From Blautia hydrogenotrophica DSM 10507 (GTDB taxonomy: Bacteria > Bacillota > Clostridia > Lachnospirales > Lachnospiraceae), in assembly GCF_034356035.1 (NCBI RefSeq), contig NZ_CP136423.1, forward strand, positions 3,162,001 through 3,226,000: 64,000 bases of DNA. Direction: 5' to 3'. The translations under genes and the position numbers were made by a program. Positions within the stretch are counted from its first letter, which is position 1; every line of letters starts with the position of its first letter. The notes beneath the pieces are model-generated. The model was not told the DNA's origin. It saw only the letters and a program-made list of their open reading frames with translations, and ran no database searches. Of this stretch, positions 1-64,000 are shown piece after piece.

Positions 1-842
1 GAAACACTGTCATCAACATTGCCCTCGGCCTGCTGTGTATCCACTTCCTGGTTTTGCGCTTCGTTTTGCTCTACCTGAGCCGCAGCTGCTGCTTTTTCCT
101 GCTCAGCCTCCGCCATCAAGGAGCCAATGTCACTGTTTTGTTTGCTCACCTGGGCTACCAAATAATCTGCCTCGGCCTGATTGCTGCTGATCTGCTGTGC
201 ATATTGTTGGATATTAGAACTCGTGGAAGACACTAAGTCCCGCACTTCCTGTCTCTTCTCGGAACTCTCCGTGCGAAGCTTCTTAATCTCTTTCACTTCT
301 TTTTCGATTGTCTCCTCGTGTTCACTGACTGTTTTCTTTGTTTCTTCGTATTCTTTTAACATATTTCTGTCATACTCAGCAACTTTGGACATATTCTCAG
401 CACGGTTGAGAAAATCCGCAAAACTGGTAGACTCGCACAAAATGTCCAAAAGACTGTCTTGGCCATTTTCATACATATAGGAAATTCGAAGCTTCATACT
501 TTCATACTGCTTCGCCTCTTTTTCTTTTGCCTTCTTTAAATCTTTCTTAACCTTCTTCAGTTCTTCTGACTTTTCCCCTGCCTTGACAGTCAGCTCTTCG
601 ATTCCCTCTGTCAAAGTATCATATTGACTGTCTAAGTCTGCCAGATACTGCTCCAGGTCTGCCTTCTGGCTCTCCAGACTCTGGATTCTTTCCTGTGTCG
701 CTGCAAGATTGGACTGTGTTTCTGCTTTCTCTGACTGTGCTGCTTCGATTTTCTCTTGAGTGGTAGCCCCTAAAACGGGCACTACAGAACTCATCGCCAC
801 AACTCCTGCTAAGAGCAGCGAAAGAACCTTTCTTTTCTTCAT
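1..842 (-). CDS. Secreted coiled-coil peptidoglycan hydrolase, N-terminal part (CwlO/NlpC-P60 type), cut by window edge
   Basis: The frame is open from an ATG at 842 down to base 1, so only the first ~280 residues are present. It starts MKKRKVLSLLLAGVVAMSS, a clear signal peptide ending near VLGA, with a GAGGTG ribosome site 8 bases upstream. The mature part is almost wholly Glu/Lys/Gln-rich coiled coil, followed by a short stretch (about residues 160-175) that contains YENGQDSLLDILCES, seen in the hook region of CwlO-like proteins. The end is Ala/Gln-rich, as in a linker. In this family an NlpC/P60 or CHAP endopeptidase domain follows, but it would lie outside the window, so the catalytic type is inferred. 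It probably acts outside the membrane and may be controlled by an FtsEX-type partner, none of which is visible here. Confidence 0.75.
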   Translation of the reverse strand, partial: MKKRKVLSLLLAGVVAMSSVVPVLGATTQEKIEAAQSEKAETQSNLAATQERIQSLESQKADLEQYLADLDSQYDTLTEGIEELTVKAGEKSEELKKVKKDLKKAKEKEAKQYESMKLRISYMYENGQDSLLDILCESTSFADFLNRAENMSKVAEYDRNMLKEYEETKKTVSEHEETIEKEVKEIKKLRTESSEKRQEVRDLVSSTSSNIQQYAQQISSNQAEADYLVAQVSKQNSDIGSLMAEAEQEKAAAAAQVEQNEAQNQEVDTQQAEGNVDDSV

Positions 843-985
843 AATAACACCTCATATATCCTTTCTAGCCCATAGTATAACATATATCTTAAAAAAATCA
901 ATACTTTCTCATAACATTTGTAACATTTACGTAATATTTCCACTATCCGTATATCACTGTTCCACAAGGTGTTTCACATATACAA

Positions 986-1151
986 AGTTGACTCGCCTCC
1001 CCATTCCCTTAATTTCGAAGGGCGTAATCCCACTTAACGTACCGCCGCAACACCGCAAAGCCATAAAATTCTCATATTGCGGGATATGCATCCTGCCCGG
1101 AGAATTTTATTTATTAGGAAATCCAACGGAATAACCTAGTAAATAAAAAGG
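986..1151 (+). repeat. Element A copy 1 (diverged)
   Basis: A degenerate copy of the intergenic element that recurs through the window. Recognisable parts are the CCCTT/AAGGG hairpin, the CCGCAACACCGC block, TTGCGG, and TGCATCCTGCCCGGAG. The terminal hairpin pairs 1105-1118 with 1135-1148 (TTTTATTTATTAGG with CCTAGTAAATAAAA, one G-T wobble). Its right arm forms the T-tract of the minus-strand spoVG terminator. The rest of the 843-1208 gap holds only AT-rich sequence and the promoter side of the hydrolase gene. Confidence 0.75.
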
Positions 1152-1170
1152 AAGGCGTCTCTCGACGCCT
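1141..1170 (-). terminator. Intrinsic terminator of spoVG
   Basis: On the minus strand AGGCGTC-GAGA-GACGCCT (1153-1170) is followed by TCCTTTTTATTT. It lies 39 bases after the spoVG stop and reads into element A copy 1. Confidence 0.8.
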
Positions 1171-1208
1171 CCCTCTTCTCATAACTTAATATGTAAGGTG
1201 ATTACATC

Positions 1209-1496
1209 CTATGCATCTGCCTGCACCATTTCCGGCTCAGCTTCCATTACTTCTTCAAATTTTTTCAAAATTATTTTTTGTATTCTCTCACGGGTATCTG
1301 AATTAATCGGATGTGCAATATCTCTGTACTCGCCGTCCGCGGCCTTGCGGCTGGGCATTGCTATAAACAAGCCCTTTTCGCCGTCAATCACTTTGATATC
1401 ATGTACCACAAACTCATCATCAATTGTAATTGATACCACTGCTTTCATCTTTCCTTCTTTTGCTACTTTTCTTACACGCACGTCGGTTATATTCAT
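1209..1496 (-). CDS. spoVG: Septation regulator / RNA-binding protein SpoVG
   Basis: A protein of 95 residues that matches SpoVG over its length: [11 protein letters not shown] start, the middle [15 protein letters not shown], then [24 protein letters not shown]. SpoVG is a small nucleic-acid-binding regulator that in bacilli affects asymmetric septation and, in several Firmicutes, gene expression through RNA binding. I start it at the ATG at 1496 because AAAGGGG lies 8 bases upstream; an upstream in-frame ATG at 1520 would add MAMKGACV without a good ribosome site. It stands alone with its own terminator, downstream of glgD on the same strand with a gap of about 100 bases. C-terminal length ([14 protein letters not shown]) is normal for clostridia. 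Confidence 0.95.
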
Positions 1497-1592
1497 CACA
1501 CATGCCCCTTTCATCGCCATTCTCTTTTTCTAGTACCTTTTATTCTTCTTATGACAAGAGAGATTTCCGCATCTCAATGCGGCTCATCCCCG

Positions 1593-2708
1593 TCATAGAA
1601 CATATCTTTCGTTCTGCTCCACAACAATCTTAATTTCCCCTTCACCGCAGTGATAAGAATTTGCGCGGATTGTATCCCGGCTCTCCACAATACAGTTCTC
1701 GATGTGAGTATTATCTCCCAAATATACGTCATTGAGAATCACCGAGTTCTTAATTACACAGTTATTTCCCACAAATACTTTCTTAAACAGTACAGAATTT
1801 TCCACTGTGCCATTAATAATACAGCCACTGGCCACAAGACTATTTTTCACGACCGCACCCGGATTGTACTTTGCCGGAGGAAGATCATCAATCTTCGTCT
1901 TAATCCCAGGCTCCTGGCGGAAGAAATAATCTCTTACCTCAGGTTTCAAAAAGTCCATATTCGTCTGATAATAAGATTCCACTGTCGAGATATTGCTCCA
2001 GTAGGAATTGATCTTATATCCATAAATTCTCTTCAAATTCTTATACCGGATTAAAATATCTTTCACAAAATCATGCCGGTTCTCCTGAGCACATTTTTCA
2101 ATCAGCTCAATCAGTTGTCTTCTCCTAAGCACATAAATTCCTGTGGAAATTGTATGATAGCTGGAAACCATCGGTTTCTCCTCAAAATCCTCGATTCTGC
2201 AATCTTCATTCATACGAATCATGCCAAAACGTTCCACATCCGAATCATTCGCATCTTTACAGACAACCGTGATGTCTGCCCGCTTTGCGATATGGTATTC
2301 CAGCACCTTATTGTAATCCATCTTATAGATTCCATCGCCCGACGCAATCACAACATATGGCTCATGACTATTTTTCAGCCAGCTCAAATTCTGATAGATC
2401 GCATCTGCGGTTCCCTGATACCAGAAACCGTTGTCCGGAGTCACCGTAGGGGTAAAAACATATAAGCCTCCCTGCTTTCTTCCAAAATCCCACCATTTGG
2501 AGGAACTCAGATGCTCATTCAGCGATCTGGAATTGTACTGAGTCAGCACAGCTACCTTCTGAATATGGGAGTTTGACATATTGCTCAGTGCAAAATCAAT
2601 GCTCCGGTAACTGCCCCCAATGGGCATTGCCGCGATCGCTCTCTTATTGGATAGTTCTCTCATGCGGTTGTTGTTTCCGCCTGCTAAAATAATGCCAATT
2701 GCTCTCAT
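1593..2708 (-). CDS. glgD: Glucose-1-phosphate adenylyltransferase-like subunit GlgD
   Basis: 371 residues, nucleotidyltransferase fold with a C-terminal left-handed beta-helix. It pairs with GlgC to make ADP-glucose for glycogen synthesis. The nucleotide loop reads [15 protein letters not shown], whereas GlgC has the canonical GGQGSRL; this fits the known view that GlgD is a poorly catalytic, modulating subunit. Other family marks are [29 protein letters not shown] and FEEKP. The start overlaps the stop of glgC by 4 bases (ATGA), so translation is probably coupled, which also explains its weak ribosome site. glgB lies at the other end of the window, outside this operon. Confidence 0.93.
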
Positions 2709-3982
2709 GCTCTGTCACCGTCCTTTTTAATTACTCCCCCGCTTACCAGCTCACCGTTAGGGTAATCTTCTTTTGTAGTCACACCTCTCAGAGCAGTGTT
2801 CTTTCCTATTTTGACTCCATCAGGAATTACGCTTCCTTCCCCAATGGTGACAAGACCAAAGGCATACACCGCCGGCTTTAACACATTAGGAGTATTCTCA
2901 TCGCCACACCCCAACACAACGTTCTTCCCTACAATGACGTCCTCCGCTATGATGGACTTGTCCATTACTGTCCCTTCTCCCACTACGGAATTTCTCATAA
3001 TGATGGAGTCTCTGACAACCGCTCCCTGTTCAACTTTTACATTTGGACCTATCACGGAGTTATGTACCTCTCCATAGATCTCAGCCCCTTCTCCTATCAG
3101 GCTTTTCTCCACAACCGCATCTGATGAAATATACTGCGGTGGTATGATATCTCCCTTGGTATAGATCTTCCAAAATTCTTCATACAGATTAAACTCAGGA
3201 ATAATGTCAATCAACTCCATATTGGCTTCCCAGTAAGATCCAAGAGTTCCAACATCCTTCCAATATCCATTATATTCATAAGCAAACAGCCTCTGTCCCT
3301 TTTCTTTACAATACGGAAGCACATGCTTACCGAAATCACAGCTTTGCTGATCTTTCAGCGCGTACAATGCTTCTCTTAGCACTTCCCATGTAAAGATGTA
3401 AATTCCCATAGACGCTAGGTTGCTGCTAGGCTTTTCTGGTTTCTCCTCAAATTCTGTAATACGTCCCGTCTCATCCGTCACCATAATCCCAAATCGGCTG
3501 GCCTCCTCTATGGGCACTGGCATCGTCGCTATGGTGATATCCGCCTTATTCGCCTTGTGATAATCCAGCATCACCTCATAATCCATCTTATAAATATGGT
3601 CTCCTGACAGAATCAACACATAATCTGGATTATACTGTTCCATATAAGACATATTCTGGAAAATGGCATTTGCAGTACCTGTATACCACTCGCTGCTAGT
3701 ACTCTTCTCATAAGGAGGAAGAACGGTGACGCCGCCTTCGTTCCGGTCCAAGTCCCAAGGAATGCCAATTCCAATATGCGTGTTTAACCGCAGTGGCTGA
3801 TACTGAGTCAAAACACCCACCGTATCAATATTAGAATTGATACAATTGCTCAGAGGAAAATCAATGATTCTATATTTTCCTCCAAAGGCTACCGCCGGTT
3901 TTGCAACACGCTCAGTCAAAACGCCTAATCTGCTGCCTTGTCCGCCTGCCAAAAGCATGGCAATCATTTCTTTCTTAATCAT
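2705..3982 (-). CDS. glgC: Glucose-1-phosphate adenylyltransferase GlgC
   Basis: 425 residues. It catalyses ATP + glucose-1-phosphate to ADP-glucose + PPi, the committed step of glycogen synthesis. Visible marks: [20 protein letters not shown] (G-loop and catalytic Arg), [29 protein letters not shown] (metal-binding Asp), [21 protein letters not shown], and a C-terminal beta-helix rich in hexapeptide repeats (about residues 290-400). The start is fixed by AGAGGTG 5 bases upstream and by the expected [15 protein letters not shown]-terminus. It is first in a glgC-glgD operon with a promoter at 4013-4041. Confidence 0.96.
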
Positions 3983-4012
3983 GCAATCACCTCTTGAACG
4001 TTATGATAAAAT

Positions 4013-4041
4013 ATTATAGCATACTTTTATACATTAGTGAA
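4013..4041 (-). promoter_or_regulatory. Probable sigma-A promoter of glgCD
   Basis: On the minus strand: TTCACT (-35), 17-base spacer ending in ATGC, TATAAT (-10), making an extended -10. It lies 31 bases before the glgC start codon. Confidence 0.65.
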
Positions 4042-4340
4042 CATATATTACAAATTTTTCAAAATACATTTTCATTTTTTATTGTAATTGCATACAACTT
4101 TTTACATCATTTTACATATTTCGTCAGGAAATTATGCATAATGCTCGATTTTCCCTCCACCTTTTAGATATTTTGCCTAAATCCCATCCCGTGAATAAAT
4201 ACTTTCCATTTTTTACGTTTCGGAGTATAATATTTTTCAAAATTAGAATAGCAGTTCTGTCACGCTGTGTCGGATTTTTCCCTCATCAGCCACATGGTTG
4301 AACTGTTATAAATTAAGATTGCAAAAAGGAGCCATTCATT
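4042..4340. other. AT-rich divergent intergenic region between glgC and murC
   Basis: No ORF or RNA gene is recognisable. A possible plus-strand murC promoter is TTCCAT-16-TATAAT at 4204-4231. That leaves a leader of about 110 bases before the murC ribosome site AAAGGAG; I see no known riboswitch in it. Confidence 0.5.
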
Positions 4341-5720
4341 ATGTACAGAATAGACTTTAACACCCCTCAACATATCCACTTTATCGGAATTGGCGGAATC
4401 AGTATGAGCGGTCTGGCTGAAATCCTTTTGGATAAAGGTTTCCAAATTTCCGGTTCTGATTCCAAAACAAGCCCTCTGACTCAAGCCCTAGAAGCCAAAG
4501 GAGCCCAAATCTTCTACGGCCAGCGTTCTTCAAATATTCAGGACTCCGTGGACGTTGTAGTCTTCACCGCAGCTATTCATCCTGACAACCCTGAATATTC
4601 CTGCGCTGTGAAAAAGAGACTTCCAATGCTGACCCGAGCTGAGCTACTTGGACAAATCATGAGAAATTATGATACCCCAATCGCAGTGGCCGGCACTCAT
4701 GGAAAGACCACCACCACATCCATGATTTCCCATATTCTCTTGGAAAGCGACTGTGATCCGACAATCTCCGTGGGGGGAATTTTACCTGTCATAGGAGGCA
4801 ATATCCGAGTGGGAAACTCTGAGACCTTTGTCACAGAAGCCTGCGAGTATACCAACAGTTTTCTCAGCTTCTTCCCCAAGATCAGCCTGATTCTCAATAT
4901 CGACGCAGATCACTTAGATTTCTTCAAGGATATAGAAGATATACGCCACTCTTTCCGTCTGTTCGCAGAAAAACTCCCTGCGGACGGTACATTGATCATT
5001 AACAGTGATACAGATAAATATACAGAAATTATTCGAGATCTTCCATGTGAAATTATTACCTATGGTCTAAACAGCAATGCGGACTACACAGCCCAAAATA
5101 TTCAATACAATGAATACGGCTATGCCACCTTTGACTGTGTCAAAGACGGAGTCAACTTGGGGACTTACTCTCTGAGTGTACCGGGTATCCATAATGTCTC
5201 CAATGCTCTGGCAACTCTAGTCTTAGGTTTTAAGCTTGGTCTAAACAGCGAGGCGTTGAAGACTGGACTAAAACATTTCCAAGGCACTGATCGCCGTTTT
5301 CAGTACAAAGGTAAGGTAGGAGAAGTAACCGTCATAGATGACTATGCTCACCATCCCACTGAGATCAAAGCTACCTTGACAGCTGCTAAAAATTATCCCC
5401 ATAAATCCTTATGGTGCGTTTTTCAGCCTCACACATACACCAGAACCAAAGCACTGCTACCAGAATTTGCAAGAGCTTTGACTTTCGCAGATCATGTAGT
5501 GCTGGCCGACATATATGCCGCCAGGGAGACCGACAATCTGGGAATCTCTTCCAGAGATCTTCAAAAACAGATTTTGGAACTTGGAACAGACTGTCATTAC
5601 TTTTCAACTTTTGACGAAATTGAAAATTATCTTCTTGAGAATTGTATCCCCGGCGATTTGTTGATAACTATGGGAGCCGGAGATGTTGTAAATATTGGAG
5701 AAGACCTTCTCGGGCAATAG
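4341..5720 (+). CDS. murC: UDP-N-acetylmuramate--L-alanine ligase
   Basis: 459 residues. It adds L-alanine to UDP-MurNAc in the cytoplasm, the first amino-acid step of peptidoglycan precursor synthesis. N-terminal UDP-binding segment HFIGIGGISMSGLAEILLD, ATP loop AGTHGKTTTTSMI (about residues 115-127), the EACEYTNSF motif, HLDFF, and C-terminal DDYAHHPTEIKATL. Length is normal. AAAAAGGAG lies 9 bases before the ATG. It is monocistronic here, followed by a terminator, and unlinked to murF/ddl at 25-27 kb, which is common in Lachnospiraceae. Confidence 0.97.
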   Translation: MYRIDFNTPQHIHFIGIGGISMSGLAEILLDKGFQISGSDSKTSPLTQALEAKGAQIFYGQRSSNIQDSVDVVVFTAAIHPDNPEYSCAVKKRLPMLTRAELLGQIMRNYDTPIAVAGTHGKTTTTSMISHILLESDCDPTISVGGILPVIGGNIRVGNSETFVTEACEYTNSFLSFFPKISLILNIDADHLDFFKDIEDIRHSFRLFAEKLPADGTLIINSDTDKYTEIIRDLPCEIITYGLNSNADYTAQNIQYNEYGYATFDCVKDGVNLGTYSLSVPGIHNVSNALATLVLGFKLGLNSEALKTGLKHFQGTDRRFQYKGKVGEVTVIDDYAHHPTEIKATLTAAKNYPHKSLWCVFQPHTYTRTKALLPEFARALTFADHVVLADIYAARETDNLGISSRDLQKQILELGTDCHYFSTFDEIENYLLENCIPGDLLITMGAGDVVNIGEDLLGQ

Positions 5721-5911
5721 TTTTCCACATTATCCACATGCTTATACACATTTTTGTGATTTAGGCATGTGGATTTTTTGTGTATAAATCAATTCGCATA
5801 TTCCGACAGCCTTTTCCGCGATTTTTCCCCTTTTTACCCGTTTCTTCGACTTTTACACCTCCATGTCCTCTAATACTCTCCGTTTTATCCACATTATCCA
5901 CACTTTCCACA
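5721..5911. promoter_or_regulatory. Cluster of DnaA-box-like 9-mers upstream of dnaD-dnaC
   Basis: Exact TTATCCACA occurs at 5730-5738, 5885-5893 and 5894-5902. TTATACACA occurs at 5742-5750 and, on the other strand, at 5779-5787. Near matches are TTTTCCACA (5721-5729), AAATCCACA (minus, 5768-5776) and CTTTCCACA (5903-5911). That is eight matches or near-matches in 190 bases, immediately before the replication-initiation operon. DnaA binding is inferred from the consensus. Confidence 0.65.
5733..5780 (+). terminator. murC terminator made of DnaA-box-like arms
   Basis: ATCCACATGC (5733-5742) pairs with GCATGTGGAT (5765-5774), followed by TTTTTG. The loop holds a second small pairing, ACACAttttTGTG. 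The arms overlap sequences matching DnaA boxes. Confidence 0.6.
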
Positions 5912-5994
5912 CTTATATTCTAAATTTCTACAGCTTTGTGCCCTTCAATTCTGCCCCCTTTCTTTATTATATGCCATTTTCCCTTCCTTGAAAT

Positions 5995-6040
5995 GTGTCA
6001 CTGCTCACAAACCACAAATGAGTGAACCGTAACTAAATCT
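5995..6040 (+). repeat. Element B copy 1 (partial)
   Basis: GTGTCACTGCTCACAAACC followed by ACAAATGAGTGAACCGTAAC matches the right half of the repeats at 50584-50691 and 56964-57118. It lies in the dnaD promoter region. Confidence 0.55.
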
Positions 6041-6076
6041 CTTAAAAATCCTATTCTCATTTAGAAACGGGTATGT

Positions 6077-6082
6077 TATAAT
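6077..6082 (+). promoter_or_regulatory. Likely -10 element of the dnaD-dnaC-prs operon
   Basis: TATGTTATAAT provides an extended -10 (TGT-TATAAT) 61 bases before the chosen dnaD start. No convincing -35 is present. Confidence 0.5.
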
Positions 6083-6143
6083 TTCAAAATAGATGCTGTA
6101 ATTCATGCGAATACACATAAATAGAAAGAGAGTGTTGGAATTC

Positions 6144-7193
6144 ATGAGTCCAATTATGATACATAAACTTCCCTGGACCGGTGTCACTGTGATCTCAAAC
6201 CAGTTCCTGGACCTGTATATGCCTCAGGCGAACGGAGAATTTGTAAAAATATATCTATATTTGCTGCGCATGCAAAATCTTGCACAGCCTCTTAGCCTTA
6301 CCTCAATTGCCGACAGATTAAACTGTACAGAAGGCGATGTCATGCGCGCTTTAAAATACTGGGAAAAATCCGGCCTTCTCTCATTAACCTCCAACGCATC
6401 TGGCGAGATTTCGGATATCTATTTTTTGGATTTTCCTGGGGAGGCCACTGCCTCCTTGGAGGCTTCACCTGTAGATTCCGTAAAACCTGAGGTAGTCCCC
6501 AATGTACAAAAAGCTCCTCAGAAAGTTACACTCACAGCGGACAGACTGAAAGAGTTAAAAGAAAATGAAGATGTTGTCCAGCTCCTGTATATCGCAGAGC
6601 AATACCTGGGCAGAACCTTGACAGCCACAGATACCAATACTTTGATGTATTTCTATGACCAGTTGGAAATGTCAGCAGAACTTATCGAATATCTTATCGA
6701 GTACTGTGTCTCCAAAGGCAGCCGCAGTATCCGTTACATCGAGAAAGTCGCTCTGGGATGGAGGGAAGATGGAATTACCACCGTCACCATGGCCAAACAG
6801 TCCACCAGTGCCTACAATAAGGATTATTTTACAGTCTTAAAAGCGCTCGGTATCAAGAATCGGAATCCTGTCAATCTAGAAATCACCATGATGAATACCT
6901 GGCTCCAGGAGTATGGTTTTTCCCTAGATATCGTCGTGGAAGCCTGTACGAGAACCGTGCTTCAGACCGGGCAGCCCAGCATGCAGTACACAGACAAAAT
7001 CCTACAGGACTGGCGCAAACGAGGCGTAAAACACAAAAAAGACATTGAGGCCTTAGACAGTGCCCACAGAACCCGCCAAAAAGCTTCAAAGGCGGAATCA
7101 ACACCCAAAAATACTTCCAATAATCGTTTTAACAATTTTCATCAAAGAGATTACGACTTTGCAGAATATGAGAAAAAACTGCTGAACCAATAG
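6144..7193 (+). CDS. dnaD: DnaD-domain primosome protein
   Basis: 349 residues from the chosen start. The N-terminal winged-helix part (to about residue 90: DRLNCTEGDVMRALKYWEKSG) is followed by a Pro/Val linker and two DnaB_2/DnaD-like C-terminal domains (about 120-210 and 225-300: YIEKVALGWREDGI and TDKILQDWRKRGV). The YxxxILxxWxxxGI motif binds DNA in this family. In Bacillus DnaD acts after DnaA to help load helicase. I prefer ATG 6144 over 6105 because the family starts close to the winged helix and GGA lies upstream; neither site is strong. It is followed directly by the helicase-loader gene. Confidence 0.88.
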   Translation: MSPIMIHKLPWTGVTVISNQFLDLYMPQANGEFVKIYLYLLRMQNLAQPLSLTSIADRLNCTEGDVMRALKYWEKSGLLSLTSNASGEISDIYFLDFPGEATASLEASPVDSVKPEVVPNVQKAPQKVTLTADRLKELKENEDVVQLLYIAEQYLGRTLTATDTNTLMYFYDQLEMSAELIEYLIEYCVSKGSRSIRYIEKVALGWREDGITTVTMAKQSTSAYNKDYFTVLKALGIKNRNPVNLEITMMNTWLQEYGFSLDIVVEACTRTVLQTGQPSMQYTDKILQDWRKRGVKHKKDIEALDSAHRTRQKASKAESTPKNTSNNRFNNFHQRDYDFAEYEKKLLNQ

Positions 7194-7207
7194 AAAAGGA
7201 ACACAGC

Positions 7208-8206
7208 ATGCTGAGAAATATTGAATATGAGACCATCATGCGGGAATACCAGCGCAGGCAGACTAAGAGCCGGCACGAACAGGAAGATCGTCAGGCAGAA
7301 GTCTACCGCACTTCTCCCCGTTTTCGAGAAATTGACAATGAGATCGCAGCTCTCAGCGTCCAAAAAGCCAGAGAGCTGCTCATGGGGGAACCCAGCACCT
7401 TTAATCTAAAATCCAGGATTCAACTTTTAGCCCAGGAGCGCCAAAGACTCCTAGAGCAATATGGTTTTCCCCCCGATTACCTGTTGCCTCGCTATCAGTG
7501 TAATCTGTGCCAAGATACCGGTTATATTGGGCATGAAAAATGCAGTTGCTTCAAAAAAGCCGTCATCGACCTTTTGTACGGACAGTCTAATCTTCAAGAA
7601 ATTTTGGAAAAAGAGAACTTTGACCACTTTTCTTTCGACTATTATTCTGATAAAATAAAAAATGACGCGACTGGGCTGAGTGCGAAAGAAACCGCTCAAG
7701 CTGCTTTTTCTAAAGCAAAGTATTTTATCGCCCAGTTTGATACAGAATTTCAAAATCTGTTTTTATATGGAGACACTGGGGTCGGAAAAACCTTTTTATC
7801 TCACTGTATTGCAAAAGAGTTGTTGGACAGTGCTCACAGCGTTTTTTATTTTTCTTCTTTTGATTTATTTGACCTGTTTGCACAGAAGACTTTCACCAAA
7901 AATATATCAGCGGAAGAAATCGACAACTATATTTTCAACTGTGACCTGCTGATTATCGACGATCTGGGGACTGAGATGACCAACACGTTTGTGTCATCCC
8001 AACTTTTTTTGTGCATCAACGAGCGGCTTATGCACAAAAAATCCACCATTATTTCCACAAATCTCACTTTGGAAAATTTCTCAGATACCTATTCTGAGCG
8101 GACCTTCTCCAGAATCGCAAGTAACTTTGACATGATAAAACTCATTGGCAAAGATATAAGAATTCAAAAATTATTTCTAGGAGGAAACAAACATGAGTCC
8201 AAGTAA
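7208..8206 (+). CDS. dnaC: DnaC/DnaI-type helicase loader ATPase
   Basis: 332 residues. The N-terminal part contains a Cys cluster CNLCQDTGYIGHEKCSC (about residues 98-114) resembling the zinc-binding N-domain of DnaI. A AAA+ domain follows with Walker A GDTGVGKTFLSH (about 190) and Walker B LLIIDDLGTE (about 250), then the sensor region STNLTLENF and SERTFSRIASNFD. It should load replicative helicase together with the DnaD protein encoded just upstream (14-base gap, AAGGA ribosome site). It overlaps the start of prs by 14 bases, so the three genes form one operon. Confidence 0.92.
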   Translation: MLRNIEYETIMREYQRRQTKSRHEQEDRQAEVYRTSPRFREIDNEIAALSVQKARELLMGEPSTFNLKSRIQLLAQERQRLLEQYGFPPDYLLPRYQCNLCQDTGYIGHEKCSCFKKAVIDLLYGQSNLQEILEKENFDHFSFDYYSDKIKNDATGLSAKETAQAAFSKAKYFIAQFDTEFQNLFLYGDTGVGKTFLSHCIAKELLDSAHSVFYFSSFDLFDLFAQKTFTKNISAEEIDNYIFNCDLLIIDDLGTEMTNTFVSSQLFLCINERLMHKKSTIISTNLTLENFSDTYSERTFSRIASNFDMIKLIGKDIRIQKLFLGGNKHESK

Positions 8207-9383
8207 CTTAAAAAACCTGGATACTATTCCGGCTGGAAGACTGGGGCTGATCCCACTGGAAAGCTGTGCATCCCTGGGCGCCCATGTAAATGATTGGTTG
8301 GTAAAATGGCGTTCCGAGCGCAGGGAGGAAGAAGATTCCTCTCTGGCTTTTGAAGGATACCGCAGAGACTCTTATTTGATCGACGTAAATACCCCCCGCT
8401 TTGGTTCCGGCGAGGCAAAAGGAGTCATCAATGAATCTGTCCGCGGCGACGACATCTATATTATGGTAGACGTCTGCAATTACAGTATGACCTACCGAAT
8501 CGCCAAATACACAAATCTGATGTCTCCGGACGATCATTTTCAGGACTTAAAACGCGTGATCGCTGCCATCGGCGGAAAAGCGCGCAGAATCAACGTAATC
8601 ATGCCGTACCTCTATGAGAGTCGTCAAAGCATCCGCAAAAACCGCGAATCTTTGGACTGTGCTAATGCACTTCAGGAATTGGTCAACATGGGAGTTGAGA
8701 ATATTCTGACCTTTGACGCCCATGATGCTAGAGTCCAAAATTCTACTCCACTGCACGGATTCGAGACTGTTCCTTCTTCCTACCAATTCATCAAAGCACT
8801 TTTAAAGTGTGAGGATGATCTGCGCATAGACAATGAGAATTTTATGATTATCAGTCCTGACGAGGGCAGTATGAACCGTGCAATCTACCTGGCAAATGTC
8901 CTGAAGGTGGATATGGGAATGTTCTATCGCCGCCGCGATTACTCTAAAAAAGTCAGCGGTTTGCACCCGGTAGTCGCTCATGAATTTCTAGGTCCGAAAG
9001 TAGCCGGAAAAGATGTCATCATCATTGACGACATGATTTCCTCAGGAGATACCATGCTGGAAGTCGCAGAATTGCTGAAGTCCCGTCAGGTGAGAAAAAT
9101 CTTCCTCTGCTCCACCTTTGGACTTTTCACGGAAGGACTGGAAAAATTTGACACCGCATACGAAAAGGGCCTGATCGACAGGGTACTGACCACTAATCTG
9201 GCCTATCAGTCTCCGGAACTGCTGAGCCGTCCATACTATGTAAGCTGTGACATGAGCAAGTACATTGCTCTGCTGATTGACACTCTAAACCACGATCTGT
9301 CTATTAGCCGTCTGTTAAACCCAGTGGACCGTATCACCCGTTGTGTCAACAATTATAAAAAAGAACACGGACAGCCCGTGTAA
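8193..9383 (+). CDS. prs: Ribose-phosphate pyrophosphokinase (PRPP synthetase), long form
   Basis: 396 residues, longer than the usual ~315 because of an N-terminal extension and insertions. It makes PRPP from ribose-5-phosphate and ATP for nucleotide, His and Trp synthesis. Motifs: DVCNYSMTYR, NVIMPYLYESRQ, LTFDAHDARVQN, IISPDEGSMNRA and the PRPP loop VIIIDDMISSGDTM (about residue 275). AGGAGG lies 7 bases before the ATG, inside the end of dnaC. The long form is typical of Lachnospiraceae. Placement after dnaD-dnaC links nucleotide supply to replication initiation; that link is inference. Confidence 0.93.
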   Translation: MSPSNLKNLDTIPAGRLGLIPLESCASLGAHVNDWLVKWRSERREEEDSSLAFEGYRRDSYLIDVNTPRFGSGEAKGVINESVRGDDIYIMVDVCNYSMTYRIAKYTNLMSPDDHFQDLKRVIAAIGGKARRINVIMPYLYESRQSIRKNRESLDCANALQELVNMGVENILTFDAHDARVQNSTPLHGFETVPSSYQFIKALLKCEDDLRIDNENFMIISPDEGSMNRAIYLANVLKVDMGMFYRRRDYSKKVSGLHPVVAHEFLGPKVAGKDVIIIDDMISSGDTMLEVAELLKSRQVRKIFLCSTFGLFTEGLEKFDTAYEKGLIDRVLTTNLAYQSPELLSRPYYVSCDMSKYIALLIDTLNHDLSISRLLNPVDRITRCVNNYKKEHGQPV

Positions 9384-9399
9384 AATCGGTACAGCCAAA

Positions 9400-9612
9400 C
9401 CTTTTTGTGCTTCACTGCAGCATTTCTCCCTTGGTGGAGCGTTTGTGTAAAAGGGAAGAACCATAGCATTTTATGTTGTGGTTCTTTTTTTATGTAAAAG
9501 GAGAAATTTTACCGCAAAGCAGCGTTGTAGCGGCGCGCAAACTGAGCTGTGCCCCTCAAAGATTAATGAGATGGGAGAGTTGAAGTGAACTTACTCACTT
9601 TATTTTGCAATA
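9400..9612 (-). repeat. Element A copy 2 (split around a terminator)
   Basis: The part at 9490-9612 is a minus-orientation copy. Its complement reads AAAGTGAGTAAGTTCACTT, then CTTTGAGGGG, TTTGCGCGCCGC and GCGGTAAAATTTCTC. A short plus-orientation piece (TTGGTGGAGCGTTTGTGTAAAAGG) lies at 9430-9455, so the prs terminator sits between two element A fragments. This accounts for most of the 9384-9697 gap. Confidence 0.6.
9456..9490 (+). terminator. Terminator of the dnaD-dnaC-prs operon
   Basis: AAGAACCATAGCA and TGTGGTTCTT pair around a TTTTA loop, followed by TTTTTTT. It is flanked by element A fragments on both sides. Confidence 0.75.
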
Positions 9613-9683
9613 AGTATGAAATCATACTTGACTCAAGTACGATTTCATACTATAATACCGATACATAAGTACGATTTCATACT
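9612..9683 (+). promoter_or_regulatory. MarR-gene promoter with three palindromic operators
   Basis: A near-consensus promoter TTGACT (9628-9633), 17-base spacer, TATAAT (9651-9656). Three copies of a 17-18-base palindrome cover it: AAGTATGAAATCATACTT at 9612-9629, and AAGTACGATTTCATACT at 9635-9651 and 9667-9683. They occupy the -35 region, the spacer and the area before the AAGGAGG site, as expected for autorepression. Confidence 0.85.
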
Positions 9684-9697
9684 AAGGAGGTTCAACT

Positions 9698-10135
9698 ATG
9701 TCTACAAAAACCAACGATTTTCTAAGAGAATTCAATAGATTAGAGAAAGAACTCAATGATTTGTATCATGATGTCGCTCTAAAAATGGGAATTTCCGACA
9801 GCGCATTTTCTATCTTTTATATTCTCTACACTCTCGGAGACGGATGCCTGCAAAAAGATATCTGCTACGAAATTTTTGCAAATAAGCAGACTGTCAATTC
9901 TTCCATTCGAAAACTGGAAAAAGACGGCTACATCTATTTGAAACAGGGACGGGGACGGGACAAGCACATTTTTTTGACAGAGTCTGGAAGACAGTTCACA
10001 GAAAAACATATTATTCCAGTTGTCCAAAAAGAAAACGCTGCATTCACATCTCTGCGTTTGGAAGAACAAAAAGAACTTTTGCGCCTGTCCAAAATTTATA
10101 TTGAAAATTTAAAAACAAAACTACGTGAGATCTAA
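9698..10135 (+). CDS. MarR-family transcriptional repressor
   Basis: 145 residues with a winged helix typical of MarR: CLQKDICYEIFANKQTVNSS as the DNA-recognition region (about 50-70), then IRKLEKDGYIYLKQGRGRDK (wing) and a C-terminal dimerisation helix. TAAGGAGG lies upstream of the ATG. It is the first gene of an operon with two ABC exporter genes, under a promoter carrying three palindromes, so it most likely represses itself and the exporter and is released by an exported compound. The ligand is unknown. Confidence 0.9.
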   Translation: MSTKTNDFLREFNRLEKELNDLYHDVALKMGISDSAFSIFYILYTLGDGCLQKDICYEIFANKQTVNSSIRKLEKDGYIYLKQGRGRDKHIFLTESGRQFTEKHIIPVVQKENAAFTSLRLEEQKELLRLSKIYIENLKTKLREI

Positions 10136-10177
10136 AGTCCGGCAATGCCGACAACTTTTAACAGGAGGAACAACGCA

Positions 10178-11911
10178 GTGAAAACAATCCTACGTTTTAT
10201 GAAACCATATAAACGACTGTGCTTTTTCACAGTACTCGTCATGGTCTTAGATGTCGCAGGGGGACTGCTCATCCCCACCATCACAGCAGATATGATAAAC
10301 GCCGGAGTCAGCGGCAGAAATATGGACTATCTAATCCGCGGTGGAGCTCTCATGTTGGCCATAACGCTCATTGCCAGTTTGGGCGGTCTGCTGGGCAGTT
10401 ATCTCAGCGCAGATCTCTCCTCCAAAATAGGACGTGATATGAGAAATTCCATCTACGACCAATCGCTCAAATTTTCCGCCTCTGATTTTGAACAGTTTGG
10501 CACTGGCTCCATGATTACCCGCACTTTAAATGATGTAAATATCATTCAACAAGGTATTGTCTGGTTTATCCAAATGGTATTGCCTGTTCCGGCAGTCTGT
10601 ATTATAGGAATCGTCATGGCCTTTTCCATTGATTCCAAGATGGGGTTTCTAATGATCGGCGCAACTATTTTTATCATACTTTTGGCCGTCTTCGTCACAC
10701 AGAAGGCTTCCCTGATTTTTGACAGACTTCAAAAATTCCTTGACCGGATGAACGTAGTTCTACGTGAAAATGTCACAGGAGTCCGTGTCATCCGCGCGTT
10801 CAACAAAGAAAACTACGAAGAAAAACGCATGCGCAAATCTTTCGAGGATTACGCCAAATCAGCAATCCAGGCCAATCGTCTGTTCGCCGGATTAGAAAGC
10901 ATCGCTTTGTTGGCAATCAACCTGTGTATCGTATGTATTCTCTGGTTAGGCGGAAATCGAATCGGCTCCGGTTACATGGAAATCGGTGATATCACCGCGC
11001 TGACCCAGTATGCTATCATGATTCTCTTTTACATCGTCATGGCCCAAATGGTCATCATTTTAATTCCAAGAGCTATGATCTGTGTCCAAAGAATCTCTGA
11101 TGTTCTACACCTTGCCCCAGAAATCAAAGACGGTTTCTCTTCCTTAGATAAGAACGACTCTCAGGCTTCTGACATTATACGCTTTCAAAACGCAAGTTTT
11201 CGCTTCGCCGATACCAGTGAGAATACCTTAAGCAATCTAACTTTTAGTTGCCGAAAAGGGCAGACAACCGCAATCATCGGCAGTACCGGAAGTGGAAAAT
11301 CCACAATTGCCAAATTGATGCTCCGCTTCCACGATGTCTCCTCCGGCTCCATCTTACTAGACGGCAAGGACATCCGGGAACTCACACAGAGAGAACTGAG
11401 GAAACACATCTCTTATGTACCACAAAAAGCGTGGCTGTTCTCCGGTACGATTGCAGATAATCTTAGATATGGAAATCCTCACGCGACAGAACAGGAAATG
11501 CGTCATGCCCTATCCATCTCACAGTCTGACTTTGTAAATGATCTGCCAGATGGCCTTCACACCCCTGTATCACAAGGAGGTACAAATTTCTCAGGAGGTC
11601 AAAAGCAGCGTCTTTCCATAGCCCGTGCCTTAATGCAAAAGGCCGGATTATATATCTTCGACGACAGCTTTTCTGCCTTGGATTTTAAGACAGACGCTGC
11701 GCTTCGAAAAGCCCTTGTCAGTGAAATAAAAGAGGCTGCCGTTCTGATTATTGCCCAGAGAATCAGTACCATTATGAACGCAGAACAAATCATCGTTTTG
11801 GAAGAAGGGCAAATCGTCGGCATCGGAACTCACGACTTTCTGATGAAAACCTGTTCTGTCTATCAGGACATCGCAAAATCCCAAATGAAAGGAGACACCG
11901 TCCATGAGTGA
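10178..11911 (+). CDS. Heterodimeric ABC exporter, subunit with degenerate Walker B (MdlA/YheI-like)
   Basis: 577 residues, six membrane helices then an ATPase domain. Walker A GSTGSGKST, signature FSGGQKQR, Walker B IFDDSFSALD. The catalytic Glu after Walker B is Asp, the usual mark of the degenerate half in asymmetric exporters such as TM287/288. The start is GTG at 10178: AGGAGG lies 8 bases upstream, and an ORF start at 10145 would lack a ribosome site. It follows the MarR gene by 42 bases and overlaps the next subunit by 8 bases. Substrate unknown; export of drugs, peptides or lipids are options. Confidence 0.92.
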   Translation: MKTILRFMKPYKRLCFFTVLVMVLDVAGGLLIPTITADMINAGVSGRNMDYLIRGGALMLAITLIASLGGLLGSYLSADLSSKIGRDMRNSIYDQSLKFSASDFEQFGTGSMITRTLNDVNIIQQGIVWFIQMVLPVPAVCIIGIVMAFSIDSKMGFLMIGATIFIILLAVFVTQKASLIFDRLQKFLDRMNVVLRENVTGVRVIRAFNKENYEEKRMRKSFEDYAKSAIQANRLFAGLESIALLAINLCIVCILWLGGNRIGSGYMEIGDITALTQYAIMILFYIVMAQMVIILIPRAMICVQRISDVLHLAPEIKDGFSSLDKNDSQASDIIRFQNASFRFADTSENTLSNLTFSCRKGQTTAIIGSTGSGKSTIAKLMLRFHDVSSGSILLDGKDIRELTQRELRKHISYVPQKAWLFSGTIADNLRYGNPHATEQEMRHALSISQSDFVNDLPDGLHTPVSQGGTNFSGGQKQRLSIARALMQKAGLYIFDDSFSALDFKTDAALRKALVSEIKEAAVLIIAQRISTIMNAEQIIVLEEGQIVGIGTHDFLMKTCSVYQDIAKSQMKGDTVHE

Positions 11912-13727
11912 AAACACCAACGACACCAGCCTGCTCACAGACGATATGGATTTTGAAACGCCGGACCACGCCTGGAAAACTCTTAAAAGGCTGTGGCAAT
12001 TTATCAGTAATCAGCAAAGACGCCTGGCAGTGGTATTTGTATCTGTGATATTTTATACCTTTTTGTCCATCGTCGCCCCTTTATACAGCGCTCATATTGT
12101 GGACCTGCTCTGGAACCGAATCAAAGAAGCCTTCACCCATGGCAGCACATTTTCCATTTCCTGGACAGAGGGCGGACAAGATATCTTTATCTTATTGCTG
12201 ATCTACCTAGCAGCAGCGTTTTTTTACGCACTTCAATCCTTCCTGATGTCCAGTTTCGCCGAGACACTCAGCCTGAGGCTGCGAACAGAAATTAGCCAGA
12301 AACTAAACAGACTTCCGCTCTCCTATTTTGACCGGACAAAAACGGGGACCATCCTAAGCCATACAGTCAACGACCTGGACAAGATGGCGGAAGCGCTGCA
12401 GACAGGAATGTTAAAACTGTTTACTGCCGTCGGAATGGTCGTCGGCTCACTGTTCATGATGTTTCGTCTTAGTATTCTGCTGACACTTATCTTTTTAGTA
12501 TTTACTTGCATCGCTTTGGCAGCCACAAAATTAGTCTCTGCGAAAACTTTAAAGTATGCAATGAAACGGCAGCAATGCGTAAGCAATGTTACCACCTTAG
12601 TTGAGGAAGCATACAGCGGCCGGGTGGTTATAAAGGCATTTAACCAGGAAGAAAGCAGCTCTGAAAAAATGCACAGAGCCACAGAAGAATTGGCAAAAGC
12701 CACAAAAAAGACAGACTTTATGATAAATGCAGTCAACCCGGCAATTCGTCTGATCAACCGTTTTGGTCAGATTCTGATCGCGGTTTCAGCTGGCAGAATG
12801 TTACTGAACGGCACGATGACCGTGGGCGTTTTTCAGGCTTTTTTCCAGTATGTCAATCAGGCCTCCGAACCATTGACAGAAGTCGCCTATATGGTCAATA
12901 GTATGCAGTCTGCTCTAGCTTCTCTGGAACGTATTTATGATCTTCTAGACGAAGAAGAACTCTCGGCAGAGCCTTCTCTTCCTACCACCATAGACACTGC
13001 AAAGGGAATGGTAGAATTTCAGAACGTCCGTTTCGGCTATACTCCGGACCATATTTTCATGCATAGAATCAATTTTTCTGCAAAACCTGGACAAAAAATC
13101 GCAATCGTCGGAAGTACAGGCGCTGGAAAAACGACGCTTGTCAACCTTCTCATGAGGTTCTATGAGCGAAACGGTGGTAAGATTTTTTTGGATGGAACGG
13201 ATACAACCGAAATGACCCGTTCCAATTTGAGAAGGAATTTTGGAATGGTTCTCCAAGATACTTGGCTGTTTGACGGCACGATTGCAGAAAATATTTCCTA
13301 CAGTAAGCCCGGCGCTTCCCGCAAGGAAATCATCGCAGCCGCTAAAGCAGCCAGAGCAGACTTTTTCATCCGTACCATGCCACATGGGTACGACACAGTT
13401 CTGAGCAATGACACAGAAAACATTTCCACCGGTCAGCGGCAGCTATTGACCATAGCTAGAGTATTTCTTTGTAACCCTGCTGTCATTATCTTAGACGAAG
13501 CGACTTCTAGTGTCGACACCCGAACGGAAATCGAGATCTGCCAAGCTATGAAGGCTCTCATGAAAGACAGAACAAGCTTCGTAATCGCCCACAGACTGTC
13601 GACGATCAGAGACGCTGATTTAATCCTGTTCATGCAAAACGGCAATATCATAGAACAGGGCAACCACGAGACACTGCTGGCAAAAAAAGGCGCTTACGCA
13701 GAACTGTACTACAGCCAGTTTGCATAG
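11904..13727 (+). CDS. Heterodimeric ABC exporter, catalytic subunit (MdlB/YheH-like)
   Basis: 607 residues: an N-terminal cytoplasmic extension of ~45 residues, six membrane helices, then an ATPase with Walker A GSTGAGKTT, Walker B VIILDEATSSVD (canonical Glu) and H-loop IAHRLST. The signature is altered to ISTGQRQL instead of SGGQ. In the heterodimer that altered signature would face the Walker B Asp of the partner, so this pair has one consensus and one degenerate nucleotide site, as expected for an asymmetric exporter. GAAAGGAG precedes the ATG inside the upstream gene. Confidence 0.92.
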   Translation: MSENTNDTSLLTDDMDFETPDHAWKTLKRLWQFISNQQRRLAVVFVSVIFYTFLSIVAPLYSAHIVDLLWNRIKEAFTHGSTFSISWTEGGQDIFILLLIYLAAAFFYALQSFLMSSFAETLSLRLRTEISQKLNRLPLSYFDRTKTGTILSHTVNDLDKMAEALQTGMLKLFTAVGMVVGSLFMMFRLSILLTLIFLVFTCIALAATKLVSAKTLKYAMKRQQCVSNVTTLVEEAYSGRVVIKAFNQEESSSEKMHRATEELAKATKKTDFMINAVNPAIRLINRFGQILIAVSAGRMLLNGTMTVGVFQAFFQYVNQASEPLTEVAYMVNSMQSALASLERIYDLLDEEELSAEPSLPTTIDTAKGMVEFQNVRFGYTPDHIFMHRINFSAKPGQKIAIVGSTGAGKTTLVNLLMRFYERNGGKIFLDGTDTTEMTRSNLRRNFGMVLQDTWLFDGTIAENISYSKPGASRKEIIAAAKAARADFFIRTMPHGYDTVLSNDTENISTGQRQLLTIARVFLCNPAVIILDEATSSVDTRTEIEICQAMKALMKDRTSFVIAHRLSTIRDADLILFMQNGNIIEQGNHETLLAKKGAYAELYYSQFA

Positions 13728-13792
13728 GAGGCAACTCGCTTTACGCTCCGAGCACAGCCGCCTGCGGCGACCACCTCTAACGTAAACTACAT

Positions 13793-13830
13793 AAGCCTTC
13801 AAACCGTTTTATAATCCGGTTTGAAGGCTT
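13793..13830. terminator. Bidirectional terminator between the exporter and the YhaN-like gene
   Basis: AAGCCTTCAAACCG (13793-13806) pairs perfectly with CGGTTTGAAGGCTT (13817-13830). The T-tract is modest on both strands. It serves convergent genes ending at 13727 (plus) and 13836 (minus). Confidence 0.75.
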
Positions 13831-13835
13831 ATCTT

Positions 13836-15380
13836 TCATAAGTTCCCTAGACTTTCTTTCGACGAACCAACAAGCTTCACTTTCTGATAAGGTATCCCAA
13901 GTCTTTTCAGCAGTCTTTCCTCCCTGTCCTGACAGGTACAGATCAAAACCTGCCGTCCGCAGTCTGCCAGCCAGCGCAGACAGCTTGCCAAGCGTCTGTC
14001 ATCATACATTGCAAAAACTTCATCCAGAATCAGCGGAAGAGGTTCCTCCGCACACAGTACCTCATTGGCAGCCATTCTCAGAGAAAAATAAATCTGTTCC
14101 AGAGTTCCCCTGCTGAGCCTGTCTGCCGGCACATATCTCTCTTCTGTATGCACACCCAGCTTCATCGTTTCATCCAAGGATACACGCCTGTATTTTCCAT
14201 CTGTCAGCTCGCTGAAAATCTCAGAGATTCTCTCCTGCAGCCTCCGGCTGATTTTCCCCTGCATCTGGTCTCCCAGACGAACCAACGTCTGCTCCGCCAG
14301 CTCCAAAGCGTCTGCTTCCACCTGCTCAGGGGATACAGCTGCTGCCTCCCGCCTGCTCTGCTCGTACTCTGTCCGTAAATTTTCCAACAGCTTCTGCTCC
14401 TCCTGCATCCGCTCCCAGAGTTCCTCCGCCTTCCACTGGATTTTCTGCCGCCTAAGCTCCTGTTCCGACTGTATCTGAAGCTCAGACTCTCGGAGCTTCT
14501 CTTCCCGTCTGCGCACCCAAAAGAAAGCCGCCAGCAGTCCGGCTCCCATCACGGTCCACAAAAGCAGCCCCCCAAAAGGAACACCCTGCCATATTCCCAG
14601 GATGAACAGGAGCATCCAGACCGCCAGAACCGCCGCCATACTTCTGGCTTTTTTAGCCCCTACTGTTGTCTTTTCCGGTTTGCTGAGATTCCGAGCATCA
14701 GAGAAAGCTTTTTTCTGGCTTTTCCATTCCATCTCCAACTGCTCCATCCGAAGCTGATGTTCTCTGATTTTTTCTTCCTGCCTTTTCAGCCCCTCTTCCC
14801 GCCTCTGTCTCTCTTCTTCTATCCCGCTCAACACTTCTCTTCTCTGTCTGCGAAGCTTCTCTCTCGCTCTGTCCAAGTTCAGCCCTGCATCCTGGCCGTT
14901 CTCATAGCCCGCCATAAAATTTCGCAGCTCCTGCGCCAAATTCTGGTCTGTGATTCCTCTGAGCTGTCCCACCGACACGGTATTATCATAGAGGACCTCC
15001 GAGGCACCTCCCAGAAGCACACTCAAATCCCCATCTTCCACACACAGCAGCTCCCCGTCTGTCTCACAGACAAGTTCTGCTGCCGTCTTGTCCTTTCGAA
15101 AATCCCTGTTTAATCGGAAAGTCTTCCCACCACATTCTAACCACAGCCTGCCGCCGTACTGTCCAGGATTTTCCCAAGGTTCATATCTGCTGTAAGCATC
15201 ATTCCTGGCTGCCCTTCCCCGCATTCTGGGCAAACCATAAAACATCCCTCTAAAAAAAGCATGAAGGGTGGATTTCCCCCCTTCATTTTCTCCATAAATC
15301 ACATTGATTCCCGGCCCAAACCGAAATTCCCTCTGATTTAATTTTCCAAAATTATCTACTTTTGCCCTCTCAATCCTCAT
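13836..15380 (-). CDS. SbcC/YhaN-like P-loop ATPase with membrane segments
   Basis: 514 residues. The N-terminal half-domain has NVIYGENEGGKSTLHAFF (Walker A, residues ~28-45). Coiled coil surrounds a hydrophobic hairpin of two probable membrane helices (about 245-295, AAVLAVWMLLFILGIW and LLLWTVMGAGLLAAFFWV). The C-terminal half-domain has the signature LSRGTLEQIYFS and Walker B PLILDEVF. It is an SMC/Rad50-type ATPase, far shorter than SbcC or YhaN (~1000 residues). It overlaps the upstream phosphoesterase by 4 bases, so the two should work as a Mre11/Rad50-like pair, probably at the membrane. Function in repair is inferred. Confidence 0.8.
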   Translation of the reverse strand: MRIERAKVDNFGKLNQREFRFGPGINVIYGENEGGKSTLHAFFRGMFYGLPRMRGRAARNDAYSRYEPWENPGQYGGRLWLECGGKTFRLNRDFRKDKTAAELVCETDGELLCVEDGDLSVLLGGASEVLYDNTVSVGQLRGITDQNLAQELRNFMAGYENGQDAGLNLDRAREKLRRQRREVLSGIEEERQRREEGLKRQEEKIREHQLRMEQLEMEWKSQKKAFSDARNLSKPEKTTVGAKKARSMAAVLAVWMLLFILGIWQGVPFGGLLLWTVMGAGLLAAFFWVRRREEKLRESELQIQSEQELRRQKIQWKAEELWERMQEEQKLLENLRTEYEQSRREAAAVSPEQVEADALELAEQTLVRLGDQMQGKISRRLQERISEIFSELTDGKYRRVSLDETMKLGVHTEERYVPADRLSRGTLEQIYFSLRMAANEVLCAEEPLPLILDEVFAMYDDRRLASCLRWLADCGRQVLICTCQDREERLLKRLGIPYQKVKLVGSSKESLGNL

Positions 15381-16438
15381 TCTTTCGTCTCCAACAACGC
15401 CTGAAGTCCATAGTCCAGCGCCTTTTGTTCCGTCGCACTCAGGGGATGGCCCTGAAAATGCCGAATATATTCTCCAATCAAAGTGCCTTCATAGCGTCTT
15501 CTAAGCTCCTGTAGATCATAGGCTGCATGTGTCCGGTCCCACACATCTACGACACGCCCCAGTGCGTAGAGCCGTTTCTTATCTATCCTCTGCCCCAGCT
15601 CCTTCTCTCCCTCCAAGGAAAGATGGTACATGTTTTCCTCTCCTGACTTTTCAATCAGCTCCTGCAATCCATTTTCAATTTCATACTGCCCCATATTCGG
15701 CTGGATTGGAAACGTCAATGTCTCATAAGCCCTCCTGGCTGCTGCCACCAGTTCCAGCTTCAAACTCTGATCTTTCCATTCTCCCCAGATATAACCATGC
15801 TTTCCTTCCTCATGCTTCTCTATCGGTTCCAGACTTCCAGAATATGCCATAGCCGTTTTCTGTGTTCTGCTAAGAATCTGCGGCTGATGAATATGCCCCA
15901 GTGCCACATAGGAAAAGCCTGCCTGAGCCAAAGCTCCATACTGGATTGGTATATGCTGCCCGTCTCCGCCATGAGCCAGCAGAATATGAAACCCTTCCTC
16001 CTGGCCTGGAATGGCTTTCGCATACCTCTCCTCCGTGATCTGCTGGCAGTCATAGCTAAATCCATAGACATACGTATGAATCCGGGAGAGCTCCACTCTC
16101 TGCATGGATGTCTTCTTCAAAAAGTGGACATTTTTGTTCCATACAAAATCACAATAAGCAGAATTTTTTCTCAGATAATCATGGTTTCCCGCGATCAGGA
16201 CTACCTCTGTATCCTGTATCGTGGAAAACAAATAATTCACTTCTTTAAGCTCCCGCAAAAGAGGCTGCCCATGAAACAAGTCCCCGGCAATCAGAAGAAG
16301 ATCTGCCTGCCGCCTGCCCGCCTGCTCAATCACCTGGCGAAAGGTCTCCCAGATCTCCTGGTCTCTCCCTGTACTCCAAGGATATCGCTGATCCGGCTTG
16401 GCCCCCAAATGTACATCAGCCAGATGTATAAAACGCAT
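15377..16438 (-). CDS. Mre11/YhaO-like metallophosphoesterase (DNA repair exonuclease family)
   Basis: 353 residues. Metal-binding motifs of calcineurin-like phosphoesterases are complete: DVHLGAKPD, GDLFHG, GNHDY, AHGGDG and GHIHQPQ. A C-terminal capping region of about 120 residues follows. The start is ATG 16438, with AAAGGAGG 5 bases upstream. It is the nuclease partner of the YhaN-like ATPase encoded immediately downstream (4-base overlap). Such pairs process DNA ends; the exact substrate here is not known. Confidence 0.85.
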   Translation of the reverse strand: MRFIHLADVHLGAKPDQRYPWSTGRDQEIWETFRQVIEQAGRRQADLLLIAGDLFHGQPLLRELKEVNYLFSTIQDTEVVLIAGNHDYLRKNSAYCDFVWNKNVHFLKKTSMQRVELSRIHTYVYGFSYDCQQITEERYAKAIPGQEEGFHILLAHGGDGQHIPIQYGALAQAGFSYVALGHIHQPQILSRTQKTAMAYSGSLEPIEKHEEGKHGYIWGEWKDQSLKLELVAAARRAYETLTFPIQPNMGQYEIENGLQELIEKSGEENMYHLSLEGEKELGQRIDKKRLYALGRVVDVWDRTHAAYDLQELRRRYEGTLIGEYIRHFQGHPLSATEQKALDYGLQALLETKE

Positions 16439-16478
16439 GGCAGCCTCCTTTCCTATCAACCATCAATTCCAGTCACTT

Positions 16479-17870
16479 TTATAAGTCACAGTTTTTCACC
16501 GTTCTCGGGAACGGAATCACATCACGAATGTTAGACATTCCCGTGAGATACATCACGCAGCGCTCAAATCCCAGCCCATAGCCTGAATGACGGGTAGAAC
16601 CATACTTGCGCAGATCCATATAAAAATCATAATCTTCCGGTTTCAGCCCCAGCTCGTCCATGCGTTTTTTCAGCTTATCGTAATCATCCTCTCTTTGGCT
16701 TCCGCCGATGATCTCTCCGATTCCCGGTACGAGACAGTCCATAGCCGCCACCGTCTTGCCATCCTCATTCAGCTTCATATAAAACGCCTTGATTTCCTTT
16801 GGATAATCTGTTACAAACACCGGCTTTTTGAACACCTGCTCTGTCAGATATCTCTCATGTTCCGTCTGCAGATCACAGCCCCAATAAACTTTGAAGTCAA
16901 ACTTATCGTTGTTTTTCTCCAAGATCTCTACCGCCTCCGTGTAAGTCACATGGCCAAATTCAGAGTTCAGCACATGGTTCAGCCGGTCAAGAAGCCCCTT
17001 ATCAATGAACGAATTGAAGAAATTCATCTCCTCTGGAGCATTTTCCAGCACGTAAGAGATCACATATTTCAGCATCGCTTCCGCCAGGTCCATGTTATCC
17101 TGTAAATCTGCGAACGCACATTCCGGCTCAATCATCCAAAACTCTGCCGCATGGCGGGTCGTATTGGAGTTTTCTGCACGGAAAGTAGGTCCAAACGTAT
17201 AAATATTCCGAAAAGCCTGGGCGTAGGTCTCACCGTTTAACTGTCCGCTTACGGTCAGATTCGTCTCTTTTCCAAAGAAGTCCTGCCCATAATCCACAGT
17301 CCTGTCTTCCTTCAGCGGAGGATTCACCGGGTCCAAGGTAGTCACGCGAAACATCTCCCCTGCTCCCTCACAATCACTTCCTGTAATCAGCGGAGTGTTC
17401 ACATAGACAAAACCTCTCTCCTGAAAAAAGCGATGAATCGCGTAGGCAGTCAGTGATCTGACACGAAATACTGCCTGAAATGTGTTAGTCCTGGGTCTCA
17501 AATGAGTGATTGTTCTTAAGTATTCCAGGCTGTGGCGCTTCTTCTGAAGCGGGTAGTCCGGAGCAGACATGCCTTCCACCTCGATCTCTGTCGCCTGAAT
17601 CTCAAACGGCTGTTTCGCCTGGGGAGTAGCCACCAGAGTTCCCTTGACCACAATTGCCGCCCCCACATTCAGCTTCGAAATCTCTGCGAAATTCTCCATC
17701 TGATCGTGGTACACAATCTGCAGTGTCTCAAAAAACGTACCATCGTGAAGTACAATAAATCCAAAGGTCTTGGAATCTCTGACGCTTCGCACCCAACCTC
17801 CGACTGTGATTTCCTTATCCAAAAATGTTTCCTTATTCCGATAAATCTCTTTTACAGTTGTCAATTTCAT
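16479..17870 (-). CDS. asnS: Asparagine--tRNA ligase
   Basis: 463 residues. N-terminal OB-fold anticodon-binding domain ([18 protein letters not shown]), then a class IIb catalytic core: motif 2 [21 protein letters not shown] and motif 3 near [15 protein letters not shown]. The catalytic core sequences distinguish it from AspRS by their match to AsnRS, for example [15 protein letters not shown]. The start is ATG 17870, preceded by AAAGGAG; longer reading frames upstream lack a ribosome site. It charges tRNA-Asn directly. I looked for a T-box upstream and found element A copy 3 instead. Confidence 0.96.
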
Positions 17871-17914
17871 ACCAGCCTTCTCCTTTATCCGCAGCTTATT
17901 ATAATCCCAAAAGA

Positions 17915-18103
17915 ACAAAGTGGGGAAACCCACTTCAGCTCCTCCATCTCTTCAATTTTGAAGGGCGCAGCTCACTTTGCGTGCCGAACACAGTCTCCTA
18001 CGGCATCCTATCTCTCGTGTAAGTGCGCATCTTTAGTGGAGCGTTTATGTGATAGGAAAGGGCTTTCACGCATTAGATAACAAAGTCTTTCCTCTCACAT
18101 AAT
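17915..18103 (+). repeat. Element A copy 3 (full length, diverged)
   Basis: All parts are present: AAGTGGGG/CCCACTT hairpin; CTTCAA/TTGAAG hairpin (consensus CCTCAA/TTGAGG, a compensated change); the GCGTGCC block; TGCGCATCTTTAGTGGAGCG; and the terminal hairpin ATGTGATAGGAAAG (18047-18060) with CTTTCCTCTCACAT (18087-18100), one mismatch. The terminator of the SGNH gene follows at once. Confidence 0.8.
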
Positions 18104-18110
18104 AAATAAC

Positions 18111-18145
18111 AAAGGTGAAACTGTCATTCAAACAGTTTCACCTTT
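18111..18145 (-). terminator. Terminator of the SGNH surface protein gene
   Basis: A 13-bp perfect stem, AAAGGTGAAACTG with CAGTTTCACCTTT, and on the minus strand GTTATTTATT follows. It reads into element A copy 3. Confidence 0.75.
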
Positions 18146-18237
18146 ACAGTATATCCCATTTGCATAATTATGACAAGATATCCTCTGTGAAATTTCATAT
18201 AGTCACTACCGGCCGAAATTTCAGTCTCGCTCCCCAG

Positions 18238-20529
18238 TTACCTGTCTATCGTCTCAATCGCCTTATTATAGATCTTCAGATATGTGGAATCTCCATAATG
18301 AAGACCGTCATAAGTAATGAAGCCAGTATTGATTAGGTAAGTATATGTATCGATATAAGAATAATAATTCGAAATATTTTCCCTAAGCTTCCAGTTAAAC
18401 AGCCTCACCGAATACGGAGATCTGGGTGACCAAGCCGTACCATAGTTCGGACTCGCCGCTTCTTTGTCATTGGTAGGGTTGATGCTCATAAAGTACATAT
18501 CGCAACCCTGCGCCTTAAGCTCCTTTGCCACAGAAGTCATAACCGACGTATACTCCGCGACTCGCTGCCCCACATCGTCCAAACCATCAATCAGATTATT
18601 GATTCCGAAATTCCAGATCACCGCTTTTTTTCCATGCATTTCAGAAATAGTCTTATAAAAGTTTTCCCCAGACTTATAATTTTCCTCAAACCATGGAAGT
18701 CCGATCCCGGATTTACACAAAAACGTCACATTTTCAGGAACTCCACCGTAGGTATTCTCCAGAGCTAGCTGGGTTCCATAAGTGCGGGAATCTCCCAGAA
18801 AGATCACCTGATCGTACTTCTCGCTGACTTCCACGGACATCTTCGCATTCTCACTCTCAATCTGACTCTTTTTTTTGCAGACCGCATACAATTTCATGGA
18901 GCTCTTCAAATTTGTGTACTTCTGGCCCATCTCATATTCTGGATTGCCTGTCTGGTTTTTCTTCGTGGACCATCCGAGGAACGTATAGCCTTGGGGACTG
19001 AAAGCTGTGGGCATCACCGCGCTCTTTCCTGCATTCTCCATTCGTATGCTGGTATACTCAGAACTTCCATTATAAGTATAAAAACGCAGTGTGGAGCCGG
19101 ATTTCTTATAATAACTGTATAATTTCATATTACCACTTACATAAATACGCTGTTTCTCATCCAGCACGGACCCTTTTCCACCTTTGTATTTCGTCCACCC
19201 CACTGCACGGTATCCGACCACAGCCGGCAAATCCGGAAGCGTGATATAAGTCCCTTTTTTGACTTTCTCTTTCAAAGTCGAATACGTTTTCGCCCCTGTC
19301 GAGTTATAAAACTGAATCGTGCAATAGGTAATCTTACGGTACACCGCGTACAGTTTCGTATCCTTGCTAACCTTCAGGTGATCTCCTGACTCATAGACTG
19401 CTTTCGTTCCCTTTTTCTTCGTAGTCCATCCAAGTCTCTCATAGCCGCTTTTGGCTGGCAACGAAGGCAACACAATCGTTTTTCCCTCCTGGATCTTCTT
19501 TGCCAGTTTGTTCAGACTTGAACTGGTGCTGCCATCATTATTATAAAATTTTACACTATACGTTTTTGTCTTATGATTTACCTGATAGAGTGTTCGAGTT
19601 CCACAAACCGTATAGGTACTCCCTTCCTTATTCGTCACCTTCTTGCTGTACTTCTTATTCGTCCATCCATCCGAAGTATAACCGCTGTACACAGGCAGAT
19701 TCGGCAGTTTGATCTTTTCCTGCCAGACTCCCTGAATTTTCAGCTTTTTCAATCTCGCCGTGGTCTTTCCCGTATTCGTCAGGAAAGTAATTGTATACAA
19801 TTTCTGATGTACTGAATAGAGCACCATGTCTTCTGTGACCGTCAGTTCCGAGCCTGCCCTATATTTCGCGGATTTGGCATTCTTAGAAGAAGACCATCCC
19901 ATCGCCCGCATATTGCTCTTCGCGTCCGGAGTTGGCAATGTGATCTGCGTTCCCTCCTCCACTGTGGTCTCAAATTCCGGATAAATATCTTTTCCATCCT
20001 GGTCAAAAAATTGTACAGTCACTTCTTTTGTCTCAGGCTCCTCAGGTTTTTCCGGTTCCTCTGGCTTCACTGTCGAAGACTGCTCACAGACCGCATACAA
20101 GTCCATATTCTTTGTGACTTCAATCTCCTCGCCCGCCTCATACTCGGCCTCAGTATCTTTGATATAGCTGCTCCAGCCAAGAGCGGTCTGCCCCTCTTCC
20201 ACCGGCACTTCAGGCAGCTGCACTCTCTCGCCTTCTTCCGCTTCCAACTCAAGGTCTAAATATTTCTGTGAACCTTCCATGTCATAGAACGACAACGTAT
20301 AGCGGACTGCCATCTCATCCTCGTCAGCCGTTTCAGACTCATCGACCAATTCATTCCCTGTCTGTATCTCAGTCTCAGAATTATCCGTCTCAGAATTCAG
20401 AGTTTCATTCTCCCCTTCAAAGGATGTCGCTCCTACCGGGGCCACAGAAGTCATCAGCAAAGTCAATACCAAGAACCAGCTGAAAACTCTGCATTTCACT
20501 GTTTTCCCATTTCTCTTCGTCACCTTCAT
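18238..20529 (-). CDS. Secreted protein with six Listeria-Bacteroides (InlB B) repeats and a C-terminal SGNH hydrolase domain
   Basis: 763 residues. Signal peptide (VFSWFLVLTLLMTSVAPVGA) and an acidic Glu/Thr-rich linker come first. Six repeats of about 75 residues follow between roughly 70 and 555, each with FY..G....L......LP..P...GY...GWT...Y..G....V....LYAV, the Flg_new/List_Bact_rpt pattern. The last ~190 residues form a GDSL/SGNH esterase: IFLGDSRTYG (Ser block), FGINN (Asn block) and DGLHY (Asp-His block) are all present. No sortase motif is seen, so anchoring is unknown. GGGGAG lies 6 bases before the ATG. It likely removes acyl groups from a wall or host glycan while the repeats give adhesion; this is inference. 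Confidence 0.85.
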   Translation of the reverse strand: MKVTKRNGKTVKCRVFSWFLVLTLLMTSVAPVGATSFEGENETLNSETDNSETEIQTGNELVDESETADEDEMAVRYTLSFYDMEGSQKYLDLELEAEEGERVQLPEVPVEEGQTALGWSSYIKDTEAEYEAGEEIEVTKNMDLYAVCEQSSTVKPEEPEKPEEPETKEVTVQFFDQDGKDIYPEFETTVEEGTQITLPTPDAKSNMRAMGWSSSKNAKSAKYRAGSELTVTEDMVLYSVHQKLYTITFLTNTGKTTARLKKLKIQGVWQEKIKLPNLPVYSGYTSDGWTNKKYSKKVTNKEGSTYTVCGTRTLYQVNHKTKTYSVKFYNNDGSTSSSLNKLAKKIQEGKTIVLPSLPAKSGYERLGWTTKKKGTKAVYESGDHLKVSKDTKLYAVYRKITYCTIQFYNSTGAKTYSTLKEKVKKGTYITLPDLPAVVGYRAVGWTKYKGGKGSVLDEKQRIYVSGNMKLYSYYKKSGSTLRFYTYNGSSEYTSIRMENAGKSAVMPTAFSPQGYTFLGWSTKKNQTGNPEYEMGQKYTNLKSSMKLYAVCKKKSQIESENAKMSVEVSEKYDQVIFLGDSRTYGTQLALENTYGGVPENVTFLCKSGIGLPWFEENYKSGENFYKTISEMHGKKAVIWNFGINNLIDGLDDVGQRVAEYTSVMTSVAKELKAQGCDMYFMSINPTNDKEAASPNYGTAWSPRSPYSVRLFNWKLRENISNYYSYIDTYTYLINTGFITYDGLHYGDSTYLKIYNKAIETIDR

Positions 20530-20593
20530 TGAATTCTCCCCATAACAATCTTTACATTTCTATTACACATTTATTTCATTATATAAAAAAATA

Positions 20594-20700
20594 CTGGGAA
20601 GTTCAATATTCAAAATAACTAGAAAAACCTATATTTTTTCAAATATTTCGCAGCAGTTCCGCTGCCTGGTTCCAAAGCTGTCTCTAATAGAACTTCCCAG
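20594..20700 (-). terminator. Long-range inverted repeat after the 818-residue gene (possible terminator)
   Basis: On the minus strand CTGGGAAGTTC (20700-20690) pairs perfectly with GAACTTCCCAG (20604-20594) across about 85 bases, followed by TATTTTTTTATAT. The loop contains a smaller GCAGcggaaCTGC hairpin. It lies 6 bases after the stop of the gene ending at 20707, so a terminator with an unusually large loop is the simplest reading. Confidence 0.5.
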
Positions 20701-20706
20701 CATTTC

Positions 20707-23163
20707 TCATTCTTTTATATTTTCCACATAACTAAAGAAGACATTTCCTTCTTTCGCAAAAAGCTCCGTACTGTCATTTATTCCATATGGCTTCATCTCC
20801 TTCGTTACTGGGTCGTAGAGATAAGTATTATATTGGTCGTATCCTACAATCACCACACTGGTGTCCTCTCCAGTCCTTGCCACAATCGGCCTTTGGGCAC
20901 TGACTTCGTACAGTACGCTGTCCAAGCTACAACCGGACAGGTCCATCACTTGTCCTTTCTCGCCTAGATTCTCTTGCAGTTCATCCTGGTCCAGTATCCC
21001 TCGTTGAAAAGCATCCGGGACATCTGCGAGATTCAGCTGAATCTTTGTCTTCTTATTTCCGCGCTCCCATACGTACTGCTGTGCCCGATTCAAGACGACT
21101 CCACTGTTCTCGTCCGCGGCCTGAATCGCCCGGGCAGGCTCCAGATAACTTCCCATCAAGCTTCCCCTCGCATATACATAGTAAACTTCGCTGCGCGGTC
21201 TCGTCGGCTCTAGATCAATCTGATTTTCTTCTCCCATCTCCATCTTGGAATAGACTACCAGAGGGTCCTTGTTATTGATGGGCTCTTCAAAAGCGAGACG
21301 AATCTGAATTCCCTGCCTGCTGCTGGTGAGCAGTTCTACTTCCACTTTCTTGGCGGACACTTTTTTATTGTTCATCACATTGTCCTTGCGGACCGGCTGA
21401 TAGCTGTTCCCGGACTTCCTTGAGATTTCCAGAGTCATCAAAGTGGGGCTTATGTCTACATTCGTCAGATACTCTCCCGACTCCTGATACTCTTTTTTCA
21501 CCGTGCCGTCAAATCCTTCTATGCGAATGCTGTCCATGGCAAATGTCCTGTTCCCATTCTGATCAGGATTCAGATTTCCCTCCGATGCCAGTCCATAAAT
21601 CAAATCCTCATTCATAAATCCCAGCACACGGATTCTCTGTCCTTTTTCGGCCTTGATCGTCCGAGACTTCTGCTCATCAAAGTCCATCTCGACCACGGTC
21701 TTCGAGTCATACAGGCTCATCTCCTCTGCCCAAGCAGCGCAAGCCCCAGTCTCAGACGCTGCAAAACAGTCTTCTTGTATGCTCTCCTGTAAAATCTCGT
21801 AGGAACATTCTGCCAGGTCCACCTGATAAAGATTTCCACCAGACAGCATAAAGAGCTGATTGTTCTTATTCATATAACACAGTTTGTCCAATCCCTGTTC
21901 CAGAAAATCATAGGACTCCGTGCTAGGGATAAACGCTTTCTCCGTCACCATATTCTGATCGCTGTTGTAATGACACACGCTGATTCCCATACAGCCCTCA
22001 TGAACTCCCCGGTTCATATAGCCATAGAGAATAAAATCCACATTTCCTGACTTGCTCACCCGCAAAATTTTTATATTGTGGTCAGAACGGCTGTCACGAA
22101 AATCGCTCTCCGAAATTCCTCTGCGGAAGGAAAAAATACGTTCTATTTTGTTGGACTCAATTTGATATTCCCAGAGATCACCCTGTTGTACGAACGCCAC
22201 AGATTTTCCAGTCTTATCACTGACATAAGACACCTTCCTGTCCGTCACACCCAACATAAGTCCTGTGTCCGACACCTGTATATGACTCCCACTGAATATC
22301 TGCTCCGCTGTCCTCTCAAAGTCCAGCAGACGTATTCTCTCCTCCGTATAGCGTAAGCGATAAAACTCCTTCACAAAGTAAAGCTCCTGGTACCCTTGCG
22401 CATCTTTTGCACTGATGAGATACTCCATGGAAATGCTTCCCGTCGTCTCGTTAATATCCTTAATGGTGGGAATTCCTTCCTGGTAAATCTCCGGACTTAA
22501 ATCCCCCCAAGTGACCAGGTCTGCGGAAGAGTGGATATCCACCTGGTAGAAATTCTCCCCGCTGGAACTGCTGTCTGTCTCCAAATAGTTCCCTAAATCA
22601 TCGGAAAACCCTTTATCCAGACATTTTTTAGCAAAATTTTCCACAAATGCCACGTATTCTTTCGTGTTAAGCCCTGATCTTTGCACAATTCTCGTGTAGA
22701 AATACACAGGTCCTTCTTCTGTCTCCAAGGTAATCTGCAAGGAATATTCCTGAGTCATCCTCAAATCTTTTTCCAGCTCAATATCCGCCCACAGATATCC
22801 TTCCTCCTTAGCAAGACTACTCAGTTTCTTATTCTCGATCACCTTGCTGCCATCTGTCGTGCGGACTTCATAGGACAAGCTCTCAACCCTTGTCTCATAA
22901 GGATTTACGACAACAGTCAGTTTCTTGGAAGCGTCCAACGGCGTGATGCTGTCCCGCATAAAATCTCCCTGCATTTTCTGATAATATCCGCACATCCGAT
23001 TCGTCAAAACATCATCCACCGAAATCATCACTTCCGGCAAAACCGGATTGTTCATCTCCGAACGGTTGTCCGTCATTTTATTGTTCATCAGAAGCGAAGT
23101 ACCAATCACTCCCAAGATAAAAACCCCTAGCAAAATACCCGCACGCTTTAGAAACCTCTTCAC
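20707..23163 (-). CDS. Large membrane-anchored extracytoplasmic protein with a C-terminal C39-peptidase-like region; function unknown
   Basis: 818 residues. One N-terminal membrane helix (ILLGVFILGVIGTSLLM) puts the rest outside the cell. The middle (about 280-560) alternates beta-strands in a way suggesting a propeller, but I cannot assign it to a family. The C-terminus, DSVLYEVSAQRPIVARTG then SVVIVGYDQYNTYLYDP, resembles the end of papain-like C39 domains, where a His normally precedes the VVIVGYD block. Here that position is not His, so it may be a non-catalytic relative. Start is GTG overlapping the upstream stop (GTGA). It is last in a three-gene operon. Confidence 0.6.
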   Translation of the reverse strand: MKRFLKRAGILLGVFILGVIGTSLLMNNKMTDNRSEMNNPVLPEVMISVDDVLTNRMCGYYQKMQGDFMRDSITPLDASKKLTVVVNPYETRVESLSYEVRTTDGSKVIENKKLSSLAKEEGYLWADIELEKDLRMTQEYSLQITLETEEGPVYFYTRIVQRSGLNTKEYVAFVENFAKKCLDKGFSDDLGNYLETDSSSSGENFYQVDIHSSADLVTWGDLSPEIYQEGIPTIKDINETTGSISMEYLISAKDAQGYQELYFVKEFYRLRYTEERIRLLDFERTAEQIFSGSHIQVSDTGLMLGVTDRKVSYVSDKTGKSVAFVQQGDLWEYQIESNKIERIFSFRRGISESDFRDSRSDHNIKILRVSKSGNVDFILYGYMNRGVHEGCMGISVCHYNSDQNMVTEKAFIPSTESYDFLEQGLDKLCYMNKNNQLFMLSGGNLYQVDLAECSYEILQESIQEDCFAASETGACAAWAEEMSLYDSKTVVEMDFDEQKSRTIKAEKGQRIRVLGFMNEDLIYGLASEGNLNPDQNGNRTFAMDSIRIEGFDGTVKKEYQESGEYLTNVDISPTLMTLEISRKSGNSYQPVRKDNVMNNKKVSAKKVEVELLTSSRQGIQIRLAFEEPINNKDPLVVYSKMEMGEENQIDLEPTRPRSEVYYVYARGSLMGSYLEPARAIQAADENSGVVLNRAQQYVWERGNKKTKIQLNLADVPDAFQRGILDQDELQENLGEKGQVMDLSGCSLDSVLYEVSAQRPIVARTGEDTSVVIVGYDQYNTYLYDPVTKEMKPYGINDSTELFAKEGNVFFSYVENIKE

Positions 23164-24320
23164 TGATCATCCACCTCCTGCTCTTCTAAAAGTCTCGCAA
23201 GAGTCGGATTCAGATGGAGTTCCTCTATACACCTTCTGGTTTTTTCAAGGTTTTTCTTCTTTCCGGTATAGACTCCTCGAATCAGCAGATTTTTCGGTGT
23301 ATGTTCCATATCCACAAATTCCAAAATCTGAGTCTCATAGCCAACACCTTCTAAGAGCTGAGCCCGAAGCCCATCGGTAATCAAAGCCGCCATCCTCTCT
23401 TTCAAAATCCCGTAGGAGAGAACCGGCGAGAGCATCTCATTTCTGATCTGCCCATTTAACTCATGCTGGCAACACGGCACTGACAGTATCACCTTAGCCC
23501 CCCAGTACACAGCCTTGGCCAGAGCATAGTCCGTGGCCGTGTCGCAAGCATGAAGCGTCACCACCATGTCCACTTGTCTGACTCCCTCGTAGGAGGCAAT
23601 ATCTCCCGTATAGAACTTCAGTTTCTCATACCCATAGCTTTGGGCCAGCTCATTGCAGTGCTGAATCACATCCTCCTTTAAATCCAGGCCGATGATTCTC
23701 ACATCGAAATGTCGCAGCTGTCGGAGATAGTAATACATCGCAAATGTTAGATAAGATTTACCACAGCCAAAGTCTAAAATCGTAAGCTCTCTGCCCCGGT
23801 CAAGTCTAGGCAGAATGTCCTCGATGAACTCCAAAAACCGATTGATCTGACGGAACTTATCGTATTTAGTCGATACAATTTTTCCCTGCGGTGTCATAAC
23901 CCCGAGGTCCACTAAGAATGGGACCGCTGTCCCTTCCGCCAGCAAATACTTTTTTCTACGGTTGTGTTCCAGCGCCGCCTGTTCCTTTTTGCAGGCATGT
24001 CGTTTCACTTTCGTGGTGAGGTGTCCTTTTTTGCTCACCAAAACCAGGCCGTCTTCATACTGCCCTTCCCACTGTAGCTGCATAAATCTCTCTTCCATCA
24101 ATTCCCCGATATATTCGATCAGCTCCTGTCTCTCATAGTTGGTATGCAGCACCTTGGGGCCAACAGTCTCTGTGGCCTGGTAGATAAACTTGTCCTTAAG
24201 CAGAATAGGACGAATCTTCACTTTGGAAGGTCCGTCTTTGATTCTGCTCTTGCTGATTACCATTTGAATCAGCCCTTTTCCCATATTCTTATCAATAAAA
24301 TCTTTGATTTCTTTTTTCAT
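23160..24320 (-). CDS. SAM-dependent methyltransferase (Methyltransf_32-like)
   Basis: 386 residues from the ATG at 24320; a GTG at 24353 would add 11 residues and lies 4 bases after the previous stop, so the start is uncertain. The C-terminal half is a class I methyltransferase: ILDFGCGKSYLTFAMYYYL (SAM loop, about residue 175), VRIIGLDLK, YTGDIASY, VTLHACDTATDYAL and SVPCCQHEL. That CCQHEL motif matches the Methyltransf_32 family (bacterial relatives of METTL25/GSTCD). Substrate unknown; RNA or protein are possible. It is coupled by a 4-base overlap to the 818-residue gene downstream. Confidence 0.8.
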   Translation of the reverse strand: MKKEIKDFIDKNMGKGLIQMVISKSRIKDGPSKVKIRPILLKDKFIYQATETVGPKVLHTNYERQELIEYIGELMEERFMQLQWEGQYEDGLVLVSKKGHLTTKVKRHACKKEQAALEHNRRKKYLLAEGTAVPFLVDLGVMTPQGKIVSTKYDKFRQINRFLEFIEDILPRLDRGRELTILDFGCGKSYLTFAMYYYLRQLRHFDVRIIGLDLKEDVIQHCNELAQSYGYEKLKFYTGDIASYEGVRQVDMVVTLHACDTATDYALAKAVYWGAKVILSVPCCQHELNGQIRNEMLSPVLSYGILKERMAALITDGLRAQLLEGVGYETQILEFVDMEHTPKNLLIRGVYTGKKKNLEKTRRCIEELHLNPTLARLLEEQEVDDQ

Positions 24321-24357
24321 GGTTCTATTGTAATGGTTTTCTTTTAAAATCACAACC

Positions 24358-24717
24358 CTAAAAATACCTGTGACACCGATGCCTTCGGCATCTCCTCCTG
24401 GATATCTCCTGGTACAAAAGCACTTGAATCAGCTCATCTAGGTATCCCCGGTGTCTCTCCTGAACCTGTGTCACATCCTTCTTAATCTGATCGCAGATAT
24501 GGTACAACATATATTTATCCGGATACTCATCGTACAGCATACTGCCTTCGTAGTCCATCCGCTCACACTCCTCCTCCACTCTCTTTTGAATCTGCTGGAC
24601 TGTCTGCGGATAATAAGACTTCATCATCTGAAATTCTTTCTCCTGTATACGCTCCCCGTCGTAAAGAGCCGGATTCGCATAGGCCACATAGAAGGGAAAA
24701 AATTTATCATAATACAT
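24358..24717 (-). CDS. Small hypothetical protein with Arg/Cys/His-rich tail
   Basis: 119 residues, not recognised. The body is helical and acidic (EEECERMDYEGSMLYDEYPDK), and the tail RRRCRRHRCHRYF is strongly basic with two Cys and two His. GAGGAG lies 12 bases before the ATG, and there is no alternative start upstream because of an in-frame stop. It is the first gene of the operon with the methyltransferase and the membrane-anchored protein. The basic tail might bind nucleic acid or metal; this is only a suggestion. Confidence 0.7.
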   Translation of the reverse strand: MYYDKFFPFYVAYANPALYDGERIQEKEFQMMKSYYPQTVQQIQKRVEEECERMDYEGSMLYDEYPDKYMLYHICDQIKKDVTQVQERHRGYLDELIQVLLYQEISRRRCRRHRCHRYF

Positions 24718-24770
24718 AGACGAATTGTACTCCTCATTCAGAATGGTCTGTTACAGTATATGCGCATCTT

Positions 24771-24839
24771 TTCAGAGTGTGCATCTTAGCAGGACGTTTT
24801 TATTGCATAGGAAACTTCGTTTCCTATGCAATAAAAACG
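24771..24839 (+). repeat. Element A copy 4 (terminal part only)
   Basis: TGTGCATCTTAGCAGGACG is followed by a perfect 21-bp inverted repeat, 24795-24815 with 24819-24839, around a TTC loop (core ATTGCATAGGAAAC/GTTTCCTATGCAAT). The right arm supplies the T-tract of the minus-strand murF terminator. Confidence 0.8.
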
Positions 24840-24860
24840 CCCCGGCTCCGACGCCAGGGC
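24833..24860 (-). terminator. Terminator of the ddl-murF genes
   Basis: On the minus strand GCCCTGGC (24860-24853), loop GTCGGA, GCCGGGGC (24846-24839, one G-T pair), then GTTTTTATTG. Confidence 0.8.
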
Positions 24861-24872
24861 ACTTCATTATCC

Positions 24873-26249
24873 TTACTTTTTATACTGTTCTAATCGCTGC
24901 ACGAGCCTCTCATAGTGCATAAAATGCGAAGCCTTTACCAGAATTGTGTCTCCGTCCCTCAGATAGCTGAACAGGTTCCTTTCTAGTTTTTTCGAATCCA
25001 CCTCATAGATAACCTCCAGATTCGGGTTCGCCGCTTTCGCTGCCTCTGACATATATCTGCTCAAAGACCCGGTACAGATCAGGAGGTCCAAGCCGCACCT
25101 TCCCGCGTGGTCTCCCACCTCTGCGTGCAGTTCCTTCTCCTGTTCTCCCAGTTCCCCCATATCTCCCAGAATAGCCACCTTTCGCCCCAGGGCATCCTTC
25201 AGGACATCCAGAGACGCCTTCATGGAGACTGGATTCGCGTTATAGCAGTCATCCACAATCAAAAAGTGGTCCGTCTCGATCATGCGAAACCGTCCGCTGA
25301 TAGGCTCTAAGCTCTCTATTCCACGTCTGATCTGCTCCGGAGTCAAGCCATGCACCATCCCCACAGCCGCAGCAGCCAGTGCGTTATAGACCATGTGCTG
25401 GCCAGGCATCGGTATCTCCACTGCAAACTCCGCCTCCGGCAGATGTATCCGACAGCTCATCCCTTTTAACCCACGGCTTTGAATCTGGTCTGCATAGACT
25501 GGAAATGCAGGATTCATCCCAAAGAAAATCGGTTCTTTGCCCTGAACTTGGCGAATCGTGGCCAGTTTGTCGTCATCTCCATTCAGAATCGCTCGTCCGC
25601 CTTCTTTCAGATAACGGAAGACCTCCGTCTTTGCCTTCAGCACACCATCTCTGTCTCCTAAAAACTCTAGGTGACACTGACCGATGTTCGTAATCACACA
25701 GGTATCTGGTCGAGCGATATCCGCCAGCCGGCTCATCTCCCCAAAATCACTGATTCCCATCTCTAAAACAGCGATCTCATGGTAATCCCTCAGCCGGAAT
25801 ACCGTCAGCGGAAGCCCAAGCTCATTGTTAAAATTCCCCTGGGTCTTCAAGATATGATACTTCTCCTTCAAGACAGAGGCAATCACCTCTTTCGTGCTGG
25901 TCTTCCCCACACTCCCAGTGATTCCCACCACCGGAATTTTAAGCTGTTCCAGATAAAACTTCGCAATATCCTTTACAGCCTGCAAGGAGGACGCCACCTG
26001 AATATACGGAAACCGCGCTTCTGGCAGTTCCTTCTGTGAGAGCGTCGCCAGCGCTCCCGCCTCCATCACATTGGGGATAAAACTGTGGCCGTCCACACGC
26101 TCTCCCACAATGGGAACGAACAGGCAACCCGGAGCCGCCTGCCTACTGTCGCTGGTAATCGCCGTCACCTCCGTCCAGCGGCTTTTCTCGTCTCCTCTGT
26201 AGATTCCATTACAAACATTTGCTATATTTTCCAAGGTCAGGTTTTTCAT
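24873..26249 (-). CDS. murF: UDP-N-acetylmuramoyl-tripeptide--D-alanyl-D-alanine ligase
   Basis: 458 residues. It joins D-Ala-D-Ala to UDP-MurNAc-tripeptide in the cytoplasm. Three Mur-ligase domains: N-terminal RWTEVTAITSDSRQAAPGCLF, central ATP site GITGSVGKTSTKEVI (about residue 110) with FNNELGLPLT, and C-terminal SGRFRMIETDHFLIVDDCYNANPVSM. I start at ATG 26249 (MKNLTLENIANV), which fits the family; a GTG three codons upstream is possible. The D-Ala-D-Ala ligase gene lies just upstream, so substrate and enzyme are encoded together. Confidence 0.95.
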   Translation of the reverse strand: MKNLTLENIANVCNGIYRGDEKSRWTEVTAITSDSRQAAPGCLFVPIVGERVDGHSFIPNVMEAGALATLSQKELPEARFPYIQVASSLQAVKDIAKFYLEQLKIPVVGITGSVGKTSTKEVIASVLKEKYHILKTQGNFNNELGLPLTVFRLRDYHEIAVLEMGISDFGEMSRLADIARPDTCVITNIGQCHLEFLGDRDGVLKAKTEVFRYLKEGGRAILNGDDDKLATIRQVQGKEPIFFGMNPAFPVYADQIQSRGLKGMSCRIHLPEAEFAVEIPMPGQHMVYNALAAAAVGMVHGLTPEQIRRGIESLEPISGRFRMIETDHFLIVDDCYNANPVSMKASLDVLKDALGRKVAILGDMGELGEQEKELHAEVGDHAGRCGLDLLICTGSLSRYMSEAAKAANPNLEVIYEVDSKKLERNLFSYLRDGDTILVKASHFMHYERLVQRLEQYKK

Positions 26250-26301
26250 CGTCTGCACTTCTTTCTCTTTTATTTATATCACTGGCTGAACCATTGCTCG
26301 T

Positions 26302-27336
26302 TCACTCATATTTTTTCAGAGAGACCTCGATCAGATGCTCACATAGGGTCGGATAATCCATCCCCAATGCCGCTGCCTCCTGGGGAATCAGACTCGTAGG
26401 TGTCATACCCGGCAGAGTGTTTGCTTCCAGACAGTACATATTTCCCGCCTCATCCATCATGAAATCCAATCGTCCATAGGCTTGTAGCGCCAGCGCTTTA
26501 TATCCTCTTACTGCGTACTCCTGCATCTTCCGCGTTTTTTCCTCATCTAGAGGCGCCGGACAGGTCTCGATCGTCGCTCCTGCCTGATATTTATTCTTAT
26601 AGTCATAAAAGCCGCTCACCGGCTCGATCAGCACAATCGGATAGGCTTCCCCATCCACTACGGCCACCGTGTATTCCTTTCCCTGGATATACTCTTCGAT
26701 CACCACTTCCTCCTCATAAGAAAATGCCTCATCCAGAGCTTTCACATAGGCCTCCTGGTCCTGTACAATATATACTCCTATACTGGACCCTCCGCAGCAG
26801 GTCTTCACCACCACTGGGAAATCCATTCCATGCACAGACAGATCATTCCTGCGGTTCTTGACCGTCATAGTCACACCTTTGGGAGTCGGCACCTGATACA
26901 TCTGAAAGAGAGCCTTCGTAATGCCTTTATCCATAGCCATCGCACTACCTGTATGTCCCGTCCCCGTATATTTGATTTTCATCAGATCGAAGGCTGCCTG
27001 CACCTTTCCATTCTCACCATTTTCGCCGTGGAGAGCTAAAAATACAATGTCCGCCGCCTTGCAAAGTGCCACTACATTAGGGCCAAAAAAGTCCCTTCTC
27101 TGCTTTTCTAACTCCTGGATTCTTTCATTGAAGCTTTTGATATACTCCGCCGCTGCTTCCACATCGTAGTCTCCCTCAAACGCGGCTTCCAGTTTTACAG
27201 ATTCCAAACCGGCAAACACATCCACCAAAATTGCCTGGTGACCTTTCTGTCTAAGTGCTTTGCACACTCCGGTTCCTGAGACGATGGAGACGTCTCGCTC
27301 TGTACTGGTTCCCCCTGCTAAAACTACAATCTTCAT
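26302..27336 (-). CDS. ddl: D-alanine--D-alanine ligase
   Basis: 344 residues, ATP-grasp fold. It makes the D-Ala-D-Ala dipeptide used by MurF. Marks: KIVVLAGGTSTERDVSIVSG, ALHGENGENGKVQAAFD, YTGTGHTGSAMAMDK, CGGSSIGVYIV, EEYIQGKEYTVAV, and the metal site RLDFMMDEAGNMYCLEANTLPGMT. The Tyr of the omega loop region (SGFYDYKNKY) suggests D-Ala rather than D-Lac specificity. The start is ATG 27336, with GGAAAGGA upstream. It has an in-family insertion around residues 50-75 (VEAAAEYIKSFNERIQELEKQ), common in Lachnospiraceae. Confidence 0.93.
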   Translation of the reverse strand: MKIVVLAGGTSTERDVSIVSGTGVCKALRQKGHQAILVDVFAGLESVKLEAAFEGDYDVEAAAEYIKSFNERIQELEKQRRDFFGPNVVALCKAADIVFLALHGENGENGKVQAAFDLMKIKYTGTGHTGSAMAMDKGITKALFQMYQVPTPKGVTMTVKNRRNDLSVHGMDFPVVVKTCCGGSSIGVYIVQDQEAYVKALDEAFSYEEEVVIEEYIQGKEYTVAVVDGEAYPIVLIEPVSGFYDYKNKYQAGATIETCPAPLDEEKTRKMQEYAVRGYKALALQAYGRLDFMMDEAGNMYCLEANTLPGMTPTSLIPQEAAALGMDYPTLCEHLIEVSLKKYE

Positions 27337-27390
27337 ATCGCTGCTAATCCTTTCCTGATCTCTCAATCTTTTCTTCTCCCGGATATGGCC

Positions 27391-28785
27391 TTAGTAGACG
27401 ACCACGGGAGCGCCGATTTCAATATTGTTATAGATGATCTCCGCCTGATCGTAGGGAGTGTTGATACACCCATGGGACCCCTCCGTCAGATAGAGATCTC
27501 CGCCGAATTCTTCCCGCCAATCAGCATCATGAATCCCCACATTGCCATTGATCGGCAGCCAAAAAGTCACATCACTGGCATAATCCTCACCGGTCAAGAC
27601 TGCCGGAGATTTCTTCGCATCCACCGCATAGACCCCTGCCGGCGTATCCCAGCCTTTGCTGTGATTCCCTGTGACCACCGGTGTATCCACGATCAGCTGT
27701 CCGTCCTTATACATCCACATTCTCTGATCTTTCAAGCTGATCTCCACATAGGTATCTCCGATATCATTCGTCGACCGGTCCCAACCTTTGAAGGCATAGA
27801 CCGGCTCCCTCACCTGGGTCTCACCAGACTTAATCGCCTTTATCAGAGCCTTTGTCTCTTTATCTTGGTCGATCGCCCAGCCGTAATCTCCGCCCTTGAC
27901 CCGAATGGTCTCTCCGAGAGCTGTGACAAATTCCCTCGTACACCCGAAGGTATCATAGTCGTAGCCCAGCTGATTGACATATTCTGCCACCTTAGCCTCA
28001 TCTAAGGTATAATTTCCCTTCTTATCCAGTACTAGCCAATTTTTGATTACGTCCTTGTCCACCGTCTCTGTGCGGTCTGCAAAATCATAGGTAATTACCA
28101 CATCTGTCAACTTGTTCATCTGTTTCTGATGTTTCTTCAGCGTCTTGTCGTCCTGATACACGGCCGGTTCCATATAGCAGCCTGCTTCTTCCAGATTCAA
28201 TTCCTGCTCTTGATTCTCCACAGCCTTCTGTACCGCCTCATAAGTCCGCTCCTCATCCAGCTGATTACCCAGCACCTCTGGCACTATCTCAAACCCAGCA
28301 TCCGTCTCCTGAATCGACGCGTCCTGCGGCGCAGTTATATTTTCCTCCTGAAAACAGTTCAGAGATTTCAGTTTTTTCTGAAGCTTCTCCTGGTCATAGG
28401 TGACACCAGTATCCAGCTGGTACGATTTACCCTTGGGTAAAGACAAGACCCAGGCAGCGGTGTTCTGTTTTTTCAATATCTTGCCAATACTGTCATCCGA
28501 CTCATAGGTCAGTCCGATCTCCTCAGCCTCTAGCTTCTCTCTGCCCTCATCTCTCTCGTTAATCGCCAGCGTATAGACAGACACCTCTTCTCTCATATAT
28601 TCCTGCGTCTGCTTTTCAGTCTTGAAAGAACAGTCGACACCGTTAATCTTGGAACCAGGAAGAAAATGTGTCTTAAAAAAGAAGATTCCACCCACATATA
28701 CAGCAAGAGCCAAAACAACAAAAACCACGATCAGGCCAATCAGTACCTTTCTACCCGTACTCATTTTCACTTTCTCTTTTGTCAT
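27391..28785 (-). CDS. Membrane-anchored L,D-transpeptidase (YkuD) with YoaR/VanW-type N-terminal domains
   Basis: 464 residues. A short cytoplasmic tail, one membrane helix (VLIGLIVVFVVLALAVYVGGIFFF), two peptidoglycan-binding-like domains (about 45-330), then a YkuD catalytic domain with IHDADW and SHGCINTPYDQA (Cys-His catalytic site). It forms 3-3 crosslinks or attaches proteins to peptidoglycan outside the membrane. GGGAGGT lies 5 bases before the ATG. It precedes ddl and murF on the same strand, so the four-gene block 24.9-28.8 kb is devoted to wall synthesis. Such enzymes resist many beta-lactams; that is family knowledge. Confidence 0.93.
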   Translation of the reverse strand: MTKEKVKMSTGRKVLIGLIVVFVVLALAVYVGGIFFFKTHFLPGSKINGVDCSFKTEKQTQEYMREEVSVYTLAINERDEGREKLEAEEIGLTYESDDSIGKILKKQNTAAWVLSLPKGKSYQLDTGVTYDQEKLQKKLKSLNCFQEENITAPQDASIQETDAGFEIVPEVLGNQLDEERTYEAVQKAVENQEQELNLEEAGCYMEPAVYQDDKTLKKHQKQMNKLTDVVITYDFADRTETVDKDVIKNWLVLDKKGNYTLDEAKVAEYVNQLGYDYDTFGCTREFVTALGETIRVKGGDYGWAIDQDKETKALIKAIKSGETQVREPVYAFKGWDRSTNDIGDTYVEISLKDQRMWMYKDGQLIVDTPVVTGNHSKGWDTPAGVYAVDAKKSPAVLTGEDYASDVTFWLPINGNVGIHDADWREEFGGDLYLTEGSHGCINTPYDQAEIIYNNIEIGAPVVVY

Positions 28786-28811
28786 TGTTACCTCCCAAGG
28801 GTCCGGTCAGC

Positions 28812-30098
28812 TCAAATCTCACCCAGCAATTTCTCTACGCTCACTAATTTCACACTCAGCACAAAAATCTCCGCGGCCAAAGCCAGTTCCTGTGCGGAGG
28901 GAAGCGTAGGCGCGATGCGGATGTTGGAATCCTTGGGGTCTTTCCCATATGGGAATGTAGCTCCTGCTCCTGTCATAACTACACCTGCTTCTTTCGTCTT
29001 CGCCACAATCGCCTTCGCGCAACCTTCCATGGAATCGAAGGAGATAAAATATCCTCCCTTGGGCTTCGTCCACTGCCCAATGTCCAAACCACTCAACTCT
29101 CTGTCCAAAGTGTTCAACACTGCCTCAAATTTCGGACGTATCAAAGCCGCATGTTTCATCATATGCTCCTCAATGCCCTCGACATCCTTAAAAAATCTTA
29201 CGTGGCGGAGCTGATTGATTTTATCATGGCCTATTGTCTGTGTAGTGATATATTTCTTCACTTCTTCCAGGTTGGCCTTGGAAGCTGCCAATACCGACAC
29301 TCCTGCTCCTGGAAAACTTACCTTCGATGTAGAAGCGAATTCAAGTACTAGATCTGGATTGCCTGCTTTCTCACACTCGGTGATAATATCTAACAAAGAG
29401 TCCTGGTCTTCCTCATACAGATGGTGTACACAGTAAGCGTTGTCCCAGAAAATCCTAAAATCCTTGGCTGCCGGTTTCAGGTTTGCAAAACGTCTCACTG
29501 TCTCGTCTGAGTAGGTATATCCCTGAGGATTGGAATATTTTGGCACACACCAGATACCTTTGATCGCCTCATCCTTGCTCACTAGTTCTTCTACCACATC
29601 CATATCCGGTCCGTCAGGCAGCATTGGAACAGTAATCATCTCGATACCGAAAAACTCTGTCACTTTAAAATGCCTGTCGTAGCCTGGAGACGGGCAGAGA
29701 AATTTCACTTTATCCAGCTTACACCACGGAGTACTTCCCAGAACTCCCTTCAACATACATCGGGACACTGTGTCAAACATGATATTCAAACTGGAATTTC
29801 CGAAGACAATCACATGCTCGGAATCTGTATCTATCATGGAACTCAACAGTCTCTTAGCCTCTGGAATTCCGTCCAGAACACCATAGTTTCTACAGTCCAT
29901 GCCATTTTCACACTTCATGTCACTGCCCGCGTTCACCAAATCTAACATAGGCATCGACAAATCCAGCTGATCTTTGCCCGGTTTTCCTCTAGACATATCC
30001 AGGGAAAGTCCCTTTGCTTTTACCTCGTCAAACTGCTGAGTCAGTTCTTTTTTAAGTTCCAGAAGCTTTTCTCTGTCTAACTGACGATATGCCTTCAT
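28812..30098 (-). CDS. PLP-dependent aminotransferase class I (Asp_aminotransf / PF12897-type)
   Basis: 428 residues. It starts MKAYRQLDREKLLELKKE and carries LDMSRGKPG, typical of the PF12897 aspartate-aminotransferase-like group, not of AspC. The PLP-binding Lys is in ASTSKVSFPGAGVSV (about residue 253), with the NAYCVHHLYEE Asp/Tyr region before it. It is probably cytoplasmic and transfers amino groups between aspartate- or alanine-like donors and 2-oxo acids. GAGGAG precedes the start. It lies 26 bases upstream of the L,D-transpeptidase gene, so it may be the first gene of the wall operon. Confidence 0.85.
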   Translation of the reverse strand: MKAYRQLDREKLLELKKELTQQFDEVKAKGLSLDMSRGKPGKDQLDLSMPMLDLVNAGSDMKCENGMDCRNYGVLDGIPEAKRLLSSMIDTDSEHVIVFGNSSLNIMFDTVSRCMLKGVLGSTPWCKLDKVKFLCPSPGYDRHFKVTEFFGIEMITVPMLPDGPDMDVVEELVSKDEAIKGIWCVPKYSNPQGYTYSDETVRRFANLKPAAKDFRIFWDNAYCVHHLYEEDQDSLLDIITECEKAGNPDLVLEFASTSKVSFPGAGVSVLAASKANLEEVKKYITTQTIGHDKINQLRHVRFFKDVEGIEEHMMKHAALIRPKFEAVLNTLDRELSGLDIGQWTKPKGGYFISFDSMEGCAKAIVAKTKEAGVVMTGAGATFPYGKDPKDSNIRIAPTLPSAQELALAAEIFVLSVKLVSVEKLLGEI

Positions 30099-30396
30099 AT
30101 TTTTTCCTCCTCATTCTATTTATGTACTCTCGTGAATCTGAACATTGAGAATGCATATTTTCTTCGCTGCAATCTAAGTGATATTTTTCATTGTACTATA
30201 TTATTTCTACGAACGTCAACCGCTACAGCATGTGAAATATAGAAAGCCCAAAGCTCTCCAAGCGCATTGTTTTCAGTCAATTCCCTGTGCTAGAGCGCAT
30301 CTCCATGCATATTTTCTATTGATTTTTAGGCCTAGACATCATACAATGAGTAGATGATGATTTCATGAATTTATAACACAGTAAAGGAGTTTACCA
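30099..30396. other. Divergent intergenic region with a promoter for the carboxypeptidase gene
   Basis: A plus-strand promoter is TTGATT (30319-30324), 17 bases, TACAAT (30342-30347), followed 33 bases later by AAAGGAG. The remainder is AT-rich with no RNA gene that I recognise. No obvious promoter for the minus-strand aminotransferase stands out. Confidence 0.5.
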
Positions 30397-31557
30397 ATGA
30401 GCCAATATAGAAACAGACGACAAGCTTCTTCAGGTTCTCCGCAAAATTCCAGAAACAATGCTCGTCTTCAGGCGCAAAGAAGACGCCGCCGCAGAAAGAA
30501 ACGTCAGCTTCGAATCCTCTATACCTTATGTATCCTCATACTGGTGGCCATCGCAGGACTTGTGTTCTGGAAAACACGTGACGGAAGCTCAAAAAATATT
30601 CCAGAAAATCCCGCAGATCTTCAGTCAGAGAATAATGGTTCAGATATTCAAAAAGCCACACCCTCCCCTACCCCGACACCTGTGCCTGTGACTTTGTCCA
30701 TCACCGGAGACGATTTATACAGCCATTACGCTGTCTTAATCCGAAGAAGTACCGGTGAAAAAATCTTTGATCTCAGAAGTGAAGAAAAGATGTTCCCAGC
30801 TTCTATGACTAAGATGATGACCGCTCTAGTAGCTTACGAGCAGCTCTCAGATTTGCAGACGAAAATCACACTGAATCCAGATATGTTTGACAAACTGACC
30901 GAAGAAGGCGCTTCCATGGCTGGTTTCTCAGCTGGCGAAGAAGTTACTGCCTTAGATCTGCTTTATGGTGTGCTCCTACCTTCTGGAGCGGAATGCTGCA
31001 TCGGCTTAGCTGAATACATAGCTGGAGACGAAGAATCCTTTGTGGAATTAATGAATCAAAAAGCCACCGAGCTGGGGATGAATCACACACATTTTTGTAA
31101 TCCCACCGGACTTCACGATGAGAATCACTATACAACTGTGTCAGATATGGCCATACTTCTGGAAGCTCTGCTGGAAAAAGAGGAACTGCGTCAGATCATA
31201 TCCACAACCAGCCACACCAGTACCCCCACAAACCTGCACCCCGAGGGACTCACCTATCCCAGTTCTATGTTCGAAGACATGCCGGCAGACGCCCTGGCAA
31301 GCGGACTGATACTCGGTGGAAAAACTGGCTATACACAGGAAGCAGGGCAATGCTTGGCAAGTTTTGGAAAAGCAGACGGTGAGGAATACATTCTAGTGAC
31401 TGGAAAAACGCCCGGAAATCCAGAAACCGAACCCTACCATATCATTGACGCTTATCGCTGTTATTCTAGCATTACAGTCGGAGACAGTCCCACTCCCGCG
31501 GCAGAAGAGGACACCTTATCGTCTCCCACACCGTCCCCGGAAAGCGCTGCCTTTTAG
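30397..31557 (+). CDS. D-alanyl-D-alanine carboxypeptidase (DacA/PBP5-type), membrane-anchored
   Basis: 386 residues. An Arg-rich cytoplasmic N-terminus (about 1-42) and one membrane helix (LYTLCILILVAIAGLVFW) are followed by a Pro/Thr linker and a serine peptidase S11 domain: SMTKMMTAL (Ser-x-x-Lys), SGAECC in place of the usual Ser-x-Asn, and KTGYTQEAGQC (KTG). It trims the terminal D-Ala of wall pentapeptides. The tail is Pro/Ser/Thr-rich without the PBP5 amphipathic anchor, because the N-terminal helix anchors the protein. Alternative name: serine-type D-Ala-D-Ala carboxypeptidase. Confidence 0.9.
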   Translation: MSQYRNRRQASSGSPQNSRNNARLQAQRRRRRRKKRQLRILYTLCILILVAIAGLVFWKTRDGSSKNIPENPADLQSENNGSDIQKATPSPTPTPVPVTLSITGDDLYSHYAVLIRRSTGEKIFDLRSEEKMFPASMTKMMTALVAYEQLSDLQTKITLNPDMFDKLTEEGASMAGFSAGEEVTALDLLYGVLLPSGAECCIGLAEYIAGDEESFVELMNQKATELGMNHTHFCNPTGLHDENHYTTVSDMAILLEALLEKEELRQIISTTSHTSTPTNLHPEGLTYPSSMFEDMPADALASGLILGGKTGYTQEAGQCLASFGKADGEEYILVTGKTPGNPETEPYHIIDAYRCYSSITVGDSPTPAAEEDTLSSPTPSPESAAF

Positions 31558-31620
31558 ATCACGGTGCTCAGTTACTTACAGCAAACGTCTTTTAACAAAC
31601 AGCAGAAAGGTAATATAATT

Positions 31621-32481
31621 ATGTGGATTGCAGATAATTGGAAAGATTACGAGATTCTGGATACCTCGAAAGGAGAAAAATTAGAGCGCTGGGGAGACTA
31701 TCTTTTAGTCCGTCCAGACCCCCAAGTGATCTGGAATACACCAAAAGTTCATCCCGGTTGGAAAAAGAAAAATGGCCATTACCACCGCAGCAAAAAAGGC
31801 GGAGGGGAGTGGGAATTTTTTCATCTCCCTGAACAGTGGTCCATTCACTATAAAGACCTAACATTTCATCTGAAACCTTTTAGTTTTAAACATACTGGCC
31901 TGTTTCCAGAACAGGCCGCGAATTGGGACTGGTTCTCAGACAAAATCCAAAATGCAGGCAGACCCGTCAAAGTGCTCAATCTGTTCGCGTACACAGGAGG
32001 CGCCACTCTCGCCGCCGCAAAAGCCGGCGCCAGCGTCACCCACGTTGACGCCTCCAAGGGCATGGTCACTTGGGCAAAAGAAAACGCAGCCGCCTCAGGC
32101 CTGAAGGATGCACCCATCCGCTGGCTGGTAGACGACTGTGTAAAATTTGTGCAGCGCGAGATACGCCGCGGCAACCACTATGACGCTATTATCATGGACC
32201 CGCCCTCCTATGGCCGTGGCCCAAAAGGTGAAATCTGGAAAATAGAGGAGTCTATTCACCCCTTTATCCAGCTGTGTGTCAGTCTGCTGAGTGACCATCC
32301 CTTATTCTTTCTGGTCAACTCCTACACCACGGGACTTGCTCCAGCAGTCCTGACTTATATGCTCTGCACGGAGCTAAAGAAATTCTCCGGTTGCGTGGAG
32401 TCTCAGGAAATCGGCCTCCCAGTCACTAGCACCGGGTTAGTGCTGCCCTGCGGAGCATCTGGTCGCTGGGAAGCCAGATAA
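31621..32481 (+). CDS. RlmI-like class I SAM-dependent methyltransferase (PF10672 type)
   Basis: 286 residues from ATG 31621, with AAAGG 9 bases upstream; an ATG at 31564 would add 19 residues of low complexity. A methyltransferase core: LNLFAYTGGATLAAAKAGA (SAM loop, about residue 120), VTHVDASKGMVTWAKENA, WLVDDCVKFV and the catalytic MDPPSYGRGPKGE. This matches 23S rRNA cytosine methyltransferases of the RlmI/RlmL-K class but without the N-terminal PUA domain. Substrate is probably rRNA. The 3' end overlaps the convergent ThrE_2 gene by 45 bases. Confidence 0.82.
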   Translation: MWIADNWKDYEILDTSKGEKLERWGDYLLVRPDPQVIWNTPKVHPGWKKKNGHYHRSKKGGGEWEFFHLPEQWSIHYKDLTFHLKPFSFKHTGLFPEQAANWDWFSDKIQNAGRPVKVLNLFAYTGGATLAAAKAGASVTHVDASKGMVTWAKENAAASGLKDAPIRWLVDDCVKFVQREIRRGNHYDAIIMDPPSYGRGPKGEIWKIEESIHPFIQLCVSLLSDHPLFFLVNSYTTGLAPAVLTYMLCTELKKFSGCVESQEIGLPVTSTGLVLPCGASGRWEAR

Positions 32482-32907
32482 TCCGCGCCTGATCAGTGAG
32501 AAGACCGCCGTCACACAGAGAACACCTCCCGCGATTCCTAACGTAAACAATAACGTTGAGAGCCCCTGATCTGCAAACACCTTCCATTCCTGTCTCAATG
32601 CAGCTTCCATTGTGTGATACAGGGGCCCTCCCGGAATCATCGGAATCATCGCCGCAACCAAAAATACTGTGACTGGCGTCTTCTGTCTTCTCGCCATACA
32701 CTCTGCATAGATCTGAAGAATTGCAGCAGCCCCAAAGCAGCAGACATAATCACTGTCAAAGATCAAATGTAGCCTGTCATAAGCTGCCCATACCAGCAAG
32801 CCTCCTAGAGACACCCAGAACAATTTTTTTCCTCTCAGATTAAACAATATAGAAAAACCCAGAGCTCCTGCCCACGCAGCCAGCACCTGTACCATCGGAT
32901 TTACCAT
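32437..32907 (-). CDS. Threonine/serine exporter, small subunit (ThrE_2 / DUF3815)
   Basis: 156 residues with about five membrane helices (VQVLAAWAGALGFSILFNL, FWVSLGGLLVWAAY, CCFGAAAILQIYAE, VFLVAAMIPMIPGGPLY, LLFTLGIAGGVLCVTAVFSL). IPMIPGGPLY is the family hallmark. It pairs with the DUF1212 subunit encoded 14 bases upstream; together they equal one ThrE exporter of Corynebacterium. The start is ATG 32907 with AAAGGAGG upstream. It likely exports Thr/Ser or dicarboxylates. The end overlaps the convergent methyltransferase gene. Confidence 0.88.
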   Translation of the reverse strand: MVNPMVQVLAAWAGALGFSILFNLRGKKLFWVSLGGLLVWAAYDRLHLIFDSDYVCCFGAAAILQIYAECMARRQKTPVTVFLVAAMIPMIPGGPLYHTMEAALRQEWKVFADQGLSTLLFTLGIAGGVLCVTAVFSLIRRGLSGFPATRCSAGQH

Positions 32908-32921
32908 TCCACCATCCTCCT

Positions 32922-33677
32922 TTAAAACCATAAATTAGAGAGTGCAAATCCCATAGCCATGACCATCGTGGTCAGTGAAGATTCCACAAATCCTACTAAA
33001 CCCGTCACAATATCTTTGGAAAACATATCTCTCATCGAATTTACAAAAACCACTCCGGGTATAAACAAAATAATATTGCCCAGGCTGATCATGTCCACTT
33101 GATTTCCCACTTGAGCCATCACTGCCAGATTCGCAAGCAACCCTCCCAAACAGGAACACAGTAGTATCGTCACAAAAGAATTTGTCTTCTGCCGAACTAA
33201 AAATTCTTCTGTGCACTTTAGTACAATTCCAATCAATGCTGAGACCAAAAGATCCCTTACAGTTCCTCCAAAAAAAGCTGCAAAAGCTCCTGAAATCAAA
33301 GCGCTGGCAAAAAGCTGAACACCAAACGAATACCCTTTTCCCTGACATATCCCGTCGAATTCTTTCCGAATATCCTCGGCGGGCAGTCTCCGTTCACAAA
33401 TTTTACGCGATAGGCAGTTCAATCGGTCCAGCCTATCCAAATCAATATGCAACCCAGAAATTCTCTTAGTCTGCGTCAGGACTTCCCTGTCCTCCAATTC
33501 TACGGTAGTTATAATCGCATTATTCATCGAAAGCACGTCCACCTTTTTTGCCCCATATGCATAGCAAATTCTCGATATCGTGTCTTCCACACGTCCGACT
33601 TCCGCCCCACTTATGAGCATCTTCTCTCCGATGGACATCGCAAAATATAAGTATTCTTCTATCTCTTCTCTAACCAT
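32922..33677 (-). CDS. Threonine/serine exporter, large subunit (ThrE / DUF1212)
   Basis: 251 residues. A cytoplasmic N-terminal domain of about 110 residues (SIGEKMLISGAEVGRVEDTI, typical of DUF1212) is followed by five membrane helices (FASALISGAFAAFFGGTV, DLLVSALIGIVLKC, FVTILLCSCLGGLLANLA, LGNIILFIPGVVFVNSMRD, VGFVESSLTTMVMAMGFAL). GAGGACAG precedes the ATG closely. It forms a two-gene operon with the small subunit; upstream lies the M20 hydrolase gene with a 20-base gap, so the three may be cotranscribed, which could couple amino-acid release by hydrolysis with export. Confidence 0.88.
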   Translation of the reverse strand: MVREEIEEYLYFAMSIGEKMLISGAEVGRVEDTISRICYAYGAKKVDVLSMNNAIITTVELEDREVLTQTKRISGLHIDLDRLDRLNCLSRKICERRLPAEDIRKEFDGICQGKGYSFGVQLFASALISGAFAAFFGGTVRDLLVSALIGIVLKCTEEFLVRQKTNSFVTILLCSCLGGLLANLAVMAQVGNQVDMISLGNIILFIPGVVFVNSMRDMFSKDIVTGLVGFVESSLTTMVMAMGFALSNLWF

Positions 33678-33697
33678 CTGTCCTCTATCACCAAAAC

Positions 33698-34855
33698 TTA
33701 TCCCTTTCTTCTAAATTCTTCCCAAGCCGCCTCCACCAAAGCAGAGTCTTCCAAAAAACGTAGCCCAGTCAAGGCCAAAATTCTTGCCCCTTTTACCATT
33801 CGCTCCATTCCATATGGAAGCATGCTATTCTTTGCAAACGCAATGTTGTGAGCCATACAAGGTTTTTCAAAAATCCGATACTGCGGTTCTAGAGTCGGAA
33901 GCTCCCAACTCACATTCCCCACGTCACTAGAGCCCCCATCCTCTGGAATGTCCTCACAGTCACCCAATTCAGCCATAACTGCTTTTACCACGTCTCTTAA
34001 TACACCGTTATGCTTCATTCCTTTACAGACCGGTTCAAACCAATCATAACTCAACTCACACCCTGTAGCCGTCGCCGCTCCCTTTGCACACAAAATCACT
34101 TTTTGTACCACTTCGTCAAAATAGGTCTGCTCTTCAGAACGAATCTCCAATCTCAGTGTACCCTGGTCCGGAATTACATTCGCGGCTGACCCACCCTTCA
34201 AAACAATGCCGTGGATTCTCGTTCCATCTTTTAACTGTTGCCTCAAAGTACTAACTCCGACATAAAACAGTACCACCGCATCCAGTGCATTGATTCCATC
34301 AAACGGTGCAGAACCAGCATGCGCCGCTTTCCCCGTAAAATGAAAATCTATACCACCGATTCCAATTAGTTTCGGACACAGAGTCGTAACTGACGCAGGA
34401 TGCAGCATCAATGCCAGATCGTATCCGCAAAACGCGCCCCGTTCTGTCAGAAACACCTTTCCTTCTCCTGTCTCCTCTGCCGGTGTTCCAAACACCGCAA
34501 CCTCGCCTCCCAATGTGTCCAATACTTCTGCCAGACCCACAGCCGCACCACAAGACATCGCCGCAATCATATGATGCCCGCACGCATGCCCGATCTCCGG
34601 CAACGCGTCGTATTCCGCGAGAAACGCCAGTCTTGGTCCTTTCCCCGATCTCTTGATCGCCTTAAACGCAGTCTCCATCCCCAGATAATTCTCTTCCACT
34701 TGAAACCCCTGTTTCCGCAGGTAAGCTACAATATATGCACAGCCTTTCCTCTCCGTCATCGCAGTCTCAGGATTCTCATAGAGATATCTCGCCATAGCTT
34801 TCAGGTCATCTGAAATGCTGTCAATCTCACAATTAATCTTCTGCTTTCTCTCCAT
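33698..34855 (-). CDS. M20D-family amidohydrolase / carboxypeptidase
   Basis: 385 residues. The metal-dependent core has LAEYDALPEIGHACGHHMIAA, TPAEETGEGKVFL and the dimerisation domain TGKAAHAGSAPFDGINALDA. It is closest to amidohydrolases that act on N-acyl amino acids, aminobenzoyl-glutamate or peptides (AbgB/PatD-like). Start ATG 34855 is chosen because GAGGAGG lies 5 bases upstream. A palindrome GAACGTCGTTC at 34918-34928 lies in its promoter region and may be an operator. Placement before the ThrE pair suggests a role in amino-acid release. Confidence 0.85.
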   Translation of the reverse strand: MERKQKINCEIDSISDDLKAMARYLYENPETAMTERKGCAYIVAYLRKQGFQVEENYLGMETAFKAIKRSGKGPRLAFLAEYDALPEIGHACGHHMIAAMSCGAAVGLAEVLDTLGGEVAVFGTPAEETGEGKVFLTERGAFCGYDLALMLHPASVTTLCPKLIGIGGIDFHFTGKAAHAGSAPFDGINALDAVVLFYVGVSTLRQQLKDGTRIHGIVLKGGSAANVIPDQGTLRLEIRSEEQTYFDEVVQKVILCAKGAATATGCELSYDWFEPVCKGMKHNGVLRDVVKAVMAELGDCEDIPEDGGSSDVGNVSWELPTLEPQYRIFEKPCMAHNIAFAKNSMLPYGMERMVKGARILALTGLRFLEDSALVEAAWEEFRRKG

Positions 34856-34917
34856 AAAAACCTCCTCTCGCATCCCATTTGATCTATAGCATCCCACCTC
34901 TCATTATTTTCATTTTA

Positions 34918-34928
34918 GAACGTCGTTC
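34918..34928. promoter_or_regulatory. Palindrome in the promoter region of the M20 gene
   Basis: GAACG-T-CGTTC is a perfect 5-1-5 palindrome within TTAGAACGTCGTTCCAA, upstream of a possible extended -10 (TGCTATAGA on the minus strand). Operator function is a guess. The following stretch, 34930-35150, is AT-rich and I see nothing else in it. Confidence 0.3.
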
Positions 34929-35150
34929 CAAAATTGCACTAAAAACCAAAAGAGGCAATCTTAAAGAAAACTGCCAATGCACATGAATTCCGAAAAAACT
35001 ATATATTATAGAAAATTTCAATATGAATATCCTAAATTCACTGTATAATTCAGAATATCATCCTGCATTCAAAAAAACAACTAGGCATAATCACCAAAAT
35101 TTCAGACTTACTTTTGAGCATTATGCAATCAAAAATCCTTTTCTATTTAA

Positions 35151-35341
35151 AATAAAGTGGGCGAGCCCACTTCAACTTCCCCTTCCCCTCAATCTTTGTG
35201 GGGCGCATCCCACTTTGCGCGCCGCTGCAACACCACTTTGCGGTGAACTGCCTTATTGTAACTTGCGTATCCTTAGCGGAATATTTGTGTAATAGGAAAA
35301 AACTTTTACACATTAGTGTAACAAGGTCTTTACTATTGCAA
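35151..35341 (+). repeat. Element A copy 5 (full length)
   Basis: AAGTGGGCGAGCCCACTT hairpin, GCGCGCCGCTGCAACACC, TTGCGGTGAA, CGTATCCTTAGCGGAATAT, and a terminal hairpin TGTAATAG (35288-35295) with CTATTGCA (35333-35340) around an ACACATTAGTGTAACAAGG-type loop. The end runs straight into the metG terminator T-tract. Confidence 0.85.
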
Positions 35342-35375
35342 AAAAAGAGCCGTCTGTTTTTTGACAGCTCTTTTT
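35342..35375. terminator. metG terminator
   Basis: AAAAAGAGCCGTC (35342-35354) pairs with GACAGCTCTTTTT (35363-35375), one mismatch. On the minus strand it ends in CTTTTTTTGC, which continues into element A copy 5. Confidence 0.8.
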
Positions 35376-35396
35376 CATATCCCTGCTTTTTATACT

Positions 35397-37349
35397 TTAA
35401 CAAATCTCTGCTCCTGCCGGCATCTCTTTCTCAGGAGTAACTAGAGACAGGTTTCCGTTCTCGTCTTCCGCGCAGAGAATCATTCCCTCTGAGAGAATCC
35501 CTGCCAGCTTCGCTGGCTTTAAGTTCACCAGAACCATAACTTTCTTCCCAATCATTTCCTGGGCACTGTAGTTTGATTTGATTCCAGATACAATCTGTCT
35601 CACCTGACTCCCGATCTTCACTTTGGAACAGAGAAGCTTTCTCGATTTTTTCACTTCCTCACAGGCAATAATCTCCCCCACCTGGAACTGAAGCTTTTCG
35701 AAATCTTCAAAAGTCACCTCTGATTTTGCTTCTATATCAATGACTTTCTCATTGCTTTTTTCTTCTTCCTGAACCGGCGGATGAAGCTCCTCCACCTTCT
35801 TCAGCACTTCTTTCACATCCAATCGAGCAAAGAGAATTTCTGGTTTGTCCGTTACCTTATTTCCGGAAGGATAAAGCCCAAAATTCTTCAGATCATCCAT
35901 GGAACGCTCTTTCGCATTCAACTGCCCTAAGATTCTGCCAGTCGTATCCGGCATAAATGACTGAAGCAATGTCGCTCCTATACAGATACCCTCCACGAGA
36001 TTGTAGAGTACCGTAGCCAGACGGTCCTGTTTGCTCTCGTCTTTTGCTAGAGCCCATGGCATGGTCTCGTCAATATATTTATTACAGCGCTTAAACAGAC
36101 TGAAAACTTCCGTCATAGCATCCGCGACTCTTAGTTCGTCCATCTTCGCAACCACTTTTTTGGGAACTTCCAAGACAAACGCTTTCAGCGCCTCATCCAC
36201 TGGTTCTGCCACACCTTTGTCCGCCACGACACCGCCAAAATATTTGTTGGACATGGAAATCGTACGATTCACCAAATTTCCCAGGGTATTCGCAAGCTCA
36301 GAATTCAGTCTCTCCACCATCAGCTCCCAGGTGATCACACCGTCATTCTCAAACGGCATCTCATGGAGTACAAAATAACGGACAGCATCTACACCAAAGA
36401 AATCAACTAATTCATCCGCATAGATCACATTGCCCTTAGACTTGCTCATCTTTCCGTCTCCTTGCAGCAACCATGGATGTCCAAACACTTGTTTCGGCAA
36501 CGGAAGTCCCAAAGCCATCAGGAAAATCGGCCAATAAATCGTGTGGAAACGGATAATGTCCTTTCCAATCAGATGCAGATCAGCCGGCCAATCCTTTTTG
36601 AACTGCTCGGTACTCTCCCCATCACAGTCGTATCCAATTCCCGTGATGTAGTTCGTCAGGGCATCCAGCCACACATAGACCACGTGGTCAGGGTCGAAAT
36701 CCACTGGAATTCCCCACTTAAATGAAGTCCTGGACACACACAAATCCTGAAGTCCCGGCAGCAGGAAATTATTCATCATCTCATTTTTCCGAGACACGGG
36801 CTGAATAAATTCTGGATGCGTATTTATATGCTCAATCAGCCGATCCGCATATTTACTCATGCGGAAGAAATACGCTTCTTCCTTCGCAGGTGTCACCGGA
36901 CGTCCGCAGTCTGGACACTTACCATCCACCAGCTGAGACTCTGTGAAAAATGATTCACACGGTGTACAGTACATCCCCTCATAGTGGCCCTTATAAATGT
37001 CACCCTGTTCGTACAGTTTCTTAAAAATTTTCTGTACCTGTCTCTCATGGTAATCGTCTGTTGTACGGATAAACTTATCATAGGAAGTATTCATGAGGTC
37101 CCAGATGGATTTGATCTGTGAAGCGACCCCGTCCACGAATTTCTGCGGCGTGACTCCCGCCTCCTGAGCCTTCATCTCTATCTTCTGTCCATGCTCGTCG
37201 GTTCCTGTCTGAAAGAATACATCGTATCCCTCCTGACGTTTAAAACGAGCAATCGCGTCTGCCAGCACTGCCTCGTAGGTATTTCCAATGTGGGGTTTCC
37301 CCGAAGTATAGGCAATCGCCGTGGTAATATAATACTTTTCTTTTGCCAT
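35397..37349 (-). CDS. metG: Methionine--tRNA ligase with C-terminal tRNA-binding domain
   Basis: 650 residues. Class I synthetase: YTSGKPHIGNTYEA (HIGH variant HIGN), zinc site CTPCESFF...CPDCG, WLDALTNYI, and KMSKSKGN. After the anticodon domain, an EMAP/Trbp111-like domain spans about 545-650 (FEDFEKLQFQVGEIIACEEV, IVSGIKSNYS). The start is ATG 37349, preceded by AAGGAG; a longer frame begins at 37379 without a site. It charges initiator and elongator tRNA-Met. I found no T-box or SAM riboswitch in the 357 bases upstream, which are filled by element A fragments and a GAAGCCC/GGGCTTC structure. Confidence 0.96.
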   Translation of the reverse strand: MAKEKYYITTAIAYTSGKPHIGNTYEAVLADAIARFKRQEGYDVFFQTGTDEHGQKIEMKAQEAGVTPQKFVDGVASQIKSIWDLMNTSYDKFIRTTDDYHERQVQKIFKKLYEQGDIYKGHYEGMYCTPCESFFTESQLVDGKCPDCGRPVTPAKEEAYFFRMSKYADRLIEHINTHPEFIQPVSRKNEMMNNFLLPGLQDLCVSRTSFKWGIPVDFDPDHVVYVWLDALTNYITGIGYDCDGESTEQFKKDWPADLHLIGKDIIRFHTIYWPIFLMALGLPLPKQVFGHPWLLQGDGKMSKSKGNVIYADELVDFFGVDAVRYFVLHEMPFENDGVITWELMVERLNSELANTLGNLVNRTISMSNKYFGGVVADKGVAEPVDEALKAFVLEVPKKVVAKMDELRVADAMTEVFSLFKRCNKYIDETMPWALAKDESKQDRLATVLYNLVEGICIGATLLQSFMPDTTGRILGQLNAKERSMDDLKNFGLYPSGNKVTDKPEILFARLDVKEVLKKVEELHPPVQEEEKSNEKVIDIEAKSEVTFEDFEKLQFQVGEIIACEEVKKSRKLLCSKVKIGSQVRQIVSGIKSNYSAQEMIGKKVMVLVNLKPAKLAGILSEGMILCAEDENGNLSLVTPEKEMPAGAEIC

Positions 37350-37432
37350 AATTACCGTCTCCTTCTCTTCATTTTCCATAAATTTTTACACAGAGAAAGA
37401 AAAGCAGCCTTCCCGGCCGCCCAAATCTCTCA

Positions 37433-37493
37433 TATAAAGTGGGCAAGCCCACTTCAACTCCCCATCCCTAGCGGAGCATTTTTATTATTAAGA
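37433..37493 (+). repeat. Element A copy 6 (internally deleted)
   Basis: The first hairpin AAGTGGGCAAGCCCACTT is joined directly to CATCCCTAGCGGAGCATTTTTATTATTAAG, so the middle two hairpins are missing and the terminal hairpin lacks its partner arm. Confidence 0.7.
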
Positions 37494-37528
37494 AAAGATT
37501 AGCATAGTTTCCCGCTTTTGTAAATACC

Positions 37529-37577
37529 TGAAGCCCAGCTTCCTAGAGCCAAGGGCTCTGATGTAAAACCGGGCTTC
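37529..37577 (-). other. Nested hairpin between two element A copies
   Basis: On the minus strand GAAGCCC and GGGCTTC enclose an inner hairpin AGAGCC-CTT-GGCTCT. No T-tract follows. It could be the displaced terminator of the thi operon or an unrecognised structured RNA. Confidence 0.4.
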
Positions 37578-37578
37578 A

Positions 37579-37704
37579 CAGAACAAAGTGGGCAAGCCCA
37601 CTTCAGTTCCCCTATCTCCTCAATCTTGAGCGGCGCGTCCCACTTTGCACGCCGCAGAAGTACCGCAAAACGGTGAAATTCCTTATTGCGGCGTGCGCAT
37701 TCTT
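37579..37704 (+). repeat. Element A copy 7 (lacks terminal hairpin)
   Basis: AAGTGGGCAAGCCCACTT, CTCAATCTTGAGCGGCGCG, TTGCACGCCGC, AAACGGTGAAATTCC, TTGCGGCGTGTGCATTC, then it stops within a few bases of the last codon of the thi operon. No independent terminator is visible between the operon and the repeat. Confidence 0.75.
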
Positions 37705-37706
37705 TT

Positions 37707-38450
37707 CTAGTTTATTTCTATTTTTTCCAGAACTCTCCTCTTATATTCCAGAAACTCTTCCGTAAGACTAAAGTCATTTCTTCTAGGCTTCGGCTCCCGA
37801 ATGCAAATCTCATCCACGATACTGCCTGGGTTTTTGCCCAGAATATAGATACGGTCCGACAAGAGCACCGCCTCATCTACGTCATGAGTGATAAAGATTG
37901 TGGATAGATGAATCCGCTCCATAACGTCTAGATACCATCTGTGCATTGCATTCTTTGTCAGCGTATCCAGAGCTGAAAATGGCTCGTCTAAAAGAGCAAT
38001 TTTATCGGAAAACAGATAAGTTCTCAAAAGAGCTGCTCTCTGTCTCATCCCTCCCGAGAGCTGAGACGGATATTTTTTCTGCGTCCCCTCCAAACCAAAA
38101 GCTTCAAAATACGGACTCACCTTTTGGCGGGCCTCCTTTTTCTTCATCCCTCCGATCAAGAGCGGCAAGGCAACATTGTCCTCTACAGTCCGATAAGGCA
38201 GCAGCAAATCCTTCTGCAGCATATAGCTGACTTTTCCCGGCTGGCCCGTAATCTCTTCTTCCTCTAAAAAGACCTGCCCCTCATCCGGCCTTAAAAGGCC
38301 AGATATAATATTAAACAGTGTCGTCTTTCCAGCTCCACTGACTCCTAAAAGCCCCACTAATTCTTTCTCATGTATTTCAATGGAAACATTGTCCAAGACT
38401 TTTTTCTCATCGAAGGTCTTTGATACGTTTACTACTCGTAACTTCGCCAT
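37707..38450 (-). CDS. thiZ: ABC transporter ATP-binding protein for thiamine precursor (ThiZ/SsuB-type)
   Basis: 247 residues. Walker A GVSGAGKTTLF, Q-loop MLQKDLLLPY, signature LSGGMRQRAAL, Walker B IALLDEPFSALD, and H-loop THDVDEA. The closest class is the nitrate/sulfonate/taurine-HMP group. It forms the last gene of a four-gene operon with the thiamine-binding protein, ThiX and ThiY under a TPP riboswitch, so the substrate is most likely the pyrimidine precursor (HMP or formyl-aminopyrimidine). It lies 2 bases after the ThiY gene. Confidence 0.88.
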   Translation of the reverse strand: MAKLRVVNVSKTFDEKKVLDNVSIEIHEKELVGLLGVSGAGKTTLFNIISGLLRPDEGQVFLEEEEITGQPGKVSYMLQKDLLLPYRTVEDNVALPLLIGGMKKKEARQKVSPYFEAFGLEGTQKKYPSQLSGGMRQRAALLRTYLFSDKIALLDEPFSALDTLTKNAMHRWYLDVMERIHLSTIFITHDVDEAVLLSDRIYILGKNPGSIVDEICIREPKPRRNDFSLTEEFLEYKRRVLEKIEIN

Positions 38451-38452
38451 TC

Positions 38453-39463
38453 TTACTCATCCTGTCCCGGCAGATAATCGTTAGAAAATCCTGCGTCACT
38501 GGGAATCTCCTCTTCTGTCAGACCTTTTTCATCCAGCCACGCATAAAATCCGTTCCAACGCTCTGGGTCAATGTATCCCCAGTATTTTGCATCTGCCACA
38601 TAGTAATCTTTTAAATATTCCTGGCTGGCAAGAACTAGACTCTCATCCAATTCCGGCACTTCCCCGCAAAGGATAGATGCCGCCTCTTCCGGGTCCTGAA
38701 TCGCGTCTTCATATCCCTTGCCCAGTGCTCTCAAAAATTTTTTCGCTGTCTCCGGTTCTTCTTTTAAAAACTCGTTGTTCGCAATCACTACTGGCGTATA
38801 ATAGTCAAACACCGGATCGATATCTCGAAATGCAAAGTAGTCTGTAGCCAGCTTGGCCTCCTCAGTAGCAATACCACCCCACGCATAGAAAATCCAGATC
38901 GCATCTACAGATTTTGACTTCAAAGCCGACACCTCGTCGGTGACTGTATTGGGAATTAGCTCTACTTTACTGAAATCTCCACCATCTGCTTCTACAACCT
39001 CCTTCATCATGGCAGTCTCAATCGCACCGTTCCAGGTCGCATATTTCTTTCCCTCTAACCCTTTGGGGCGGTCCATCCCTTCCCCTTTTCTAGAGATGAT
39101 TCCAGAAGTATTGTGCTGTACCAGTGCGGCCACAGCTGTCGTCGGCAAAGCATCGGCCCCTGCCACGCCTGGCGCCATGGTATCCTGGAATGACACGCCA
39201 AACTGTGCTTTTCCAGATGCAACCAAAGCATCTGCTCCATCCTCAGGCGGCTGTACAATCTCCACTTCCAGCCCCTCGTCGCTGAAATAGCCTTTTTCCT
39301 GCGCCACATACAATCCCGTGTGATTCGTATTCGGCGTCCAGTCCAAGACAAACGTAAGCTTTTCTTTTTCCTCCGACTTGGGCTCATTTTTATTTCCCTG
39401 GCAGGCTGTCAGGGAAGCCAACAAGCAGACAGACAGAGTCGCCGCAAGTATTTTTTTCTTCAT
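38453..39463 (-). CDS. thiY: Thiamine-pyrimidine-precursor substrate-binding lipoprotein (ThiY/THI5-like)
   Basis: 336 residues. Lipoprotein signal (LSVCLLASLTACQGN, lipobox L-T-A-C). The mature protein has the NMT1/THI5 fold: LDWTPNTNHTGLYVAQEKGYF near residue 40, VQPPEDGADALVASGKAQFG, and WNGAIETAMMKEVVE. It binds HMP or a formylated aminopyrimidine outside the membrane and delivers it to ThiX/ThiZ. Role is inferred from family and from the upstream TPP riboswitch. It ends 2 bases before thiZ and starts 10 bases after thiX. Confidence 0.9.
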   Translation of the reverse strand: MKKKILAATLSVCLLASLTACQGNKNEPKSEEKEKLTFVLDWTPNTNHTGLYVAQEKGYFSDEGLEVEIVQPPEDGADALVASGKAQFGVSFQDTMAPGVAGADALPTTAVAALVQHNTSGIISRKGEGMDRPKGLEGKKYATWNGAIETAMMKEVVEADGGDFSKVELIPNTVTDEVSALKSKSVDAIWIFYAWGGIATEEAKLATDYFAFRDIDPVFDYYTPVVIANNEFLKEEPETAKKFLRALGKGYEDAIQDPEEAASILCGEVPELDESLVLASQEYLKDYYVADAKYWGYIDPERWNGFYAWLDEKGLTEEEIPSDAGFSNDYLPGQDE

Positions 39464-39473
39464 ATTTTTCTCC

Positions 39474-40238
39474 TTATCGCTTTGATTCCCATGCCATACA
39501 ACGTTTTTGCAGCAAGTCTACCAGTTTCATCAAGATCAGACTGATAACAGAAATCAATAATATAACAGCAAACATTTTGTCAAACGCGAAGGATTTCTTT
39601 ACCCTCGTCATATACACTCCAAGACCTTCAAAACCTCCCAGCCACTCAGAAATCACAGCTCCTACAACCGCATAAGACGCCGAGATTCTCAGACTGGCAA
39701 AAAACTGCCCCATAGCCCCAGGAAGTTTAATATATCGAAAAATCTGTATCTTTCCCGCTCCCATGGAACGGAGCAGATTAACGGCATCCTTGTCCGCCGA
39801 CCGGAAGCCGTTCAGAAGCCCCACAGTGATTGGAAAAAATGTCACAATGACAATCAAAATCACCTTTGGCAGCATCTCGTATCCAAACCATAGTACCAAA
39901 AGAGGTGCGATAGCCACCGTGGGAATTGTCTGGGTCACAACCACCAATGGGTACAGTGCCTGATAAAGCTTTGCAAAGTGATCCATAGCCGCAGCCATCA
40001 AAAACCCCGCCACCACTCCACAGCCTAATCCCAGAAAGGCTTCTGCCAGTGTCACTTTGGCATTCTCCATCAGCAAAGGAAATTCGTTGATAAACGCCTG
40101 ACACACTGCCACTGGAGACGGCAGCATATAGCTGGGCACAATTCCCAGCACGGATACTGCCTCCCACACCACTAGAATCACCGCCAGAGCTGTGATCGAC
40201 CAAACTTTACTGGTGATGTTTTGTAACTTTTTTCTCAA
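39474..40238 (-). CDS. thiX: ABC transporter permease for thiamine precursor (ThiX/SsuC-type)
   Basis: 254 residues with six membrane helices and the EAA loop near RSMGAGKIQIFRYIKLPGAM. It starts with TTG (40238), preceded by AAGGAG 12 bases upstream, and overlaps the previous gene by 32 bases; no ATG exists near the N-terminus, so the TTG is needed. It forms the channel for the ThiY-bound pyrimidine. Member of the BPD_transp_1 family. Confidence 0.88.
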   Translation of the reverse strand: MRKKLQNITSKVWSITALAVILVVWEAVSVLGIVPSYMLPSPVAVCQAFINEFPLLMENAKVTLAEAFLGLGCGVVAGFLMAAAMDHFAKLYQALYPLVVVTQTIPTVAIAPLLVLWFGYEMLPKVILIVIVTFFPITVGLLNGFRSADKDAVNLLRSMGAGKIQIFRYIKLPGAMGQFFASLRISASYAVVGAVISEWLGGFEGLGVYMTRVKKSFAFDKMFAVILLISVISLILMKLVDLLQKRCMAWESKR

Positions 40239-40503
40239 TAGAAAGCACGTCTCCTTCCGGCCTGTAGCTCACTTTTATATAAGCTGCCACGTGGGGAGCC
40301 CCTGCCCTCACTGCAATGTGCTGGCATTCCTTTACGATATCCATCAGCTCATCGTAGTCCCCTTCGATGGTCGTCTCAAACGGTCCCACATAATAGTTCA
40401 GTCCCGTACCTTTGATGTAGGCAATCACCTCATCCACAATACGAATCAGTTCCTCATCATTTGCCGCGTCCGGTAAGGACTGAATAGCTACACTTGCATT
40501 CAT
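40207..40503 (-). CDS. Thiamine-binding protein (MTH1187/YkoF-like, UPF0045)
   Basis: 98 residues, ferredoxin-like fold: VAIQSLPDAANDEELIRIVD, YVGPFETTIEGDYDELMDIV, VAAYIKVSYRPEG. Proteins of this family bind thiamine or hydroxymethylpyrimidine in the cytoplasm. TAGGAGGT lies 8 bases before the ATG. It is the first gene of the TPP-riboswitch operon, but more than 500 bases separate it from the riboswitch because two element A copies lie between. Confidence 0.88.
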   Translation of the reverse strand: MNASVAIQSLPDAANDEELIRIVDEVIAYIKGTGLNYYVGPFETTIEGDYDELMDIVKECQHIAVRAGAPHVAAYIKVSYRPEGDVLSIEKKVTKHHQ

Positions 40504-40582
40504 CTTTTGCTACCTCCTATGATTATTTTTAAAATTATTCAAATAGACTCTCACGCCTCAATGTGACAAGCTGTTCCCTATA

Positions 40583-40632
40583 TATAGGAGAAAACTTTCA
40601 CACATTAGCGTAGCAATGTCCTTTCTGTTGCA
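40583..40632 (+). repeat. Element A copy 8 (tail fragment)
   Basis: ACTTTCACACATTAGCGTA then CAATGTCCTTTCTGTTGCA corresponds to the loop and right arm of the terminal hairpin. It is joined directly to copy 9, so the array is tandem. Confidence 0.7.
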
Positions 40633-40635
40633 GGG

Positions 40636-40825
40636 AACAAAGTGGGCAAGCCCACTTCAACTCCCTCAATCCCTCAATCTTTGAGGGGCGCGTCCCACTT
40701 TGCGCGCCGCCGCAACACCGCTTCGCGGTGAAATTCCTCATTGCGGCGTGTGCATCCCTAGCAGAGCGTTTATGCAATAGGAAAGGACTTTCACACTTCA
40801 GCGTAACAAGGTCTTTTCTATTGCA
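40636..40825 (+). repeat. Element A copy 9 (full length, best example)
   Basis: Five hairpins in order: AAGTGGGCAAGCCCACTT; CCTCAATCTTTGAGG; GGCGCG-tcccacttt-CGCGCC; CCGCAA enclosing CACCGCttcgCGGTG and closing with TTGCGG; and the terminal TGCAATAGGAAAGGAC (40773-40788) with GTCTTTTCTATTGCA (40811-40825). TGTGCATCCCTAGCAGAGCG precedes the last. Confidence 0.9.
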
Positions 40826-41001
40826 GAACAAAGCGGGCAAGCCCACTTCAACTCCCTCAACCCCTCAATCTTTGAAGGGCGCGTCCCACTTTGCGCGCCG
40901 CCGCAACACCGCCTCGCGGTGAAATTCCTCATTGCGGCGTGTGCATCCTGCCCGGAGGGCTTTTTATTGTATAGGGAACGAAGTTTCCTATACAATAAAA
41001 A
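40826..41001 (+). repeat. Element A copy 10 (short-loop terminal hairpin)
   Basis: Nearly identical to copy 9 through TTGCGGCGTGTGCATCC, then TGCCCGGAGGGC and a terminal hairpin 40961-40979 with 40983-41001 (core TTGTATAGGGAAC / GTTTCCTATACAA) around a three-base GAA loop. Its right arm is the T-tract of the riboswitch terminator. Confidence 0.88.
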
Positions 41002-41028
41002 AACTTCTGCCAGAATCTCCGACAGAAG
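41002..41028 (-). terminator. Attenuator/terminator of the TPP riboswitch
   Basis: On the minus strand CTTCTGTC-ggagattct-GGCAGAAG is followed by TTTTTTTATTG. It lies about 45 bases after the aptamer. Confidence 0.8.
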
Positions 41029-41071
41029 GTTTCATCTTCTATGACAGGAATGGGTTCCCAGCCATTTTTAT

Positions 41072-41161
41072 ATGAGCCTACGCCGGTATTATCCGGATCA
41101 GGTTGCGAGTCTAAGACGATCTCAGTCTTACTCTCAGCCGGATTTACTCCAGCTCCCCGTT
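41072..41161 (-). ncRNA. TPP riboswitch (THI box)
   Basis: On the minus strand the conserved aptamer parts appear in order: ACGGGGAGC, GGCTGAGAG, ACCTGATCCGGATAATACC, GGCGTAGGCTC. The closing stem pairs GAGC with GCTC. A variable P3-like stem (AAGACtgagatcGTCTT) lies between CTGAGA and ACCTGATC. Downstream are a terminator hairpin and the thiamine-precursor transporter operon, so TPP should cause premature termination. The promoter is at 41173-41201. Confidence 0.95.
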
Positions 41162-41172
41162 TTCACTATTTC

Positions 41173-41201
41173 AGTCTACGCCGTTCTTTGCAAAATGTCA
41201 A
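41173..41201 (-). promoter_or_regulatory. Promoter of the TPP riboswitch transcript
   Basis: On the minus strand TTGACA (41201-41196), 17 bases, TAGACT (41178-41173), directly before the aptamer. The 41205-41400 stretch upstream holds nothing I recognise. Confidence 0.7.
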
Positions 41202-41400
41202 GACTTTCCCGCTGCCTGACTTCCATAATAGTAACAATTCTGCCAGCGCCATTTGTAAAACCGCACTGCGTGCTTATCGTGGCTAACGCCACCGTTTTAC
41301 TCATAGAAAGGCACTCAGCTCATACAGATGTCCGCGCGCAAAAACATACAAGCATGTTTTATGTTTCCCGAACACTGTACGGCTAAACTGTTGCAATAAC

Positions 41401-41429
41401 TTTACAACTCTTGCATAAGCCCGTATAAT
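41401..41429 (+). promoter_or_regulatory. Promoter of the zinc-ribbon membrane protein gene
   Basis: TTTACA, 17 bases, TATAAT. A hairpin ATACCCTCgtccacGGAGGGTAT follows at about 41448-41468 in the leader. Confidence 0.65.
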
Positions 41430-41494
41430 GTAGACATTCCATATACCCTCGTCCACGGAGGGTATCACCTAACGAACAGATAAAGGAGAAGATT

Positions 41495-41998
41495 ATGAGA
41501 AAATGTAAAATATGCGGTGCTAAAATTCCCGTGGGTGCCCCCTGCTGCCCTCAATGTGGCGCTGTGGACCTCCAAAAAGAACGCTTCGACGGCCATCACG
41601 TTTTTCAAGATTCCCTAGATCACATGAGTGGAAATCCTTACGAGGAAGACGGTTACGCTCCTGAAGATATCCGTCAGAATAAGGGAATGGCATTGCTCTC
41701 CTATCTAGGTATCCTGGTCTTTATTCCCATTCTCACCAGTAGACATTCCCCCTATGTCCGCTTCCATGCCAACCAAGGACTTCTCTTGTTTATCAGCAGC
41801 ACTTTATTGCAGATTTTGACTCGTTTTCTGCACAAACTCGCAGATTTATCCTTTTTGTTCTTCGGCTTTGGACTTGCCTCAAAAGCACTGAATCTGCTGT
41901 CCTTGCTTTTTCTCCTGATGGCAATTTGGGGAGTAATTAACGTTTGCAGCGGTCAGGCCAAGAGACTTCCCCTCATAGGTAAAATACGTTTACTCTAA
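41495..41998 (+). CDS. Zinc-ribbon membrane protein (DUF4870/Tic20-like)
   Basis: 167 residues. An N-terminal zinc ribbon, CKICGAKIPVGAPCCPQCG (two CxxC pairs, residues 4-22), is followed by an acidic linker and a membrane part with three to four helices: ALLSYLGILVFIPIL, VRFHANQGLLLFISSTLLQ, DLSFLFFGFGLASKALNLL, LLMAIWGVINV. The YVRFHANQG motif is characteristic of DUF4870/Tic20-like small membrane proteins. Exact function is unknown. AAAGGAG precedes the ATG. Confidence 0.78.
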   Translation: MRKCKICGAKIPVGAPCCPQCGAVDLQKERFDGHHVFQDSLDHMSGNPYEEDGYAPEDIRQNKGMALLSYLGILVFIPILTSRHSPYVRFHANQGLLLFISSTLLQILTRFLHKLADLSFLFFGFGLASKALNLLSLLFLLMAIWGVINVCSGQAKRLPLIGKIRLL

Positions 41999-42060
41999 AA
42001 AAGAAACAATAAATGCTTTATTCTTATTATATTTTTCATCAGAAATTTGCAAATTAAATA

Positions 42061-42125
42061 TTGACAATCTCAGTCAAGTATTGTATAGTAGGACTATAGT
42101 TAATAATAATTATTACTATTATTAA
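42061..42125 (+). promoter_or_regulatory. Promoter and PerR-type box of the Fur-family gene
   Basis: TTGACA (42061-42066), 17 bases, TATAGT (42084-42089). Downstream TTAATAATA ... TATTATTAA forms an inverted repeat (42100-42125), and TAATAATTATTA at 42104-42115 is a perfect palindrome of the TAAT-N-ATTA type bound by Fur/PerR proteins. Confidence 0.7.
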
Positions 42126-42142
42126 TAAAGGAGAGGAAATGT

Positions 42143-42550
42143 ATGCGAACCCTGAAATATAGTCGCCAACGTGAATCTATCAAAGAATTTCTTGATTCCC
42201 GTACAGATCATCCCACAGCAGTTACCGTATATCACAATATGCAAAAGGTATATCCTAATATAAGTTTGGGGACCGTATATCGTAACCTCTCTCTTTTGAC
42301 TGAATTGGGAGAGATTAACCGTATCTCCACAGAGGAAGGCGGCGACCGTTTTGACGCAGTGACTACGCCTCACGATCATTTTTACTGTCGGCAGTGTCAC
42401 AACCTCTTGGACATAAAAATTCACAGTTCCTCGCGTATTAGAGCAGACGTCTCTGAGGAATTTCCTGGGAAGATTGAAAGTTATACCACTCTGTTTCGCG
42501 GTATCTGCGAAGAATGTCTGTCAAAGAATCAGATAAAAAGTAAGAAGTGA
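42143..42550 (+). CDS. perR: Fur-family regulator, PerR-like
   Basis: 135 residues: a winged helix with ISLGTVYRNLSLL as recognition helix (about 50-62), a metal-sensing core GGDRFDAVTTPHDHFYC and two CxxC pairs (CRQC, CEEC) for structural zinc. In PerR, His and Asp ligands hold Fe/Mn and peroxide oxidises His, releasing the DNA. The same palindrome is found before this gene and before rubrerythrin, which supports PerR rather than Fur or Zur. GGAGAGG precedes the ATG. Exact metal cannot be read from sequence. Confidence 0.85.
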   Translation: MRTLKYSRQRESIKEFLDSRTDHPTAVTVYHNMQKVYPNISLGTVYRNLSLLTELGEINRISTEEGGDRFDAVTTPHDHFYCRQCHNLLDIKIHSSSRIRADVSEEFPGKIESYTTLFRGICEECLSKNQIKSKK

Positions 42551-42624
42551 ACCGAGTTTTTCAGCGATTACGAATTTTTTGCTCCTAAAACTCTAAATTC
42601 TTTCTTAAAATAGTCAAAATTCTA

Positions 42625-42678
42625 TTGACAAAATATGGTAAATATGTTAACTTAATAACAGTAATTATTACTGTTATT
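42625..42678 (+). promoter_or_regulatory. Rubrerythrin promoter with PerR-type box
   Basis: TTGACA (42625-42630), 17 bases, TAACTT (42648-42653), then AATAACAGTAAT-T-ATTACTGTTATT (42654-42678), a 12-1-12 perfect inverted repeat placed at the transcription start, with the same TAATTATTA core as the box before the regulator gene. Confidence 0.8.
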
Positions 42679-42716
42679 TAATCAATAATATATATTAAGA
42701 AAAGGAGAACAAAATT

Positions 42717-43259
42717 ATGGCAAAATGGGTATGTAGTGTATGTGGTTACGTTCATGAAGGTGAGACAGCTCCAGAAGCCTGTCCGATCTGTAAAGCACCG
42801 GCTGATAAATTCACCAAACAGGAAGGTGAGATGACCTGGGCTGCTGAGCACGTAGTAGGTGTAGCACAAGGTGTTAGCGAGGATATCCTTGCAGATTTAA
42901 GAGCAAACTTCGAGGGAGAATGCTCCGAGGTAGGTATGTATCTGGCAATGGCTCGTGTAGCTCACAGAGAAGGTTATCCAGAGATTGGGTTGTACTGGGA
43001 GAAAGCTGCTTATGAGGAAGCTGAACACGCAGCTAAATTTGCTGAGCTGTTAGGCGAAGTAGTAACAGACAGCACAAAGAAAAATCTGGAAATGAGAGTT
43101 GCCGCTGAGAATGGCGCTACCGCTGGTAAATTTGATCTGGCAAAACGTGCAAAAGCAGCTAACTTAGACGCAATTCATGACACCGTACATGAGATGGCAA
43201 GAGACGAGGCTCGTCACGGAAAAGCATTCGCAGGGCTTCTGAAGAGATACTTTGGCTAA
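42717..43259 (+). CDS. rbr: Reverse rubrerythrin (N-terminal rubredoxin, C-terminal diiron domain)
   Basis: 180 residues. The rubredoxin-like site CSVCGY...CPICK (residues 5-25) comes first, the reverse of classical rubrerythrin, followed by a ferritin-like diiron domain with [20 protein letters not shown] and [11 protein letters not shown] supplying Glu/His ligands. It reduces peroxide and oxygen in anaerobes, as in Clostridium acetobutylicum RevRbr. AAAGGAG precedes the ATG. The codon use is very biased to common codons, suggesting high expression. It is likely under control of the PerR-like protein next door. Confidence 0.95.
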
Positions 43260-43275
43260 AAAATCAGAGATTTTC

Positions 43276-43307
43276 AAAGGGACAGGCTTGATGCCTGTTC
43301 CTTTTTT
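43276..43307 (+). terminator. Rubrerythrin terminator
   Basis: AAAGGGACAGGC-ttgat-GCCTGTTCCTTT (12 bp, one G-T) followed by TTTT. The T-tract is the start of element A copy 11. Confidence 0.85.
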
Positions 43308-43401
43308 GTTTCATAAGAAACTGACGTTCTTATGAAACAAAAAATGCTCCGCGTAGATCGTACTGCGGTGGAAAGAAGACGGCACTTTGCACCTCGCCGC
43401 A
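43302..43401 (-). repeat. Element A copy 11 (minus orientation, partial)
   Basis: The terminal hairpin pairs 43302-43319 with 43327-43344 (TTTTTTGTTTCATAAGAA type, 18 bp, loop ACTGACG), followed by ATGCTCCGCG, TGCGGTGGAAAGAAG and GGCACTTTGCACC, which match the GGAGCG, CGCGGTG and CACTTTGCGCG blocks of the consensus complement. Confidence 0.65.
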
Positions 43402-43407
43402 GGCCAA

Positions 43408-43433
43408 GAATCCTGCAAGCAGGATTTTTTTCT
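43408..43433 (+). terminator. Second terminator-like hairpin after element A copy 11
   Basis: AATCCTGC-aa-GCAGGATTTTTTT, an orphan intrinsic terminator in the plus direction. Confidence 0.55.
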
Positions 43434-43496
43434 ATGTCGCAAGTTGTTCTTTCTACTTGATTAAGTTTCGACAACTTTCTACTTATTTCTTTTTAT

Positions 43497-43624
43497 TGAA
43501 AGTACTTTCATACCCTCTGTGCAAGAATTCAAATCTGACGTTCCATTTTTGTTCAAATTGTGCAAAATCCCATTTGTCTTTAAAGTATTTTCTTTTGCTC
43601 TATAGAGCCTTGAAATTAATTTCA
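43497..43624 (+). promoter_or_regulatory. Two perfect RpiR-type operators before the nan operon
   Basis: TGAAAGTACTTTCA at 43497-43510 and TGAAATTAATTTCA at 43611-43624. Both are perfect 14-base palindromes of the form TGAAA-NNNN-TTTCA, 114 bases start to start. The RpiR gene that could bind them ends the operon. Confidence 0.75.
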
Positions 43625-43677
43625 TGAAAGAATATACTGCAAATAGTTAAAGAACGCATAAAGAAAGGAGACACTCC

Positions 43678-44370
43678 ATGGAAGAGAAAATTGCACAGTT
43701 AAAAGGACATTTGATCGTATCCTGCCAGGCACTTCCTCACGAACCACTCCACTCCTCTTTCATCATGGGAAGAATGGCACTGGCCGCTAAAGAGGGCGGA
43801 GCCTTTGGAATTCGTGCCAACACAAAAGAAGACATCTCAGAGATACAAAAGAACGTAGACCTTCCAGTCATTGGAATCGTAAAAAGAGACTACGAAGATA
43901 GTAAAGTCTATATCACTCCTACCATGAAGGAAGTCGATGAACTGATGGAAGTAAAACCCGCAATTATCGCTCTAGATGCAACCAGTGATCTGCGTCCTAA
44001 CGGCCAGACTCTGGATGACTTTTATCATCAGATTCGAGAAAAATATCCGAATCAGTTGCTGATGGCAGACTGCTCCACCATCAAAGAAGCTCTGCACGCG
44101 GACGAGCTGGGATTCGATTTTATAGGAACCACTCTGGTGGGCTATACAGAACAGAGTAAAGGTGACAAAATCGAGGCCAATGATTTCGAGATCATCCGCG
44201 AGATTTTATCAAAAGTCACTCACCGCGTGATCGCAGAAGGAAACATCAATACCCCTGAGAAAGCCAAAAGAGTGATTGAACTTGGATGCTACAGCGTGGT
44301 GGTAGGTTCCATCATAACTCGTCCACAGTTAATCACCAAAGCCTTCACAGAAGCACTTCGCACATTATAA
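43678..44370 (+). CDS. nanE: N-acetylmannosamine-6-phosphate 2-epimerase
   Basis: 230 residues, TIM-barrel. It converts ManNAc-6-P to GlcNAc-6-P in sialic-acid catabolism. Marks: LIVSCQALPHEPLHSSFIMG, GAFGIRANTKEDI, LPVIGIVKRDYEDS, ALDATSDLRPNGQ, MADCSTIKEA and VVVGSIITRPQLIT. AAAGGAG precedes the ATG. It is the first gene of a six-gene nan operon (nanE, nanA, symporter, nanQ, nanK, rpiR). Confidence 0.95.
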   Translation: MEEKIAQLKGHLIVSCQALPHEPLHSSFIMGRMALAAKEGGAFGIRANTKEDISEIQKNVDLPVIGIVKRDYEDSKVYITPTMKEVDELMEVKPAIIALDATSDLRPNGQTLDDFYHQIREKYPNQLLMADCSTIKEALHADELGFDFIGTTLVGYTEQSKGDKIEANDFEIIREILSKVTHRVIAEGNINTPEKAKRVIELGCYSVVVGSIITRPQLITKAFTEALRTL

Positions 44371-44440
44371 TTTTGACTTATAAATACCAAATACTATTTA
44401 TTTCTTCACTGAGGCCAAGAAAGCCGGAAAGGAGTTCACT

Positions 44441-45361
44441 ATGAACAAATTAGAAAAGTACCAAGGCGTAATTCCTGCATTCTATGCATGTTATGATGAA
44501 AATGGAGAAGTAAGCCCAGAACGTGTGCGTGCTTTGACCCAGTACTTCATCGACAAAGGCGTCAAAGGCGTATATGCCTGTGGTTCCTCTGGAGAGTGTA
44601 TCTACCAGAGCGTGGAGGACCGTAAAATAACCATCGAAAATATTATGGCTGTAGCAAAAGGGAAACTCACCGTGATCTGCCACGTCGCCTGCAACAACAC
44701 CAAAGACAGTATGGAGCTGGCAAGACACGCTGAGAGCTGTGGAGTGGACGCAATCGCTTCTATCCCACCAATTTACTTCCGCCTTCCCGAGTACTCGATC
44801 GCTGCTTATTGGAATTCCATCAGTTCCGCCGCACCAAACACAGATTTTGTCATCTATAATATTCCTCAGCTGGCTGGCACCGCTCTGACCATGAGTCTTC
44901 TGGCTGAGATGAAGAAAAATCCTCGTGTCATCGCAGTGAAAAATTCTTCTATGCCCGTACAGGATATCCAGATGTTCCAGGCAGCCGGCGGAGACGATTT
45001 TATGGTATTTAATGGTCCAGACGAGCAGTTCATCAGCGGCCGCGTAATGGGAGCTGCCGGCGGAATCGGCGGAACCTACGGCGCTATGCCTGAGCTGTTT
45101 TTGAAAGCAGACGAGCTGGTTCGTGCCAACAAGATGGAAGAAGCTCGTGTACTTCAGTATGACATCAACGAGATTATCTACAAACTTTGCTCCGGCCATG
45201 GAAACATGTACGCTATGATTAAAGAAGTTTTGCGTATCAATGAAGGTCTGGACATCGGAAGCGTCCGTGAACCTCTGACTGGTCTGTGTGAGGCAGATCT
45301 AGCTATCGCCAAAGAGGCTGCTCAGATGGTAAAAAATGCGGTCGCAAAATACTGTGCATAA
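44441..45361 (+). CDS. nanA: N-acetylneuraminate lyase
   Basis: 306 residues, DHDPS/NanA family. It splits Neu5Ac to ManNAc and pyruvate. The Schiff-base Lys is in RVIAVKNSSMP (about residue 167), the Tyr in DFVIYNIPQLAG (about 139), and the carboxylate loop is GSSGECIYQS. These motifs and its position between nanE and a symporter favour sialate lyase over dihydrodipicolinate synthase. AAAGGAG upstream. Confidence 0.92.
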   Translation: MNKLEKYQGVIPAFYACYDENGEVSPERVRALTQYFIDKGVKGVYACGSSGECIYQSVEDRKITIENIMAVAKGKLTVICHVACNNTKDSMELARHAESCGVDAIASIPPIYFRLPEYSIAAYWNSISSAAPNTDFVIYNIPQLAGTALTMSLLAEMKKNPRVIAVKNSSMPVQDIQMFQAAGGDDFMVFNGPDEQFISGRVMGAAGGIGGTYGAMPELFLKADELVRANKMEEARVLQYDINEIIYKLCSGHGNMYAMIKEVLRINEGLDIGSVREPLTGLCEADLAIAKEAAQMVKNAVAKYCA

Positions 45362-45385
45362 GCACAACTATGAGGGAGGTCTACA

Positions 45386-46897
45386 ATGCAAGGTTTTACA
45401 GTCATTGACTTAATTATCTTAATCGTATATCTGGCAGCTGTTCTGTTTGCCGGCCTTCATTTTGCCAAAAGAGAGATGAAGGGAAAAGAATATTTTAAGA
45501 GCGACGGAACTGTGCCGTGGTGGGTGACATCTGTCTCTATCTTTGCAACTCTGTTGAGCCCGATTTCTTTCCTGTCCCTGGCAGGAAATTCCTATGCAGG
45601 ATCCTGGCTGCTATGGTTTGCTCAGCTGGGCATGCTGCTGGCTATTCCGGTAACCATCAAATTTTTCCTTCCAGTGTACAGTAAGCTGGATATTGACACC
45701 GCTTACCATTATCTGGAGCTGCGTTTCCACAGCAAAGGACTGCGTGTTCTGGGCGCAATCATGTTTATCATTTATCAGATCGGACGTATGTCCATCATCA
45801 TGTACCTGCCTTGTATGGTACTTTCTAGTCTGATGAACATCAATGTAAACATTTTGATTATCATCATGGGAATCATAGCGATCATCTATTCCTACACTGG
45901 CGGATTGAAATCCGTGCTTTGGACTGATTTCATCCAAGGTTCCGTCCTATTGATCGGTGTAACCTTCGGCCTAATCTTCCTCATCTCTCAGATAGACGGC
46001 GGATTAGGAGCTATTTTCCATGAATTTACCGCAGGCGAGAAATTCCTGTCCTCTAACGAGCCGTTGTTTGATGCCAATATCCTGAAAAACAGTGTATTCC
46101 TGCTGATCGTCGGTGCAGGCTTTAACACCATGGGATCTTATGTGTCCAGTCAGGATATCGTACAGCGTTTTACCACAACAACCGATACCAAAAAGTTGAA
46201 TAAGATGATGCTGGCAAACGGAGGTCTGTCCATCTTCATCGCAACTGTCTTCTATCTAATTGGTACTGGTCTGTATGTGTTCTATCAGGTACAAGGAAAT
46301 CAGCTTCCCCCAGCTGCTCAACAGGACCAGATCTTCGCATCCTGGATTGCCTTTGAGCTTCCCGTAGGAGTAACCGGACTTCTCTTAGCCGCAATCTACG
46401 CAGCCGCACAGTCCACTCTCTCCACAGGTCTGAACTCCGTAGCTTCAAGCTGGACTCTGGATATCCAGGAACGTCTCTCTAAGAAGCAGTTGAGCTTCGA
46501 ACAGCAGACAAAAATTGGACAGTATGTATCTCTGATCGTGGGTATCTTCTCCATCGTCGTAGCCATGGTATTGGCAAACGGCGGAGTAAAATCTGCCTAT
46601 GAATGGTTCAACGGCTTTATGGGACTCGTGCTCGGTATTCTGATCGGAACCTTTATCCTGGGTGCATTCACCAAGGTGGCAAACACTTTTGGAGCAACCA
46701 TCGCGTTCATAGCTGCTTCCTGCGTGATGATTTATATTAAATATTTCATACCTGCTGATGCCGTGTCTATCTGGTCCTACTCTATCATTTCCATCGCAGT
46801 ATCTTTGGTAGTAGGTATTCCGGCCAGCTTGATTTACCGCAAAGTGAAAGGTGATAAATCTGTACCGGCACCGCACACAACAATTTACAAGAACTAA
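45386..46897 (+). CDS. Sodium:solute symporter (SSS family), probable sialic acid transporter
   Basis: 503 residues with about 13 membrane helices. The core contains VPWWVTSVSIFATLLSPISFL, YLELRFHSKGLRVLGAIMF, IIYSYTGGLKSVLWTDFIQ and SSQDIVQRFTTT, typical of SSS proteins such as Salmonella STM1128/NanT and SiaT. It likely brings Neu5Ac into the cell with Na+. The operon position after nanA supports this; no TRAP or ABC sialic-acid system is present. GGGAGGT precedes the ATG. Confidence 0.88.
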   Translation: MQGFTVIDLIILIVYLAAVLFAGLHFAKREMKGKEYFKSDGTVPWWVTSVSIFATLLSPISFLSLAGNSYAGSWLLWFAQLGMLLAIPVTIKFFLPVYSKLDIDTAYHYLELRFHSKGLRVLGAIMFIIYQIGRMSIIMYLPCMVLSSLMNINVNILIIIMGIIAIIYSYTGGLKSVLWTDFIQGSVLLIGVTFGLIFLISQIDGGLGAIFHEFTAGEKFLSSNEPLFDANILKNSVFLLIVGAGFNTMGSYVSSQDIVQRFTTTTDTKKLNKMMLANGGLSIFIATVFYLIGTGLYVFYQVQGNQLPPAAQQDQIFASWIAFELPVGVTGLLLAAIYAAAQSTLSTGLNSVASSWTLDIQERLSKKQLSFEQQTKIGQYVSLIVGIFSIVVAMVLANGGVKSAYEWFNGFMGLVLGILIGTFILGAFTKVANTFGATIAFIAASCVMIYIKYFIPADAVSIWSYSIISIAVSLVVGIPASLIYRKVKGDKSVPAPHTTIYKN

Positions 46898-46927
46898 GGT
46901 CCGTAGGATTGCAGTCCTAATTATACT

Positions 46928-46966
46928 GGCATCCGGTTCTGGTCTTCGGCCGGACTGGATGTCTTT
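46928..46966 (+). terminator. Intra-operon hairpin after the symporter gene
   Basis: GGCATCCGGTTCTGG with CCGGACTGGATGTC around TCTTCGG, followed by TTTTCCC. It may partially terminate or protect the upstream mRNA, giving lower expression of nanQ, nanK and rpiR. Confidence 0.5.
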
Positions 46967-47014
46967 TCCCATTCATCTCAAAAATAAAATTCTATTCAGC
47001 ATGGAGGTAATGTT

Positions 47015-47470
47015 ATGATCTTCGGAAATCTCAGAGATTTAAAAGATTTTTCTTTCTTAGAAAAGGGAATCTTAGAATGTTTTGAATATGCTAAAACTCA
47101 CGATTTAATCAACTACGAAAAAGGAAGCCACCCCATAGACAAAGACCGCCTCTTCGTAAATATCGTCGAATACGAAACTACTGCGGCTGAGAATCGTTTC
47201 TGGGAAGCACACCGCCAATACTTAGACCTGCATTTGATGCTTAGAGGACCAGAACAGATCGACGTCAACTTTATCGACAACATGACTCAAAAAGAGTTTG
47301 TGGAAAAAGACGACTTTCTCCCCCTGGAAGGTGAGCCTAACAGTCACGTCATCCTGGAAAAAGATGATTTTCTGATCTGCTATCCCAAAGACGGCCACCG
47401 TACCGCTGTCGCCGTAGATCAGCCAGTTACCATCAAAAAAGCTATATTTAAGATTTTGATACCAGCATAA
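47015..47470 (+). CDS. nanQ: YhcH/YjgK/YiaL (EbgC/NanQ-like) cupin-fold protein
   Basis: 151 residues. The sequence FWEAHRQYLDLHLMLRGPEQIDV and LICYPKDGHRTAVAV match the DUF386 family with metal-binding His/Glu. In E. coli NanQ (YhcH) opens sialic-acid ring forms, speeding anomerisation. It is coded between the symporter and nanK, which fits that role. TGGAGG lies upstream of the ATG. Confidence 0.88.
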   Translation: MIFGNLRDLKDFSFLEKGILECFEYAKTHDLINYEKGSHPIDKDRLFVNIVEYETTAAENRFWEAHRQYLDLHLMLRGPEQIDVNFIDNMTQKEFVEKDDFLPLEGEPNSHVILEKDDFLICYPKDGHRTAVAVDQPVTIKKAIFKILIPA

Positions 47471-47481
47471 GGAGCTGTCAC

Positions 47482-48366
47482 ATGAAGCAATATATCTGCA
47501 TCGATATCGGCGGAACCTCCATCAAATATGGAGTTATTCAAGAAGATCTCACCTTCCTTTATACAGGTGAGATACCCACTGAGGCACAGGAACACGGCGG
47601 ACCCGGAATTGTGAAAAAAATCTGTAAAATCACAGAAGACTTTTTAAAAGACTTCTCTCCCTCGGGAGTCTGTGTCTCCACTGCTGGAATGGTGGACTGC
47701 CAGACCGGAACCATCACCTATGCCTCTCCTTTGATTCCTGAGTATACTGGAACCAGGTTAAAGGAAATTATAGAGAACCGCTTTTCCCTTCCTTGTGAAG
47801 TAGAAAACGATGTGAACTGTGCTGGCCTAGCTGAGAGTCACGCAGGCGCTGCAAAAGGGTGCGGCGTCTGCCTTTGCCTGACCATCGGCACAGGAATCGG
47901 TGGTTCTATCATCATAGACGGAAAAGTTTTTCATGGTTTCTCCGGCAGCGGAGCTGAAGTCGGATACATGTACCTGCCAGGCGGTCAGTTCCAGGACTTG
48001 GGGGCTAGTAGCATTCTAGTCAAAAAGGTCGCTGCGGCCAAACAGGTAGACCCCGCCTCCATCAATGGAAAAATCATCTTTGAGCAGGCAAAAGCCCAAG
48101 ACCCTGATTGTCTGAGAGCCATCGATGAAATGGTAGACGTACTCGGTATGGGAATTGCCAATATCTGCTATGTGCTGAATCCTGAAATCGTCGTTTTAGG
48201 CGGTGGTATCATGGCCCAGAAGGATTTTCTGGAAGTAAAAATTCGCACAGCGATGGACCGCTACTTAATCCCTTCGGTATCAGAAAAGACACGGCTTGCC
48301 TTCGCCCAAAACCAGAATCAGGCAGGTATGCTAGGTGCCTATTTTCACTTTCAATCTCTCCACTAA
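47482..48366 (+). CDS. nanK: ROK-family N-acetylmannosamine kinase
   Basis: 294 residues. ATP-binding DIGGTSIKYGVI and CLTIGTGIGGSIIIDG. It phosphorylates ManNAc for NanE. The usual ROK zinc motif (GHxxxxxxCxCGxxGCxE) is absent: the corresponding region is GAEVGYMYLPGGQ and FQDLGASSILVKKVAA, as in zinc-free ROK sugar kinases. AAGGAG precedes the ATG. The assignment to ManNAc comes from operon context; glucose or other hexose kinases look similar. Confidence 0.88.
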   Translation: MKQYICIDIGGTSIKYGVIQEDLTFLYTGEIPTEAQEHGGPGIVKKICKITEDFLKDFSPSGVCVSTAGMVDCQTGTITYASPLIPEYTGTRLKEIIENRFSLPCEVENDVNCAGLAESHAGAAKGCGVCLCLTIGTGIGGSIIIDGKVFHGFSGSGAEVGYMYLPGGQFQDLGASSILVKKVAAAKQVDPASINGKIIFEQAKAQDPDCLRAIDEMVDVLGMGIANICYVLNPEIVVLGGGIMAQKDFLEVKIRTAMDRYLIPSVSEKTRLAFAQNQNQAGMLGAYFHFQSLH

Positions 48367-48398
48367 AGAAAAGCTCCAGCTAAAAAAGAGGTATCTCT

Positions 48399-49241
48399 AT
48401 GGAACACTATGAAAAGTCAATTATCCCACTCATTGAATCTGTCTACGCGAACTTGACCCCGTTAGAAAAGACCATCGCAGACTTTTTTATTCATAATCGG
48501 GAAGAGATGGATTTCTCTTCCCGCAATATCTCCCAGCTTCTCTACGTGTCAGAAGCCTCCCTCTCCCGCTTTTCCAAAAAATGCGGTTTCAAGGGATACC
48601 GGGAATTTCTGTTTCATTACAGACAGACTTTTTCCTCTTCCGACGAACCGGCTGCTGACGACCAGACAAAGCTTGTTCTGAACACTTACCAAGAGCTGCT
48701 AAACAAGACTTATTCTCTGGTCGACATCCCCCAAATGGAGCGGATTTTAAAGATTTTAACTACCAAAAAAAGAATCTATGTCTACGGCCGTGGAAGCTCC
48801 GGCCTGGCCGCTGATGAAATGAGATTCCGTTTTATGCGTATCGGTCTGAACATCGTTTCCATCACAGATCATGAAATGATGCGTATGAACACTGTAGTGA
48901 TCTCTAATGACTGCGCAGTTATTGGAATCAGTGTCAGCGGGCAGACAGAAGCCGTCATCAACTCCTTAAGAGAATCTAAAAAACAGGGAGCAGCTACCAT
49001 CCTAATGACCTCCTGTAAAGAACGGGAATTCCAAAAATTCTGTGACGAAGTACTCCTGTTCGCAGTCAAAGAGCATTTAGAAAACGGAAAGGCAATCTCC
49101 CCTCAGTTTCCGATCTTAGTCATGTTGGATTTGCTGTACTCCCGTTTCCTGCAATCGGATAAATTCCGGCGTGAGGCACTCCATGAGTACACCCTAAATG
49201 TTATCACTCCCGTACCTAAGGACAAAAACGGATTGAGATAA
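48399..49241 (+). CDS. MurR/RpiR-family transcriptional regulator
   Basis: 280 residues: an N-terminal HTH (ISQLLYVSEASLSRFSKKCG, about 42-60) and a C-terminal SIS sugar-phosphate-binding domain (YVYGRGSSGLAADEMRFRF; CAVIGISVSGQTEAVINSL). It is the last gene of the nan operon. Proteins of this type (NanR of Vibrio and staphylococci) sense ManNAc-6-P; two perfect palindromes before nanE are probable targets. The gene is followed by a strong terminator at 49284-49336. Confidence 0.9.
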   Translation: MEHYEKSIIPLIESVYANLTPLEKTIADFFIHNREEMDFSSRNISQLLYVSEASLSRFSKKCGFKGYREFLFHYRQTFSSSDEPAADDQTKLVLNTYQELLNKTYSLVDIPQMERILKILTTKKRIYVYGRGSSGLAADEMRFRFMRIGLNIVSITDHEMMRMNTVVISNDCAVIGISVSGQTEAVINSLRESKKQGAATILMTSCKEREFQKFCDEVLLFAVKEHLENGKAISPQFPILVMLDLLYSRFLQSDKFRREALHEYTLNVITPVPKDKNGLR

Positions 49242-49283
49242 TTCAATATAACACTGACAGCCGCTCGCCAGGCTTATCCGTAC

Positions 49284-49336
49284 AAAGAACCCCCTTTTTA
49301 CAGACTTTCCCAAGTCCATAGAAAGGGGGTTCTTTT
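49284..49336. terminator. Bidirectional terminator after the nan operon
   Basis: AAAGAACCCCCTTTTT with AAAGGGGGTTCTTTT across a 20-base loop, with a T-tract on each strand. It serves the plus-strand nan operon and the minus-strand PrsA-like gene region. Confidence 0.8.
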
Positions 49337-49356
49337 ATCCTCCAAAAATTAAACTA

Positions 49357-50508
49357 TTATTCAGAAGCCTCCGAATTCTCAGCGTTCTCGGACGCTCCAT
49401 CCCCAGCGCCCGTGCTCTCAGCCTCTTCTGCCTTAAAGGTAAATTTATGATTTCCCTTCACCTTTAATTTTTTGATTGCTTTTTTGTCTTCGGAAATATC
49501 TGCCTTATCTCTCCACTCCTCCACCGTATCATCATAAAGCTCCTGTTTTCTCTCGGAAATAATGGAGTCTTTCTGATTCTCCGTTGCCTCTTGGTCAAAA
49601 GCACTGTCAAGGCGCACCACATAATAACTATCCCCATCTTGAATCAAAGAGGACACCACCTCGCCATCCTGAAGTCCTTTCACGGCTTCCTTTACGGCAT
49701 CTGGCAGATTTCCAGTACTAGTGTCGGTTTCATCCTCCTCTTCCTCAGCCTCATTGGTAGAAAAACTCTCCGACAGCGCACTCAAATCCTCATCCACTGA
49801 CTTGGCAATCGCATCCATATCTGCATCCTCAGTGGCAAGCACCTGGTCTAAAATTTCTTGTGCCTTCGTCTTTGCATCCTTCTCCTCCTGACCGGAATCT
49901 TCTTTTTCCTCGTCGGTGGTAGCCTCTGTGTCCGGCGGATCCACCTTCGTATATGTGACCGTTGTCTGAGCAGCCTCTTCATCTGTCACATTCATATCAG
50001 CATCCGCCTTGATCGGCTCCTGCATTTTCTGATAATAGGTAGTCAGCTCTAGGAACCTTTCTACATCCTTCTGGGAGACCACCAATTCACTTTTCACTTC
50101 CTCACTGTTGTCTTCCATGAACTGCTTCGCAGCCCTCTGAATCTTCTCCTGCTCCTCTTTCGTCACCGTGACTTCATATTCATCCGCATGAATTTTCAGC
50201 AGGCACATCTCTTCTAACTGCTCTAGAGCATCATCTCTTAGAGAATCCCCGTAAGTGGTTCCTTTTTTCTCGTCCTCCACCTGGTCCCACATGGAACTAG
50301 GATCACTCCCCAACATACTCATATACATCTGCGCAGTCTGAGCCTGTTGATAACGGGTCATAAAACTCAAAACACCCATTGAAATTTCTTCTTTATCCAC
50401 AGTGGCCACGGTCTTACCGCCGTCTAGCTGTCCACACCCAGCAAGTCCGGACAATGCGATGGCCCCTGTTAGAGCCGCCACAATGATTCGTTCGCGATTT
50501 CTCTTCAT
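49357..50508 (-). CDS. PrsA/SurA-like foldase lipoprotein
   Basis: 383 residues. Lipoprotein signal ending LSGLAGCG (Cys ~22). A SurA_N-like helical region (about 30-160), an acidic Glu/Asp/Thr linker (about 190-220 and 265-280), and a parvulin-like segment: LPDAVKEAVKGLQDGEVVSSL and DGDSYYVVRLDSAF. The prolyl-isomerase motif is incomplete, so chaperone rather than isomerase activity is likely. The start is ATG 50508 with AGGAGG 5 bases upstream. It sits downstream of mfd on the same strand. Confidence 0.78.
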   Translation of the reverse strand: MKRNRERIIVAALTGAIALSGLAGCGQLDGGKTVATVDKEEISMGVLSFMTRYQQAQTAQMYMSMLGSDPSSMWDQVEDEKKGTTYGDSLRDDALEQLEEMCLLKIHADEYEVTVTKEEQEKIQRAAKQFMEDNSEEVKSELVVSQKDVERFLELTTYYQKMQEPIKADADMNVTDEEAAQTTVTYTKVDPPDTEATTDEEKEDSGQEEKDAKTKAQEILDQVLATEDADMDAIAKSVDEDLSALSESFSTNEAEEEEDETDTSTGNLPDAVKEAVKGLQDGEVVSSLIQDGDSYYVVRLDSAFDQEATENQKDSIISERKQELYDDTVEEWRDKADISEDKKAIKKLKVKGNHKFTFKAEEAESTGAGDGASENAENSEASE

Positions 50509-50583
50509 GTCATCCTCCTGTACATTTATCTTATAAAAGTATAAACTTTTTTCATCGACAAAGCAAGGGCACTGCCCTAAAAG

Positions 50584-50691
50584 GTTGCAATTCAGACCTC
50601 CAATATCCCACGCCAAACTGCTGTTCGCAGCAGTTTGTGTGCATCGCGAAGCGTATTACTGCTCACGAATTACAAGTGAGTGAATGGAGAC
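50584..50691 (+). repeat. Element B copy 2
   Basis: CAATTCAGACCTCCAATATCCC, then AAACTGCTG-ttcg-CAGCAGTTT, TGTGCATCGCGAAGC, TTACTGCTCAC and GAGTGAA. It matches the repeat at 56964-57118 in order. It lies directly after the mfd stop. Confidence 0.7.
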
Positions 50692-50695
50692 ACAC

Positions 50696-53600
50696 TCAGC
50701 CTTTCTGCCTCTCCTGGGCAGCGAAATCTTTTGCAAGCTGCTCCAGACGTTCTACAAGATTCTGCACTCCGAGTATTCCTTCTCCATTCAGATCAAACAA
50801 AAAATATGGTTTTTCTTCCGCCCGAAACTGTAACCTTCGGCCATATTCCTTCAAAAGAATCGGAATCCCCGCGGCATCAATCTTAGCTTCCTCATGCAGA
50901 GTTAATTTCACCTGTGCTCCCCGCTGTTTGATCTCCCTTAGATATGCCCTGTGGGCCGCCGCCTTTAAGGTGGCAATTGCCAAAAGATTCATCACTGCTT
51001 TCGGCGGTTCTCCGAACCTGTCCAGAAGCTCTTCCAACATATCTTCATATTCCTCTTGATTCTCAATTCCTGCAATTCGTTTATAGATATCCAGTTTTTG
51101 AAATTCATTGGCAATATAGGAATTGGGAATGAATGCATCCATACTCAAGTCGATAGTAGTCTCAAAGTCCTCCATGACGGTGATTCCCTTTGCCTCCTTG
51201 ACCGCCTCATTCAACATTTTACAGTACAGATCATACCCCACCGCCTGCATATGTCCGTGCTGCTGAGCTCCCAGCAAATTTCCTGCCCCTCTCAGCTCCA
51301 AATCCCTCATGGCAATCTTGAACCCGCTACCCAAATCCGTAAACTCCCGGATAGCCGACAGGCGTTTTTCCGCAGTCTCCTTCAAAATGGAGTTCTTTCG
51401 ATACATCAAAAACGCATAGGCAGTCCGGTTAGATCTTCCAATTCTTCCCCGCAGCTGATAGAGCTGGGACAGCCCGTACCGGTCAGAATCATGGATAATC
51501 ATTGTATTCACGTTGGAGATGTCCAATCCCGTCTCTATAATTGTCGTGGACACCAGAACATCCAGCTCCCCATTGATGAACTCATACATGACTTTTTCCA
51601 ATTCCCGCTCACTCATCTGTCCGTGTGCAAACCCCACCTGGACATCTGGCAAAAGCTGGGATAGGCGTGACGCCACCTCGGCAATGTCATTGACTCGATT
51701 ATAGACATAGTAGACCTGGCCTCCCCTTTTTAGCTCTCTTTGAACGGCCTCTCTGACGGTCTCTTCATCGTATTCCATCACATAAGTCTGAATCGGCATT
51801 CGGTCCATAGGTGGTTCTTCTAGCACACTCATATCTCGGATTCCAATCAGACTCATGTGCAAAGTTCGTGGAATCGGTGTGGCCGTCAAAGTCAACACAT
51901 CCACATTGTTCTTCAGCTTTTTAATCTTTTCCTTGTGAGTCACCCCGAAGCGCTGTTCCTCATCAATAATCAATAGCCCAAGATCTTTATACTCCACATC
52001 CTTAGAAAGGACCCGATGAGTCCCGATGACCACATCCACCCAGCCTTTCTTTAATCCTTCCAGCGTCTTCCTCTGCTCCGCCGGTGTCCGGAACCGACAC
52101 AAAAGTTCCACCCTTACCGGAAACTCTTTCATGCGCTGCACAAAGGTATTGTAATGCTGCTGGGCAAGAATTGTTGTCGGAACCAGATAGACCACCTGCT
52201 TTCCCTCCTGAATCGCTTTGAATGCGGCCCTAAGGGCGATCTCTGTCTTTCCATATCCCACATCGCCGCAGATCAGACGGTCCATGATCTTCGTGCTCTC
52301 CATATCTCTCTTGGTGTCCTCAATGGCCTGAATCTGATCTTCCGTCTCCTCGTAGGGAAACATTTCTTCGAATTCCTTCTGCCAGACTGTATCCGTACCG
52401 TAGACAAAGCCTTCCTTCTCTTGACGTGTCGCATACAGCTTCACTAAGTCGCGGGCAATATCCTTTACTGCCCCCTTAACTCTGGTCTTGGTACGGTTCC
52501 ACTCCTGGGTTCCCAGTTTATTCAGACGAGGCGTCTTCGCCTCCTGCCCAGCATATTTTTGCAGTGCGTCCAACTGTGTTGCCAAGATATAGAGGTTGCT
52601 TCCGTCTCGGTATTCAATTTTGATATAGTCCTTGACGACCTTATCCACTTCCACCTTCTCTATTCCTCGGTAGATTCCCAGGCCATGGTTCTCGTGCACC
52701 ACATAGTCTCCCACGGTCAGTTCCGCGAAATCCTGTATCTTCTGCCCGGAATACTGCTTTTTCTTCTTCCGTTTTTTCTGTTCCTTTCCAAAGATATCGG
52801 ATTCCGTAATCAGTACAAATTTTATCAACGGATACTCAAACCCCCGGTGAGCGTGACCATAGACGACCATAATCTCCCCGGGCTGAATGGGCCGGCTGTA
52901 ATCCTCACTGTAAAAACTGCTCAGCCCCTCGTTCATCAAGTCCTGGGCCAGACGCTTTGCTCTGGTTCTGGAACCGGACAGCAGTGCTACACGGTATCCG
53001 CTTTTTTTCCACTGTCTTAAGTCCTTGACAAGCAACTCAAAGCTGTTGTTATAAGAACTCACAGACTTCACGGTAAGCTCAAACCGCTCCTGAACCTTCC
53101 AAAACTTCTTTGCTGGTTCCATCATGCACAGAGCCGCCCCATGGTATCGGTTCAATTTTCCACACAGCTTTGAGATCTCAAACAAGAGATTGTCCGCCAA
53201 AGGCCGGTTACCCTTCTCCAAGCGGTTTTTCTGGCTCTGACGAAATTCATCCTCCACCTCCTGCCCTTTCTCAAGCATTCGATTGGGTTCATCCAGGATA
53301 AGCAGCGTCTTCTCCACTGGAAAATAATCGGCAAAAGAGACCATTCCTTTCTCCCCCAGACGTTCCGCCGCCGGATAAATCGTAATCGTCTCTAGATTTT
53401 CAATAGATCTCTGGCTGTACGCGTCAAAACTCCTGATGGAATCCACCTCGTCCCCCCACATCTCAATCCTCCAAGGATTTTCCTCTGTCAGGGAATAGAT
53501 ATCCAAAATTCCGCCTCTCACCGCGAACTGGCCAGAGCGCTCCACCTGGGGAACCCTCTCATAGCCCAGCCATACCAACTTTTTGCTCAGTTCCTCTAAA

Positions 53601-54037
53601 TCTATCGTGCTCTCACTATTTAGACAGACCAGATTCTCTTTGATCTGTCCTAGAGGCATGAGATAGTCCATGCATCCGTCGACGCTGGTCACCACCGTCA
53701 CGCTCTCCTCCTCCAAAAGTGCCCGAACCACCTGCATCCTTTGTTTAATCAGCAGATTGCCATGAATATCAGCCTGGAAAAACAGCAAGTCCTTCGCAGG
53801 ATAGTAAAACACCTTCTTGTCGTAGAATCGATAATCTTCGTATAGTTCCTTCGCCCTCTGCTCATCCTGAGCCAGAATCAGCCGACACGGAAAAAGCCCA
53901 GAAAGCCCACAAATTAAATGAGCCTTCTGGGATTCCACACACCCGGCAATCTGCACTAGCCCGGGATTTCTCCCGATTCTGCTTCTGATTTCTTCATATT
54001 CGGCTAATCCTCTTAATGGTTGAACAAACGCTTCCAT
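50696..54037 (-). CDS. mfd: Transcription-repair coupling factor Mfd
   Basis: 1113 residues. N-terminal UvrB-like domains, the RNA-polymerase-interacting domain near residues 480-545 (TVGDYVVHENHGLGIYRGIE), a RecG-like translocase with GDVGYGKTEIALRAAF and DEEQRFGVTHKE, TATPIPRTL, TTIIETGLD and QLRGRIGRS, and the TRCF C-terminal domain. It removes stalled RNA polymerase at DNA damage and recruits UvrA. GAGGAG lies 8 bases before the ATG and pth ends 5 bases upstream, so the two are cotranscribed. Confidence 0.97.
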   Translation of the reverse strand: MEAFVQPLRGLAEYEEIRSRIGRNPGLVQIAGCVESQKAHLICGLSGLFPCRLILAQDEQRAKELYEDYRFYDKKVFYYPAKDLLFFQADIHGNLLIKQRMQVVRALLEEESVTVVTSVDGCMDYLMPLGQIKENLVCLNSESTIDLEELSKKLVWLGYERVPQVERSGQFAVRGGILDIYSLTEENPWRIEMWGDEVDSIRSFDAYSQRSIENLETITIYPAAERLGEKGMVSFADYFPVEKTLLILDEPNRMLEKGQEVEDEFRQSQKNRLEKGNRPLADNLLFEISKLCGKLNRYHGAALCMMEPAKKFWKVQERFELTVKSVSSYNNSFELLVKDLRQWKKSGYRVALLSGSRTRAKRLAQDLMNEGLSSFYSEDYSRPIQPGEIMVVYGHAHRGFEYPLIKFVLITESDIFGKEQKKRKKKKQYSGQKIQDFAELTVGDYVVHENHGLGIYRGIEKVEVDKVVKDYIKIEYRDGSNLYILATQLDALQKYAGQEAKTPRLNKLGTQEWNRTKTRVKGAVKDIARDLVKLYATRQEKEGFVYGTDTVWQKEFEEMFPYEETEDQIQAIEDTKRDMESTKIMDRLICGDVGYGKTEIALRAAFKAIQEGKQVVYLVPTTILAQQHYNTFVQRMKEFPVRVELLCRFRTPAEQRKTLEGLKKGWVDVVIGTHRVLSKDVEYKDLGLLIIDEEQRFGVTHKEKIKKLKNNVDVLTLTATPIPRTLHMSLIGIRDMSVLEEPPMDRMPIQTYVMEYDEETVREAVQRELKRGGQVYYVYNRVNDIAEVASRLSQLLPDVQVGFAHGQMSERELEKVMYEFINGELDVLVSTTIIETGLDISNVNTMIIHDSDRYGLSQLYQLRGRIGRSNRTAYAFLMYRKNSILKETAEKRLSAIREFTDLGSGFKIAMRDLELRGAGNLLGAQQHGHMQAVGYDLYCKMLNEAVKEAKGITVMEDFETTIDLSMDAFIPNSYIANEFQKLDIYKRIAGIENQEEYEDMLEELLDRFGEPPKAVMNLLAIATLKAAAHRAYLREIKQRGAQVKLTLHEEAKIDAAGIPILLKEYGRRLQFRAEEKPYFLFDLNGEGILGVQNLVERLEQLAKDFAAQERQKG

Positions 54038-54042
54038 CGGTA

Positions 54043-54627
54043 CTACTCCTCTTCTATCACCTGTTTTCGGTTATACTCGTTCATAGCTGCGTCTACACCA
54101 TCTGTCAGAATCTTTTTCACGGCCGCCGCCGCCCGTGAAACAGCCATATCTATCAACTCTCGTTCCTCTTTGGAAAACCGGCTCAGCACATGGTCAGCCA
54201 AATCCCAACCTCTCGGTTTTGCGCCCACACCAATTTTAATCCTGATAAAGTTCTGCGTTCCCAGTTTTGCGATGATGTCCTTTATTCCATTATGTCCGCC
54301 GGCGCTCCCTTTTTTGCGAATACGGATTTGTCCAGGTTCCAGATCAATATCGTCATAGATCACGATTAGCTGGCTCTCAGGGTCAATCTTAAAATAGTCT
54401 GCAATTCCCCGAACCGACTCTCCGCTTAAATTCATATATGTGAGCGGCTTCAGCAATATGACTTTTTCTCCGGCGATCATTCCTTTTCCATACATTCCCT
54501 TGCACCGGACACCAGACTGAGGAACCTGGTATTCTTCCACCAACACGTCCACCGTGTCAAATCCTATGTTGTGACGAGTGTGCTCATACTGTCTTCCCGG
54601 ATTTCCCAAACCTGCTATCAAATACAT
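54043..54627 (-). CDS. pth: Peptidyl-tRNA hydrolase
   Basis: 194 residues. Catalytic and binding residues visible: LGNPGRQYEHTRHNIGFD (His ~20), LLKPLTYMNLSGESV, DDIDLEPGQIRIRKKGSAGGHNGIKDI. It recycles peptidyl-tRNAs dropped by ribosomes. AGGAG precedes the ATG. pth-mfd is a common gene pair in Firmicutes. Confidence 0.96.
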   Translation of the reverse strand: MYLIAGLGNPGRQYEHTRHNIGFDTVDVLVEEYQVPQSGVRCKGMYGKGMIAGEKVILLKPLTYMNLSGESVRGIADYFKIDPESQLIVIYDDIDLEPGQIRIRKKGSAGGHNGIKDIIAKLGTQNFIRIKIGVGAKPRGWDLADHVLSRFSKEERELIDMAVSRAAAAVKKILTDGVDAAMNEYNRKQVIEEE

Positions 54628-54644
54628 GTTCCCATTCTCCTGTC

Positions 54645-55592
54645 TCAGTTAAAATAAACCATCTCGTCAGGCAGAGCTTCACAGGGGCGGACCTCCTGAG
54701 CATAGAGCACCGGTCCGTACCCATCGTATACCTTCACATTCTCCACTGCAATCTTCGCCGTCACTTCCACCCATTCACCGACAGCCAGCTTTGGTGCATA
54801 GGAACTCTTGCACAGGAAACCAATGAACGTAGTATCATCGGCACAACAGGTCATCGCCATGCGTCCAGGCACAAAGAATTTATTTCCCATTCCTTTAGGC
54901 TTCATGACTCTTCCTCTAAAATGCACAGTCTTCCCTTCATAGTTCTCAGGATTGTCCATCGCATCCACAAACCAAATTCCATAGTCTTCTGGTAGAATCT
55001 CCACCACCGGAGCGTTCAGATCAAAGGGTAGCTCGTCCTCGAAAATATCTAGCTCCCCTTCCTCATCCTCGAAGATAATCTCTGCTCTCTGGTTCGCGAC
55101 TTTGATTCCCCGACGGTAAGAGGCCAGTGGGTCGTCCTCCTTACAACGATTGAACACCACCATGTCTGTCGTCCTAACCATGTCCATAAAAATGGACTTC
55201 ATATTGTTCATATAGACCTGAAAAGTGCTGGCATCCACCGTAGTAATCTGCTGGGCGACTCCCCAGCCCTCTGGCAGCTTCATCTCCATAAATTTGCTCA
55301 CCAGCCACATACCATTGTATTCAATGATGACTCTCTCCGGCTGATACATCACATCCATAGCCACCAGACGTTCTGTCGTCAGCTCAGATTCGTCCTCTAA
55401 AATCTCTACCATTGTGTTGCTCATCTTCAACAGCTCTGAGTCATACTCCTCTTCGCCCTCCTCGCAGAGAATCAGAAGGGTGCGCCCCTCTATATAAAAG
55501 TAATCTTGGCCAATCGTAAAATTCAGAAAAGACGTCTTACCACTCTCCAAGAAACCTGTCATCAGGTAAATCGGTACTCTGATTTCGTCCAT
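54645..55592 (-). CDS. CobW-like P-loop GTPase fused to a DUF1980 (YcgQ/TIGR03943-like) domain
   Basis: 315 residues. The N-terminal part is a CobW-type GTPase: LMTGFLESGKTSFL (Walker A, about 10-23), but the CxCC metal motif of its neighbour is absent. From about 200 onward the sequence YEGKTVHFRGRVMK and GRMAMTCCADDTTFIGFLCKS matches the C-terminal domain of DUF1980/TIGR03943 proteins, which normally accompany a metal-transport permease. The start is ATG 55592, with GGAGGG 5 bases upstream. It follows the His-rich CobW gene by 10 bases. Likely works with it in metal (zinc) supply; inference. Confidence 0.75.
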   Translation of the reverse strand: MDEIRVPIYLMTGFLESGKTSFLNFTIGQDYFYIEGRTLLILCEEGEEEYDSELLKMSNTMVEILEDESELTTERLVAMDVMYQPERVIIEYNGMWLVSKFMEMKLPEGWGVAQQITTVDASTFQVYMNNMKSIFMDMVRTTDMVVFNRCKEDDPLASYRRGIKVANQRAEIIFEDEEGELDIFEDELPFDLNAPVVEILPEDYGIWFVDAMDNPENYEGKTVHFRGRVMKPKGMGNKFFVPGRMAMTCCADDTTFIGFLCKSSYAPKLAVGEWVEVTAKIAVENVKVYDGYGPVLYAQEVRPCEALPDEMVYFN

Positions 55593-55602
55593 CTCTTCCC
55601 TC

Positions 55603-56772
55603 CTATAATCCAAACAACTCGCTCAACTGATCTTCTTTCAGCTTAGAACCGATCACACACAGACGACCGGTATATTCCGGAGCCCCTTCTCTTAACTGAG
55701 TCTCCTCCGGCACCATGTCGAAGTAAATCCAGGTTCCATCCTCTCCCGGCAGCATTCCCTTCGCTCTCAGTATGATTCCATACTTCTCATCCTTTGAGAG
55801 CTGGTCTAGAATCTTTTGCAGCTGTTCTTTCGTGTATTTTTTCACGGTCTCACGGCCCCAACTTGTAAACACCTCATCGGCATGATGATGGTGGTGATCG
55901 TGTCCGCAGTGCTCGTGGTCGTGGTGATGTTCATGCTCATGACAGTGTTCATGGTCGTGATGATGCTCATGATCGTGGCAGTGTTCATGGTCGTGATGAT
56001 GCTCATGATCGTGGTGATGCTCATGATCGTGGCAATGCTCATGGTCGTGGCAATGCTCATGGTCGTGGTGATGCTCATGATCGTGGTGATGCTCATGGTC
56101 GTGGTGATGCTCATGGTCATGGTGATGTCCGCATACCGGGCACACTTCCTCCGCCAGCAACTCTTCCTGGAGAGAAATTGGATGCTCCATGACATCTAAG
56201 ATCTTCGCACCATCCAGCTTCTCAATCGGTGTGGTCACAATCGCCGCTGCCTTGTTGATCTCTCTTAGCATCTCTCTGCACTGTTCTGCCTTCTGCTCGT
56301 CGATCAGATCTGTTCGGCTCAGGATAATCGCCCCTGCATATGCTACCTGATTGTTGAAGAATTCTCCGAAATTTCTCATATACATCTTACACTTTTTCGC
56401 ATCCACCACAGTCGTATAGGAGTTCAAAACCAACTCTGCCTCTTTTTGCACTCCCTGGACAGCCTTGATTACATCTGACAATTTTCCTACTCCCGACGGC
56501 TCAATCAGAATACGGTCCGGGTGGTACTGGCCAATCACTTCTTTCAGAGAAGCTCCGAAATCACCCACCAGAGAACAGCAGATACAACCAGAATTCATCT
56601 CACGAATCTGAATTCCAGCCTCCTTCAGAAAACCACCGTCGATTCCAATCTCACCAAACTCATTTTCAATCAGAACCACTTGTTCCCCCTGAAAAGCCTC
56701 CTTCAGAAGTTTTTTAATCAAGGTCGTCTTCCCTGCTCCGAGAAAACCTGAAATAATGTCTATCTTTGTCAT
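55603..56772 (-). CDS. CobW/ZNG1-type GTP-binding metallochaperone with a His-rich repeat array
   Basis: 389 residues. GTPase motifs: GFLGAGKTTLIKKLL (Walker A), the metal-binding MNSGCICCSL (CxCC) and ILIEPSGVGKLSDV, SRTDLIDE. After CPVCGH (about 217) comes an array of twelve hexapeptides of the form (H/C)HDHEH, covering DNA 55905-56125, ending with GHDHHHHH. A CobW_C domain finishes the protein (WIYFDMVPEE). Proteins of this family deliver zinc or other metals to client enzymes using GTP. Zinc storage by the array is inference. It is the first gene of a two-gene operon. Confidence 0.9.
   Translation of the reverse strand: MTKIDIISGFLGAGKTTLIKKLLKEAFQGEQVVLIENEFGEIGIDGGFLKEAGIQIREMNSGCICCSLVGDFGASLKEVIGQYHPDRILIEPSGVGKLSDVIKAVQGVQKEAELVLNSYTTVVDAKKCKMYMRNFGEFFNNQVAYAGAIILSRTDLIDEQKAEQCREMLREINKAAAIVTTPIEKLDGAKILDVMEHPISLQEELLAEEVCPVCGHHHDHEHHHDHEHHHDHEHHHDHEHCHDHEHCHDHEHHHDHEHHHDHEHCHDHEHHHDHEHCHEHEHHHDHEHCGHDHHHHHADEVFTSWGRETVKKYTKEQLQKILDQLSKDEKYGIILRAKGMLPGEDGTWIYFDMVPEETQLREGAPEYTGRLCVIGSKLKEDQLSELFGL
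55905..56125. repeat. 18-bp tandem repeat encoding (H/C)HDHEH units
   Basis: About twelve in-frame copies of an 18-base unit (plus strand GTGATGCTCATGATCGTG-like) inside the CobW-type gene. Variation is mainly CAC/TGC (His/Cys) at the first position of the unit. Confidence 0.85.
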
Positions 56773-56885
56773 AATGATACTTCCTTTCTCCGCTTCTTTC
56801 CCTTCAGTCCCTTATCCAGGGGGCTGACAATCTCATTAAATAAGGATAACCAGCGATTCGCAATCCCTGGTCCAAACTAATTGGT

Positions 56886-56914
56886 ATTATAGCACATTCA
56901 ACAGGTTCACGTAA
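56886..56914 (-). promoter_or_regulatory. Possible promoter of the CobW operon
   Basis: On the minus strand TTACGT, 17 bases ending in TGC, TATAAT: an extended -10 with a weak -35. Confidence 0.5.
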
Positions 56915-56922
56915 ACAGTAAA

Positions 56923-56959
56923 GTGCCACAGACTTCTAAACTATAGAAATCTGCGGCAC
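56923..56959 (-). terminator. Terminator-like hairpin after glyA
   Basis: On the minus strand GTGCCGCAGATTTCT with AGAAGTCTGTGGCAC around ATAGTTT, then TTTACTGTTT. It lies between glyA and the CobW promoter. Element B copy 3 separates it from glyA. Confidence 0.6.
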
Positions 56960-56963
56960 AGTT

Positions 56964-57118
56964 CAGGCCTCCATTATCCCGCGAAGTGTTTTTGTACATT
57001 TTGTACAAAAATCCCGAGACATACTCGCGCCAGACTGCTGTTTACAGCAGTTTGTGTGCATCGCAAAGCTTGTTACTGTTCACGAACCGCAAGTAAGTGA
57101 ACAGTAACAAATCTGCGG
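56964..57118 (+). repeat. Element B copy 3 (longest)
   Basis: TTCAGGCCTCCATTATCCC, TTTTTGTACattttGTACAAAAA, CAGACTGCTGtttaCAGCAGTTTG, TGTGCATCGCAAAGC, then a 12-bp perfect hairpin GTTACTGTTCAC (57072-57083) with GTGAACAGTAAC (57097-57108). Confidence 0.7.
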
Positions 57119-57168
57119 CACCTTGACCGATCTATATGATAACGAATTATGGGACTTTACAGCAAAAT

Positions 57169-58431
57169 TTATTTCAGTTCTTCTAGCTCTTCCTGTGAAT
57201 AAAGAGGATATCTAGAGATAAATTCTTCCGCCTGAGCTTTCACATCAGCAATCACGGCTTCATCGTCCGGCGCATTTACCACGCGATCCATCATTTCCAC
57301 AATCTCAGTGACGCCTTCTTCTTTGACTCCGCGCTGCGTCACAGAAGTCAAGCCAATTCGAATACCACTGGTGACATTCGGCTTCGCAGTATCAAAAGGA
57401 ACTACCTGCTTATTCACAGAGATACCCGCTTTTTCCAGAGAATCCTGCATCTGACGTCCCGTCACACCTTTGCTACGCAGGTCTACCACCAGCAAATGAT
57501 TATCTGTGCCGCCGCTCACGATCGTATACCCTCGTTTGATCAGCTCCTGCGCCATATGCTGAGCATTTTTTACTACCTGCGCCATGGTATCATGGAATTC
57601 CTGAGACGCAGCATAGTGGAAACTCCAACATTTTGCCGCCATGGTCTGAAGATGCATAGACCCTAGGGCTCCCGGGAAACTTCCCTTGTCCAAAGCTTTC
57701 GCATATTTTTCTTTACAGAATACCATACCGCTCCTAGCCGAACAGAAGGTCTTCGTCGTAGACGAAGTAACAAAATCCATATAAGGAATCGGACTCGGAA
57801 TTACCTTCGCAGCTACGAGTCCTGCCACATGTGCCATATCACACATGGAATATGCACCGACAGATTCCGCGATCTTCGCCACACGCTCATAGTCAATCAA
57901 ACGTGGATAGGAACTTGCACCGCAGATAATCAGCTTAGGCTTCACTTCGTTCGCCAATCTCTCCATCTCCTCATAATCAATGCGGCCAGTCTCAGGGTCG
58001 CAGCCGTAGAAAGTATGCTGATACATGGAACTAGTCCAATTCGCCGGTGAACCGTGAGTCAGATGTCCTCCCTGGTCCAGACGCATAGCTAAAACCTTGT
58101 CTCCCGGTTTTAAGATTGTGGCAAACACGGAATAGTTTGCCGTGGAGCCAGAGTAAGACTGTATATTTACGTGTTCTGCCCCAAAAAGCTCCTTCGCACG
58201 TTTTATAGCCAGGTTCTCCATCTCATCCGCAACCTGCCCGCCGGCCTGAAAACGCGCCCCTGGATATCCCTCCAATGTCTTATTCGTAAACACGCTCCCT
58301 GAGAGTTCCATAACCGGTACCGGCACCGTGCTCTCAGAAGCAATCATCTCGATACATTTTTCCTGCCGCACAAGTTCTCTGTCCACAATTTTCGCAAGTT
58401 CCGGGTCTGTAAGTCTGGTCTGTCTTAACAT
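57169..58431 (-). CDS. glyA: Serine hydroxymethyltransferase
   Basis: 420 residues. PLP enzyme converting serine + THF to glycine + methylene-THF. Motifs: IASESTVPVP, NVQSYSG-like NIQSYSGSTAN, CDMAHVAGLVA, PLP Lys in DFVTSSTTKTFCSARSG. I choose ATG 58431 because AAAGGA lies 8 bases before it; an ATG three codons upstream overlaps that site. It follows an alanine/glycine symporter gene, in keeping with glycine metabolism. Confidence 0.95.
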   Translation of the reverse strand: MLRQTRLTDPELAKIVDRELVRQEKCIEMIASESTVPVPVMELSGSVFTNKTLEGYPGARFQAGGQVADEMENLAIKRAKELFGAEHVNIQSYSGSTANYSVFATILKPGDKVLAMRLDQGGHLTHGSPANWTSSMYQHTFYGCDPETGRIDYEEMERLANEVKPKLIICGASSYPRLIDYERVAKIAESVGAYSMCDMAHVAGLVAAKVIPSPIPYMDFVTSSTTKTFCSARSGMVFCKEKYAKALDKGSFPGALGSMHLQTMAAKCWSFHYAASQEFHDTMAQVVKNAQHMAQELIKRGYTIVSGGTDNHLLVVDLRSKGVTGRQMQDSLEKAGISVNKQVVPFDTAKPNVTSGIRIGLTSVTQRGVKEEGVTEIVEMMDRVVNAPDDEAVIADVKAQAEEFISRYPLYSQEELEELK

Positions 58432-58481
58432 TTGATACATCCTTTCCTGGCATAACCGCCATATAACATTTTATGTAATTT

Positions 58482-59930
58482 CTATTTTTTCTTTCTCCAG
58501 GTCTCGCTCACTTCAGCAGGGTCAAATCCCAAAGCCTCTGGATCAAATTCCGGCTCTTCTACGCCATTCTTTCTCTGCCTGTCATAGTCTTTGAAAATAC
58601 GAACACCCTGATTTCCGAGGATAAGAAGTGCAATCACGTTCTCCCAGGCCATCACTCCGTGCCCGATATCTCCCATCGTCCACACCATGTCTGCCGACAA
58701 GACGCAGCCTAAGAAAATAATCACGAGAAAGACAATTTTCATCACCCAGTGGATGGTCTTATTGTTTGGAAACAAATAAAGGAGGCTGCTCTCTCCATAC
58801 AGATAGTAGGCAAGCAAGGCTACCGAAGCAAAGCAAAGAATTGCAATAGCCACAAACGGAGCTCCCAGTCCAGGCACTACCGTGTCGATGGCGGAAGATA
58901 CAAAATCATTTCCATATGCCACACCTGGAAGTCCCTCATAGAGTAATCCATCCGCTCCGTCGCTGACATTATAACAGCCAGTCATCAACATCATGATCGC
59001 TGATGTGGTACATACAAAAAATGTACCGATGAAGACACTCACTGCATTGCTCAGACCCTGCTTCACCGGATGGTTCACCTCTCCGACTGCCGCAGTCACC
59101 GCTGAGGAACCGACACCGACTTCATTGGCAAAGACACCTCTTTTGATGCCCCAGGAGATCGCAGAGCCCGCAATTCCAGCAAATACCTGATCTGTCCCGA
59201 AAGCCGACTTGAAAATCAAGGCGATGACACCTGGAAGCTCCTTGATGTTCATCACAATAATCACCAGTGCCATCAAAATGTAGAGCATCGCCATAATCGG
59301 AGAGACTCTCTGAGCCACATTTCCAATTCGTTTCAGTCCACCAAGGATTACAAAGGCCAAAAATCCTGTAAACACAATGCCCACGGCAACCACCGGGAGG
59401 TGAAACGCCGTCGCGATTCCCTGTGTAATATTATAGGACTGTGTTGTCGGTGCAAGCAGGACAAAGCAAAGAATTGTAAGGCTTGCGAATACGATAGCCA
59501 TCACACGGCCAAGGGGCTTGCATTTCATGCCATGTTCCATATAGTAGGCCGGACCGCCCCGGTATTCTCCGTTAATCGTCTGGCGATAAGTCTGAGACAG
59601 AATCGCCTCGATCAACGCCACCGCAGAGCCGATCAAAGCCAGAATCCAGAACCAAAAGACTGCCCCAGGACCACCGAAAAAGATGGCGGTCGCCATACCG
59701 GAGATATTCCCGACACCGACTGTTCTGGCCGCAGTAAAAATGAAAGCCCTCAGCGGAGATAATCCTTTTGAGGAATCAGCTCCCTGTCCCATGTTTCGAA
59801 TCATTTCCTTCAGATAGCGAAACTGTGGGAAAAGCATACGTATCGAGAAGTAGAGACCTGCTCCTAATACGAGAATAACCAAGGGCATACTCCACAAAGT
59901 GTCGTTGATTTTAGTAAGGATATCACTCAA
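58482..59930 (-). CDS. Alanine/glycine:cation symporter (AgcS family)
   Basis: 482 residues, about ten membrane helices. Family signature GNISGMATAIFFGGPGAVFWFW and MEHGMKCKPLGRVMA; NEVGVGSSAVTAA. It imports alanine or glycine with Na+ or H+. Starts with TTG at 59930 (MSDILTKINDTLWSMP), with GGGGGAAG upstream. The glyA start is 51 bases away on the same strand, so the two may be cotranscribed, giving uptake and use of glycine. Confidence 0.93.
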   Translation of the reverse strand: MSDILTKINDTLWSMPLVILVLGAGLYFSIRMLFPQFRYLKEMIRNMGQGADSSKGLSPLRAFIFTAARTVGVGNISGMATAIFFGGPGAVFWFWILALIGSAVALIEAILSQTYRQTINGEYRGGPAYYMEHGMKCKPLGRVMAIVFASLTILCFVLLAPTTQSYNITQGIATAFHLPVVAVGIVFTGFLAFVILGGLKRIGNVAQRVSPIMAMLYILMALVIIVMNIKELPGVIALIFKSAFGTDQVFAGIAGSAISWGIKRGVFANEVGVGSSAVTAAVGEVNHPVKQGLSNAVSVFIGTFFVCTTSAIMMLMTGCYNVSDGADGLLYEGLPGVAYGNDFVSSAIDTVVPGLGAPFVAIAILCFASVALLAYYLYGESSLLYLFPNNKTIHWVMKIVFLVIIFLGCVLSADMVWTMGDIGHGVMAWENVIALLILGNQGVRIFKDYDRQRKNGVEEPEFDPEALGFDPAEVSETWRKKK

Positions 59931-60082
59931 ATTTTCTTCCCCCTGTTCTTTTATACTTTTGTTGTTCCGTTTTCTCTATTATTGCACAGACAAGAAAAAG
60001 AACATATGGCCGGTTTTGTGAAAAGATGTATCATTTTTGCGATTGAGAGGAAACAAGCCTCTTCTTTAGCGCAAGGGAAACT

Positions 60083-60775
60083 CTACTCTGTACTTCGGAC
60101 ACGCCGGTACGCGGCCGGTGTCACGCCCTGATAGAGTTTAAAATACTTATAGAAATGATTCATACTGGTATAGCCAGTCTGCCAGGCTGCATCCTGTACA
60201 CTCACCCCTTCCCTCAAAAGCTGGGCTGCCTTGGCGATACGTATTTTGTGAATATAAGAAAGCACCGGCATATCAAAATGCTGGCGGAAAAGATGTGACA
60301 AATGGCTTGGCGTACAGCAGGCTGCCTCCGCAAGCTCGTTCAAAGTAAGCGCCTGTGAGTAATGCAGATAGATGTGGTGAAGAGCCCGATTCAAAGTCTC
60401 ACTGTCTGTAAAGTTCCATCCGATAGCCCGGACAATGGAATCTCTCAGAGAAGAGACGTCGATGGGCTTTTCAATAATATCACAGGCGCCCAGCCTTAAA
60501 GATTTCTGCGCATAGGCAAAGGTATTATAGACGGTGATAAAAATCACTTTTGTCTTTGAGCCTTTTAATTTTTTGAGCACTTCAAAGCCATCCATCTTCG
60601 GCATCTGAATATCCAAAAACGCTAAATCAGGCTCTTCTTTCTGAATAAGCTCCAGTCCGCTTTGTCCGTTAGAAGCAGTTCCCACAATCTCAATTGGAAG
60701 CCCCTCGCTCTCGATCAGATAGCGAATAATCGCAAGGCTGGCCGTCTCATCATCACAGATTACAGCACGAATCAT
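60083..60775 (-). CDS. Response regulator with AraC-type DNA-binding domain (YesN-like)
   Basis: 230 residues. Receiver domain with Asp in LAFLDIQMPKMDGFEVL (about 55), the acidic pair DD near 8-9, Thr/Lys sites VIFITVY and EKPID. The C-terminal AraC HTH pair: LNELAEAACCTPSHLSHLFRQ and QDAAWQTGYTSMNHFYKYFK. Its start overlaps the kinase gene by 4 bases. AAGGAGG precedes the ATG. Confidence 0.92.
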   Translation of the reverse strand: MIRAVICDDETASLAIIRYLIESEGLPIEIVGTASNGQSGLELIQKEEPDLAFLDIQMPKMDGFEVLKKLKGSKTKVIFITVYNTFAYAQKSLRLGACDIIEKPIDVSSLRDSIVRAIGWNFTDSETLNRALHHIYLHYSQALTLNELAEAACCTPSHLSHLFRQHFDMPVLSYIHKIRIAKAAQLLREGVSVQDAAWQTGYTSMNHFYKYFKLYQGVTPAAYRRVRSTE

Positions 60776-62274
60776 ATCTTTTCCTCCTTGTCCGCTAAAC
60801 CTATGTTCACCGCAGGTATCAGAATAGAGACTCTCATTCCCTCTTTCTGCCCTGGGGAAAAATGAATCGAAAAATGTTCTCCGTACACGGACTGTAATTT
60901 ACGATAGACCATAGACAGACCGTGAGCGGCGCTTCCCTTCATCTTCTTCATAATCAGCCGACAGGATTTTTCATCAATCTGCTCCCCATTGTTTTCCATC
61001 ACAACCAACAATTCCCCTGCCTTCTCCTGAATCTGAAGAAAAAACTGTTTTTTCTCTTCCTGAGAAAATCCGTGAATAAAGGCGTTTTCCGCCACTGGCA
61101 TCATAAAATTAAATGGAACCATCCACTGTTCCAAGTCCGTTTCAATCTCAAAATCAAGCTGTAATTCTTCCCCATAACGCAGCTTCTGAAGCTTTAAGTA
61201 TGAATGCAGATACTCAAACTCTTTCGACAATGAGACTCTACTGCTGCTTCGCAGAGCACTGGAAAACAAACGGGATAAATCCAAAATAGACTGATACAAA
61301 GGCAGTATACCTCCCGCCAACGCCATAGAAGCCATCTGATTTAGAGTATTGAACAGAAAATGATTGTTAATTTTCAAATCTGTCATGGTATTCTCCGCAT
61401 TTTGAAGGTCCGCAATCAATACTTCTTGATACTGCTGAATATCCGCTAGCTCAATCTCCTGCTGTGTCAGCTGTTTCTTAAAGCGGTAGACTTCACAGTA
61501 ATCCGTCATCGCCTTTACAATCTGACGCAGAAGAATCTTTGCTCCCTGAATAGAGCTATGGGGCATGATATAGACACCTTCTCTCGGTACCGCATGCATA
61601 TGCACATAGCCTCCTTGAATGTAGCCTAGAAAAGCCCCATGAAAAATGACTGGCAGACAGAACACTGTCACACCCCGGGGACACTCAAAAATCATCTCTT
61701 CATAAAAGGGGCAAGAAATATAGTGGCACATACAGGATGCCGTGTTGGAAGAGATTTCCTCCATACAGTTCTGGTAACAAAAAAGCGGAAATATCCTAGT
61801 TCTTTTCAGAGGTCTCCCTGACGCGTTGAAGATCACATAAGAATAGTGAAGCGTGTCCAGAAACTGCTCACAAGTTCCATTGATCGCCATCCGAAGATAC
61901 TCCTCTGCCTCCTCGTCACTCAACCCATACTGATTTGCCTCGCTAGACACCGTCGGCTCAAATCTCACAATCTCCGGACAGGAAACCATCAGATGCTTAA
62001 ATTCCTCATCTCCCTCATTATACATCTCATGAATAACCCCAGCCTTCCAGTGCAAAGTCACCTGAGGTTTTGACATGTCTATCTTCTGCCCATCCACTAA
62101 GCTGTAGCCTGTTCCCTGAAGGGTGTAAAGTACCTGTTCTGTAAAATGAATATGAGGGTTCATATGGGCATGAGGAAAGATCGTCACAATCCCAACATTC
62201 AGTGCCGCTCTGCTTTCGTCCATATCTTCTTCCAGCCAGTCTATATATCCCCAGTCCGTATCTTGTCTCGTCAT
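60772..62274 (-). CDS. Soluble sensor histidine kinase: cupin + PocR + LytS-type kinase
   Basis: 500 residues and no membrane helix. Residues ~25-110 form a cupin (PHAHMNPHIHFTEQVLYTLQG). About 130-240 match the PocR ligand-binding domain (SCPFYEEMIFECPRGVTVFC, FHGAFLGYIQGG). A coiled coil (KKQLTQQEIELADIQQYQE) leads to the kinase: phospho-acceptor His in NNHFLFNTLNQ (about 310), N-box PVAENAFIHGF and a G-box near GMRVSILIP. It likely senses a small metabolite in the cytoplasm. The next gene is its response regulator. GAGGAG precedes the ATG. Confidence 0.85.
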   Translation of the reverse strand: MTRQDTDWGYIDWLEEDMDESRAALNVGIVTIFPHAHMNPHIHFTEQVLYTLQGTGYSLVDGQKIDMSKPQVTLHWKAGVIHEMYNEGDEEFKHLMVSCPEIVRFEPTVSSEANQYGLSDEEAEEYLRMAINGTCEQFLDTLHYSYVIFNASGRPLKRTRIFPLFCYQNCMEEISSNTASCMCHYISCPFYEEMIFECPRGVTVFCLPVIFHGAFLGYIQGGYVHMHAVPREGVYIMPHSSIQGAKILLRQIVKAMTDYCEVYRFKKQLTQQEIELADIQQYQEVLIADLQNAENTMTDLKINNHFLFNTLNQMASMALAGGILPLYQSILDLSRLFSSALRSSSRVSLSKEFEYLHSYLKLQKLRYGEELQLDFEIETDLEQWMVPFNFMMPVAENAFIHGFSQEEKKQFFLQIQEKAGELLVVMENNGEQIDEKSCRLIMKKMKGSAAHGLSMVYRKLQSVYGEHFSIHFSPGQKEGMRVSILIPAVNIGLADKEEKI

Positions 62275-62322
62275 CCTTATTGCTCCTCTTCCCTATGTTC
62301 TGTCTACAGTTCCCCAGTATAA

Positions 62323-62513
62323 AACAAAGTGGGCAAGCCCACTTCACCTCCCCCATCCCCTCAATCTTTGAGGGGCGCGTTCCACTTTGCGCGCCGCCGC
62401 AACACCGCTTCGCGGTGAAATTCCTTATTGCGGCGTGTGCATCCTTAGCGGAGCGTTTTTGTAATAGGAAGGAGCTTTCACGCATTAGCGTGACAAGGTC
62501 TTTCCTATTACAT
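62323..62513 (+). repeat. Element A copy 12 (full length)
   Basis: AAGTGGGCAAGCCCACTT, CCTCAATCTTTGAGG, GCGCGCCGCCGCAACACCGC, TTGCGGCGTGTGCATCC, and terminal hairpin TGTAATAGGAA (62460-62470) with TTCCTATTACA (62502-62512). It lies upstream of the kinase start and behind the terminator of the small gene at 62579. Confidence 0.88.
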
Positions 62514-62536
62514 AAGAATAAACTGCAAACAATTAT

Positions 62537-62561
62537 GGCCAGAGCTTTTCGCCCTGGCCAC
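62537..62561 (-). terminator. Terminator-like hairpin after the 77-residue gene
   Basis: On the minus strand TGGCCAGGGC-gaaaa-GCTCTGGCCA (one G-T wobble) followed by TAATTGTTT. It reads toward element A copy 12. Confidence 0.6.
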
Positions 62562-62578
62562 GTCTATCCTCAAGTAAA

Positions 62579-62812
62579 TTATCCGTTAATCATGAACTCC
62601 ATCAGTTTCTGGATATCCTCAGGCTCATAGGCCACCAGCTCTAACTCTGGAATTGTTCCAACACTGAAGATATTTGCCAAAGACACATACTGTGCCAACT
62701 TAGACTTCAAGTTCAAACGGTCTCCCTCTCCAGTCACTAACTCTACTCTTCCTTTGCAGCTGTCAATCACTTCAAATAATTTGTTTACATCTGTTACATT
62801 GGATACTTTCAT
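62579..62812 (-). CDS. Small conserved hypothetical protein (77 residues)
   Basis: The protein MKVSNVTDVNKLFEVIDSCK is soluble and has alternating hydrophobic positions (VELVTGEGDRLNLKSKLAQY, ELVAYEPEDIQKLMEFMI). I do not recognise a named family. It has a good AAAGGAG site and its own consensus promoter at 62867-62894, so it is real. It lies between glgB and the sensor kinase on the same strand. Confidence 0.75.
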   Translation of the reverse strand: MKVSNVTDVNKLFEVIDSCKGRVELVTGEGDRLNLKSKLAQYVSLANIFSVGTIPELELVAYEPEDIQKLMEFMING

Positions 62813-62866
62813 GCTAATCCTCTCCTTTCCATTTCAATGATTTCCCTCTTAATATTACTCGGGGCC

Positions 62867-62894
62867 ATTATAGCACATTCTCCTGAAATGTCAA
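62867..62894 (-). promoter_or_regulatory. Promoter of the 77-residue gene
   Basis: On the minus strand TTGACA, 16 bases ending in TGTGC, TATAAT, with an extended -10. Confidence 0.75.
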
Positions 62895-62947
62895 ATCAGG
62901 CCTACCAAGGCTGTCCCTATTCATTTTTCCATCTGTCCGGCTCATTT

Positions 62948-64000
62948 TCAATATAAGAAGATTCCGACGCCATAGGGAGCAAGAGGGTACTCAAAGGAAA
63001 ATTTACGGTTATCGCATTCCTTTTTCTCTGCCGCATACAAAACCGGCTCTTCTAGCATTCCATTCTGGTCCATAATCAGCTTATAGTTTTTCTTCTTTGG
63101 CAGACCTACCCGATAGTCACTGCGCTCCACCGGTGTAAAATTCATGACAAATAGCAGATTATTTCTCTTCGTGGGAGATTTTCTCACAAAGCTGAAGATG
63201 CTTCGATCCGCATCGTCTGCGTTAATCCATTCAAACCCTTCCCAATCCTCATCCATAGCATACAGTGCTGCGTAACGCTCATAGAGATGAATCAAGTCCC
63301 TGACAAAGCTCTGAAGCTGAATATGGCTTTCCTCTCTCAGTAGATACCAATCCAACTCCCTCTCCTCGCTCCACTCCTGAAGCTGGCCGAAATCCTGTCC
63401 CATAAACAGTAGTTTTTTCCCAGGATGGCCAAACATAAACGTGTAAGCAGCTTTCAGATTCTTAAATTTGTCATCCAGATATCCAGGCATCTTATTCACC
63501 ATGGAGCATTTCAGATGGACCACTTCATCGTGAGAAAGAACCAAGACATATTTCTCACTGTACGCGTAAGTCATGGAAAACGTCATCTTATTGTGGTTAT
63601 ATTTACGGAAATACGGGTCCAGTTTCATATATTCCAGAAAATCATTCATCCATCCCATATTCCATTTGAGAGAGAAGCCTAATCCTCCATCTTCCACGTC
63701 TCCTGTTACCTTCGGCCAAGCCGTAGATTCTTCCGCAATCATCAGTGTACCAGGATTTCTCCCTCGAACTACCGTGTTCAGATGTTTGAAGAATTCAATC
63801 GCCTCTAAGTTTTCATTGCCGCCATATTTGTTAGCTACCCACTGGCCATCCTGCTTACCATAATCCAAATATAGCATAGAGGCTACCGCATCTACACGCA
63901 GCCCGTCCACATGAAATTCTTCAATCCAATACAAAGCATTGGCAATCAGGAAATTTTTTACCTCATTCCGCCCATAGTTAAAAATCTTCGTTCCCCAGTC
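62948..64000 (-). CDS. glgB: 1,4-alpha-glucan branching enzyme, C-terminal part, cut by window edge
   Basis: The frame is open to base 64000, giving the last ~350 residues. Visible: [18 protein letters not shown], the catalytic-site segment [19 protein letters not shown] (Asp nucleophile), IAEESTAWP (acid/base Glu), [10 protein letters not shown] (stabilising Asp), and the GH13 C-terminal domain. It makes alpha-1,6 branches in glycogen and belongs with GlgC/GlgD at 1.6-4 kb. N-terminal domain lies outside the window. Confidence 0.96.

Follow-up and report, generated by a model that had tools for sequence, protein, structure and literature searches.

What kind of element occupies positions 40583-41001, where an earlier note placed a multi-hairpin intergenic repeat with about a dozen copies nearby, and what carries such a repeat from site to site? 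In the 64-kb window, i.e. the whole stretch of DNA that was analysed, 40583-41001 consists of two head-to-tail copies of the element and the 5' remnant of a third, as determined by nhmmer and by R1, a covariance model built from 36 copies picked for diversity. The copies lie where that note had located them. Copy 1 (40636..40825, +; R1 157.6 bits, E 1.2e-46; also by alignment) contains hairpin 1 (AAGTGGGCAAGCCCACTT), hairpin 2 (CCCTCA..TGAGGG), the nested hairpin, the GGA hairpin with its T-run and a long terminal stem (TGCAATAG..CTATTGCA). Directly upstream of it is the remnant (about 40584..40632, +; nhmmer model positions 142-190), the terminal stem of an older, 5'-truncated copy. Copy 2 (40827..41000, +; R1 168 bits, E 8.1e-50) has a short terminal stem (TTTTTATTGTATAGG..CCTATACAATAAAAA) and its end abuts the T-tract of the insertion target, the intrinsic terminator (hairpin and T-tract read from the sequence; 40997..41028, -) of a TPP riboswitch leader. 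The TPP aptamer lies upstream of the array in the minus-strand direction (41062..41169, -; RF00059 49.7 bits, E 9.7e-7, just under the gathering score of 54.3). The first gene behind the array (40203..40503, -) encodes, on translation, a small protein of 99 residues before the stop, which we take to be thiamine-binding-like; the protein is matched in 23 of the 64 genomes of the genus, source genome counted. This small protein gene is followed by genes for an ABC permease, an NMT1/THI5-like protein and an ABC ATPase, and the set behind the riboswitch (37707-40503, -) is probably a thiamine-precursor transport operon.

R1 yields 14 rows at E<=1 in the window, which represent about eleven distinct places because several rows are the antisense reading of a palindromic stem, and the earlier estimate of about a dozen copies was therefore a fair one. 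The best full copy is at 62323..62517 (+, 177.1 bits), a further one is at 35151..35345 (+, 131.2 bits), and the full copy at 17914..18104 (+, 113.6 bits) is diverged in its middle. The 5' part of the copy at 37582..37772 (+, 100.1 bits) is clear, and its 3' part runs into the end of the ABC transporter gene (37707); close to it, a fragment at 37433..37496 (+, 38.9 bits) holds part of hairpin 1. Diverged copies are present at 982..1148 (+, 60 bits, stem TTATTTATTAGG) and 43304..43430 (-, 48.4 bits, stem TTTCATAAGAA), the 5' part of a copy lies in the opposite orientation at 9485..9604 (-, 48.7 bits), and the match at 24697..24836 (+, 39.9 bits) is mostly terminal stem (TTTTTATTGCATAGG palindrome).

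The element is a real family of ~140-195 bp. R1 matches the source genome at least 150 times, always at E <= 2e-5, the weaker matches being diverged or partial; whole-genome BLAST returned 75 rows, 49 of which (122-221 bases matched) were taken as copies, at 40 sites. In a Lachnospiraceae sample R1 matches were found in 182 of 298 genomes and in 173 of 280 genera (E <= 0.001), so that few interspersed repeats of this major family of gut bacteria may be more common. Of 299 genomes sampled across the phylum, just two match (E <= 1e-6), both of them Lachnospiraceae. Congeners carry related copies that are about 75% identical. When named genomes were scanned with a pattern, the matches listed (80 loci of at least 118 stretches) included, besides Blautia, copies in [Clostridium] aminophilum, in Lachnoclostridium and in further Lachnospiraceae, alongside chance matches to other phyla. 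Most of a set of 26 pattern hits came from other phyla; one of the 26, in an unclassified bacterium, was a strong R1 match and four were weak ones. The strong match (L135, 1344-1606, +; 54.2 bits) is on a contig titled only 'bacterium'. One named locus (L101, Blautia sp. Marseille-P3087) is identical to a locus of the congener G029 (L045) over 3,159 bases. Copies are homogenised within genomes into lineage-specific subfamilies: in the source genome nearest-neighbour identity reaches at most 95.8% with a median of 90% (45 copies), and in G029 eight of nine copies are 97-99% identical to their nearest neighbour, so the element has been active there recently. The phages and plasmids searched gave no element match, and the single pattern hit in IMG/VR had no R1 match.

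No family of Rfam 15 reaches its gathering score on the element in the window and the loci searched, hence the comparison proposed earlier matched no already described RNA family. Below gathering, a BTnc231 match at 1063-1207 (25.1 of 80.4 bits, E 0.61) overlaps one copy and a mir-875 match overlaps another in L032 (30.7 of 84 bits). Separately, a Clostridiales-1 RNA at L012 1418-1542 (-) scores 52.1 bits (gathering 48) and overlaps the 5' side of one copy. We recognised no description of the family in our searches of the open-access literature, subscription papers being mostly outside the coverage. As far as these searches and Rfam 15 (loci searched) reach, the family is uncatalogued.

Read in the orientation of the earlier note, the element consists of AACAAAG, hairpin 1, a C-rich linker, hairpin 2 and TTTGCGCGCC, followed by a nested hairpin in two parts whose bulge bears TTCC, then by GCATCC, a short GGA-loop hairpin with a T-run behind it, and the terminal stem, the foot of which is a T-run paired with an A-run. 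The conservation of TTTGCGCGCC, TTCC and CGCATCC in the named genomes is partly a matter of locus selection, since the search pattern for these genomes required them. The one window copy that was folded is the best one (62318-62515), and its stability is far past chance (RNA z -10.3 on the plus and -7.4 on the minus strand; DNA z -7.9 on the minus strand). Across the 36 diverse copies, 91.0% of the cells of 45 pairs are paired against 76.8% in shuffles, and two-sided changes are seen in 28 of the 45 pairs and in 246 cells, against 85.1 such cells in shuffles, none of 500 of which reaches 246, although shuffles ignore relatedness. When partners are slid by 1-3 columns just 28-60 two-sided cells remain, a comparison that favours the real structure in so far as it was drawn from the same 36 sequences.

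Two-sided changes occur in six of the seven helices counted, the exception being the GCG/CGC base that closes the nested hairpin (97.2% paired, zero two-sided changes). Of the string of hairpins described earlier, GGCGCG/CGCGCC is nearly invariant and therefore beyond the reach of covariation. Hairpin 2, for which compensated states had been reported from the window, covaries in five of seven pairs. Between lineages hairpin 1 reads AAGTGGGC/GCCCACTT, AAGCGGAC/GTCCGCTT or AGAGGAC/GTCCTCT, and the nested stem CGCCGCAA/TTGCGGCG or CCAGATGCA/TGCATCTGG. Selection on structure, as the earlier note had read the pattern, is strongly indicated by this sequence comparison, because helices are exchanged between lineages for unrelated yet complementary sequence and because the effect is largely gone once partners are slid. 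The left arm of hairpin 1 has in addition a second covarying partner, P1 (AAAGNG with CNCTTT behind hairpin 2), which is 99.1% paired with 22 two-sided cells against 4.2 in shuffles. Reduced forms that have no separate hairpins 1 and 2 (e.g. L108 and L216) retain P1, and this pairing may therefore be older than hairpin 1.

The terminal stem had been said to differ in most copies and yet to stay paired, and the stems named in that claim exist. Counted over 45 of the 49 copies that BLAST found in the source genome (those left out were three partial copies or copies with another terminal stem, array copy 2 included, and one with a 25-nt insertion), the 12-bp stem is 96.8% paired, and eight pairs and 22 cells show two-sided changes against 2.7 and 4.4 in shuffles, with 0 of 500 shuffles reaching these values. 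Among 111 distinct copies in an alignment fitted to the model there are 55 distinct left arms, and pairing is complete in 61% of the rows that have all 11 pairs, a share that falls to 16.5% when arms are shuffled. By model end points the stem has two forms, long-loop and short-loop. In some low-copy genera it has no motif in common with the stem of the source genome and is still paired (CTCAGTCGGAG/CTCCGACTGAG, L336). Duplication of flanking sequence does not account for the changes: the left arm belongs to the element itself, and each site has a flank of its own. A mutational by-product is another way to obtain such a pattern: template switching, by which one hairpin arm is copied onto the other, would keep the pairing without selection, and multi-base compensatory changes of this origin have been described (PMC8794818). 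The variable part of the element is a long near-perfect palindrome whose arms differ between copies at several positions at once, as this process would have it. Yet two-sided changes extend to six of seven helices, the arms of P1 covary while about 55 columns apart across another helix, and single-step intermediates are present in the terminal stem. Template switching may account for part of the terminal-stem pattern; as the cause of the covariation there we consider it very unlikely.

Three-copy tandem arrays occur in G000 at C1 1237642-1238209 and 3308330-3308900. In the latter, the inner right arms mismatch their left arms in part and the copy adjacent to the terminator matches, which suggests growth of the array by recombination.

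Read as its reverse complement, the element begins, at most sites, directly after the T-tract of an intrinsic terminator. By a deliberately loose test, applied to those 130 of 138 sites that have flanking context, a terminator-like hairpin with a T-run is found at the reverse-complement 5' end in 108 of 130 cases against 18 of 130 at the other end (p 6e-31), and at 436 of 3000 random points. At every position from -7 to -2, between 28 and 38 of 40 sites have a T. The terminator-side gene ends towards the element at 104 of the 120 sites with an assigned gene (gene calls by ORF scoring); at the other 16 it points away, which counts against the explanation we favour below. The targets include regulatory leaders. 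Besides the window array behind the TPP riboswitch, an Rfam scan of 40 source-genome loci revealed the element behind T-box leaders (L231 and L022), a SAM riboswitch (L224), a glycine riboswitch (L228, 98 nt away) and a tRNA cluster (L233), and in two other genera it lies behind T-boxes (L210 and L343, the T-box of the latter being under gathering).

The orientation follows replication as well. The GC skew of the source genome switches sign at about 1.8 Mb; of the 150 matches listed, 139 follow the skew. This bias is mostly explained by that of the genes themselves, 326 of 398 of which are on the leading strand in the stretches examined; the share of the element nevertheless exceeds that of the genes (p 0.001). 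At convergent sites, which offer a terminator on either side, the orientation is 19:5 (p 0.007). By eye, the element ends AACAAAG and TGTAATAGG (reverse complement) are not mutual inverted repeats, and no copy of the T-tract was seen at the far junction of 40 sites and of the occupied TPP leaders, in a check that compared species rather than strains and that a very short duplication could escape.

In 23 Blautia genomes, source genome counted, we compared the leader that separates the TPP aptamer from the first gene, the unoccupied leaders being those of other species and not of strains of the same species. Three of the 23 carry long copies (L353, which has two, L355 and L363; R1 168, 82.4 and 143.4 bits, respectively), each with its stem starting one base behind the T-tract; in the L355 copy hairpins are fused by deletion. 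About five others contain remnants, recognised by weak R1 matches (L364, L366, L367) or, the short ones, by eye (L368, L372). The remaining 15 are without a recognisable element, some of them holding 50-257 nt of other sequence in which decayed copies could go unnoticed. From T-tract to start codon the distance is 21-28 nt in the four shortest leaders against 208-493 nt in the three with a long copy. The same TPP leader in G009 (L042/L355) carries a different subfamily, in which hairpin 1 and the following loop are fused by deletion. The movement that the earlier note had suspected is thus supported by copy number, by lineage-specific subfamilies, by insertion behind terminators and by the contrast between occupied and unoccupied leaders.

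A sequence lodged between an attenuator and its gene might instead serve the host, as a structured RNA or cis-regulator that has turned repetitive, e.g. as a second control step or as a stabiliser of 3' ends. Two mutually exclusive partners of one strand, hairpin 1 and the long-range P1, both covary, and the GGA hairpin with its T-run resembles a terminator. A single match at E<=0.01 is all that five genomes have, an oddity if the element is mobile and active and a point against our preferred explanation; in four of the five the element is just upstream of an ORF, and in two it is behind a T-box. Against a host function stand the neighbour proteins, which differ by eye among the 12 low-copy loci translated, the homogenisation of copies into subfamilies within genomes, and the 15 of 23 orthologous TPP leaders in which no element was recognised. 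We regard a host-beneficial origin as decidedly improbable.

What moves the element was sought among three enzyme classes and among possible gene-bearing relatives. RVT_1 has no match in the element-rich genomes G000, G195, G258, G276 and G200, Y1_Tnp has none in G029, the genome with recently active copies, nor in G258, G207, G320, G276 and G200, and element-rich G258 has none of RVT_1, Y1 and IS110 transposase, each of which is absent from several element-rich genomes. A derivative of IS110 (bridge RNA) was rejected as a candidate, with no PF02371 match in G000, G029, G258, G305, G214 and G320. RVT_1, Y1 and IS110 are found in 9, 8 and 8 of 14 element-rich genomes and likewise in 9, 8 and 8 of 14 comparison genomes, hence no association with the element, in a comparison that is imperfect in that 11 of the 14 were without an R1 match (stricter filters, nine candidates scored per genome) and the others (G001, G004 and G016) were picked by BLAST alone, G001 having a partial element match. 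Among 264 left-half and 352 right-half matches at 333 loci no autonomous, gene-bearing relative was seen: 242 left halves adjoin a right half, six gaps measure 40-200 nt, and the one gap over 600 nt was rejected as such a relative, being two copies around a gene that is presumably metK. Fifteen left halves have no right half on their locus, four of them at locus ends and 11 with just 1.4-1.7 kb of sequence left beyond them.

The closest parallel in target choice comes from group IIC (bacterial-C) introns, which integrate directly downstream of rho-independent terminators, with a preference for the lagging-strand template (PMC8919778). They resemble the element in terminator insertion, in sense with the gene (108 of 130 sites for the element), and in strand preference; they differ in that the introns are ribozymes with a reverse transcriptase, whereas the element is about 190 bp long and is also present in RVT_1-less genomes. 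No group II intron RNA of Rfam was found at gathering in the window or in 40 further element loci, nor at E<=0.5 in 10 more. This parallel allows the element to be seen as a retroposon, a bacterial analogue of SINEs, in which the A-rich tail of a plus-strand RNA would pair with the T-tract on a terminator strand that is nicked or nascent, this strand priming reverse transcription by an enzyme borrowed from group IIC introns or from other reverse transcriptases. The plus-strand 3' end does run into the A-run opposite the T-tract. Wobble pairs on the plus strand are in excess (G.T to A.C 95:55) in the 45 BLAST-chosen copies, with the unpaired background leaning the opposite way, and outside the source genome they stand at 21:19 overall and 11:0 in terminal stems, the cells not being independent; over 111 copies, however, the excess is gone (266:241). 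Copies shortened at the 5' and at the 3' side are near equal in number, 45 and 41 of 182 (antisense rows and copies with a short terminal stem included), 20 reverse-transcriptase loci, which carry group II introns by the same Rfam library, have no R1 match, and the element-rich genomes devoid of RVT_1 listed above speak against this route as well. We consider retroposition unlikely.

Elements of the IS200/IS605 type have subterminal hairpins, a target on their 5' side and lagging-template orientation, and lack terminal inverted repeats and target duplication. Similarly, our element has a hairpin close to either end, shows neither terminal inverted repeats nor a visible target duplication, and has its target on the 5' side and a lagging-template orientation, as would a miniature element of this type or a relative of REPs, the folded strand of which a Y1 (HUH) transposase excises from, and inserts into, the lagging-strand template behind a T-rich target. 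The distribution of Y1_Tnp, absent from the six genomes named and present in 8 of 14 element-rich ones, does not fit, the wobble counts do not favour the lagging-template strand, and the sole Y1 match of G000 is partial, at a locus without a real element match. We judge a Y1-driven origin quite unlikely. The partial transposase in question (L070, G000 C1 661896-662099) is an open frame of 117 aa. As sources of the element, three Y1 loci were compared by BLAST and rejected, having short matches alone (best E 0.006) and no R1 match.

As neither a mobilising enzyme nor a gene-bearing relative was found, we read the element as a non-autonomous, terminator-directed mobile element that is moved in trans as a folded single strand, and we think this reading probable. 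We propose that an enzyme supplied in trans would recognise the fold of the travelling single strand, that the A/T-rich foot of the terminal stem would pair with the T-tract of a terminator when this becomes single-stranded, for the most part in the template of the lagging strand, and that the element would be joined there without target duplication. Insertion behind a terminator would spare the host. Hairpin 1 and the TTTGTT behind it (reverse complement) together resemble a new terminator, by which tandem arrays could accumulate. Each lineage would have to keep folding in order to move, and pairing would be preserved while sequences drift. A bolder version, which we put forward as possible but rather doubtful, makes the element a family-wide, structured selfish nucleic acid whose mechanism has no relative among those known. 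An RNA or single strand, folded and shorter than 200 nt, would find terminators by its own fold and by pairing with the T-tract, and either an enzyme that has escaped recognition or the ordinary replication and repair of the host would integrate it. It would then be a bacterial counterpart of SINEs that adds structured RNA to riboswitch and T-box leaders.

With mobility in trans as the preferred reading, the element belongs to the known kind of non-autonomous bacterial repeats, among which it is unusual in its target precision, in the depth of its covariation and in having no identified mobiliser. Nearest in kind, compared by description only, are BOX, RUP and SPRITE of Streptococcus pneumoniae, which are small, folded, intergenic and multi-copy, and are thought to be parasitic and non-autonomous (PMC3049150). 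They mirror the coding bias, with 60.8-63.3% on the leading strand, and BOX and RUP have terminal inverted repeats; unlike them, the element lies right behind terminators, has 139 of 150 listed matches in one orientation and has no terminal inverted repeats. REP, BIME and REPIN repeats, which go with RAYT (Y1) transposases, are likewise palindromic, intergenic and multi-copy, but REPs measure 20-40 bp (PMC3733652), whereas the element forms multi-helix units of about 190 bp and several of its host genomes have no Y1 match. It shares with classical MITEs that it is short, non-autonomous and interspersed, and differs from them in that no terminal inverted repeats and no target-site duplication were seen by eye.

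Targeting of terminators, riboswitch and T-box attenuators included, would mean that 3' ends and regulatory leaders have been changed repeatedly. The many copies with swapped helices are a natural dataset on structure kept under sequence change, and the missing mobilising enzyme is a concrete question whose answer can be found.

The window contains a second repeat of 74 nt at 50611-50684 and 57028-57101, the two copies being 85% alike (CGCCAAACTGCTG..CAGCAGTTTGTGTGCATCGCGAAGCG). It resembles a reduced nested hairpin, GCATC and the loop hairpin of the element, and is not among the R1 matches of the window. At 55874-56161, eleven overlapping copies lie in register with an 18-nt spacing and overlap a long open reading frame.
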